From: Paracoccus sp. (in: a-proteobacteria)
Lineage (GTDB): Bacteria > Pseudomonadota > Alphaproteobacteria > Rhodobacterales > Rhodobacteraceae
Assembly: GCA_030538705.1 (NCBI GenBank)
Contig: JAUNTL010000026.1
Coordinates: 1 to 33,376, forward strand
Direction: 5' to 3'
Length of the DNA stretch: 33,376 nt
The notes under the pieces are model-generated. The model was not told the origin of the DNA, did not search any database, and was given only the letters and a program-made list of their open reading frames with translations. Shown here in pieces: positions 1 to 33,376 of the stretch (positions are counted from its first letter, which is position 1; every line of letters starts with the position of its first letter). A program made the translations under genes and the position numbers.

Positions 1-182
1 TGATCCGCGACATGGCTGTGGGCATGGTCATGACCGCCGTGATCATGGCTGTGGCTGTGGTCATGGGGGTGTCCGCCGTCGCCGTGATGATGATGGGCCA
101 GCCCCAGCCGGTGCGCCTCGGCATGGCTGATCTCGCGGCCATCCACCGTGACCTTCTCCCCGCATCCGCAAACCGTGCACAT
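1..182 (-). CDS. hypB: HypB, Ni-binding GTPase for hydrogenase maturation (N-terminal fragment, cut by left edge)
   Basis: Only the first 60 codons are in the window; the reading frame runs open to base 1. It begins [10 protein letters not shown], matching the N-terminal CxxCGC high-affinity nickel motif of HypB. A histidine-rich tract follows (about residues 30-58, with repeated HH, HDH and HSH groups), the nickel-storage segment seen in HypB of rhizobia and Rhodobacter. The GTPase domain lies outside. HypB delivers nickel to the large-subunit precursor together with HypA. The ATG shares an ATGA overlap with the hypA stop codon, so the two are translationally coupled. In R. capsulatus hypB is followed by hupR and hypCDE, so these are expected beyond the left edge, but that cannot be seen here. 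Confidence 0.9.
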   Translation of the reverse strand, partial: MCTVCGCGEKVTVDGREISHAEAHRLGLAHHHHGDGGHPHDHSHSHDHGGHDHAHSHVAD

Positions 183-523
183 CACAGCACCTCCATATCC
201 TTGATCCGCATCTCATCGCCGCCCACCGGCATCAGCTTGCCGCCGCCGCAGAGCGGGCATGGGTCCAGCCGCTCGTTCAGCTCCACCTCGACCGCGCAGT
301 CATAACACATCGCCCGGCCCGGCAGGTCGATCATCTCCACCGCCGCGCCCTCGGCCGGGCTGCCGCGCATCACCACGTCAAAGGCAAATTCCAGCGCCGG
401 TTTCTCGACCCCGGCAAAGCGGCCGATTTCCAGCCGCAGCACCGTGACGCGCGCAAAGCCATGGGCGCGGGCCTGATCCTCGACGATCGAACGGATGCCC
501 TCGGCCAGCGACATTTCATGCAT
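182..523 (-). CDS. hypA: HypA, nickel-insertion metallochaperone
   Basis: 113 residues, the usual HypA length. It starts MHEMSL, where His2 is the conserved nickel ligand. The zinc site is two CxxC pairs, Cys73/Cys76 and Cys89/Cys92, in the usual spacing. HypA works with HypB in the cytoplasm to load nickel into the hydrogenase large subunit. The start overlaps the 3' end of hupK by a few bases and the stop overlaps the hypB start, which fits a single transcript. Nothing is degraded. The assignment is firm on length, motif and position. Confidence 0.95.
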
Positions 524-1343
524 GCGGGGCCTCGTGCAGATTCACCGGCAGGCAGGGATCAAGGATCGACAGCGCCAGTTCCGCGTGGTCCCGGTCGGTC
601 AGATCCGACAGCGCCCTCGCCAACAGGCCCCCGGGCGCGATCAGCGCATCGGTCGGCGTGATGCGCGACAGCGCGGTCAGCCGCCCGTCGGAATGCGCCG
701 CGCGCAGCAGATAAGCCCCCCGCGCCGCTGGCGCCAGGGCCGCACCGGGACCGATCAGGCGCGGCTCAGGCAGGTGCCCGGCCTTGGTTTCGACCAGATC
801 GACCAGCCGCCCCAAAGCACGCCAGAACAGCCCGCGCCCGTGATCCGCCTCGGCGGCCCGCATCAGCGGATGATCCGCGCGCCGCCCGGCGGGGGTGTTT
901 TCGCAGGCCACGCCCGCCGCGATCAGATCGTCGCTGGCATCGGGCAGGCGGATTTCGCCGGGCAGCCGCGCCTTGATCGCGGCCATCAGCCGGGCAAAGG
1001 GCGCGTCCGATTGCAGCCAGCCCGCCAAGGCAGCGGGCGCAGGCAGCGCGAAATCGCCGGGCTGCGCGGGCAGGCCCAGAAGGCGTGGCCAGATCACCAT
1101 CAGCCGGGTCATGTGATCGCGGATGATCTCGGCCCCCGGATCGCCCGCCTGCGGCAGACCGACCGCCAGCCGAAAGGCCGCGCCCTGCGCCGCGCCGCAC
1201 AGGTTGAACAGGCGCGGCAGCAGTTCGGCCACCTCGGTCAGGGGGCGGCCCCGCAGCATCGTCTCGACCGGCAGGGGCGCGCCGCTGCGAATGCGCGCGG
1301 GGCCTTGCCGGGTCCAGTCGATGTCGAGGCCGGGCAGGTTCAT
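516..1343 (-). CDS. hupK: HupK, hydrogenase large-subunit-like assembly scaffold
   Basis: 275 residues. HupK proteins are distant, shortened relatives of the large subunit HupL and are thought to act as a scaffold or intermediate carrier while the NiFe(CN)2CO centre is built. The sequence shows both eroded metal-binding motifs. Near residue 49 is LCGAAQGA, recalling CGxCxxxH. At the C-terminus DPC (262-264) followed by His270 recalls DPCxxCxxH. Each motif keeps one cysteine of the pair. It overlaps hupJ upstream by 4 bases (ATGA) and hypA downstream, matching the hupJ-hupK-hypA order of R. capsulatus. Identity rests mainly on these relics and on context. Confidence 0.85.
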
Positions 1344-2155
1344 GCGTCGCCCTTATCTGCGGGTTTTTCTGCCGCCAGCCCGCCCGAAATCACCGCCCGG
1401 CGCGTGGGCGCATCGGTCAGCACCGGCGGCTCTTTCGGGGCCAGTTCCGCCTCGCGCGTGGCGCGGATTTCGCCGCGCTTGTCGGTGTCATCGTCGCGGT
1501 TTTCGGTGTCGAACAGGGCCGCCATGACCGCGCGCGCCACCTCGACCGCCTGCAACTGGCTGGAGAAATCCTCCATCGGGGAAAACAGCGAGCAGGCCTT
1601 ATACCCGCCGACCATCTCGCGCACGTTATGCAGGAATTCATAGTCGCCGGATGGGAAACCGATCACCTCTTTCGCGCCGGGGGTCAGGCTGGCCCAATCC
1701 TCGCCATCGCCCGCCAGCAGGATCAGGTTCATGAACCACGGCGAGATCAGCACGCCCAAGGGCCGCCCCTCGTGCAGCCGGAACCCCACCGCCTCGACAT
1801 GCAGCGCGGTGTTCACCATCGGCACGTCGCGCATCTTGCTGTGCCAGATCTCGCGGAAATCGGCCACCAGCGCGCGGGTGCGGGCGTCGATATGCGCCGC
1901 CTCGGCCAAGGCTGCCGCGCCGGGGTCCTCGCGCACCATGAACTGCGCCTTGGGCGCACCGCAGCCGGGGCAGGACCAATCCTCGGGCAGCGCGACAAAG
2001 GCGGTGCCGGGCAGGATCTGGCGGGTGTCGTCGCCCTCGGCCGGGTCATAGGGCGTCCAGCAGATCTTGCATTCCATGATCGCCTGTTCGGAAATCCGGT
2101 CATTGGCGCCAAGATAGGACCCTTCGAACCCGCCGCGCGGGGCCTCGCTGTTCAT
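1340..2155 (-). CDS. hupJ: HupJ, rubredoxin domain fused to a HybE-type assembly chaperone
   Basis: 271 residues in two parts. Residues about 27-75 are a rubredoxin with the iron ligands Cys29, Cys32, Cys62 and Cys65 (CxxC and CPxCG knuckles). Residues about 90-235 match the [NiFe]-hydrogenase assembly chaperone HybE/HupJ family. In Rhizobium leguminosarum the two parts are separate proteins (HupI and HupJ); in R. capsulatus they are fused, as here. The C-terminal 40 residues are charged and low in complexity. Rubredoxin-type Hup proteins are linked to protecting or assembling small-subunit Fe-S clusters in oxygen. The ATG at 2155 overlaps the hupH stop (ATGA) and about 26 residues precede the first rubredoxin cysteine. 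Confidence 0.88.
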   Translation of the reverse strand: MNSEAPRGGFEGSYLGANDRISEQAIMECKICWTPYDPAEGDDTRQILPGTAFVALPEDWSCPGCGAPKAQFMVREDPGAAALAEAAHIDARTRALVADFREIWHSKMRDVPMVNTALHVEAVGFRLHEGRPLGVLISPWFMNLILLAGDGEDWASLTPGAKEVIGFPSGDYEFLHNVREMVGGYKACSLFSPMEDFSSQLQAVEVARAVMAALFDTENRDDDTDKRGEIRATREAELAPKEPPVLTDAPTRRAVISGGLAAEKPADKGDA

Positions 2156-2979
2156 CGGATCGCCTCCAGCACCTTGAGGATGCGGTCGCCGCTGTCGGCC
2201 AGATCCTCGGCGGCGGCCAGTGCGACCTCGGGCATGGTGGTGACCTCATAGGTGTCAAGGATCAGCGCATCCATCGAGTTGAAGAACTGCACCTTCCAGA
2301 CATGATGCAGCGCCGTCGCGGTGACGCGGCAATTGCCATAGCCGCGCGACAGGATCGTCACCGCGCCCTCGCCCAGTGCCGCATCCAGCCATTCCAGATC
2401 CTCGGGCGTGTGCGGCAGCAGGGTCAGGTTCACGACATGGGGCAGATCGCCCTGCGCCCAAATCGCTGATTTATCAACAAGTTCCGCCAGCAGCGGCGGC
2501 GCGTTCACCACCGCAGGCCCGCGCGGGGCATCGCGGCCAAGCGCGGGACGGTGAGGGGCATGGGCGCGGCTGATCGCCTCGGGCGGGATCGGCGCGACCT
2601 CGACCCGGTCCACGCCCGCACCGGCGACGGCCCAGACCCCGGCAAAGACGCTTTCCTGCACCGACAGGGCCGGGATGCCGCGGAGTTTCGCCGCGACCTC
2701 GCCCGCGCCCAGCGTCTCGGCCATCAGGCGGCGGGCGGGGGCGGGCATGGCGGCCATGTCAAAGCTGGCCGTGGCGCCCGTTTCCGCGCAGACCCGGCAG
2801 GCTTCGGCAATCGCGGCCAGCATGTCCAGCGCCGGTTCAGCCCCGGTTTCGTCATCAATATCAGGCAGATGCGGCGAATAGGTGCGCATGCCCGAGGGCA
2901 TGGCGGTATAGATCAGTTCCTCATCCTCGGGCTGCGAGCCGGGGCCAAAGCCCTGCGGGGGAAGGTGAAAATTCGCCAT
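2152..2979 (-). CDS. hupH: HupH, hydrogenase expression/formation protein (HyaF family)
   Basis: 275 residues, normal for HupH/HyaF. The family has no known enzymatic activity and is needed for maturation of the small subunit of membrane-bound uptake hydrogenases. Recognisable features are the acidic N-terminus with PSGMRTYSPHLP and the conserved C-terminal stretch around SRGYGNCRVTAT and VWKVQFFNSM. It starts 4 bases after hupG and its stop overlaps the hupJ start, so it is in the middle of the maturation operon. The call is based on family resemblance and conserved gene order. Confidence 0.88.
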   Translation of the reverse strand: MANFHLPPQGFGPGSQPEDEELIYTAMPSGMRTYSPHLPDIDDETGAEPALDMLAAIAEACRVCAETGATASFDMAAMPAPARRLMAETLGAGEVAAKLRGIPALSVQESVFAGVWAVAGAGVDRVEVAPIPPEAISRAHAPHRPALGRDAPRGPAVVNAPPLLAELVDKSAIWAQGDLPHVVNLTLLPHTPEDLEWLDAALGEGAVTILSRGYGNCRVTATALHHVWKVQFFNSMDALILDTYEVTTMPEVALAAAEDLADSGDRILKVLEAIR

Positions 2980-2982
2980 GGC

Positions 2983-3411
2983 TTAACCTCGCGCGGCAGG
3001 GGCTTGCAGGATATGGGGGATGCGGGTCATGTAATCGCCCCAGTCGCGGATTTTCTCGACCGCGCCCAGATAGCGACCCTCGCGAAAGAACAGAAATCCG
3101 GGTGTTTTCAGCGCCTTGTGGGCCTGTCGCACCTCGGCCTCGATGGCATCATCGACCAGTGCGCAGTCAAAGGCGCGCTGAAAGGCGATTACCAGCTCGG
3201 GCAGGATGACGGCGGCATCCAGCGTTTCCAGATTGCGCGCGGGATCGCCGGGGATGAACAGGCAATGCGCGCCGGGGCCTTCGGTAAAGGCGGCGGCATC
3301 GGCCAGCGTGGTCAGGCGCGGCCAGCCCAGTTCATCTACCAGCCTGTCGATCAGCGGATGGCTGGACCGGGCCAGCGTGTCGTCGTCATGGTCGTGATGA
3401 TGGTCGTGCAT
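2983..3411 (-). CDS. hupG: HupG, thioredoxin-fold chaperone for the hydrogenase small subunit (HyaE family)
   Basis: 142 residues from an ATG at 3411, chosen because it lies 4 bases after the hupF stop. A longer frame reaching 3543 would overlap hupF deeply and adds residues unlike the family. The protein has the thioredoxin-like HyaE pattern (HPLIDRLVDELGWP, then TPGFLFFREGRYLG) but no CxxC pair, as expected of this family. HyaE/HupG binds the Tat signal of the small-subunit precursor and proofreads its export. An odd feature is the N-terminus MHDHHHDHDDD, which could bind metal. It is followed 4 bases later by hupH. Confidence 0.85.
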   Translation of the reverse strand: MHDHHHDHDDDTLARSSHPLIDRLVDELGWPRLTTLADAAAFTEGPGAHCLFIPGDPARNLETLDAAVILPELVIAFQRAFDCALVDDAIEAEVRQAHKALKTPGFLFFREGRYLGAVEKIRDWGDYMTRIPHILQAPAARG

Positions 3412-3415
3412 GGGC

Positions 3416-3727
3416 CTATCCAAAGCTGCGGCCAGCATCAAATGCGGCCTGAAGATGCGGGGGAAGTTGCGGCTCGCGCGCGTCAAGATCGGCGAATGCG
3501 TCGCCCGCATCGCCCCCCGCCATGACGGCGGCCAGGCCGGCAAGGGCGGCGCTGATCTGCGCCGCCTCGGTGGCCGGGATCACCGCGCGGGCCGCGCCCA
3601 GAAAGCACAGCACCCAATCGCCGGGGCGCGCCTCGGGGGTCAGCGACAGGTCGATCAGCGCGCCATCCTCGGCCCGGCCCGCGATCCCGTCCACGGCGAT
3701 GATGCGGGCGGGCACGCCGATGCACAT
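3416..3727 (-). CDS. hupF: HupF, HypC-family chaperone specific to the hydrogenase large subunit
   Basis: 103 residues. It starts MCIGVP, the HypC/HupF signature in which Cys2 carries the Fe(CN)2CO group and contacts the large-subunit precursor. The domain is a short beta-barrel (residues about 1-75), followed by a C-terminal tail of about 28 residues ending [12 protein letters not shown]. HupF proteins are longer than the roughly 75-90 residues of ordinary HypC, which fits. In rhizobia HupF also stabilises HupL under oxygen. Its ATG overlaps the hupD stop (TGATG). A separate hypC is expected further left, outside the window. Confidence 0.9.
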
Positions 3728-4341
3728 CAGCCCGCCCCCGGCAGAAAGCGGTCATCGCCGATGCGGCAGGCCTCGGCCTCGGACGGGCGGCCGGATTCGT
3801 AGGCCTCGCGCGACAGGCTGGCGTCGGACAGATCGGCGCAATCGGTGCGCCCGTCTGCCAGCGTGACGCCCCATTCGGCCAGCACCTGCCGCGCGATATC
3901 CAGCGCCGGGGTGATCTGGGCCGCGACCACATCGCGCAGGCTGCCGCCGAAATCTTCGATTTCCTGCGGCTGGCAGCCGATCAGCACCATGTGCGCGGGC
4001 GGATAGCCCATCAGGGTCGCGGTGGCGATCACGTCCTGAAAGCCGGTCTGATGCAGGCTCATTTTCTTTGCGCCCATGAATGACGGCACATCGTCGTCGC
4101 GCACCACCTTCAGCGTGCCGGGCGGCAGGCCGTAATCGACCGCGTCAAACACGATCATCGCATCGGCATCTTCGAGAAACGGCAGCAGATACAGGCCCTG
4201 CGTCCCGCCATCCAGCAGGCGCACATGATCCGGCACGGCATGGGCATCGGCAAAAGCCTCGATGCAGCGGACGCCGAACCCCTCATCGGCCCAAAGCAGG
4301 TTCCCGATGCCCAGCACCAGAATTTTTGGCTGTTCCGGCAT
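3727..4341 (-). CDS. hupD: HupD, endopeptidase that matures the hydrogenase large subunit
   Basis: 204 residues. HupD/HyaD proteases remove the C-terminal extension of the large subunit once nickel is bound. The N-terminal signature [13 protein letters not shown] is present. The three residues that bind the nickel of the substrate are Glu20, Asp66 (in FDAVDYG) and His97 (in LHQTGF), corresponding to Glu16, Asp62 and His93 of HybD. Its substrate is HupL, which carries a 15-residue tail. A good ribosome site (GGGGAGG) precedes the ATG. It is the first gene after a hairpin and an AT-rich gap following hupC, so it may head its own transcript. The C-terminal 40 residues are a polar tail of no known function. 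Confidence 0.93.
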
Positions 4342-4363
4342 TGTCCCTCCCCGACTATGCTGG

Positions 4364-4381
4364 AAGGCGGTTATCCGCCTT
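4364..4381. repeat. Small hairpin in the hupD leader
   Basis: Perfect 7-base arms (AAGGCGG and CCGCCTT) around a TTAT loop, lying 22 bases before the hupD start codon. On the plus strand the right arm runs into four Ts, but no plus-strand gene ends here. On the minus strand it would sit in the 5' leader of hupD mRNA, just ahead of the ribosome site, where it could affect translation or stability. The structure is seen; the function is not known. Confidence 0.5.
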
Positions 4382-4554
4382 TTGCTGAAATCGACAGTAA
4401 CGCTTCCAGAGATCGCGCGAAGGGAAAACTGTCATGGCGGCGAGTTTTTCTTATAATATTGAAATAAAACAGATAAAATTGGCAAATTCGATCTGCGGAC
4501 GGATCTCTGATGGAAGTATAGTTTTCATCCCTGATACAGAACCGAAAAGCAAAC

Positions 4555-4574
4555 AGGCACCCCTCAGGGTGCCT
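4555..4574 (-). terminator. Hairpin terminator after hupC
   Basis: Perfect 8-base arms AGGCACCC and GGGTGCCT around a CTCA loop. Read on the minus strand it lies about 25 bases past the hupC stop and is followed by a T-rich stretch (GTTTGCTTTT). This is the usual shape of an intrinsic terminator. It would end or attenuate the hupSLEC transcript before hupD. Between it and hupD lies an AT-rich stretch (about 4445-4485) that could hold a promoter, but no convincing -35/-10 pair is seen. Confidence 0.7.
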
Positions 4575-4600
4575 GCCCGTTGCCACCTGCGACGCATGGC

Positions 4601-5377
4601 CTATTCGGCGCGGTCGTCCTTGAAGGTCCGATGCCCCGAAATCATCGTCGAGACCATGGATTGGCGCGACATGATATCCTCGCGGATGGCGGCATAGATG
4701 TGGATGATCGCAAAGACGATGATGAACCACATGCCCAGATGATGCAGCGTGTGCAGCCGCTGCGTGTTCTGCACAAGGCCGATCACCCAGCCAAAGAAAA
4801 AGTCCGGCCAGGACCCCTGCCCCGCGCCCTCGGCATAAAGTGCCCAGCCGGTGATGATCATGAACGTCAGGCCGACGGTCATGAAAAAGAACATCGCCAA
4901 TTGCGCCAAGGGGTTATGGCCGACGTATTTCTTTGGCTCGCGCTCGAGGAACAGATACCAACGCAGTTCAAAGAACAGCTCGCGCCACCAGTGGCGGTTC
5001 CAGAATGGCACGATGAACATCTGTTTTGCGTGGTGATTGCCGACAAAGGCCCAGTAGATGCGGCCAAAGAACCCCACGGTCATGATCATCGCCGCTGCGA
5101 AATGCGCGAATCGGATATAGCCAAAGATGAACTGGTCATAGGCTTCGGCATAGCTGACCGAGGGCGGGGGCGAGCCGATGAAATAGCCCGTGACGCATAG
5201 CACCAGAATACACAGCGCGTTGATCCAGTGCCACAGCCTGACCGGCGCCTCATAGACATAGACCGAGGTGCGGCGCCGGATCGAGAGGATATCCGCAGCG
5301 GTTGCATCGCCGGTCAGGCGCGCGGTCTCCAGCGGCTCGGGCGCGTCGGGGTTGGGGATGTGGATGTTGTCCGACAT
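4601..5377 (-). CDS. hupC: HupC, cytochrome b subunit anchoring the uptake hydrogenase
   Basis: 258 residues with four predicted membrane helices. HupC takes electrons from the periplasmic HupSL heterodimer through two b hemes and passes them to quinone. Heme-ligand candidates are His50 (in RLWHW), His92 (in RFAHF) and the histidines of HTLHHLGMWF and HIYAAIRED near the end, the pattern of the Ni/Fe-hydrogenase b-type cytochrome family. The N-terminal 35 residues are cytoplasmic and slightly longer than in many homologues. It starts 3 bases after the hupE stop. A strong hairpin follows its stop. Confidence 0.94.
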   Translation of the reverse strand: MSDNIHIPNPDAPEPLETARLTGDATAADILSIRRRTSVYVYEAPVRLWHWINALCILVLCVTGYFIGSPPPSVSYAEAYDQFIFGYIRFAHFAAAMIMTVGFFGRIYWAFVGNHHAKQMFIVPFWNRHWWRELFFELRWYLFLEREPKKYVGHNPLAQLAMFFFMTVGLTFMIITGWALYAEGAGQGSWPDFFFGWVIGLVQNTQRLHTLHHLGMWFIIVFAIIHIYAAIREDIMSRQSMVSTMISGHRTFKDDRAE

Positions 5378-5380
5378 CGC

Positions 5381-5959
5381 CTAACCCACCATCAGCCACA
5401 GCCCGCCAAGCGCCACAACCGCGCCCGACAGCCGCTGCATGCTGCGTGCCGCCTGCCCCGACAGAATGCCCCGCGCCATGGCGATCCCGGCCAGATGCAG
5501 CAGCGCGGTGGCGATCAGGAACCCGGTCAGATAGCCCGCCGCATCGCCGGTTGCCTCGGTCGCATGGGCATGGCCATGGGCGCTGGCGAACAGTGCGATC
5601 ACCGCCAGCGTGGCGCCGGTCATCCAATCCGGCTGACCTGGGCGGGAAAAGATCGTGATCAGGCCAAAGACCAGCACCGAGAGGGTGATCCAGCCCTCGA
5701 CCATCGGAAAGCCGACACCCGCCCATGACAGGCCCGCGCCGGCCGCCATCGCCGCCAGAAAGGCCGCGGCCCCGGCCCAGACCCGACCCGGCAGCACAAA
5801 GCCCGACCACAGCCCGACGCAGACCATCGCCAGCAGGTGATCCAGCGCCAGGGGATGCGTGATCCCGGCCATAAAGCCCGAGGTGTGTTCATGCCCCGGA
5901 TGCGCCAGCGCCGGGGTTGCCAATGCGGCCAGTGCCGCCGTCAGAATGATTTTCTTCAT
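5381..5959 (-). CDS. hupE: HupE/UreJ-family membrane protein, probable nickel permease
   Basis: 192 residues. An N-terminal signal sequence (MKKIILTAALAALATPALA) is followed by the motif HPGHEHTSGFMAGITHPLALDH, the metal-binding entry of HupE/UreJ proteins. A second His cluster, HGHAHA, lies near residue 125. About six hydrophobic segments follow the signal. R. leguminosarum HupE is an established nickel permease, so this protein probably supplies nickel for HupL maturation. Its place between hupL and hupC is unusual compared with R. capsulatus, where hupC directly follows hupL. It starts 13 bases after hupL and runs almost directly into hupC. Confidence 0.88.
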   Translation of the reverse strand: MKKIILTAALAALATPALAHPGHEHTSGFMAGITHPLALDHLLAMVCVGLWSGFVLPGRVWAGAAAFLAAMAAGAGLSWAGVGFPMVEGWITLSVLVFGLITIFSRPGQPDWMTGATLAVIALFASAHGHAHATEATGDAAGYLTGFLIATALLHLAGIAMARGILSGQAARSMQRLSGAVVALGGLWLMVG

Positions 5960-5972
5960 GGTTTTCCCTCCC

Positions 5973-7763
5973 TCAGCGGACTTTGACCGTGGTCAGTTCC
6001 TGACCATCGGGCGACATGACATGCGTGGAACAAGCAAGGCACGGATCGAAACTGTGCAATGTGCGCAGGATCTCGACCGGCTCGTCGGGGCGTTCCATAT
6101 AGGTGTCCATCAGGCTGGCCTCGAACGCGCCGATATTGCCCTGAATATCGCGCGGGCTGCCGTTCCATGTGGTCGGCACGACGCATTGATAATTCTCGAT
6201 CCGGCCATCCTTGATCTTGATCCAATGGCCAAGCGCGCCGCGCGGGGCCTCGGTCATGCCGACGCCTTTGGCCTCTTTCGGCCAAGTGGACGGGTCCCAT
6301 TTCTCGACATTGGCGGTGGATTGATCGCCATTTTTGATATTCTGGATCATCTTGTCGAAGAAATGTTTTTGCAATCGCCCGCAATATTCGCTTTCGAGCG
6401 CCCGCGCGGCGGTGCGGCCAAGGGTCGAGAACAGCGCATCAAAAGGCAGGTTCATCGTGCGCAGCAACCCGTCGACCTGATTTTTAATATCCTCATGCCC
6501 TTGCGCATAGCCGACGACATAGCGCGCCAGCGGCCCCACCTCCATCGCGTGACCACGCCAGCGCGGCGCCTTGATCCATGAATATTTCGCGCCCTCGTCG
6601 ATTTCCTTGATATTGGTGCGCGTGCCTTTGGCATTGGGGCCAAGCTCGTATTTCGGCTGCGTCTCGCCATCCCAGGGATGCAGCCCGCGACCCGGTTCGG
6701 CATAGGTATACCAGCTATGATCAACGAATTCCTGAACCTGTTCGGGATCGCGGACATCGACCTCGTGAACCTCGTTCAGATTGCCGTTGATGATCGCGCC
6801 GCGCGGCAGGTGCAGCTGTCCGGGGCTGAAATCATTGGGGTTTTCGGGAATGTCGCCATAGGCAAGGCAGGCCTTTGACGACAGCCCGCCACCATAGAGC
6901 CAGTTCTTATAGAACCCGCCAATCGCGATCACATCTGGCAGATAGACATTGACGTTGAATTCATGGCAGCGGTCGATGATCGAACTGACCAGATTCAACC
7001 GCTCCATATTGATCGCGCCGACCGCGCCGACGCCGTCCATATTGATCGGGCAAGGCACGCCGCCGACCAGCCAGTTCGGATGCGGGTTCTTGCCGCCGAA
7101 AATCGTATGGACCTTGACGATTTCCTTTTGCAGGTCCAGCGCCTCGAGATAATGCGTGGTTGCCATCAGATCGGCCTCGGGCGGCAAGAGATAGGCCGGA
7201 TTGTCCCAATAGCCGTTCTTGAACAGGCCAAGCTGCCCGCTTTCGACGAATTGTTTCAGGCGGTTCTGCACATCGCGGAAATAGCCGGGCGAGGACAGCG
7301 GATGGCTGGGGCTGACCGCCTGCTGCAATTCGCTGGTCGCCTTGGGATCGGCGCGCAAGGCATTGATTGGATTGACCCAATCCAGCGCATGCAGGTGATA
7401 GAAATGCACGACATGATCGTGAATTTCCAGATTAAGCTGCATCATGTTGCGGATCGAATTGGCGTTATCGGGGATGGTGATCCCCAGCGCATCCTCGACC
7501 GCGCGCACCGAGGTCAGGGCATGCGTCCCGGTGCAGACGCCGCAGATGCGTTCGGTAAAGGCCCAGGCGTCGCGCGGATCGCGGCCTTTCAGGATGACCT
7601 CAAGCCCGCGCCACATCGTGCCGGTCGAAACGGCATTGCGGATATAGCCGTTTTCATCGACGTTCACCTCGCAGCGCATATGACCTTCGATGCGCGTCAC
7701 CGGATCCACAACAATGCGGCGGCCAGAATTATCGAGGTTAAAGCCGTTGGGGGTCAGGGTCAT
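5973..7763 (-). CDS. hupL: HupL, catalytic large subunit of the membrane-bound [NiFe]-hydrogenase (precursor)
   Basis: 596 residues. This subunit holds the NiFe(CN)2CO centre where H2 is split. Motif L1 is [10 protein letters not shown] (Cys74, Cys77, His81), and RIEGH at 24-28 is conserved. The C-terminal motif is DPCLACSTH (Cys575, Cys578, His581), followed by the 15 residues [15 protein letters not shown], which HupD removes after His581. The protein has no export signal of its own and travels through Tat with HupS. The start follows the hupS stop by 3 bases. The length and all four metal-ligand cysteines are normal, so the enzyme should be active. Confidence 0.97.
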
Positions 7764-7766
7764 GGC

Positions 7767-8843
7767 TTATGCCTCCTCATTCTTTTTCTGGGCGCGTTTC
7801 AGCGCGGAAATGGCGGCATGAACGGCGACCGCGCCGCCGACCACGCCGGCGGCGGCCATGCCGACCTTGTCGGCGTTCGCCTCGATCCCGAATTGCTTGA
7901 TATTGGTCAGCCGGTCATAGAATGACCCCTGATCCCAGAAACCATCCTCGGAACAGCCGATGCAGCCGTGGCCGGATTGAATGGGAAATGACAGCCCGCC
8001 ATTCCAGCGCACGGTGGAACAGGCGTTATAGGTCGTCGGCCCTTTGCAGCCCATTTTATACAGGCAATAGCCCTTGCGGGCGTTTTCATCGTCCCAATGC
8101 TCGACGAATTGGCCGGCGTCGAAATGCGGGCGGCGATAACATTTATCATGGATACGCTGGCTATAGAACATCGCCGGGCGACCCTGACGGTCCAGCGTCG
8201 GCATGCGGTCAAAGGTCAGCATATAGGTAATCACGCCGGTCATGACCTCGGCAATCGGGGGACAGCCCGGCACCTTGATGATCGGCTTGTCGAGGATGAC
8301 CTTATGCACCGGCGTGGCCCGCGTCGGATTTGGCGCGGCGGCCTGCACACAGCCATAAGAGGCGCAGGCGCCCCAGCTGATAATCGCCTTGGCGTCCTTG
8401 GCGGCATATTTCAATTTCTCGACAAAGGGTTTGCCGCCGGAAATGCAATACATCCCGTCCTCGTTCAGTGGCGGATTGCCCTCGACCGCCAGAATATACT
8501 GGCCCTTATAGCGCTGGATCGTGTCCTCGAACGCGGCCTCGGCGGCATGACCCGCCGCCGCCATCAGCGTGTCGTCGTAATCAAGGCTGATCATCGACAG
8601 CACGACATCCTTGGCCAGCGGATGCGCCGACCGGATAAAGCTTTCCGAGCAACAGGTGCATTCCAGCCCATGCACCCAGATGACCGGAGTGCGCGGTTTC
8701 GTTTCCATCGCATGGGCGATTTTCGGGACAAAAGCCGGGCCAAGACCCAGGGCGCTTGCCGTCAGGGAACAGTATTTCATAAAGCTGCGCCGGGTGATCC
8801 CCTGCCGCCGCATGACGTCATAAAATGTCTCGATCTGGGACAA
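7767..8843 (-). CDS. hupS: HupS, Fe-S small subunit of the uptake hydrogenase, O2-tolerant type
   Basis: 358 residues. A long Tat signal with RRSFMK (18-23) and cleavage near residue 45 directs export. The proximal cluster ligands are Cys62, Cys64, Cys65, Cys160, Cys165 and Cys194. Counted from the mature N-terminus these are 17, 19, 20, 115, 120 and 149, the same six positions as in E. coli Hyd-1. The two extra cysteines (19 and 120) are the hallmark of the [4Fe-3S] cluster of oxygen-tolerant hydrogenases. The C-terminus carries a hydrophobic anchor (about residues 325-348) and a lysine-rich end. It passes electrons from HupL to HupC. It heads the structural operon after a 172-base gap containing an IHF consensus. 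Confidence 0.97.
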
Positions 8844-8945
8844 GGTTGCCTCCCGCGCTGCCGTCCTTTGGCCCTAGGGTGGCAGCAGAGGGCGCGGGTT
8901 TGCAGGGAAAACGTCGCGCTGCGGATGTGACATTTTTATATTTAT

Positions 8946-8958
8946 TATCAAATAATTA
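8946..8958 (+). promoter_or_regulatory. Candidate IHF binding site upstream of hupS
   Basis: TATCAAATAATTA fits the IHF consensus WATCAANNNNTTR at every position and sits in the only AT-rich stretch of the hypF-hupS gap, about 105 bases before the hupS start. In R. capsulatus, IHF bends the hupS promoter so that the response regulator HupR can activate it; a similar arrangement is inferred here. I could not find a clear HupR palindrome (TTG-N5-CAA) nearby. Confidence 0.6.
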
Positions 8959-8991
8959 AGCGCGTTATCCCAGTGCCGTGCCGGTCACGCC

Positions 8992-9019
8992 CTGACCAGA
9001 GGCCCCGCCTGCTGGTCAG
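8992..9019 (-). terminator. Inverted repeat at the hypF 3' end
   Basis: Perfect 8-base arms CTGACCAG and CTGGTCAG separated by 12 bases, with a further GGC/GCC pairing inside. The right arm overlaps the hypF stop codon (9016-9018). It could slow or end transcription of hupTUV-hypF before hupS, but no T-run follows on the minus strand, so a rho-independent terminator is not certain. Confidence 0.45.
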
Positions 9020-11211
9020 TCGCTTACCGCCGCGATCAGCGCCTGACCCAGGGCCAGACCGCCATCATTGGCCGGCGCAATGCGGTGGGTCAGGACCGGC
9101 AAGCCGTCCAGTTCGGACAGGCAGGCGCGCAGCAGCACGGCGTTCTGAAAACAGCCCCCCGACAGTGCCACCGCCTGCGCCTGACCGCTTTCGACCAGGG
9201 CACGGGCGGGGGCGCAAAAGGCTCGTGCCAGCCCTGCGTGAAACGCACCCGCAATCTCGCCCCGGTCGCGGCCATCGCCAAGATCATCGGCGATCGCGCG
9301 GAACATCGGCGCGGGGTCCAGCCCCGGCATCGGATAGGGCGCGGCGGGGCGGGCCAGCGCCTCAAGCCGCATCGCGGCCTCGCCCTCATAGCTTTGGCGG
9401 TGGATGAGGCCCAGCATGGCAGCTATCGCATCGAACAGCCGACCCGTGGATGAGGACAGCGGCGCGTTCACCCCGGCCCGGACGGCGGCACGCAGCGCAT
9501 CGCGGGGGTGATCCGCCAGCAGATCATCGGCCAAAGCAGACAGCCCGGCCGCATCCAGTCGCATCAGCAGGTTGCGCCACGGATCGCGCGCGGCAAGGTC
9601 TCCGCCCGGGAAAGGCGCGGGCCTCAGATGCGCGATCCGGGTCGCGTGGCGATAATCGCCCAGCAAAACCTCGCCGCCCCAGATCGTGCCGTCATCGCCC
9701 AGGCCCGTGCCGTCCAGCACGATCCCCGCCACCGGGCCAGCGTCCAAGGGCCACAGGTTATCGCCCAGACAGGCGGCCAGATGCGCGTGGTGATGCTGGA
9801 CCGCGACCACCGGCAGGCCCATCGCCCGGCCCGCCTGCGTGGCGGCGTAACCTTCATGCAGATCGACCGCGACGCGTGCCGGATGGTGGTCGAACAGCGC
9901 GGCCATGTCCTTGATCGCAAGGTGAAATTCTTCGCGATTCAGCGCCCCGTCCAGATCGCCAAGGTGATGCGACAGCATGGCCTGCCCGTTCTTGGTCAGG
10001 CAGATCGCGCCCTTCATCTGCCCGCCAAGCGCCAGCACCTGCGGCGTGGCCTCAAACCCCGGCGGCAGGGGCAGCACCCCCGGCACCCGCCCGCGCGCGC
10101 GGCGCAGCACCATCGGCGGGTCGGCGCGTTCCACCCCGTCATCAAGGCGACGAACAATGTCGCGGTCGTGCATGAGGAACGCATCGGCAAAGCCCGCCAG
10201 CTTTGCCCGCGCCTCATCGTTGTGGGTGACCTGCGGCTCGCCCGAGAGGTTGCCCGAGGTCATCACCAGCACGCCGCCAAAAGCCGTCAGCAGCAGGTGA
10301 TGCAGCGGCGTATAGGGCAGCATGACGCCAAGGCTGGCGATGCCGGGCGCGATCTCATCGGGCAGAGTGCTGCGGCTTTCCGCCAGCACCACCGGGGCGG
10401 CGGGATCGCGCAGCCGGTCCAGAACCTGCGGGGTCAGATGGGCGATGCGGGCCAGATCGGCCTCGGTTCCCATCAGTGCAAAGGGTTTGGCGGGGCGGCG
10501 TTTGCGCGCGCGCAGCAGGGTCAGCGCGGCGGGGTTCGCGGCATCGCAAGCCAGATGAAACCCACCCAAACCCTTGATCGCCAGCACCTCGCCCGCGCGC
10601 AGCCGCTGAGCCGCCAGCGCCACCGGATCGCCGGGCAGTTCGCGCCCCGCGCATTCCAGCCACAGGCGCGGCCCGCAGGCGGGGCAGGCAATGGGCTGGG
10701 CGTGAAAGCGGCGGTCAGCGGGGTTTTCATATTCGGCGCGGCAGTCGGGGCAGATCGCAAACCCCGCCATCGCGGTCTGCGCGCGGTCATAGGGCAATTC
10801 GCGCAGAATGGTGAAACGCGGCCCGCAATGGGTGCAATTGGCAAAGGCATAGCCCGCGCGGCGGCCTGTGCCAAAGATTTCGTCCACGCAGTCGGCACAA
10901 GTCGCGGCATCCGGCGTCACCTGCGTTTCGGCCCCGCGCCCCTGACTGGCGGCGATGGTGAAATCATCCGGCAGCGCCGCGAAATCATGGGGGGCGCTTT
11001 CCACCGCATCGACCCGCGCCAGCTTGGGGGCCTGCGCCGGGATCGCCGCCAGAAACCCGTCCAGATCGCCGCCGATAGCGTGGATCAGCACGCCCTCGGG
11101 GTCGTTCAGCACCTCGCCCTTGACGTCATGGGCGCGCGCGATCTGCCAGATAAAGGGGCGGAACCCGACGCCCTGCACCTGCCCGCGCACGCGGATGCGC
11201 AGCCCCGTCAT
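9016..11211 (-). CDS. hypF: HypF, carbamoyltransferase for cyanide-ligand synthesis
   Basis: 731 residues from the ATG at 11211, chosen because AAGGGG lies six bases before it. An ATG at 11226, overlapping the hupV stop, would add 5 residues. HypF transfers a carbamoyl group to HypE, the source of the CN ligands of the active-site iron. Domains in order are: acylphosphatase-like (about 1-90, RVRGQVQGVGFRPF); two zinc fingers with CxxC pairs (about 105-185); a YrdC-like domain (about 195-370, KGLGGFHLACDA); and a Kae1-like domain (about 385-731) with HHHAH, GTGLGDDGTIWGGE and LSGGCFQN. All motifs are intact. Placement after hupTUV matches R. capsulatus. Confidence 0.96.
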   Translation of the reverse strand: MTGLRIRVRGQVQGVGFRPFIWQIARAHDVKGEVLNDPEGVLIHAIGGDLDGFLAAIPAQAPKLARVDAVESAPHDFAALPDDFTIAASQGRGAETQVTPDAATCADCVDEIFGTGRRAGYAFANCTHCGPRFTILRELPYDRAQTAMAGFAICPDCRAEYENPADRRFHAQPIACPACGPRLWLECAGRELPGDPVALAAQRLRAGEVLAIKGLGGFHLACDAANPAALTLLRARKRRPAKPFALMGTEADLARIAHLTPQVLDRLRDPAAPVVLAESRSTLPDEIAPGIASLGVMLPYTPLHHLLLTAFGGVLVMTSGNLSGEPQVTHNDEARAKLAGFADAFLMHDRDIVRRLDDGVERADPPMVLRRARGRVPGVLPLPPGFEATPQVLALGGQMKGAICLTKNGQAMLSHHLGDLDGALNREEFHLAIKDMAALFDHHPARVAVDLHEGYAATQAGRAMGLPVVAVQHHHAHLAACLGDNLWPLDAGPVAGIVLDGTGLGDDGTIWGGEVLLGDYRHATRIAHLRPAPFPGGDLAARDPWRNLLMRLDAAGLSALADDLLADHPRDALRAAVRAGVNAPLSSSTGRLFDAIAAMLGLIHRQSYEGEAAMRLEALARPAAPYPMPGLDPAPMFRAIADDLGDGRDRGEIAGAFHAGLARAFCAPARALVESGQAQAVALSGGCFQNAVLLRACLSELDGLPVLTHRIAPANDGGLALGQALIAAVSD

Positions 11212-11225
11212 TCCCGGCCCCTTCA

Positions 11226-12665
11226 TCAATGCACCGTGCAGACCATGCAGGGGTCAAAGCTGCGCACGATATGCTGGACGGCAACCGGCGTCGCCTCGTC
11301 CCCTGTCAGCGCGCCCTCAAGCGCAGCCTCCAGCGGGCCGGGCTGACCCGAGGCATCGCGGGGGCTAAAATTCCACGTCGTCGGCGCGACGATCTGATAG
11401 GAGACGATCCGCCCCCGCGCGATGCGGACCCAATGGCCCAACGCCCCCCGCGCGGCCTCGACCAGACCTTCGCCCTCGGCCGCCATTGGCATCCGGCCAT
11501 GGCGCATATAGGGCGCGCCGGGGTCGATCTGCGCGGCCAGCTGCTCCATCACCATCTGCGTGCGCGCCAGCTCCAGCAGGCGCCCACCGACCCGCGCCAG
11601 CACGCCGCCGCGCCCGCCATTCGCCGCGGCCAGCGACAGCGCCAGAGGATGCCCGTCCACCACCTGCCGGGCAATCGCGCCGACCTCGACCGTCTGGCCC
11701 GACAGGCGCGGGGCCTTGCACCAGCTATAGGCGGTTCCGCGCATCGCCTCGTCGGGGTTGGTCTGCCCGTCCAGCGGATGCGCCGCCTCGCCCAGCATCC
11801 AGGCGTGGGACAGGTCCTCGCGGATCGCGCCGGTTTCGACGGGCCGCACCGCGCCCGCCTGCCACAGCCCGGCGGCAAAGACCGGACCATCGGCCAGCGG
11901 ATAGGCGCCATAGGACATGAGCCGCCCCGGACCGGGGCCAAGTGCGGCCAGATCCAGATCGGCGGCAATGCGCAGGAACCGCCCGGCATCGCCGCCGTCC
12001 CACGCCAGCAGCGCAGCCTGATCGCTGAGCGCCGCGAAATCCTCGACCGCGCCGCCAAAGACCACCGTTTCCAGATAGCGGCGAAACCCGCGCAGGGTGG
12101 CGATGATCCGCATCTTGTCGCGCAAGCCCGGCGCGCGGGTCACGCCGCCGGGCTGGATCGCCAGCGTATGCGGCCATTTCCCGGCCATCAGCCCAAGGAT
12201 GTGCATCAGTTCCGCCCGCGCCGCCATGGCCTGCCGCTGGGCTGATCCATCGGCGGTCGAAAACCGCGCCGCGATATCCCTGTGCCAGTCGCGCCCCGCA
12301 TAGGCCGGGCGCATAAAGTCGGGCATAAAGAACAGGTTAAAGTGGAACAGATGGTCCGAGACATTTTCCACCGCATGGATCAGCGCAGCCATCGCCGCAC
12401 CCTCGGGCGTCGGGCTGATCCCCATCGCCGCGCCCAAGGCCCGCGCCGCCGCCGCCGATTGGCTGATCGAGCAGATGCCGCAGATGCGCGGCGTCAGGGT
12501 CAGCGCGTCCATCGGGTCGCGCCCCTCTAACATCCTCTCGAACCCGCGATAGAGCGGCGCATTCACCCGCGCCGCGCGGACCCGCCCGGCCTCAACATCC
12601 AGTGTCACCTCAAGATCGCCCTCGACCCGGTTGAACGGCCCGACGACCAGCCGCGCCCCCGTCAT
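11226..12665 (-). CDS. hupV: HupV, large subunit of the H2-sensing regulatory hydrogenase
   Basis: 479 residues from the ATG at 12665, which overlaps the hupU stop (ATGA). A longer open frame up to 12938 lies inside hupU and is rejected. Metal ligands are Cys62/Cys65 (RICGICSISQS) and Cys473/Cys476 (DPCMVCTVH). Two features mark it as a sensor hydrogenase. The residues after CGIC are SISQ rather than the xGTH of energy-conserving enzymes. The protein also ends exactly at the last ligand motif with no tail, so it needs no HupD processing. With HupU it reports H2 to the kinase HupT in the cytoplasm. Its stop lies at the hypF start. Confidence 0.95.
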   Translation of the reverse strand: MTGARLVVGPFNRVEGDLEVTLDVEAGRVRAARVNAPLYRGFERMLEGRDPMDALTLTPRICGICSISQSAAAARALGAAMGISPTPEGAAMAALIHAVENVSDHLFHFNLFFMPDFMRPAYAGRDWHRDIAARFSTADGSAQRQAMAARAELMHILGLMAGKWPHTLAIQPGGVTRAPGLRDKMRIIATLRGFRRYLETVVFGGAVEDFAALSDQAALLAWDGGDAGRFLRIAADLDLAALGPGPGRLMSYGAYPLADGPVFAAGLWQAGAVRPVETGAIREDLSHAWMLGEAAHPLDGQTNPDEAMRGTAYSWCKAPRLSGQTVEVGAIARQVVDGHPLALSLAAANGGRGGVLARVGGRLLELARTQMVMEQLAAQIDPGAPYMRHGRMPMAAEGEGLVEAARGALGHWVRIARGRIVSYQIVAPTTWNFSPRDASGQPGPLEAALEGALTGDEATPVAVQHIVRSFDPCMVCTVH

Positions 12666-13654
12666 CGGCGCGGCTTTCGCGGGCTGGGCGGCACGGTCAC
12701 GCGGTCGGACACGGCGTTGCGGGCGATGCGGTCCGGGGTTGCGGCCTTGGACAGCGAGGCCAGTGCCATGAACCACGCCTTGGGCATATCGGTGGGCAGG
12801 CCGACCGGAATCCCGGCGATTTTCGGGGTTTCGGTAAAGGGGTGGCGCGGTTCCTCGAACTCGGGCGCGGTGCAGTTGATGCAGGGATAACCGCCCGAGG
12901 TGCAGGACCCCTCGCCGTTCCACGGGCGGATGTTGCAATCCCCCGCAGCCTGCGTGCCGACGCAGCCCAGATTTTCCATCATGCAGCCGATTTCCGACAG
13001 GGCGGTCGCACTGGCCTTGTATTCATAGAACTCGTTCTTGGAACAGCCGTGATGGACCAGATGATCGGTAAAGAACCGGGGCCGCGCCAGCGGGTCCAAA
13101 CCCCCGGCATCCAGCGCCCCTGCGGCCAGCATCAGCAGGGTTTCCGTCACCCAGCCCGGATGCGTCGGGCAGCCCGCCACATTGATCACCGGCAACCCGC
13201 CCGCCGCGCGCCAGTCCGCAGGCAAAACGCCGCCGGGATGCGCGCCCTCGTATTGCAGGCCCGCCGCATCCGACGGGTTCCCGCCCGCCGTGGTCACGCC
13301 GCCAAAGGCCGCGCAACTGCCGACCGCCATCACATGCCGCGCGCGGGGTGCCAGCGCCTGCACCCAGTCCAGCATCGACCGCCCGGTCCCCGAGAGCATC
13401 TGATAGCGCCCGGTCCCGCGCGGGCCCCGCGCCACCGCACCCTCGACACAGAGGATGTCCAGCGGCAGCGCGCCGGTCTCGACCGCGTCCAGTATCGCCC
13501 GCACCTCGGCCCCGGTTTCCAGCGAGATCGCGGGGTGCCACAGCAGCCGGATCCCGGCCATCTCGATCAGGGACAGCGCATCCGGCCCTTCGGCGCACAG
13601 CAGCGACATGGTGCAGCCGCCACAGCCCGAGGATTGCAGCCACAGCAGGTTCAT
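12662..13654 (-). CDS. hupU: HupU, small subunit of the H2-sensing regulatory hydrogenase
   Basis: 330 residues. There is no Tat signal: the mature-type sequence starts at once with WLQSSGCGGC, so the protein stays in the cytoplasm. The proximal cluster ligands are the standard four: Cys11, Cys14, Cys114 and Cys162. The places of the two extra cysteines seen in HupS hold other residues (GCGGC, and GSCAAFGG without the second Cys). Medial and distal ligands lie in HHGCSKNEFYEY and in the cysteine-rich segment around residues 220-265. The tail after residue 300 is basic and proline-rich. The ATG overlaps the hupT stop (ATGA), and the hupV start overlaps its own stop. Confidence 0.95.
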   Translation of the reverse strand: MNLLWLQSSGCGGCTMSLLCAEGPDALSLIEMAGIRLLWHPAISLETGAEVRAILDAVETGALPLDILCVEGAVARGPRGTGRYQMLSGTGRSMLDWVQALAPRARHVMAVGSCAAFGGVTTAGGNPSDAAGLQYEGAHPGGVLPADWRAAGGLPVINVAGCPTHPGWVTETLLMLAAGALDAGGLDPLARPRFFTDHLVHHGCSKNEFYEYKASATALSEIGCMMENLGCVGTQAAGDCNIRPWNGEGSCTSGGYPCINCTAPEFEEPRHPFTETPKIAGIPVGLPTDMPKAWFMALASLSKAATPDRIARNAVSDRVTVPPSPRKPRR

Positions 13655-14961
13655 GTGCCCCCCTGCGCCAGCGGCAGGTCCAGCGCGAAATTCGCCCCCG
13701 CCTCGCTGTCGATCAGGCGCAGGTCGCCGCCATGTTCCTCAATGATCTTATGGCTGATCGACAACCCAAGGCCGGTGCCGCGACCGACCGGCTTGGTGGT
13801 GAAAAACGGATCAAAGATCGCCTGCCGCAGATCGGCACCAATCCCCGGCCCGTTATCGCAGACGCTGACGGTGGCGCGGGTATCGCTGGCGGAATGGGTG
13901 ATGTCGATGCGCGGATCGGCTATGCCTTCCAGCGCGTCAACGGCGTTCTGGACCAGGTTCATCGCCACCTGCTGAATATGGCCGGGCCGCCCGCGCACCA
14001 TCAGGGTTTGCGCGCCGTGAAACGTCACCGGCACCGGGTGACGCGCGCCGCGCAGCACCCAGTTCACCGCGACATGCACCGTCTCGACCAGATCAAAATC
14101 GCTGGTCTCGCCCGATCCATCCGAGGACAGCCGCCGCAGATCCTCGACAATGTCGCGCACCCGTTCCGCCCCGTCGCGCGCGCCGCGCACCGCATCGCGC
14201 AGGTTCATCACCTCGCGGTCGAGGCGCAGGCTTTCGCGCAGCGCGATCAGCTCGTCCCGTTCGGCACCGGCCTGAACGCGCTGGAAATAGGTCTCGAATT
14301 TACTCGCATAGCGTTCCAGCGCGTGGGTATTGGCATAGACAAAGCTGATCGGGTTGTTCAGCTCATGCGCGACCCCGGCCAGCAAGCGGCCCAGAGATGC
14401 CAGCTTTTCATTGCGCACCAGCTGCGCCTGCGCCGATTTCAGCGCGGCATGGCTGGATTCCAGTGCCGTATAGGCGCGGCGCAATTCGCTGACCGGGCGG
14501 CCCGCGACAACCAGCCCGGCGACGCGGCCGCGATCATCCAGCCGGGGGGCGACGGCCAGTTCCAGCACCTCGTCCACGCCCTTGAGGCCCGCCTCCAGAT
14601 GCTGGGGCGTCCGGCCAAGGCCCGCATCCTCCAGCGCCTTGCACAGGCGTGCGCGGTCGTCCTCGCAGAACAGATCAGCCAGCGGCTGCCCGACGAGCGC
14701 CGCCCGAGACTGCCCGCTGCGATCACAGAGCGAGGCCGATACCTCTTCGATCTGCCCCGACCGGCCCGCGACAATCAGCACATCCGAGATGGCTTGCAGC
14801 GCCGAATGCAGATGGAACCGCACGGCCTCCAATTCGGCATTCTGCGCCTCAAGCTGGTTCTGGTGATCGACAAGATCGGAATAGGTGCGATCCATCGCCG
14901 TCAGCACGTCAGACCATGCGGCGTCGGAAATGGTCAGCGGGGATCCATGCGTTCGAGGCAT
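13651..14961 (-). CDS. hupT: HupT, PAS-domain sensor histidine kinase of the hydrogen response
   Basis: 436 residues from the ATG at 14961; a TTG at 14982 in the same frame would add 7. Layout: an N-terminal coiled-coil-like segment (about 20-55), a PAS domain (about 55-155), then the kinase core. The phosphorylated histidine is His199 in the H-box GVAHELNNP. The N-box NLVQNAVDAL (about 334-344), DNGPGIG, FDPFFTTKP and GTGLGLSIS are intact. There are no membrane segments, so it is soluble, as expected for a kinase that docks to HupUV. In R. capsulatus HupT phosphorylates HupR, which activates hupS in its unphosphorylated state. hupR is not in the window. It heads the hupTUV-hypF unit. Confidence 0.92.
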   Translation of the reverse strand: MPRTHGSPLTISDAAWSDVLTAMDRTYSDLVDHQNQLEAQNAELEAVRFHLHSALQAISDVLIVAGRSGQIEEVSASLCDRSGQSRAALVGQPLADLFCEDDRARLCKALEDAGLGRTPQHLEAGLKGVDEVLELAVAPRLDDRGRVAGLVVAGRPVSELRRAYTALESSHAALKSAQAQLVRNEKLASLGRLLAGVAHELNNPISFVYANTHALERYASKFETYFQRVQAGAERDELIALRESLRLDREVMNLRDAVRGARDGAERVRDIVEDLRRLSSDGSGETSDFDLVETVHVAVNWVLRGARHPVPVTFHGAQTLMVRGRPGHIQQVAMNLVQNAVDALEGIADPRIDITHSASDTRATVSVCDNGPGIGADLRQAIFDPFFTTKPVGRGTGLGLSISHKIIEEHGGDLRLIDSEAGANFALDLPLAQGGT

Positions 14962-15222
14962 CCTGACGCAGCATGTCGACAAGGGTTGCGGCCGTCAAGC
15001 CGCGTGCGCCCTCGCCCGCAGCCCTGTCCCCCGGGCGAGAGGCGACAAGCGCCCTGCCCGCGCGGCGGCGATCAGCGTGCCGGTCAGCCGGGCCGGCCAT
15101 GCGGTCGGTGCCGGCCTGATCAGTCACGGCGCGGGCGGGCGCGGCGCGTCAACCGGTCGGGCCAAGCGCGGTCACAAAGCCGCCGTCTGTCAGGCCCGCC
15201 ACAACGATGACCTGCGCACAGA
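14962..15222. other. Gap between hupT and the truncated LysR gene
   Basis: About 260 GC-rich bases upstream of hupT. The hupT promoter must lie here or in the regulator remnant beyond it, but I see no convincing -35/-10 pair. Two short open frames on the minus strand look slightly coding-like: one ends at 14909 with a stretch reading GLTAATLVDMLRQDASNAW, and one ends at 15149 with a hydrophobic stretch VVVAVICAQVIVVAG. Neither has a good start or ribosome site. They may be remnants of a lost gene or chance frames in GC-rich DNA. Confidence 0.4.
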
Positions 15223-16020
15223 TTACGGCGACGACAACGCGCGATGCGATACCAGTCCCGAATAGTCGCGATCAGTCGGTGGCACATGCTCGTACATCTT
15301 TTTCAGCGCCAGAAGGAACGCCGCCGTCTCCCGGTCAGGGCGTGATCCCAGACGCGTGACCAGATAAACAGGGATGCGGGCGGGCGGCTCATGGCCTTCG
15401 ATCTGCCAGAGCAATCCGCGGCGGACATCCTCGGCCACGACATGGATTGGCAAGGCGCCGACCCCGATGCCAGCGAGGATCATCCGGCGCACCTCATGCA
15501 GGCTCGATGAGGTGCCGCGATGACGGGCAGGCAGCCCGAGCCTTTCGCGCATATCGCGCACGCTGGCCAGTGAACCGCTGCGGGTTTCGGTCTGAACCCC
15601 GACCGAATCAAAGCCCTGCCATTCGTCGTAGCCGAGATCCCTGCGGCCAAAAGCGCGATGCCTGCGCCCGCAGAATATCGCGAAATGTTCGTGATACAAC
15701 GTCTGGCAATCCAGATCTCCGGGAATGGTCTGGATCAGACAGATGCCGGCTGTGGCGCGGTTCTGCCGGACCCAGGACAGGACGTTCTCGCTGGGCAGAA
15801 CCGGAAAGACGAAATCGACGCTGGGATGACTGGCAGCGAATTCGGCCAGCACCCTGTCCAGATGGGGTGACACGACATGGCTTGCCATCGCGAGCGTAAT
15901 GGTTCCCCGAATATCCTCGATCTCGCGCATGACCATGCCCGGCAAATCGGTGACGGCGCCGAATATTTGCAGACAACGCTCATACAACTGCCGCCCGGCT
16001 CTCGTGACCCGGAAACGGCG
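15223..16020 (-). pseudogene. LysR-family regulator lacking its DNA-binding N-terminus
   Basis: The frame encodes about 265 residues of a LysR-type regulator. The linker RRFRVTRAGRQLYERC leads into a complete effector-binding domain (GTITLAMASHVVSPHL near its start, GIGVGALPIHVV near its end). LysR proteins are about 300 residues and begin with a helix-turn-helix of about 60; that part is absent. The homology stops at about 16020, exactly where opposite-strand sequence resembling an IS5-family transposase begins, and a stop codon follows in frame at 16051-16053. The first usable codon is a TTG at 15987. Without the helix-turn-helix it should not bind DNA, so I call it a pseudogene. It may once have controlled a neighbouring gene set. 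Confidence 0.8.
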
Positions 16021-16220
16021 TGATCGGCCGCACGAAGGGCGGGATGAACATCAACTGCATGCTGTCTGCGATGCTGAGGGAAGGCCGATCCGCCTATTCA
16101 TGACCGCCGGGCCGGTCAGCGACTACACCGGGGCCGCGGCTCTGAGAGGGGGCTGCCGGCTTTGCGGAGATCGTCAAAAGACTGATGCCGAACTCACAAG
16201 GGAACTGGCGCAAGTGCGCC
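16019..16220 (+). mobile_element. Degenerate IS5-family transposase fragment (left scar)
   Basis: On the plus strand bases 16022-16050 read IGRTKGGMN in one frame. After a one-base shift the next frame reads LHAVCDAEGRPIRLFMTAG and then VSDYTGAAAL. Together these match the central part of IS5-family DDE transposases (typically IGRTKGGMNTKLHAV, then FMTAGQVSDYTGAAAL). After this the match fades, with a possible LCGDR..DAE echo of the second catalytic Asp region near 16165-16190. No terminal repeats are seen. It is a short, frameshifted, inactive relic that truncates the LysR gene. Confidence 0.75.
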
Positions 16221-16342
16221 GCAAAAGCTCTTCAGCTATGAAAAATAGCCGCGAGGATATTCCCCGGTCAGCCTTGTTAGATATCTGAGTTGATCTTGCA
16301 GCGAAGGGGTTTTTGGCTCTGCTGACTCGTCAAGATGCCGTT

Positions 16343-17056
16343 TCAAACATGCACTCTGATGCGAGACGCGGCCCATATCGAAGTGCTGACTTCGACAGGG
16401 ACGCCGCCCATGTCGACGTTTCTCCCTGTCAGCACCAGAATTGGGCTGCCCATCGGAATGCGCAGAAGATGCGCCTCGTCCCGCGTCGGGGCGCGGGCCG
16501 AGATGGCGGTATCGTTGCGTCGAAAATCAGCGATGCCAAGACGGCGGATCAGATCGCTGATTCCGCTGGCCAGCGCGAGGTGCTGAGGCAGGTCAGGGTA
16601 ACGCGCAACTGAAAAGGCATGATGCGCAATGCAAAGCGGATCCTTCCCGCCCCACCGCAGGATGCGAATATCATGAATTGCGGCACCGCGCGGCAAGGCG
16701 AGTGCCCGAATGATTTCGGGATCGCCACGTCGGATCTGTTGATGCAGCAATTCCATTCGCGTGGAGGAGGCAGATTTGCTGACATTCTCGCCATAGCGGG
16801 TGCGCGACTTGACGAAATAGTCGATCAACTTCCCGCTGACATAGGTTCCGCTGCCCTGTCGGGTTGAGACAACTCCCTGAATTTCCAGCATCTCTATGGC
16901 CGCGCGCACATTGTGCCGGCTTGCACCATATTCCGCGGACAGTGCTGCCTGTGTCGGAATCTGGTCACCCGTCCGCCATTCTCCGACCGCGATTCGGTGA
17001 CCAAGCGCGTCTCGTAAAGCAGCGGCGTTCATCGGGCTTGATGTCTTCCGATCCAT
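16343..17056 (-). CDS. GntR/HutC-family regulator with UTRA domain, PhnF-like
   Basis: 237 residues from the ATG at 17056, chosen because GGAGG sits 8 bases before it; a TTG at 17083 in frame has no such site. The N-terminus (about 8-75) is a winged helix of the GntR type (GDQIPTQAALSAEYGASRHNVRAAIEMLEIQGVV, then RQGSGTYV). Residues about 95-235 form a UTRA ligand-binding domain. This architecture is shared by HutC, FarR and PhnF. It is divergent from the phosphonate-type operon, and a 21-base palindrome lies just before its start, so it most likely represses itself and the operon until a pathway compound binds. The ligand is unknown; PhnF-like is inferred from context. Confidence 0.85.
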   Translation of the reverse strand: MDRKTSSPMNAAALRDALGHRIAVGEWRTGDQIPTQAALSAEYGASRHNVRAAIEMLEIQGVVSTRQGSGTYVSGKLIDYFVKSRTRYGENVSKSASSTRMELLHQQIRRGDPEIIRALALPRGAAIHDIRILRWGGKDPLCIAHHAFSVARYPDLPQHLALASGISDLIRRLGIADFRRNDTAISARAPTRDEAHLLRIPMGSPILVLTGRNVDMGGVPVEVSTSIWAASRIRVHV

Positions 17057-17077
17057 GAAACTTCCTCCGCCATTTTT

Positions 17078-17098
17078 CACCAAATATCAGATTTGGTG
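17078..17098. promoter_or_regulatory. Palindromic operator for the GntR-type regulator
   Basis: Perfect inverted repeat CACCAAAT-N5-ATTTGGTG in the divergent gap, 22 bases before the regulator's ATG and about 120 bases before the binding-protein gene. The flanks add partial symmetry (TT before, TGTGAA after). Its size and position fit an operator for a dimeric GntR protein acting on both directions. Binding has not been shown; the inference rests on symmetry and place. Confidence 0.7.
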
Positions 17099-17220
17099 TG
17101 AAGTAATTATGAAGAGTCGAAGTTCCCGACCACCGTGATCGGGGCCGTCATGGAACTGTCAAATGCGTGGACGATATGCCCGGAAGTCACTCCCCGCCGA
17201 CTTTCTCAAGGAGCTATCAC

Positions 17221-18744
17221 ATGATCGCCCGTAAACTTGCCCTCACGGCCTTGCTGGCCTGCTCTGCGCTGACTGTCCCGGCCACAGCCGAAGATCTGCG
17301 CGTTGCCTTGCCGACCTTTCCGTCAAAATTCGCCCCCAACTTTTGGGGCAATGACGGCGCACCGATGATTTATCAGGTCTATGAGACGCTGATCACCCGC
17401 GACCCATTTGCCCGGCCCCTGACCTATATTCCCGGCCTCGCAACCGAGTGGAAACAAATCGAACCGACGGTCTGGGAACTGAAGCTGCGCGATGGCGTCA
17501 TGCTGCATGACGGCACGACAATGGATGCTGATGATGTCAAATTCTCGCTCGATCCGATATTCAGCGGAACCAACCCTGAATATACTTCGGCTTGGGGCAC
17601 GTTTCACTACAACTTCGATCGTGTCGAAATCGTCGATCCGCTGACCATCCACATCCATACCAAACGCCCGGAACCCCTGTTCGAGGCACTGATGTCGCTT
17701 TCGACGGCCTCTATCACCTCAAAGGACTATTACGAGGCAAACGGTTATGATCAGGCATTGCTGCATCCGGTCGGGACTGGTCCTTATCGCGTGACCAATC
17801 TCGTGCCGGGTGAAGAAGCCAGGATGGAACGTTTTTCGGACTATTGGGGTGACGCTGCGCCCTTTGATCATCTGAGCTTCCGCAAGGTGCCGGAAGTCGC
17901 CTCGCGCATCACCGGGCTGGTAAACGGGGAATTCGATCTGGTCACCAACATTCCGCCCGATCAGGCCGGCGCGCTGGAACAGGACGGCATCCGCCAGCAG
18001 GGCGTGACATGGCCGATGTTCCACATCTGGGTTCTCAATCAGGTGGCCGAGCCGACGAAAGATCTGCGGGTGCGTCAGGCGATGCGTCTTTGCACCGACA
18101 ATCAGCAGCTGGTTGACGGGCTATGGGGTGGGCTGGCCCATGTGCCGAAGACGCACCAGTTCGAGGAATACGGTGAGCCGTATTACATGGCTGATATCGA
18201 CTATAGCGGTCGCGACGTTGAAAAGGCCAAGGCTCTGCTCGCTGAGGCGGGCTATAGCGGTGCCCCGATCGTGGCACAGTTTACCCAGAACTATTACCTC
18301 TACGGCGATCTGGCCGCGCAGGTGATCCAGCAGCAATGGCAGGAATGCGGCCTTAACCTGCAATTGCAGCAGGTGGAGAAGATCGACTACGAAAAGTCGA
18401 ACATCGTCGCCTGGTCAAACCCGATGTATTATCCTGATCCGATGGGTGCGATGGATGTGCATTGGTCGGGCAACAGCAATTATGCCCGCCGCGGCACCTG
18501 GAAACCCGCGCATCCCGACTGGGAAAAAACCTTCGATACCGCCCGCTTTGCTACCGATGTGGACGAGCGCCGCGAAGCCTATCGCCATCTGCTCGAGATT
18601 GATCAGGACGAGGCCGGCTGGATCCTGCTGTATGAACCGCATGAAATCTACGGCATGCGCGAAGATATCTCGTTCGATATTCCGGTGGCCTATCGTCCCT
18701 ATGTTCTGCCGCTGCGCGCAGGACAGATCACCATCGGCAAATAA
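17221..18744 (+). CDS. Family 5 (peptide-type) ABC transporter substrate-binding protein
   Basis: 507 residues from the ATG at 17221, preceded by AAGGAG with a 7-base spacer. An N-terminal signal peptide (MIARKLALTALLACSALTVPATA) has likely cleavage before EDLRV, with no lipobox cysteine, so the protein is soluble in the periplasm. It has the layout of the SBP_bac_5 family (DppA/OppA/NikA): YETLITRDPFARPLTYIPGLATEW near the start, LRDGVMLHDGTTMDADDVKFSL at about 90-115, and a C-terminal lobe. This family binds peptides, nickel chelates, opines and other solutes. Downstream genes point to a phosphonate-bearing solute, but the sequence alone does not show this. First gene of the operon; a strong hairpin follows it. 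Confidence 0.9.
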   Translation: MIARKLALTALLACSALTVPATAEDLRVALPTFPSKFAPNFWGNDGAPMIYQVYETLITRDPFARPLTYIPGLATEWKQIEPTVWELKLRDGVMLHDGTTMDADDVKFSLDPIFSGTNPEYTSAWGTFHYNFDRVEIVDPLTIHIHTKRPEPLFEALMSLSTASITSKDYYEANGYDQALLHPVGTGPYRVTNLVPGEEARMERFSDYWGDAAPFDHLSFRKVPEVASRITGLVNGEFDLVTNIPPDQAGALEQDGIRQQGVTWPMFHIWVLNQVAEPTKDLRVRQAMRLCTDNQQLVDGLWGGLAHVPKTHQFEEYGEPYYMADIDYSGRDVEKAKALLAEAGYSGAPIVAQFTQNYYLYGDLAAQVIQQQWQECGLNLQLQQVEKIDYEKSNIVAWSNPMYYPDPMGAMDVHWSGNSNYARRGTWKPAHPDWEKTFDTARFATDVDERREAYRHLLEIDQDEAGWILLYEPHEIYGMREDISFDIPVAYRPYVLPLRAGQITIGK

Positions 18745-18751
18745 GTCCTGT

Positions 18752-18774
18752 CGGGGCGGCGTTCTGCCGCCCCG
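18752..18774 (+). repeat. Strong hairpin between the binding-protein and permease genes
   Basis: Perfect 9-base arms CGGGGCGGC and GCCGCCCCG around GTTCT, starting 8 bases after the binding-protein stop. No T-run follows, so full termination is unlikely. Such hairpins commonly protect the upstream message or attenuate it, giving more binding protein than membrane components. Confidence 0.65.
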
Positions 18775-18800
18775 CACTCTCCCTGCCTGCGGATAATCCC

Positions 18801-19721
18801 ATGCTGATGTTTATGTCCACGCGCCTGCTGCGCGCACTGATTGCCCTGACGATGGTGCTTATCATTGCCTTCGTGACCGTGCGCTTTTCGGGAGAGCCGT
18901 TTGAACGGATGTTCCCCGAGGGCACCACGGTCGAGCATGAACAGATGCTGCGCAAGGAATGGAACACCGACCGTCCCATCCCGGAACAGTTCGCAATCTA
19001 TCTGGGCAAGCTGGCGACCGGCGAATTCGGGCAGTCGTTGTTCACGAAAGAGCCGGTTTGGCAGATCTATGCCGACCGAATGCCTGCAACGCTGGCTGTC
19101 GGAGGTCTCGCGCTTTTGCTGGCTATTCTGGTCGGCATTCCTCTGGGCGCGATTTCGGCGCTTTGGCGGCAAAGCGCGGCTGCGCGGGCGGCGATGTGGT
19201 TCGCTTTCCTCGGCTATGCCATCCCGCATTATGTGCTGGGGATCGGGCTGGTGCTGCTGCTTGGTTTTCAGTGGCGGATGCTGCCCACATCCGGGCTTGA
19301 TACGGCCGCGCATTACGTCTTGCCGGTGGTCACGCTGGCCATTCCCCTGATCGCGGCGCTTGCCCGCTATATGCGCGCCGCCATGCTGGACGTCATTGCC
19401 CAGCCGCATGTGATGACCGCGCTGACCAAAGGGATCGGAGAGCGGAGACTGGCTATCCGCCATATCCTGCGCAACGCCATGGTGCCGCTGCTGACCGTCC
19501 TGGGGCTGGAGATCGCTGGCCTCGTCAACGGCTCGATCTTTGTCGAGACGGTATTCTCGTTGCCCGGCGTAGGTCGGGTGCTGGTCGAATCCGTGCTGGA
19601 TCGTAACTATCCGGTGCTGCAATTCGGCGTTCTGGCCTATGCGCTGCTGATCGTTCTCATCACGCTGACCGTGGATCTTCTTTACACCTTTGCCGACCCC
19701 CGCGTTCGGCTGGAGGCCTGA
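18801..19721 (+). CDS. ABC transporter inner-membrane permease (DppB type)
   Basis: 306 residues with six predicted membrane helices. The first helix starts at about residue 8 and is followed by a large periplasmic segment, as in DppB/OppB. The coupling region includes IAQPHVMTALTKGIGERRLAIRHILRNAMVPLLT, the EAA-type loop of this family, and ETVFSLPGVGRVLVESVLDRNYPVLQ is also typical. ATGs at 18801, 18807 and 18813 are all possible starts; the ribosome site is weak. It forms the channel with the next permease, whose start lies 2 bases after its stop. Confidence 0.9.
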   Translation: MLMFMSTRLLRALIALTMVLIIAFVTVRFSGEPFERMFPEGTTVEHEQMLRKEWNTDRPIPEQFAIYLGKLATGEFGQSLFTKEPVWQIYADRMPATLAVGGLALLLAILVGIPLGAISALWRQSAAARAAMWFAFLGYAIPHYVLGIGLVLLLGFQWRMLPTSGLDTAAHYVLPVVTLAIPLIAALARYMRAAMLDVIAQPHVMTALTKGIGERRLAIRHILRNAMVPLLTVLGLEIAGLVNGSIFVETVFSLPGVGRVLVESVLDRNYPVLQFGVLAYALLIVLITLTVDLLYTFADPRVRLEA

Positions 19722-19723
19722 TC

Positions 19724-20590
19724 ATGGCGACAACCGACATTTCCCCGGTCATGTCACGGCGGCTGTTTCGCTGGGATCGCTTGACGCTGTCGCTCCTGTT
19801 GCTGGGGGTGATTCTGGGGCTGGGCCTTCTGGCTCCGGTGCTGGCGCCGAAAGATCCGAACGCGGTGGACATGCTGCGTCGCATGGCCCCCCCCGTCTGG
19901 ATGGAGGGTGGAAGCTGGCAGAACATTCTCGGCACCGATCAGATCGGCCGCGATCTTCTGTCACGCGTCATGTGGGGCACGCTGACCAGCTTTGGCATCG
20001 CCGTCTTTGGCCTGATCTTCAGTGCCGTTCTGGGCATCTCGCTTGGCGTTCTTTCCGGGTTGATCGGCGGCTGGTTCGACCGCGTCGCCATGACGCTGGT
20101 CGATGTCTTTATTACCCTGCCGAACCTGCTGCTGATCCTCTGCGGGATCGCTGTTCTCGGCAGCGAGGTCTGGGTTCTGATCTTGATGATCGGACTTGTC
20201 CGCTGGGAGGCCTATGCGAGGCTGGTGCGCGGACAGGTTCTGATGCTGCGTGAACTGGGTTATGTCGAGGCATCGCGCGTGCTGGGCGGCCGCCCGCTTT
20301 GGATCATCTGGCGCCATATCCTGCCCAACCTCATTTCTCCCCTCATGGTGATGCTGACGCTCAGTTTTCCCGGCGTTCTGCTGATGGAGGCGGGATTATC
20401 GTTCCTTGGCGTCGGCGTGCAGCCGCCGACCTCCTCACTGGGCCGGATGATCGGTGACGGGCGCAACTATCTGGTTGGCGCGCCATGGATCGCGCTGGTT
20501 CCTTCGGTGGTGGTGATCCTGATTACGCTGGCCTTTCAGATCGCAGGCGATGCGCTGCGTGACCGCATGGATGAGCTGAACAATGGATAA
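19724..20590 (+). CDS. ABC transporter inner-membrane permease (DppC type)
   Basis: 288 residues, six membrane helices. It has the DppC/OppC pattern: a short N-terminal cytoplasmic part, one helix, then the conserved LGTDQIGRDLLSRVMWGTLTS segment (residues about 66-86). The coupling loop is MLRELGYVEASRVLGGRPLWIIWRHILPNL. FPGVLLMEAGLSFLGVGVQPPTSSLGRMI near the C-terminus is nearly diagnostic for the family. The frame overlaps the next gene by 8 bases. It pairs with the upstream permease. Confidence 0.92.
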   Translation: MATTDISPVMSRRLFRWDRLTLSLLLLGVILGLGLLAPVLAPKDPNAVDMLRRMAPPVWMEGGSWQNILGTDQIGRDLLSRVMWGTLTSFGIAVFGLIFSAVLGISLGVLSGLIGGWFDRVAMTLVDVFITLPNLLLILCGIAVLGSEVWVLILMIGLVRWEAYARLVRGQVLMLRELGYVEASRVLGGRPLWIIWRHILPNLISPLMVMLTLSFPGVLLMEAGLSFLGVGVQPPTSSLGRMIGDGRNYLVGAPWIALVPSVVVILITLAFQIAGDALRDRMDELNNG

Positions 20591-21563
20591 TGCCCTTCTT
20601 GATATTGACGGCTTGAACGTGACATTCCGCACGGGGGCAGGCCCCTTGCACGCTGTGCGCGGTGCCAGTCTGAAACTGCGCCGGGGCGAAACGATTGCTT
20701 TGGTCGGCGAAAGCGGATCGGGCAAATCGACGCTGGCCAAGGCGCTGATCCGTGCGAACGAGGCCCCGTTTACCGCGGCCCGCGCGGAAATCACCGGGCG
20801 CGCAATTCTTGATGCCGGCGACGGTGCCCGCAATCTGGTCACACTTGACCGCCGGCAGATGAGGGCCGTCCGGGCACAGCAGATCGCAATGATCTCGCAG
20901 GATGCCTTGTCGGGATTGAACCCGGTTCTGACGATCGGCTGGCAGGTGGCCGAGGCCCTCGCCACCGCCAGCCCGCAATTGGATCGCCGCGCCCGCAAGG
21001 GAAAGACGGTGGCGCTTCTGGCCGAAGTGGGCCTGCCGACGCCCGCGGCTCTCATCCACCGTTACCCGCATCAGCTTTCGGGCGGTCAGCGCCAGCGCGT
21101 GATGATCGCCATGGCCGTCGCGCGCAACCCTGCGCTGCTGATCGCCGATGAACCGACGACCGCGCTGGATGTGACTGTGCAGGCCCGCATTCTGACGCTA
21201 TTGCGCGATTTGCAGGCCAGATCCGGTGTGGCGACCTTGTTCATCACCCATGATCTGGGCGTCGTCGCGCGGGTCGCGGACCGCGTGGCCGTAATGTATG
21301 CGGGAGAAATTGTCGAAGTCTCTCCGGTGGCTGATTTCCTGCGCCAGCCACGTCATCCTTATACGTCCGGGCTTCTCGCCTCTGTGCCCGGATCACAGCG
21401 CCAATATCCGCGGCTGAAAGGCTATGCGCCCGCGCCGGATGCCGTGCCCGAGGGGTGCGCTTTTCGCACGCGTTGCCCCATCGCCGGGCCGGCTTGCACC
21501 GCACCGCAGCCGATACAGGCCGCGGGCAACCGGCTGGTTCGCTGCTGGAGGGCCGCCGCATGA
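20583..21563 (+). CDS. ABC transporter ATPase (DppD/OppD type)
   Basis: 326 residues. Walker [10 protein letters not shown] (about 42-50), Q-loop region [12 protein letters not shown] (103-114), signature LSGGQRQRV (165-173), Walker B LLIADE (185-190) and the switch histidine in ITHDLG are all intact. The C-terminal part has the oligopeptide/dipeptide extension with cysteines in [16 protein letters not shown], often an Fe-S or metal site in this subfamily. It powers uptake through the two permeases. The start overlaps the upstream permease by 8 bases and the stop overlaps the next ATPase (ATGA). Confidence 0.93.
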
Positions 21564-22381
21564 GCATCGAAATCCGTAATCTGGGCCTGAGCTACGCCGC
21601 CGGGATTTTCGGTAAAGGCCGTGCCAATCGCGCGCTGGATGGGGTTAATCTGTCAATCCCGCGTGGCTGCACCATGGGGATCGTTGGTGAAAGCGGTTCG
21701 GGCAAGTCCACCCTGGGCCGGGTGCTGTTGCGCATTTTGCAACCCTGTGAGGGTCAGGTGCTGATCGAAGGTCAGGACCCATGGGCGCTGCCTTCGCGCG
21801 CGATGCCAGAGTTTCGCCGGTCCATTCAGGCGGTGTTTCAGGATTCAGGCGCCTCGCTTAACCCGCGTCAGAATATCGGTGCCACCATTCGGGAAGGTCT
21901 GGACATTCACGGCATCGGCACCCCCGCAAGCCGCAAGGATCGGGTGCCGGAACTTCTGGCGCAGGTCGGGTTGGAACCCGCCTATGCCGCCCGCATGCCA
22001 CATACCCTGTCTGGCGGGCAGCGCCAGCGGGTGAATATTGCCCGCGCGCTTGCGCTGCGTCCCCGCATTCTGGTCGCTGATGAGCCGGTCTCGGCTCTGG
22101 ACACGTCGGTCCAGTCTCAGGTGCTGGAACTTCTTGCCGATCTCAAGCGCGAGACAGGCATGACGATGATCTTCATCTCGCATGATCTGGCCGTGGTGCG
22201 CGAGATATGCGACCGCGTCGCAATCATGCATGGCGGCAAGCTTGTCGAAGAGGGCGAGATCAATCTCGTCTTCGATCATCCCTGCCATGCCGTGACCCGC
22301 GCGCTGATACGCGACATGCCACGGCTCGATCTGGTTCACCCGCAATATACCCATACCGATTTACTCGTGACATCTGGATAA
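21560..22381 (+). CDS. ABC transporter ATPase (DppF/OppF type)
   Basis: 273 residues from the ATG at 21560, overlapping the previous stop (ATGA); a longer frame from 21455 lies inside the first ATPase and is rejected. Walker [10 protein letters not shown] (43-51), signature SGGQRQRV (about 151-158) and Walker B ILVADE (170-175) are complete. It is shorter than classical OppF (about 320-330) and lacks the cysteine-containing C-terminal extension seen in its partner, ending soon after the CHAVTRALI region. Short versions of this kind occur in NikE and phosphonate PhnK relatives. It forms the ATPase heterodimer with the upstream protein. Confidence 0.92.
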   Translation: MSIEIRNLGLSYAAGIFGKGRANRALDGVNLSIPRGCTMGIVGESGSGKSTLGRVLLRILQPCEGQVLIEGQDPWALPSRAMPEFRRSIQAVFQDSGASLNPRQNIGATIREGLDIHGIGTPASRKDRVPELLAQVGLEPAYAARMPHTLSGGQRQRVNIARALALRPRILVADEPVSALDTSVQSQVLELLADLKRETGMTMIFISHDLAVVREICDRVAIMHGGKLVEEGEINLVFDHPCHAVTRALIRDMPRLDLVHPQYTHTDLLVTSG

Positions 22382-22385
22382 CACT

Positions 22386-23294
22386 ATGACTCTTGAAACT
22401 TTTCTGGCTCCAGGGCGCTTTTTCAAAGGCAACCTTCATACCCACTCGACCAGATCTGACGGCTTGCTGCCGCCCGAGGAAGTGTGTCGCCGCTATCACG
22501 AACAGGGCTACGATTTTATCTGCCTGTCGGACCATTTTACCGAAAAGTTCAGCTTTCCGATGACCGACACGACCGCGCTGCGCAATGATGGCTTCACCAC
22601 GATCATCGGTGCCGAGCTTCACGCCCCCACCACCGAACTCGGCTGTGTCTGGCATATTCTTGCAGTCGGCCTGCCGCTCGATTTTGCTCCCCTTGCGCCC
22701 GGCGAGACCGGCCCGGAAATCGCAGCCCGCGCCTATGAGGCAGGTGCTTTTGTCGTCATCCCTCATCCTGAATGGTATGGACTGACCACAAATGACGCTG
22801 CAACGATCCCCGATGCCCATGCCGTCGAGGTGTATAATCACACCAGTCAGGTTCATGTCGGTCGCGGCGGTGGCGTCTATTTCCTTGATCTGCTGCTGGC
22901 CGAGGGGCGGCGCGTCAATGCGCTGGCTTGCGATGACGCGCATTTCAACGTGTCCGGCGACCAGAACCGCGACGCGTTCGGCGGCTGGTGCATGGTCAAG
23001 GCCGCGGAAAACAGCCCCGAGGCGCTGCTCGTGGCACTGAAAGCCGGACATTATTATTCAAGCCAGGGCCCCGAAATCCACGATATCCGCCGCGAGGGTG
23101 ATGAACTGGTTGTCGAGACCTCGCCCGCCGATCACATCGTTCTGGCGGGTCAATGTGCCCTCTCAGCGCAAAGTTTCGGCAAGGGCATGACGTCATCGCG
23201 CCTGCCGCTTGACCGCTTTGCCGGGACGTGGGGCCGGGTCAGCGTGCTTGATGCCCATGGCCGATCAGCTTGGTCAAATCCGATCTGGTTCTGA
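22386..23294 (+). CDS. PHP-fold metallohydrolase (CehA/McbA-like), probable phosphonate or phosphate ester hydrolase
   Basis: 302 residues. PHP-domain metal ligands are all present: HTH at 18-20, Asp25, DH at 49-50, Glu77 in GAELH, His90, His127 in IPHPEW, and DDAH at 183-186. This is the pattern of trinuclear PHP phosphoesterases and of the CehA/McbA group. It starts 4 bases after the second ATPase and has no signal peptide, so it is cytoplasmic. Its place between an importer and phosphonatase suggests it trims the imported molecule, for example by cleaving an ester that carries a phosphonate. That is inference; the family includes phosphatases, carbamate hydrolases and polymerase-associated domains. 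Confidence 0.82.
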   Translation: MTLETFLAPGRFFKGNLHTHSTRSDGLLPPEEVCRRYHEQGYDFICLSDHFTEKFSFPMTDTTALRNDGFTTIIGAELHAPTTELGCVWHILAVGLPLDFAPLAPGETGPEIAARAYEAGAFVVIPHPEWYGLTTNDAATIPDAHAVEVYNHTSQVHVGRGGGVYFLDLLLAEGRRVNALACDDAHFNVSGDQNRDAFGGWCMVKAAENSPEALLVALKAGHYYSSQGPEIHDIRREGDELVVETSPADHIVLAGQCALSAQSFGKGMTSSRLPLDRFAGTWGRVSVLDAHGRSAWSNPIWF

Positions 23295-23321
23295 CTATTT
23301 CAACTCATCAGGAGAAAAAAC

Positions 23322-24152
23322 ATGAACATCCAACCTTCACCCGACTATCGCGGCCCCGTGACCACTGCCATTTTCGATTGGGCGGGCACCGTGATTGATT
23401 TTGGCTGCATCGCGCCAGTCGCCTCGTTTCAGGATGCTTTCGCCAAGGCGGGCGTCGAAATTACCGAAGCCGAGGCCCGCGGGCCGATGGGTGCCGCAAA
23501 ACGCGAACATGTCGAATTGATCCTGGGTGACACTGCCGTGCAGGCGCGCTGGCAGGATGCCAAGGGCAGACCCTCGGATCAGGCTGATGTCGATGCCCTT
23601 TACACCAGTTTTCTGACGGCCGACGCCGAGAATTGCGCCCGGTTCAGCGGCCTGATCCCCGGCGCAATTGAGGTGATCTCGGCATTGCGCGCCAAGGGCA
23701 TCGCCATCGGCTCGACGACAGGCTATCCGCGCAGCATCATGGACGGGTTGATGCCGCTGGCCGCGGCACAGGGCTATGTGCCCGACCACACCGTGACCGT
23801 AACCGAGGCCCGCCGCGGCCGACCCTATCCTGACATGGTGCTGGAAAATGCCCTTGTGCTGGGCGCGCCCGATATGCGCGCCTGCGTCGTCGTGGACGAC
23901 AGCCCGACCGGCCTTGTCTCGGCCCGCGCGGCAGGGATGTGGGCTGTGGGTATCATTGCCAGCGGCAACGAGGTCGGCCTGTCGCTTGACGAATGGAAGG
24001 CGCTGACCCCGGCTGAACAAGGCACGCGGCGGAGCGAAGCTGCGGATGTGCTGACCGCCAACGGCGCACATTACACCATCGACACCATCGCCGACCTGCT
24101 GCCGGTGATTGCCGAGATCGAGGCGCGGCTGCTCAAAGGAGACAGGCCATGA
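23322..24152 (+). CDS. phnX: PhnX, phosphonoacetaldehyde hydrolase (phosphonatase)
   Basis: 276 residues, HAD superfamily. It cleaves the C-P bond of phosphonoacetaldehyde to acetaldehyde and phosphate. The nucleophile is Asp19 in FDWAGTVID. The Schiff-base lysine is Lys60 in PMGAAKREHV, 41 residues later, the same spacing as Asp12/Lys53 of Bacillus cereus PhnX; this lysine separates phosphonatase from other HAD enzymes. GSTTGYPRSIM (130-140) and GRPYPDM are also typical, and the magnesium-binding Asp pair lies in VVVDDSPTG. AGGAG precedes the ATG. The usual partner PhnW, which makes phosphonoacetaldehyde from 2-aminoethylphosphonate, is absent. The stop overlaps the dehydrogenase start. Confidence 0.92.
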   Translation: MNIQPSPDYRGPVTTAIFDWAGTVIDFGCIAPVASFQDAFAKAGVEITEAEARGPMGAAKREHVELILGDTAVQARWQDAKGRPSDQADVDALYTSFLTADAENCARFSGLIPGAIEVISALRAKGIAIGSTTGYPRSIMDGLMPLAAAQGYVPDHTVTVTEARRGRPYPDMVLENALVLGAPDMRACVVVDDSPTGLVSARAAGMWAVGIIASGNEVGLSLDEWKALTPAEQGTRRSEAADVLTANGAHYTIDTIADLLPVIAEIEARLLKGDRP

Positions 24153-25258
24153 GCAGCTGGACATACACCAACCCCGTGAAACTGCGTTTTGGCGCAGGTG
24201 TCATCGGCGAAATCGGCAGCTTCGTTGCAGGGCGTCCCTATCTGCTGGTGACCCACCCCGATGCGCCGATGGCGCAGTGGCGCGATCAGATCGTTGCCCG
24301 TGCCGGCGCTCCGCTTGCGGTTGTGGATGAGATCGAGCCGAACCCCTCGCTGAACATGCTGGAACGGATATGCGCCCGACTTGGGACCGAAGGTCATCGG
24401 CCGGCGTTGATTGTCGCGCTTGGCGGCGGCTCGGTGATCGACAGCGCCAAATTTCTGGCGGCGGGGCACGGTGCCTATGCTCCGGTCCATGCGCTGCTGG
24501 ATCAGGGGCTGGAACTCTCCAGACCTTCGCTACCCCTGATCGCGGTGCCCACGACAACTGGCACCGGCAGCGACCTGACCAAATGGGCCACGATCTGGGA
24601 CACCGGCAAAGGGCGTAAGCTATCGCTGAACCGTGACGATCTTTATGCCGAGGTCGCGCTTGTCGATCCCGACCTGACCACAAGCCTTCCGTGGACGCTG
24701 ACACTCACCACGGGTCTTGATGCATTGTCGCACAGCCTTGAAAGTCTGTGGAACCGCAATGCCAATCCCATCAGCCGGGGCCACGCGGTGCTTGCAACTC
24801 GCGATATCATGGCGGCGCTTCCGCGACTTCAGGCCGATCTGTCTGATCGTGCGGCGCGCCGGCTGCTGGCTATGGGCGCAACGCGCGCCGGTCTGGCGTT
24901 TTCCAACACTCAGACCGCACTGGCCCACAACATTTCCTATCCGCTGACGCTTCGTCATGGGGTGGTTCACGGCATCGCCTGTTCCTTCTGCCTGCCCGAA
25001 GTGATGCAGACGGCGCTGAACGTTGATGCGGATTGCGATCGAGCGCTCGAACAAATCTTCGGCGATATTGTCTCGGCACCGCAAAGGTTACGCACTTTTC
25101 TGAACGGGCTGGGTGTCCCCTCCGCCGCGTCAGAATTCGGTGCGGGCGATGCGGAATGGCACGATATCGTCACAGAAGCCTTTAGCGGTCCGCGCGGGCG
25201 CAATTTTATCGGGCATCTGCAGAAGTTTCCGATGCAAAAAATGACTGTGTCAGCTTAG
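24149..25258 (+). CDS. Iron-containing alcohol dehydrogenase, phosphonate-associated (phosphonoacetaldehyde/hydroxyethylphosphonate type)
   Basis: 369 residues, group III alcohol dehydrogenase. The nucleotide motif GGGSVID is at 92-98, and PTTTGTGSD at 134-142. Metal ligands are Asp191, His195, His260 and His274, in the normal spacing. An iron-dependent ADH subfamily is known to sit in phosphonate operons and includes phosphonoacetaldehyde reductases. The ATGA overlap with phnX ties it to that substrate. It could oxidise 2-hydroxyethylphosphonate to feed PhnX, or work in reverse to detoxify the aldehyde; in a catabolic operon the oxidative direction fits better. It is the last gene of the operon and a hairpin follows. 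Confidence 0.85.
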   Translation: MSSWTYTNPVKLRFGAGVIGEIGSFVAGRPYLLVTHPDAPMAQWRDQIVARAGAPLAVVDEIEPNPSLNMLERICARLGTEGHRPALIVALGGGSVIDSAKFLAAGHGAYAPVHALLDQGLELSRPSLPLIAVPTTTGTGSDLTKWATIWDTGKGRKLSLNRDDLYAEVALVDPDLTTSLPWTLTLTTGLDALSHSLESLWNRNANPISRGHAVLATRDIMAALPRLQADLSDRAARRLLAMGATRAGLAFSNTQTALAHNISYPLTLRHGVVHGIACSFCLPEVMQTALNVDADCDRALEQIFGDIVSAPQRLRTFLNGLGVPSAASEFGAGDAEWHDIVTEAFSGPRGRNFIGHLQKFPMQKMTVSA

Positions 25259-25275
25259 GTCCGGTTATTTGTGAC

Positions 25276-25294
25276 GGATTGGAGGCGCCAATCC
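25276..25294 (+). terminator. Candidate operon-end hairpin after the dehydrogenase gene
   Basis: Perfect 7-base arms GGATTGG and CCAATCC around AGGCG, 17 bases after the stop codon. There is no T-run downstream, so it is only a candidate terminator. It lies between the last operon gene and the right transposase relic. Confidence 0.4.
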
Positions 25295-25330
25295 ATAAGT
25301 CGATGATCGACGCACCAAATACTGACTAAA

Positions 25331-25430
25331 TTAGGGACAGGACTCATTTCGATCACAGCCAGAACATGACGGTTGCGGCGAGTGCGACGGCTGAGGGGAA
25401 TGCCTTGGGTGACGCGATCTATATCAACGG
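25331..25430 (-). mobile_element. IS5-family transposase C-terminal relic (right scar)
   Basis: On the minus strand bases 25412-25353 read SPKAFPSAVALAATVMFWL followed by a stop. This is the end of IS5-family transposases (typically CPKVFLSAIALAATVIFWL). Just upstream, after a frameshift, VDIDR recalls the preceding RYDR. Beyond the stop, bases 25335-25345 (GGACAGGACTC) could be the outer inverted repeat, and TTAG at 25331-25334 has the YTAR form of many IS5-family target duplications. Only the last quarter or less of the gene remains. It belongs to the same transposase type as the left relic but points the other way. Confidence 0.7.
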
Positions 25431-25515
25431 CAGCAAAAACACGCTGTTGAAGGCGCTGATCGCGGCAAACGGAGGGAAAACGGCGGGAATCGGCGTTCCC
25501 GATTTTATACCAAGG

Positions 25516-25605
25516 TGGCGGACGGTGAGGGATTCGAACCCTCGAGACGGTTCCCCGCCTACACACTTTCCAGGCGTGCGCCTTCGACCACTCGGCCAAC
25601 CGTCC
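25516..25605 (-). tRNA. tRNA-Ser (anticodon GGA)
   Basis: A complete 90-base tRNA including an encoded CCA (25516-25518). The acceptor stem is GGACGGT paired with ACCGTCC, discriminator G. The T-arm is GAGGG-TTCGAAT-CCCTC, the anticodon loop reads CTGGAAA with anticodon GGA, and there is a long variable arm as expected for serine (class II). It decodes UCC and UCU. Its 3' end faces the accessory module on the left, a common arrangement at island borders. No second copy of its 3' end is seen in the window. Confidence 0.95.
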
Positions 25606-25646
25606 GTGCCCGCGCTAGTTAGCTGCTGTTGTGGCCGCGCGCAAGA

Positions 25647-26210
25647 TCACAGCTTCGAAATACGTTCCTGCAATGCAGCAAGCTGGCGGCGGATCTCGTC
25701 CATATCGTCTGGCGCCGGCCCGGCGTCCCCGTCCGGTGCCGGGCCAGAGGCGCCGGGCGTGCCGCGCCAGCCGCCCATCATGGCGCGCAGGAATGCCTGC
25801 TGCTGACGCTGCAACCCCTCAAAGCCGGGCATCGACGACATCGGGCCGGACATCGCGGCCATATTCTCCATGATCTTGGACTGGCCCTCGCGCAGCATCT
25901 CAAAGCTGGCGGCAAGGAATTGCGGCACCACGCTCTGGGCCTGGCTGGTATAGCTGCGCACCAGATCGGTCAGCACATCGACCGGCAGAACATTCTCGCC
26001 ACGGCTTTCATGTTCGGCAATGATCTGAAGCAGATATTGCCGGGTCAGGTCGTCCCCGGATTTCAGATCGACAATCCTGACCTCACGCCCGGCGCGGATG
26101 AAGGCGGCGATATCCTCCAGCGTGACGTAATCACTCGTTTCGGTATTATAAAGCCGGCGGCTGGCATAGCGCTTTATCAGCAGTGGCTTGTCGTCGGCGG
26201 CACTGGCCAT
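25647..26210 (-). CDS. phaR: PhaR, PHB-responsive repressor
   Basis: 187 residues from the ATG at 26210 (MASAADDKPLLIKRYASRRLYNTETSDYV); upstream in-frame ATGs would add residues unlike the family. The N-terminal PHB/PHA accumulation regulator DNA-binding domain covers about residues 8-70. The middle is a domain that binds PHB granules. The C-terminus is Gln/Met-rich, then acidic and proline-rich. PhaR represses phaP and its own gene, and is released when it binds nascent PHB. A CTGC-N4-GCA half-perfect operator lies at 26226-26237, just before the start, supporting autoregulation. The tRNA-Ser gene follows 41 bases downstream. Confidence 0.93.
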   Translation of the reverse strand: MASAADDKPLLIKRYASRRLYNTETSDYVTLEDIAAFIRAGREVRIVDLKSGDDLTRQYLLQIIAEHESRGENVLPVDVLTDLVRSYTSQAQSVVPQFLAASFEMLREGQSKIMENMAAMSGPMSSMPGFEGLQRQQQAFLRAMMGGWRGTPGASGPAPDGDAGPAPDDMDEIRRQLAALQERISKL

Positions 26211-26225
26211 CAGCATTCCCCGGGC

Positions 26226-26237
26226 TTGCATTTGCAG
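26226..26237 (-). promoter_or_regulatory. Candidate PhaR operator before phaR
   Basis: On the minus strand reads CTGC-AAAT-GCAA, one base off the CTGC-N4-GCAG form of PhaR sites described in Paracoccus denitrificans, within a TGC-rich stretch. It lies 16 bases before the phaR start, in the phaP-phaR gap, a region known to bind PhaR in that species. Confidence 0.5.
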
Positions 26238-26274
26238 CATCTTGCGATCAATCCGCCGCGAATGCAAAGAAAAA

Positions 26275-26295
26275 GGGCGGCCAGCAGGGCCGCCC
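26275..26295 (-). terminator. Rho-independent terminator after phaP
   Basis: Perfect 8-base arms GGGCGGCC and GGCCGCCC around AGCAG. On the minus strand it is followed by TTTTTCTTT. It lies about 40 bases past the phaP stop, so phaP is a separate, strongly terminated message from phaR. Confidence 0.85.
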
Positions 26296-26333
26296 CGTTC
26301 CGGTCAGGCGGTCCGAAACCGGACCCGCGCGCC

Positions 26334-26789
26334 TCAGGCTTTGGTGGCAGCCGTGGTCGCTTTCTTGACAGCGTCCTGGGCTTGCTTGGTGGCCTTTTCG
26401 GCGGTCTTCTGGGCGTCTTCAGCCAGATCTTTGCCGGCAGCCATCAGCAGATCGACGGTTTCCATCTGCAGTTTCTTGGCGACTTCGGCAAAGGCCGACA
26501 TATGTTCGGCGGCGCTTTCGGTGGCGGCGCTGGCAAAATCGGTGAACGCTTTGGCATAGGCGCTGGCGTCGTCTTTCTTGGCGGTCAGTTCACCGACGCG
26601 GGCGATCGTGTCCTTGGCCCACTGGGCCGAGATCTCGGTCGAACGCTCGGCGGCCGACAGGGCGACGCGGGCCATTTTTTCGTTCAGGGCAGACTGGGTC
26701 TTGAACGCATCCTGCATCGACGAGGAGTCGATCGGGAAGTTCGCCATCATGTCCTGCATGGTCTTGGTGAAGTCGGGTGCTTTAGCCAT
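26334..26789 (-). CDS. phaP: PhaP, phasin (PHB granule surface protein)
   Basis: 151 residues (about 16 kDa) from the ATG at 26789, with AGGAG 10 bases before it. Phasins coat PHB granules and control their size and number. The protein is almost wholly helical and has no cysteine. The N-terminal half contains PIDSSSMQDAFKTQSALNEKMARVALSAAERS. The end is an Ala/Lys/Thr-rich tail (KATKQAQDAVKKATTAATKA) resembling PhaF-type DNA-binding tails in miniature. It matches the small phasin of Paracoccus in size and place between phaC and phaR. PhaR sites upstream indicate PHB-induced expression. Confidence 0.92.
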   Translation of the reverse strand: MAKAPDFTKTMQDMMANFPIDSSSMQDAFKTQSALNEKMARVALSAAERSTEISAQWAKDTIARVGELTAKKDDASAYAKAFTDFASAATESAAEHMSAFAEVAKKLQMETVDLLMAAGKDLAEDAQKTAEKATKQAQDAVKKATTAATKA

Positions 26790-26855
26790 AATCAAATGCT
26801 CCTGGACCGGGCGGCGGGAGGGGAGGAGGGATGCCGCGCTTTATTCGGTAGCAGG

Positions 26856-26884
26856 ACGATAAATGCTGCGCCGCAGCAATTCAA
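26856..26884 (-). promoter_or_regulatory. Candidate phaP promoter with a PhaR operator in its spacer
   Basis: On the minus strand TTGAAT (26884-26879), a 17-base spacer, then TATCGT (26861-26856) form a plausible sigma-70 promoter, about 70 bases before phaP. The spacer is almost filled by the palindrome CTGC-GCC/GGC-GCAG at 26866-26876, a PhaR site of the N3 type. Repressor binding there would block RNA polymerase directly. The -35 and -10 each match consensus at 4 of 6 positions. Confidence 0.55.
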
Positions 26885-26907
26885 GGGGAATTTCTGCGGC
26901 GCAGCAT
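26863..26907. promoter_or_regulatory. Long inverted repeat with two PhaR operators between phaC and phaP
   Basis: Arms of 14 bases (ATGCTGCGCCGCAG at 26863-26876 and CTGCGGCGCAGCAT at 26894-26907) are perfectly complementary. The inner AATTC/GAATT extends the pairing after one mismatch. Each arm also holds its own CTGC-N3-GCAG palindrome (26866-26876 and 26894-26904). It may act as a double PhaR operator, and as RNA it could also terminate phaC transcription 36 bases past the phaC stop. Confidence 0.75.
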
Positions 26908-26942
26908 AAGTCATGCCGGGCATTGATAATTTTTTTGCCGCC

Positions 26943-29273
26943 TCAGTATCGCTGATGGACATAGCTGCCCGGCGCGGCGGCGAATCCGTCATCCGGCTGT
27001 CGGGAATCGGTCATCGGACCAGAATGCGCGGCCAGCCATTCCCGCCAGACCGGCCACCAGCTGCCAGGGGCAAAGCTGGCACCTTCGCGCCAGCTGTCCG
27101 GCGTGCCGCTGAAATCGCCAGAGCCGGTGTAATGGCCGTATTTCTTTTTTGACGGCGGGTTCACAATGCCGGCGATATGGCCGGATTCAGACAGGATAAA
27201 GCGCTTGTCATCCGATCCCATCTGAGCCACGCCCTTCCAGCTGAATTTCCACGGCGCGATATGGTCGCTTTCGCAACCGATCGCGATCAGCGGCAGGCGA
27301 ACATCCGACAGTTTCAGCTTGTGCCCGAACATCTCGTAACCGTCACCGACCAGCTGGTTCTGCTGGCACAGCCCGCGCAGATATTCGACCGTCATGCGGC
27401 CCGGCAGGTTGGTGCTGTCGCCGTTCCAGTAAAGCAGGTCAAAGGCCGGCGGCGCCTCGCCCAGCAGATAGGAACGGATTGCCGGCCCCCAGACCAGATC
27501 ATTTGCCCGCAGAAAGCTCATCGTGCGCGTCATCAGCGACGAGGCAAAGATACCTGCGCGTTCGACCTCGGCGGCGATGCCGTCGACAAAATCGTTTTGC
27601 AGAAAGGGTGTGAACTCTCCCTGTTCGCCAAAATCGGTCAGCGTCGTGAAAAACGTCGCCGAGGCCACGCGGTCATCGCCGCGCTGCGCCATCAGCGCAA
27701 GGGTCAGCGACAGCGTCGTCCCGCCGATGCAATAGCCGATCGCATTCAGCTTGGGCTGGCCGGTGATCTCGGTGATCGCCTGCATGACGGACAGATAGGC
27801 TTCGACATAATCCTCCAGCCCGACATCGGCAAAACTGGCATCCGGGTTGCGCCAGGACACGACGAACAACGTGTATCCCTGATCAACGATCCACCGGATC
27901 AGGCTGTTTTCCGGCTTGAGATCAAGGATATAGAACTTGTTGATCCAGGGCGGAAAGATCACCAGCGGCCGGGCATGGACCTGATCGGTCGTCGGCGCAT
28001 ACTGGATCAGCTCATAAAGCCGTTCCCGCCGCACGACCCGGCCGGGTGCCGTGCCGATATTCTCGCCCACCGAAAAGGCGTTGCGGTCAGCCAGCGAGAC
28101 CACCAGCTCGCCGCCATGGGTCTCGACGTCACGCACGAGATTTTCCAGCCCCTTGACGAGGCTTTCGCCCTCGGTCTCCAGCGCGCGCTCGATCGCGTCG
28201 GGGTTGGTCGCCAGGAAATTGGTCGGCGCGAACATGTCGATGATCTGGTTGGTCAGCCAGTCCAGCCGGCGCTGATCGACCGGATTGAGCATATCGAGTT
28301 CCTGCGCCGCCTCACGCATGGCGGCGGCATTGGTCTGATACTGCCGCTTTACCATGTTGAAATAAGGATGCGTCTGCCACAGCGGGTTGCGGAAACGCTT
28401 GTCGGTTTCGGGCGCGTCATCGGGGGGGGCCGTCAGCTTGCCACGCACGATCTGGGATTGCATCTCGGCGAAATGGCCAAGTGTGGCGCCCCAGTATTTC
28501 ACCTGCTGCTCAAGGATGCGTGCAGGTTGCTCGGCCCAGAGCTTGGCCATCGCCACCCCGGCATTGACCACCAGATCGGCACCCGGCCCCTCGACACCGG
28601 GGTCATGGATCGGCCGCCCGGCCAGAGCGGTCGCCAGACGCTGTGTCAGCGCCTCGATCCGTTCGATATTCTCGGCCAGCAGGCCGGCGGCCGGCGGAGT
28701 TTCACCCGCCGCTGCCGGCGATGCTGCGGCCCCGGCGCTGACCGAGGCGCCGGCGGCCAGATCTGCTGATGCGGCCGCCGCGATGGTCGCCGGATCCGGG
28801 CCGTCGCGGCCGGCAGGTTTGCCGCCCGACCGCCGGGGCGCCCCCGGTTTTCGCACCGCTGCACCTGACACCGCAGGCTTGGCGGCAGAGGTGGCGGCGC
28901 GGCGGGCGGCGGGTTTTTTCTCTTTGGCGGGTGCTGCCGCTGTCTTTGCGGCTGGTTTCCCGGCCGGTTTGCGCGCAGGTTTGGCGCTTGTCTGTTTTCC
29001 GGCCGTGGCCGGCCTGGCAGCGGTTGCCGGCTTGGCCGGCTTGGCGCTCGTGGCTGGTTTGGCGGCGGTTGCCGGCTTGGCGACCGGGGCCGGCTGGGCG
29101 GGTTGGGCGGCGGCTGCCGGGGCCGTGGCCCGTTTGGTGGCCGCCCCCGCCGCGCGTGGTTTTGCTGCGGTTTTCGGCGCAGCGCCCCCCCCTGCCCCGA
29201 CGCTGCCTTGCGTTTTGGCGCGGCGGGCTTCCTTGCCCCGCCGGGGCGTCTTTTCTGTGTCCTTGCTTGCCAT
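26943..29273 (-). CDS. phaC: PhaC, class I PHB synthase with a long Ala/Lys/Pro-rich N-terminal tail
   Basis: 776 residues; class I synthases are usually about 590-620. The catalytic part is normal: the lipase-like box GYCIGG with Cys515, Asp670 (in CESDH) and His699 (in SGHIAG) form the triad, with spacing close to Cys319, Asp480 and His508 of Cupriavidus necator. The enzyme polymerises 3-hydroxybutyryl-CoA at the granule surface. The extra part, about residues 1-195, is built of Ala, Lys, Pro, Thr, Arg and Gly with repeated AKPA-type units, like histone H1 or PhaF tails. The start has AGGGGGG 10 bases upstream, and no Met occurs in frame before about residue 238, so the tail seems genuine. 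Divergent from phaZ. Confidence 0.92.
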   Translation of the reverse strand: MASKDTEKTPRRGKEARRAKTQGSVGAGGGAAPKTAAKPRAAGAATKRATAPAAAAQPAQPAPVAKPATAAKPATSAKPAKPATAARPATAGKQTSAKPARKPAGKPAAKTAAAPAKEKKPAARRAATSAAKPAVSGAAVRKPGAPRRSGGKPAGRDGPDPATIAAAASADLAAGASVSAGAAASPAAAGETPPAAGLLAENIERIEALTQRLATALAGRPIHDPGVEGPGADLVVNAGVAMAKLWAEQPARILEQQVKYWGATLGHFAEMQSQIVRGKLTAPPDDAPETDKRFRNPLWQTHPYFNMVKRQYQTNAAAMREAAQELDMLNPVDQRRLDWLTNQIIDMFAPTNFLATNPDAIERALETEGESLVKGLENLVRDVETHGGELVVSLADRNAFSVGENIGTAPGRVVRRERLYELIQYAPTTDQVHARPLVIFPPWINKFYILDLKPENSLIRWIVDQGYTLFVVSWRNPDASFADVGLEDYVEAYLSVMQAITEITGQPKLNAIGYCIGGTTLSLTLALMAQRGDDRVASATFFTTLTDFGEQGEFTPFLQNDFVDGIAAEVERAGIFASSLMTRTMSFLRANDLVWGPAIRSYLLGEAPPAFDLLYWNGDSTNLPGRMTVEYLRGLCQQNQLVGDGYEMFGHKLKLSDVRLPLIAIGCESDHIAPWKFSWKGVAQMGSDDKRFILSESGHIAGIVNPPSKKKYGHYTGSGDFSGTPDSWREGASFAPGSWWPVWREWLAAHSGPMTDSRQPDDGFAAAPGSYVHQRY

Positions 29274-29373
29274 GACCGGTAAACCCCCCTAATCCTCGAT
29301 TTTATCTTATCCGGCGGAATCACTTTGAAAAAGGGGGCAGTTCCCGCGCCGGAACGAACAGGAGACGGTGTGA

Positions 29374-30726
29374 ATGGCCAAGCAACCGCTCAAGGGTCTG
29401 CTTTCCTATGATATGATGGAAACGATCCGTAACACGAACGAGTGGATGGGCGCCTCGGCGCGCGCGATGGCATCCTATCCCGCTTTTGCGATGATCCCGC
29501 ACCCGTTCTTCAAGCTGATGAGCGCCTGGGGCCGCGTCACCGAACGCAGCTTTGCCCGCATGGTGATCAAGCCCGACTGGGGCATCCCGCCGATTGCCGG
29601 CGAGGACGGTCAGGATCATATCGTCTATGTCGAGCCGGTGCTGACCCGCGACTTTGGCGATCTGGTCCAGTTCCGCGTCGCCCGGCGCGCGCCGATGTCG
29701 CGCAAGATCCTGCTCGTCGCCCCGATGTCGGGCCATTATGCGACGCTGCTGCGCTCGACCGTATCCTCGCTGCTGGCGGATGCCGATATCTATATCACCG
29801 ACTGGCACAATGCCCGCGACATCCCGGTCAGCAAGGGCAAGTTCGACATCGAGGATTATACGAAATACCTCGTTGATTTCATGAAATTTCTCGGGCCGGA
29901 CCTGAATGTCATCGCGGTCTGTCAGCCGGCGCCGCTGGCGCTTGCGGCGACCGCTGTGCTGGCGGAAACCGATCCGAAATCCCAGCCCCGCACATTGACC
30001 CTGATCGGCGGGCCGATCGACCCGGATGCGGCCGCGACCGAAGTCACCGATTTCGGCAACCGCATGACCATGGGCGAGCTGGAATATCACGTCATCCAGC
30101 AGGTCGGATTCAAATACATGGGCGCCGGGCGGATGGTCTATCCGGGGCTGGCACAGCTTTCATCATTCATCGCGATGAATGCCGAAACCCATGCGCAGGC
30201 CTTTATTGACAAGATCTTTGCCGAAGCGCGTGGTCAGGGGTCCGAGGCCGACCGCCACAACAGGTTCTATGACGAATATCTCGCCGTGATGGATATGACG
30301 GCAGAGTTCTATCTCTCCACGGTTGAGCGTATCTTCAAGGGGCTGGAGATCGCGCAGAACCGCTTCAGCGTCGATGGCCGCCCGGTTGATATCGGGCGCA
30401 TTACCGATGTCGCGGTCATGACCGTCGAGGGCGCCAAGGACGACATCTCGGCCCCCGGCCAATGTGTCGCGGCGCTTGATCTGTGTTCGGGCGTGCCGGA
30501 CAGCAAGAAAATCCAGCACCTTGAACCCGATGCCGGGCATTACGGCATTTTCGCCGGCAAAAGCTGGCGGTTGAACATTCGCCCGCTGGTGCTTGATTTC
30601 ATTGACGACGCCAGTGCCGGCGCCGTCAATGCCGGGGCCGCGCGAAAGCCGCGTCGTAAACGTGGCGGCACGCCCACGCGCGAGGGCAACGAGGTCTTGC
30701 GCGACGACAGCAAACTGGCGGTCTGA
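29374..30726 (+). CDS. phaZ: PhaZ, intracellular PHB depolymerase
   Basis: 450 residues, preceded by AGGAG 9 bases before the ATG. It breaks down stored PHB granules in the cytoplasm. The nucleophile is Cys183 in VCQPA, in place of a lipase serine, with Asp356 (in GAKDD) and His389 (in DAGHYG). These match Cys183, Asp355 and His388 of the C. necator intracellular enzyme almost exactly. There is no signal peptide. The C-terminal 30 residues are basic (ARKPRRKRGG) and probably disordered. It shares a 100-base divergent gap with phaC, allowing opposing control of synthesis and breakdown. Confidence 0.94.
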   Translation: MAKQPLKGLLSYDMMETIRNTNEWMGASARAMASYPAFAMIPHPFFKLMSAWGRVTERSFARMVIKPDWGIPPIAGEDGQDHIVYVEPVLTRDFGDLVQFRVARRAPMSRKILLVAPMSGHYATLLRSTVSSLLADADIYITDWHNARDIPVSKGKFDIEDYTKYLVDFMKFLGPDLNVIAVCQPAPLALAATAVLAETDPKSQPRTLTLIGGPIDPDAAATEVTDFGNRMTMGELEYHVIQQVGFKYMGAGRMVYPGLAQLSSFIAMNAETHAQAFIDKIFAEARGQGSEADRHNRFYDEYLAVMDMTAEFYLSTVERIFKGLEIAQNRFSVDGRPVDIGRITDVAVMTVEGAKDDISAPGQCVAALDLCSGVPDSKKIQHLEPDAGHYGIFAGKSWRLNIRPLVLDFIDDASAGAVNAGAARKPRRKRGGTPTREGNEVLRDDSKLAV

Positions 30727-30775
30727 GAGGCGCGGCGCAGGCACGCGCCCCCTTGCAACGGCAGATGACGGCGCG

Positions 30776-30806
30776 CTGTGCCCCGCTCTGAGGGCGCAAG
30801 GCACAG
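30776..30806 (+). terminator. Candidate phaZ terminator hairpin
   Basis: Perfect 7-base arms CTGTGCC and GGCACAG, with extra CGC/GCG pairing possible inside the loop, 50 bases after the phaZ stop. No T-run follows, so it is a weak candidate. Confidence 0.35.
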
Positions 30807-30840
30807 CAGCCAGCACGGGCGGGCGTGATAACCGGCCCGG

Positions 30841-30922
30841 CTGATCTGACAGATTGCCTGTCGGAGTGAAAAACGGGCGGCCCGCCCCAGCTGATCTGAC
30901 AGATGATAGGATTGCCTGTCGG
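30841..30922. repeat. Pair of direct repeats, each able to form a small hairpin
   Basis: CTGATCTGACAGAT occurs at 30841-30854 and again at 30891-30904, exactly 50 bases apart. Each is followed by TGCCTGTCGG, at once in the first copy (30855-30864) and after an 8-base insertion in the second (30913-30922). In both, GACAG can pair with CTGTC. They may be an extragenic repeat family or a tandem duplication with one indel. Confidence 0.7.
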
Positions 30923-31054
30923 GGGTGCGGGAAACTGCAAAAAAACCGCTCTGATCGCGATGGCAAGGTAACCGGCCGGACAGCACGGATCATCAGCCCC
31001 GGCCGTGGCCACGGCAGCCGTATAGCCCCTGAAACCCTCGCGCCGGTCGCGCTG

Positions 31055-31939
31055 TCAGCCCATCCGCTCGGATGCGAAACTGCCCGGCGAGGCAGGAAAG
31101 ACGACCGTCCGGTTGCCATTCAGAAATACGCGGTGATGGATATGCGCATGGATCGCGCGCGCCAGCACCTGCGCCTCGACATCGCGGCCAAGGCTGACGT
31201 AATCGGCCGGGCTTTGGGCATGGGTCACGCGCACCGTGTCCTGTTCGATGATCGGGCCTTCATCCAGATCGGCGGTGACATAATGCGCCGTCGCCCCGAT
31301 CAGCTTGACCCCGCGCTCATAGGCCTGCTTATAGGGGTTCGCGCCCTTGAAGCTGGGCAGGAATGAGTGGTGGATATTGATGATCCGTCCCGACATCTCT
31401 GCGCACATCCGGTCAGACAGAACCTGCATATAGCGTGCCAGAACGACCAGCTCGGTTCCCGTTTCGTGGATGATATCCATCAGCCGCGATTCGGCCTCGG
31501 GCTTGGTTTCAGCCGTGACCTTGATGTGATGAAAGGGGATGTCATGGTTCACGACCAGCTTTTGATAACTCATATGATTCGAAACCACACCGACGATATC
31601 GACCGGCAGCGCGCCGATGCGCCAGCGATACAGAATGTCATTCAGACAATGGCCAAAGCTCGACACCATCAGCAGCACACGCATGCGCTGCGCGGGATCA
31701 TGAATGGCGGCCTTCATCGTAAAGCCGCGCGCGACATCATCCAGCCCGGCACGCAGCGCGGCTATGCCACGGCCGTCCTCGTCACGAAAGCTGACGCGCA
31801 TGAAAAAGCGATCGTTCTCCATGTCATCGAACTGGGCGCTGTCGGTGATATTGCAGCCGTGATCCGCCAGAAAGCCCGAGACGGCGGCAACGATGCCGCG
31901 ACGGGCCGGGCAGGTAACGGTCAGGACCAGGTCGGACAT
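31055..31939 (-). CDS. purU: PurU, formyltetrahydrofolate deformylase
   Basis: 294 residues. It hydrolyses 10-formyl-THF to formate and THF, balancing one-carbon pools and feeding formate to PurT or formate oxidation. Residues about 4-80 are an ACT regulatory domain. Residues about 86-285 are the formyltransferase fold, with catalytic Asn188, His190 (NIHHSFLPSF) and Asp226 (TADLDEGP), in the same 38-residue spacing as GART Asn106, His108 and Asp144. It converges on phaZ and appears to be a single gene, with about 200 bases before it free of any recognisable gene. Confidence 0.95.
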   Translation of the reverse strand: MSDLVLTVTCPARRGIVAAVSGFLADHGCNITDSAQFDDMENDRFFMRVSFRDEDGRGIAALRAGLDDVARGFTMKAAIHDPAQRMRVLLMVSSFGHCLNDILYRWRIGALPVDIVGVVSNHMSYQKLVVNHDIPFHHIKVTAETKPEAESRLMDIIHETGTELVVLARYMQVLSDRMCAEMSGRIINIHHSFLPSFKGANPYKQAYERGVKLIGATAHYVTADLDEGPIIEQDTVRVTHAQSPADYVSLGRDVEAQVLARAIHAHIHHRVFLNGNRTVVFPASPGSFASERMG

Positions 31940-32140
31940 GGGCGGTTCTCCGGGACGGAAGTATGTCCGCTATCGCTAACCCCTGTCACCGCCCGGCGCA
32001 ACCATCCGGGATCGCGCGCAGTGGCCCGGACAGGGCCTGTCTGATCTCAGATGAGGGGGCGGCGCTGTCGGGAATGCCGCTTGCCGGGGCGCGCAAGACC
32101 GGGCGGAATCCGGGCGGCCCCTGCCCGGCCAGTTTGCCGC

Positions 32141-32476
<336 letters not shown>

Positions 32477-32507
32477 TCATTGCCGGGGAGATAGGACATC
32501 GCAACCG

Positions 32508-32537
32508 CAAAGAAAAGGGCGGGGAAATCCCCCGCCC
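32508..32537 (-). terminator. Rho-independent terminator after the DegP-type gene
   Basis: Perfect 8-base arms GGGCGGGG and CCCCGCCC around AAATC (32517-32537), followed on the minus strand by TTTTCTTT. It lies about 40 bases past the protease stop and before the ferredoxin gene, so the latter needs its own promoter within the next 50 bases or readthrough. Confidence 0.85.
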
Positions 32538-32579
32538 TGCCCGCCCGCGCGAAAAGCGCGCCGGGCCTTGCCGCGATCC

Positions 32580-33376
32580 TTATCCCGTGATCGAGAGCGC
32601 GACAAAGCGCGGTTCACTGCCGCGCCAGATCCGCAGCAGGATCGAACGCCGGCCGGCATCGCGTGCCTGCGCAATCGCGGCACTCAGATCATCGGGTGAT
32701 GCAACGGGATTGCGCCCGGCCTCGGTGATGACATCGCCCGCAGACAGACCCTTTGCCGCCGCATCCGATGCCGGATCGACATCGCTGATGACCAGCCCCT
32801 GCTGATCCGCCGGCACGCCCAGATCGGCGGCGATCTCGGGGGTCAGCAGTTGCAGCGTCAGACCGAGCGCCTCTTGCGGCTCACTCGTGCCGGGGGCGGT
32901 GCCGTTCTCGGTTGCCGTGCCCTCGGCGACCTCGCGCCGGCCAAGCGTGACCGGCAGGCTGACCTCCTCGCCGTCGCGCATGACGGTGACATCGACCGCC
33001 TCGCCGATCGGGGCCTGCGCCACGCGCGCGACCAGATCACGGTCATCGGCGATATCGCGGCCGTCAAAGCGCAAGATGACATCACCCGCACGGATACCGG
33101 CCGCTGCCGCCGGGCCTTCGGGCACATCGGTGACCATGGCGCCGCGATCATTGTCCAGCTCGAGCGATTCCGCGATTTCGGGGGTGACACGCTGGATCTT
33201 GACGCCCAGCCAGCCGCGCCGCGTCTCGCCGAACTCGCGCAGCTGGTCAACGACGGTGGTCACGACATTCGAGGCCATCGAGAACCCGATCCCGATAGAG
33301 CCGCCATTGGGGGAAAGGATCGCCGTGTTCACGCCGATGACCTCGCCCTCCATGTTGAACAGCGGGCCGCCCGAAT
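32580..33376 (-). CDS. DegP/HtrA-family periplasmic serine protease (C-terminal part, cut by right edge)
   Basis: About 265 residues are visible; the frame is open at the right edge. The first complete codon is the catalytic serine of the (GN)SGGPLFN motif, so the catalytic His and Asp and the signal peptide lie outside. VIGVNTAILSPNGGSIGIGFSM completes the protease domain. Two PDZ domains follow: the first around RRGWLGVKIQRVTPEIAESL to about residue 130, the second from about residue 175 (LGLTLQLLTPEIAADLG) to the end. A Gly/Thr/Glu-rich linker separates them. Such proteases degrade or refold damaged envelope proteins. Which paralogue (DegP, DegQ or MucD) it is cannot be decided here. Confidence 0.9.
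   Translation of the reverse strand, partial: SGGPLFNMEGEVIGVNTAILSPNGGSIGIGFSMASNVVTTVVDQLREFGETRRGWLGVKIQRVTPEIAESLELDNDRGAMVTDVPEGPAAAAGIRAGDVILRFDGRDIADDRDLVARVAQAPIGEAVDVTVMRDGEEVSLPVTLGRREVAEGTATENGTAPGTSEPQEALGLTLQLLTPEIAADLGVPADQQGLVISDVDPASDAAAKGLSAGDVITEAGRNPVASPDDLSAAIAQARDAGRRSILLRIWRGSEPRFVALSITG

Follow-up and report, generated by a model that had tools for sequence, protein, structure and literature searches.

Organization of the locus

The window (the whole stretch of 33,376 nucleotides that was analysed) carries an operon of eight packed genes and a divergent regulator of the PhnF type, the operon encoding an importer, a PHP-domain hydrolase, the phosphonoacetaldehyde hydrolase PhnX, and PsrA, an iron-containing alcohol dehydrogenase (Fe-ADH). 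The regulator (16343–17083, minus strand) contains the Pfam GntR and UTRA domains and scores 165.1 bits against TIGR02325, with a cut-off of 156.8; an alternative ATG at 17056 is preceded by GGAGGA, and translation may begin there. The operon lies on the plus strand and opens with an AccA-like solute-binding protein (17221–18744; Pfam SBP_bac_5) that has a signal-like N terminus and for which ATG 17221 fits best as the start. Two ABC permeases follow, one Opp/Dpp/Nik B-like (18801–19721) and one C-like (19724–20590), both recognised by profile searches and Pfam BPD_transp_1, and then two ABC ATPases identified by profile searches and Pfam ABC_tran, the first with an oligo_HPY C-terminal region (20583–21563) and the second (21560–22381) starting at ATG 21560, the GTG at 21455 of a longer reading frame not being favoured. 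The remaining genes encode a PHP-domain hydrolase of the CehA/McbA family (22386–23294; NF038032, 90 bits against a cut-off of 80) that is a putative phosphonate-ester hydrolase, PhnX (23322–24152; TIGR01422, 312.3 bits against 220), and PsrA (24149–25258; TIGR03405, Phn_Fe-ADH), a proposed 2-hydroxyethylphosphonate (HEP) dehydrogenase that scores 430 bits against a cut-off of 423.7, a narrow margin. The initial annotation had described a packed operon behind one GntR/UTRA regulator, and all of the genes that it named were found, at spacings between −8 and +56 bp (56, 2, −8, −4, 4, 27, and −4 bp in order from the binding protein to PsrA), the last being a 4 bp overlap of phnX and psrA. A tRNA-Ser gene lies beside the operon.

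The region that separates the operon from the divergent regulator holds a putative operator, the palindrome CACCAAATATCAGATTTGGTG (17078–17098, its first base being 17078), an inverted repeat with 10-base arms and one mismatch. A similar palindrome occupies the equivalent position at locus L043, where it was found by script, and at L044, where it was found by eye and falls outside the limits of the script, and a variant is present at L072 and L077. The window site is the only zero-mismatch match to the pattern in the genome, and no convincing further operator was found genome-wide, with four other sites at two mismatches as compared to two for the reversed control. From this sequence evidence, the PhnF-type regulator would control the operon through the upstream palindrome.

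The binding protein and importer

The permeases, ATPases, and binding protein match Opp, Dpp, and Nik models, all of those shown lying below cut-off, as might be expected of an ordinary peptide or nickel importer situated beside phnX and psrA by chance. However, the closest solved chains to the binding protein are those of AccA, a sugar-phosphodiester receptor, at 217 bits, with the next other protein at 131.5 bits, and ranks 1–11 of a Foldseek search are all AccA, although for this model (mean pLDDT 64.6, of low confidence in places, residues 1–51 and 399–407 among them) the overall fold match alone was used. The four AccA residues described as contacting phosphate (N54, S419, Y375, and Y376; PMC4526662) are all identical in the binding protein (N44, S399, Y358, and Y359), as they are in the protein of L159, and the residues in L040 are, in the same order, S/S/Y/Y. 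None of the 12 further family-5 proteins compared, which include E. coli NikA, DppA, GsiB, and OppA, has the complete set. Seven other AccA pocket side chains (N284, W178, W423, Y145, M372, T430, and E434) all differ, in a comparison that leaves out Glu504 and Glu510, which are not mappable, and the pyranose-2-phosphate pocket as a whole is not kept, although the phosphate contacts are. We also note that family-5 importers and PHP proteins are repeatedly linked to phosphonate genes, and we reject the peptide or nickel importer, which seems to us scarcely credible, on the AccA relation and the contact residues. The earlier term 'peptide-type importer' holds only at the superfamily level. The earlier suggestion of a phosphonate ester as the imported molecule is independently supported, both by the AccA-like binding protein with its retained phosphate contacts and by a similar importer and PHP among C-P lyase genes. 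We infer that the ligand is a phosphonate ester, and would extend this with the same caution to its ester side group.

The likeness to the agrocinopine acc system (AccA and the phosphodiesterase AccF) extends beyond the closest solved binding protein, in that acc imports a phosphodiester and cuts it inside the cell. The operon differs in having a PHP protein where acc has AccF, in the phosphonate enzymes downstream, and in the seven altered pocket side chains, and a Pfam scan of its nine proteins found no AccF-type phosphodiesterase domain. The binding proteins of L044, L036, and L037 share only about 20% identity with that of the window and lack the AccA contacts, so that one gene set appears to be served by differing binding proteins, perhaps without a common ligand.

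The PHP-domain hydrolase

The PHP protein has an N terminus that by eye is unlike a signal peptide, and its residues H18, H20, D25, H50, E77, H127, D184, and H186 are invariant among 23 relatives. The seven psrA-linked PHP proteins form one clade (support 97/97), and the nearest folds to the predicted model (mean pLDDT 73.9, the overall fold match alone being used) belong to PHP metal-dependent phosphoesterases, known or predicted as such, at modest TM-scores. A PHP protein and a family-5 importer occur together in four kinds of phosphonate locus: alongside PhnX and PsrA (the window, L044, and L036), alongside PsrA, PhnA, and PhnY (L037, L072, and L077), among C-P lyase genes (L159), and, behind phnF, in the neighbourhood of PEP mutase (L040). 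We infer that the substrate of the PHP protein is also a phosphonate ester. Nonetheless, it need not act on one, because relatives with 44–59% identity also occur where phosphonate genes were not seen, beside sugar-type genes and amidohydrolase/PhyH genes, and on incompletely tabulated plasmids of Streptomyces, Verrucosispora, and Haladaptatus, and because CehA and McbA cut carbamates (PMC8292978). The PsrA/PhnX core could therefore hold with a PHP protein whose target is a bond on the phosphonate's carbon side (carboxyl, carbamoyl, or lactone), the import being an acylated phosphonate or other conjugate. Carbamate hydrolysis and the relative in a sugar-type cluster are compatible with this, whereas the phosphoesterase folds, the separate psrA-linked clade, and the AccA-like pocket, in which the phosphate contacts are retained and seven other listed side chains are altered, argue against it, and we regard the non-ester alternative as unlikely but far from negligible.

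PsrA and its genomic partners

Residues D191, H195, H260, and H274 of PsrA, which we take to be the Fe-ADH metal ligands, are invariant among six sequences. In a survey of 80 psrA loci, whose gene content was read from tblastn matches to reference proteins, phnX is present in 20 and phnA with phnY in 20, no locus has both, and phnW lies within four. Of the 20 loci with phnX, 14 have the phnX and psrA matches less than 60 bp apart, and in a psrA tree of 49 rows the phnX partners are spread over separate parts. Since phnX and phnA+phnY are alternative phosphonoacetaldehyde consumers that never occur together, the product of PsrA is probably phosphonoacetaldehyde, as the initial annotation proposed for the Fe-ADH, and this genomic context supports well the assignment of PsrA as its source. 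A gene for a more distant relative, set immediately after those for PEP mutase and phosphonopyruvate decarboxylase in one genome (G087, below), adds to this support, as do the 17 genomes described below. The association is not uniform: 16 of the 80 loci, some of them short contigs, are without PhnX, PhnA, PhnY, and PhnD, and no phosphonate enzyme was recognised among 10 neighbour proteins from five of these, which does not favour this reading of PsrA. Twelve of the 14 closest psrA loci (L045–L056) have phnX-psrA without a family-5 importer and without a PHP protein of at least 45% identity, that of L049 having 29%.

Reduction of acetaldehyde is common among Fe-ADHs, and together with the phnX-psrA overlap this could suggest that PsrA turns the acetaldehyde released by PhnX into ethanol, with phosphonoacetaldehyde coming from another source. 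However, the 20 loci with phnA+phnY have no phnX and would yield acetate, not acetaldehyde, and for this reason we reject acetaldehyde disposal as the main role of PsrA and consider it very improbable.

The Paracoccus genome is a draft assembly, 86.63% complete and in 205 contigs, in which PhnW (TIGR02326) has no match at E ≤ 0.001, PEP mutase has nothing over cut-off, and PhnJ has no match; an assembly gap could account for the absence of PhnW. PhnW is thus missing from the assembly as well as from the operon, as the initial annotation had it for the latter, and the co-regulated phnW elsewhere that it saw as counting against its proposal was not found in this incomplete genome. Its statement that PhnCDE is lacking is correct for the operon but not for the genome, where a PhnD-like gene lies on another contig (C115) together with two PhnE genes and one for an ABC ATPase. 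Seventeen genomes including this one have psrA sharing a locus with phnX (12) or phnA-phnY (5) and are without PhnW and without PEP mutase over cut-off, PhnJ also being missing in 12 of them; the phosphonoacetaldehyde sources searched for were PhnW and PEP mutase, PbfA–D being others. PhnW is present in 34 of the 53 genomes or records searched and lies elsewhere in the genome in four Paraburkholderia/Burkholderia genomes with phnX-psrA (L053–L056).

This distribution also bears on the direction of the PsrA reaction, which could be reversed such that phosphonoacetaldehyde made by PhnW from 2-aminoethylphosphonate (AEP) is reduced and the cluster turns AEP into HEP. The phpC/fomC Fe-ADHs are named HEP dehydrogenase or phosphonoacetaldehyde reductase in PMC5125639, and PhpC/FomC (HEPD, cd08182) share with PsrA a superfamily and, in the opposite direction, the proposed substrate pair, a likeness at the level of family; cd08182 itself does not occur among the models that the libraries used returned. 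PMC9381506 reports that 53% of phpC genomes are without pepM and proposes AEP-to-HEP repurposing for them. The reaction is reversible in principle, PhnW is frequent in the genomes and records searched, and one genome (G087) has three consecutive genes of biosynthetic type for PEP mutase (394.8 bits against 319.55), phosphonopyruvate decarboxylase (479.8 against 312.5), and a PsrA-like Fe-ADH, although the last scores 311.1, under the 423.7 cut-off, and is a more distant relative. In contrast, PsrA here sits beside a C-P cleaving enzyme in a genome without PEP mutase over cut-off, the phosphonoacetaldehyde would be drained by PhnX or PhnY, and in the 17 genomes neither tested source would supply it for reduction. 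We reject HEP synthesis from AEP for those 17, regard it as very improbable overall, and favour oxidation of HEP by PsrA.

A proposed route for phosphonate ester use

On balance we are inclined to view the locus as a regulated phosphonate-ester scavenging operon with successive import, PHP hydrolysis, PsrA oxidation, and PhnX cleavage. Judging by binding-site homology, the AccA-like protein and ABC importer would take up a small phosphonate monoester, in its simplest form HEP esterified to a sugar, to glycerol, or to an alcohol of that kind, and the cytoplasmic PHP protein, to go by its family and metal-site residues, would split this to free HEP. PsrA would then oxidise HEP to phosphonoacetaldehyde with NAD(P)+, as suggested by its pairing with phosphonoacetaldehyde consumers and by the genomes without PhnW and PEP mutase, and PhnX, whose family chemistry is established and whose activity is predicted here from the gene, would break the C-P bond to give acetaldehyde and phosphate. 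More tentatively, and as a possibility to which we would not yet lean, this may be one instance of an unnamed catabolic route for HEP and its esters. A portable module, made up of a family-5 importer (AccA-like or other) and a PHP esterase of the cytoplasm, would supply HEP to PsrA as a dedicated HEP dehydrogenase, with PhnX or PhnY-PhnA acting next. The hosts would be bacteria without PhnW and often without C-P lyase, and elsewhere the same kind of module would feed C-P lyase.

The route resembles the PhnWX phosphonatase pathway in its use of PhnX to cleave phosphonoacetaldehyde to acetaldehyde and phosphate, but the Fe-ADH replaces the transaminase, PhnW being absent from operon and assembly, and there is another importer and an extra PHP hydrolase. 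The C-P lyase route for HEP and its polysaccharide esters described in PMC5649143 has the same candidate substrate but releases ethylene, whereas the proposed route would yield acetaldehyde with no need for C-P lyase. The Pbf enzymes likewise convert other phosphonates to phosphonoacetaldehyde, although those described in PMC12366243 and PMC10590968 comprise a lyase, a racemase, and FAD oxidoreductases, none of them, unlike PsrA, an Fe-ADH, and PbfF did not oxidise HEP when tested (PMC12366243). In the open-licence literature we found no papers joining PsrA, phosphonate, and alcohol dehydrogenase, and no published catabolic HEP dehydrogenase.

A PhnW-free variant of the phosphonatase pathway fed by a phosphonate ester, as the gene content suggests, is likely to be new. 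Marine high-molecular-weight organic matter is reported to contain HEP esters. The activity that opens them is only postulated in PMC5649143, which invokes enzymes resembling alkaline phosphatase and names a PhoD-like enzyme and a phosphonate monoester hydrolase. If the proposal is true, the operon would provide a defined candidate for HEP-ester uptake and hydrolysis, and a catabolic HEP dehydrogenase where the sole candidate tested in PMC12366243, PbfF, was negative, in a route ending in acetaldehyde or acetate and not in ethylene. It would also allow phpC-like genes that lie outside biosynthetic clusters to be interpreted otherwise than in PMC9381506, and the presence of phnX or phnYA in a genome would not prove use of aminoethylphosphonate, with consequences for gene surveys that read them in this way.

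Operon organization and a putative operator

The window lies on a contig (C130) of a 3.4 Mb draft genome (G000) that is 86.6% complete, and contains an operon of eight genes running in one direction (17221-25258, forward strand) with a divergently oriented PhnF-type regulator in front of it. In order, the eight encode a binding protein, two permeases, two ATPases, a PHP hydrolase, PhnX, and an iron-containing alcohol dehydrogenase, and are separated by 56, 2, -8, -4, 4, 27, and -4 bp. PhnF, PHP (CehA/McbA), PhnX, and Phn_Fe-ADH exceed the curated cut-offs of their family models, the last of which NCBI names PsrA; no permease, ATPase, or binding protein of the operon reaches the cut-off of any Opp/Dpp/Nik-type model shown. 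A putative operator palindrome, CACCAAATATCAGATTTGGTG, is situated between regulator and operon (17078-17098), and nowhere else in the genome does a sequence fit the palindrome pattern without mismatch. Counterparts occupy the equivalent position in Devosia nitrariae (L043, CACCAAATCGGCGATTTGGCG) and a Hyphomicrobiales MAG (L044, CACCAACCCGACGATTTGGTG, recognized by eye only), and two further psrA loci, L072 and L077, carry a variant, TCGCCCAAT...ATTGGGCG.

We also note a LysR-type open reading frame of 254 residues (15223-15987) in which the substrate-binding domain alone was found, and its DNA-binding part may be absent or in another frame. The GC content drops from ~70% at 10-13 kb to 57-58% at 16-19 kb, a tRNA-Ser (GGA) gene (25516-25605) lies ~257 bp past psrA, and among the same-genus genomes examined only that of the window has a match above the PsrA cut-off. 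It is possible that the operon was acquired.

PsrA partners and the source of phosphonoacetaldehyde

Scanning the genome collection with a PsrA profile yielded at least 596 pattern matches and at least 555 confirmed relatives, the best 80 of which form our locus sample; partner genes were identified by tblastn against reference proteins, and many of the 80 loci end at contig edges. Within this best 80 of at least 555, PhnX is present in 20 loci and PhnA with PhnY in 20, no locus holding both PhnX and the PhnA-PhnY pair (0/80); PhnD at least 50% identical to the reference is found in 28, PhnW in four, and 16 are missing PhnX, PhnA, PhnY, and PhnD altogether. Phosphonoacetaldehyde is the common substrate of PhnX and PhnY, the routes ending in acetaldehyde and acetate respectively, according to PMC12366243.

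The arrangements around psrA vary. L044 has the same order as the window operon, from the divergent PhnF through importer and PHP to PhnX-PsrA, and L043 has PhnF followed by PHP-PhnX-PsrA. The PsrA of Devosia nitrariae is 69% identical to that of the window and the one of Sphingomonas kyeonggiensis, a bacterium with the phnX-psrA pair and no PhnW above the cut-off, 60%. The PhnX-PsrA pair is found without a close PHP or family-5 importer in L045-L056 (from Sphingomonas, Methylocapsa, Sandaracinobacter, Sphingobium SYK-6, an actinobacterial assembly, Luteibacter, and Paraburkholderia/Burkholderia). At L072, L077, and L037 (an Ensifer plasmid) an importer, PHP, a LysR gene, and psrA are accompanied by phnA-phnY replacing phnX, whereas importer and PHP are found together with phnX and psrA on an Agrobacterium plasmid (L036). 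The phnX partners are scattered over several separate places in a PsrA tree of 49 rows. Five Burkholderia psrA loci (L057-L061) have a LysR gene and no recognized phosphonate gene nearby, three neighbours having been scanned at L059.

The genomes of 48 of the 80 loci, along with two plasmid loci and four further genomes, were searched in full for PhnW; of 53 genomes or records, 34 score above the cut-off and 19 do not, G432 being in the latter set with 328 bits. PEP mutase was sought in 17 of these 19 (all except G432 and plasmid record W01) and none scored above the cut-off, G393 reaching 251 bits against 319.55. In 12 of the 17, psrA shares its locus with phnX, the two lying within 60 bp in 11 and 1.3 kb apart in the other (L100); in the remaining five it is with phnA-phnY. 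With two known sources of phosphonoacetaldehyde thus missing from 17 genomes, PsrA is the obvious remaining source, the search having covered PhnW and PEP mutase; PbfA-D also produce phosphonoacetaldehyde. We consider it probable that PsrA is the 2-hydroxyethylphosphonate (HEP) dehydrogenase of the window operon.

The source genome itself gave no match to PhnW (TIGR02326) in a profile search of the draft, the same search giving sub-cut-off matches in all 14 control genomes, although its draft state weakens this absence for the one genome taken alone. There was likewise no match to PhnJ in the draft, and no PEP mutase above the cut-off (top score 135 bits against 319.55). The initial annotation had described the operon as being without PhnCDE; this is valid for the operon but not for the genome, because another contig (C115) encodes a PhnD-like protein, an ABC ATPase, and two PhnE proteins.

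In G087, PEP mutase and phosphonopyruvate decarboxylase genes are directly followed by one for a PsrA-like protein, 42% identical to that of the window (tblastn), below the PsrA cut-off at 311 bits, and on a long branch of the 49-row tree; the gene occupies the place of a phosphonoacetaldehyde reductase. At L133 (8944-12955), a PEP mutase/cytidylyltransferase-like fusion, phosphonopyruvate decarboxylase, and a PsrA-like Fe-ADH are consecutive, a trio likely for HEP biosynthesis.

The binding protein and the PHP hydrolase

The top solved relatives of the binding protein are chains of AccA, the agrocinopine-binding protein (217 bits; the next other protein scores 131.5), and matches 1-11 of its predicted fold are all AccA. 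PMC4526662 describes the AccA phosphate as held by Asn54, Ser419, Tyr375, and Tyr376, with further side chains surrounding the pyranose-2-phosphate, and Asn54 and Ser419 touching the sugar too. In an alignment of 16 proteins, the four phosphate positions read N/S/Y/Y, as in AccA, in the binding proteins of the window, where they are N44, S399, Y358, and Y359, and of L159, a C-P lyase locus, and L040, a Rhizobium locus, has S/S/Y/Y. The full set is found in none of the remaining 12, among them NikA, DppA, GsiB, and OppA of E. coli as well as the L044, L036, and L037 binding proteins; single matches occur in DppA, GsiB, and L094. The window protein retains W418 and N420 but differs from AccA at seven other pocket positions, N284, W178, W423, Y145, M372, T430, and E434. 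At 28-29% overall identity to AccA, a chance match at four of four phosphate contacts would be uncommon, not impossible.

Eight PHP residues of the metal-ligand type show no variation among 23 relatives. The PHPs linked to psrA, seven in number, group in one clade (97/97 support). The top fold matches of the PHP model are predicted or known PHP-family phosphoesterases (TM-scores 0.4-0.6). Related PHPs have other phosphonate neighbours. L159 (38-13546), whose genome is small (1.6 Mb, 30% GC) and belongs to the same class as the window organism, has PHP (at the contig edge), two permeases, an AccA-like protein, an ATPase, EamA, and a calcineurin phosphoesterase, and then without large gaps PhnG, PhnH, PhnI, PhnJ, PhnK, a 231-residue product, and PhnM. 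Haematobacter pOT1-5 has PHP with a different ABC importer type, a Tn3 transposase lying between these and C-P lyase genes. On the R. leguminosarum Vaf10 plasmid (L040 5709-20842), phnF and the genes for an AccA-like importer and PHP lie close to those for PEP mutase, a cytidylyltransferase, and a CDP-alcohol phosphatidyltransferase, which may be a phosphonolipid cluster. A second PHP relative in the window's genome (G000:C131:22514-23425; L158 9503-10426; 55%) is preceded by ABC importer genes, including those for an SBP_bac_6 protein and a PhnT2-like ATPase (417.9 against a cut-off of 457.7), a set resembling that of Haematobacter.

PHP relatives (E <= 1e-30) occur in 12 of the 385 genomes of a class sample, the window's own included. 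Most of their mapped neighbourhoods show no reference-set phosphonate gene, and two have sugar-type or amidohydrolase/PhyH genes, which speaks against a fixed role for PHP; we place cleavage of the phosphonate ester by PHP at about an even chance.

Relation to known pathways

PMC9381506 already reports phpC from catabolic operons, read as 2-aminoethylphosphonate conversion to HEP via PhnW and PhpC, and PMC10590968 reports FAD oxidoreductase genes clustered with phnX and without phnW. No description of a PHP-importer module was found in the accessible portions of the literature searched. What appears to be new is the mutually exclusive pairing of psrA with PhnX or PhnYA, psrA genomes where no PhnW or PEP mutase scores above the cut-off, an AccA-like importer with retained phosphate contacts, and a PHP-importer pair common to psrA and C-P lyase loci. 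The importer would take up a phosphonate monoester, for which a marine polysaccharide is a possible origin, PHP would hydrolyse it in the cytoplasm, PsrA would oxidise the HEP, and PhnX would cleave the C-P bond. This is the simplest account that fits, and as a whole we favor it slightly.
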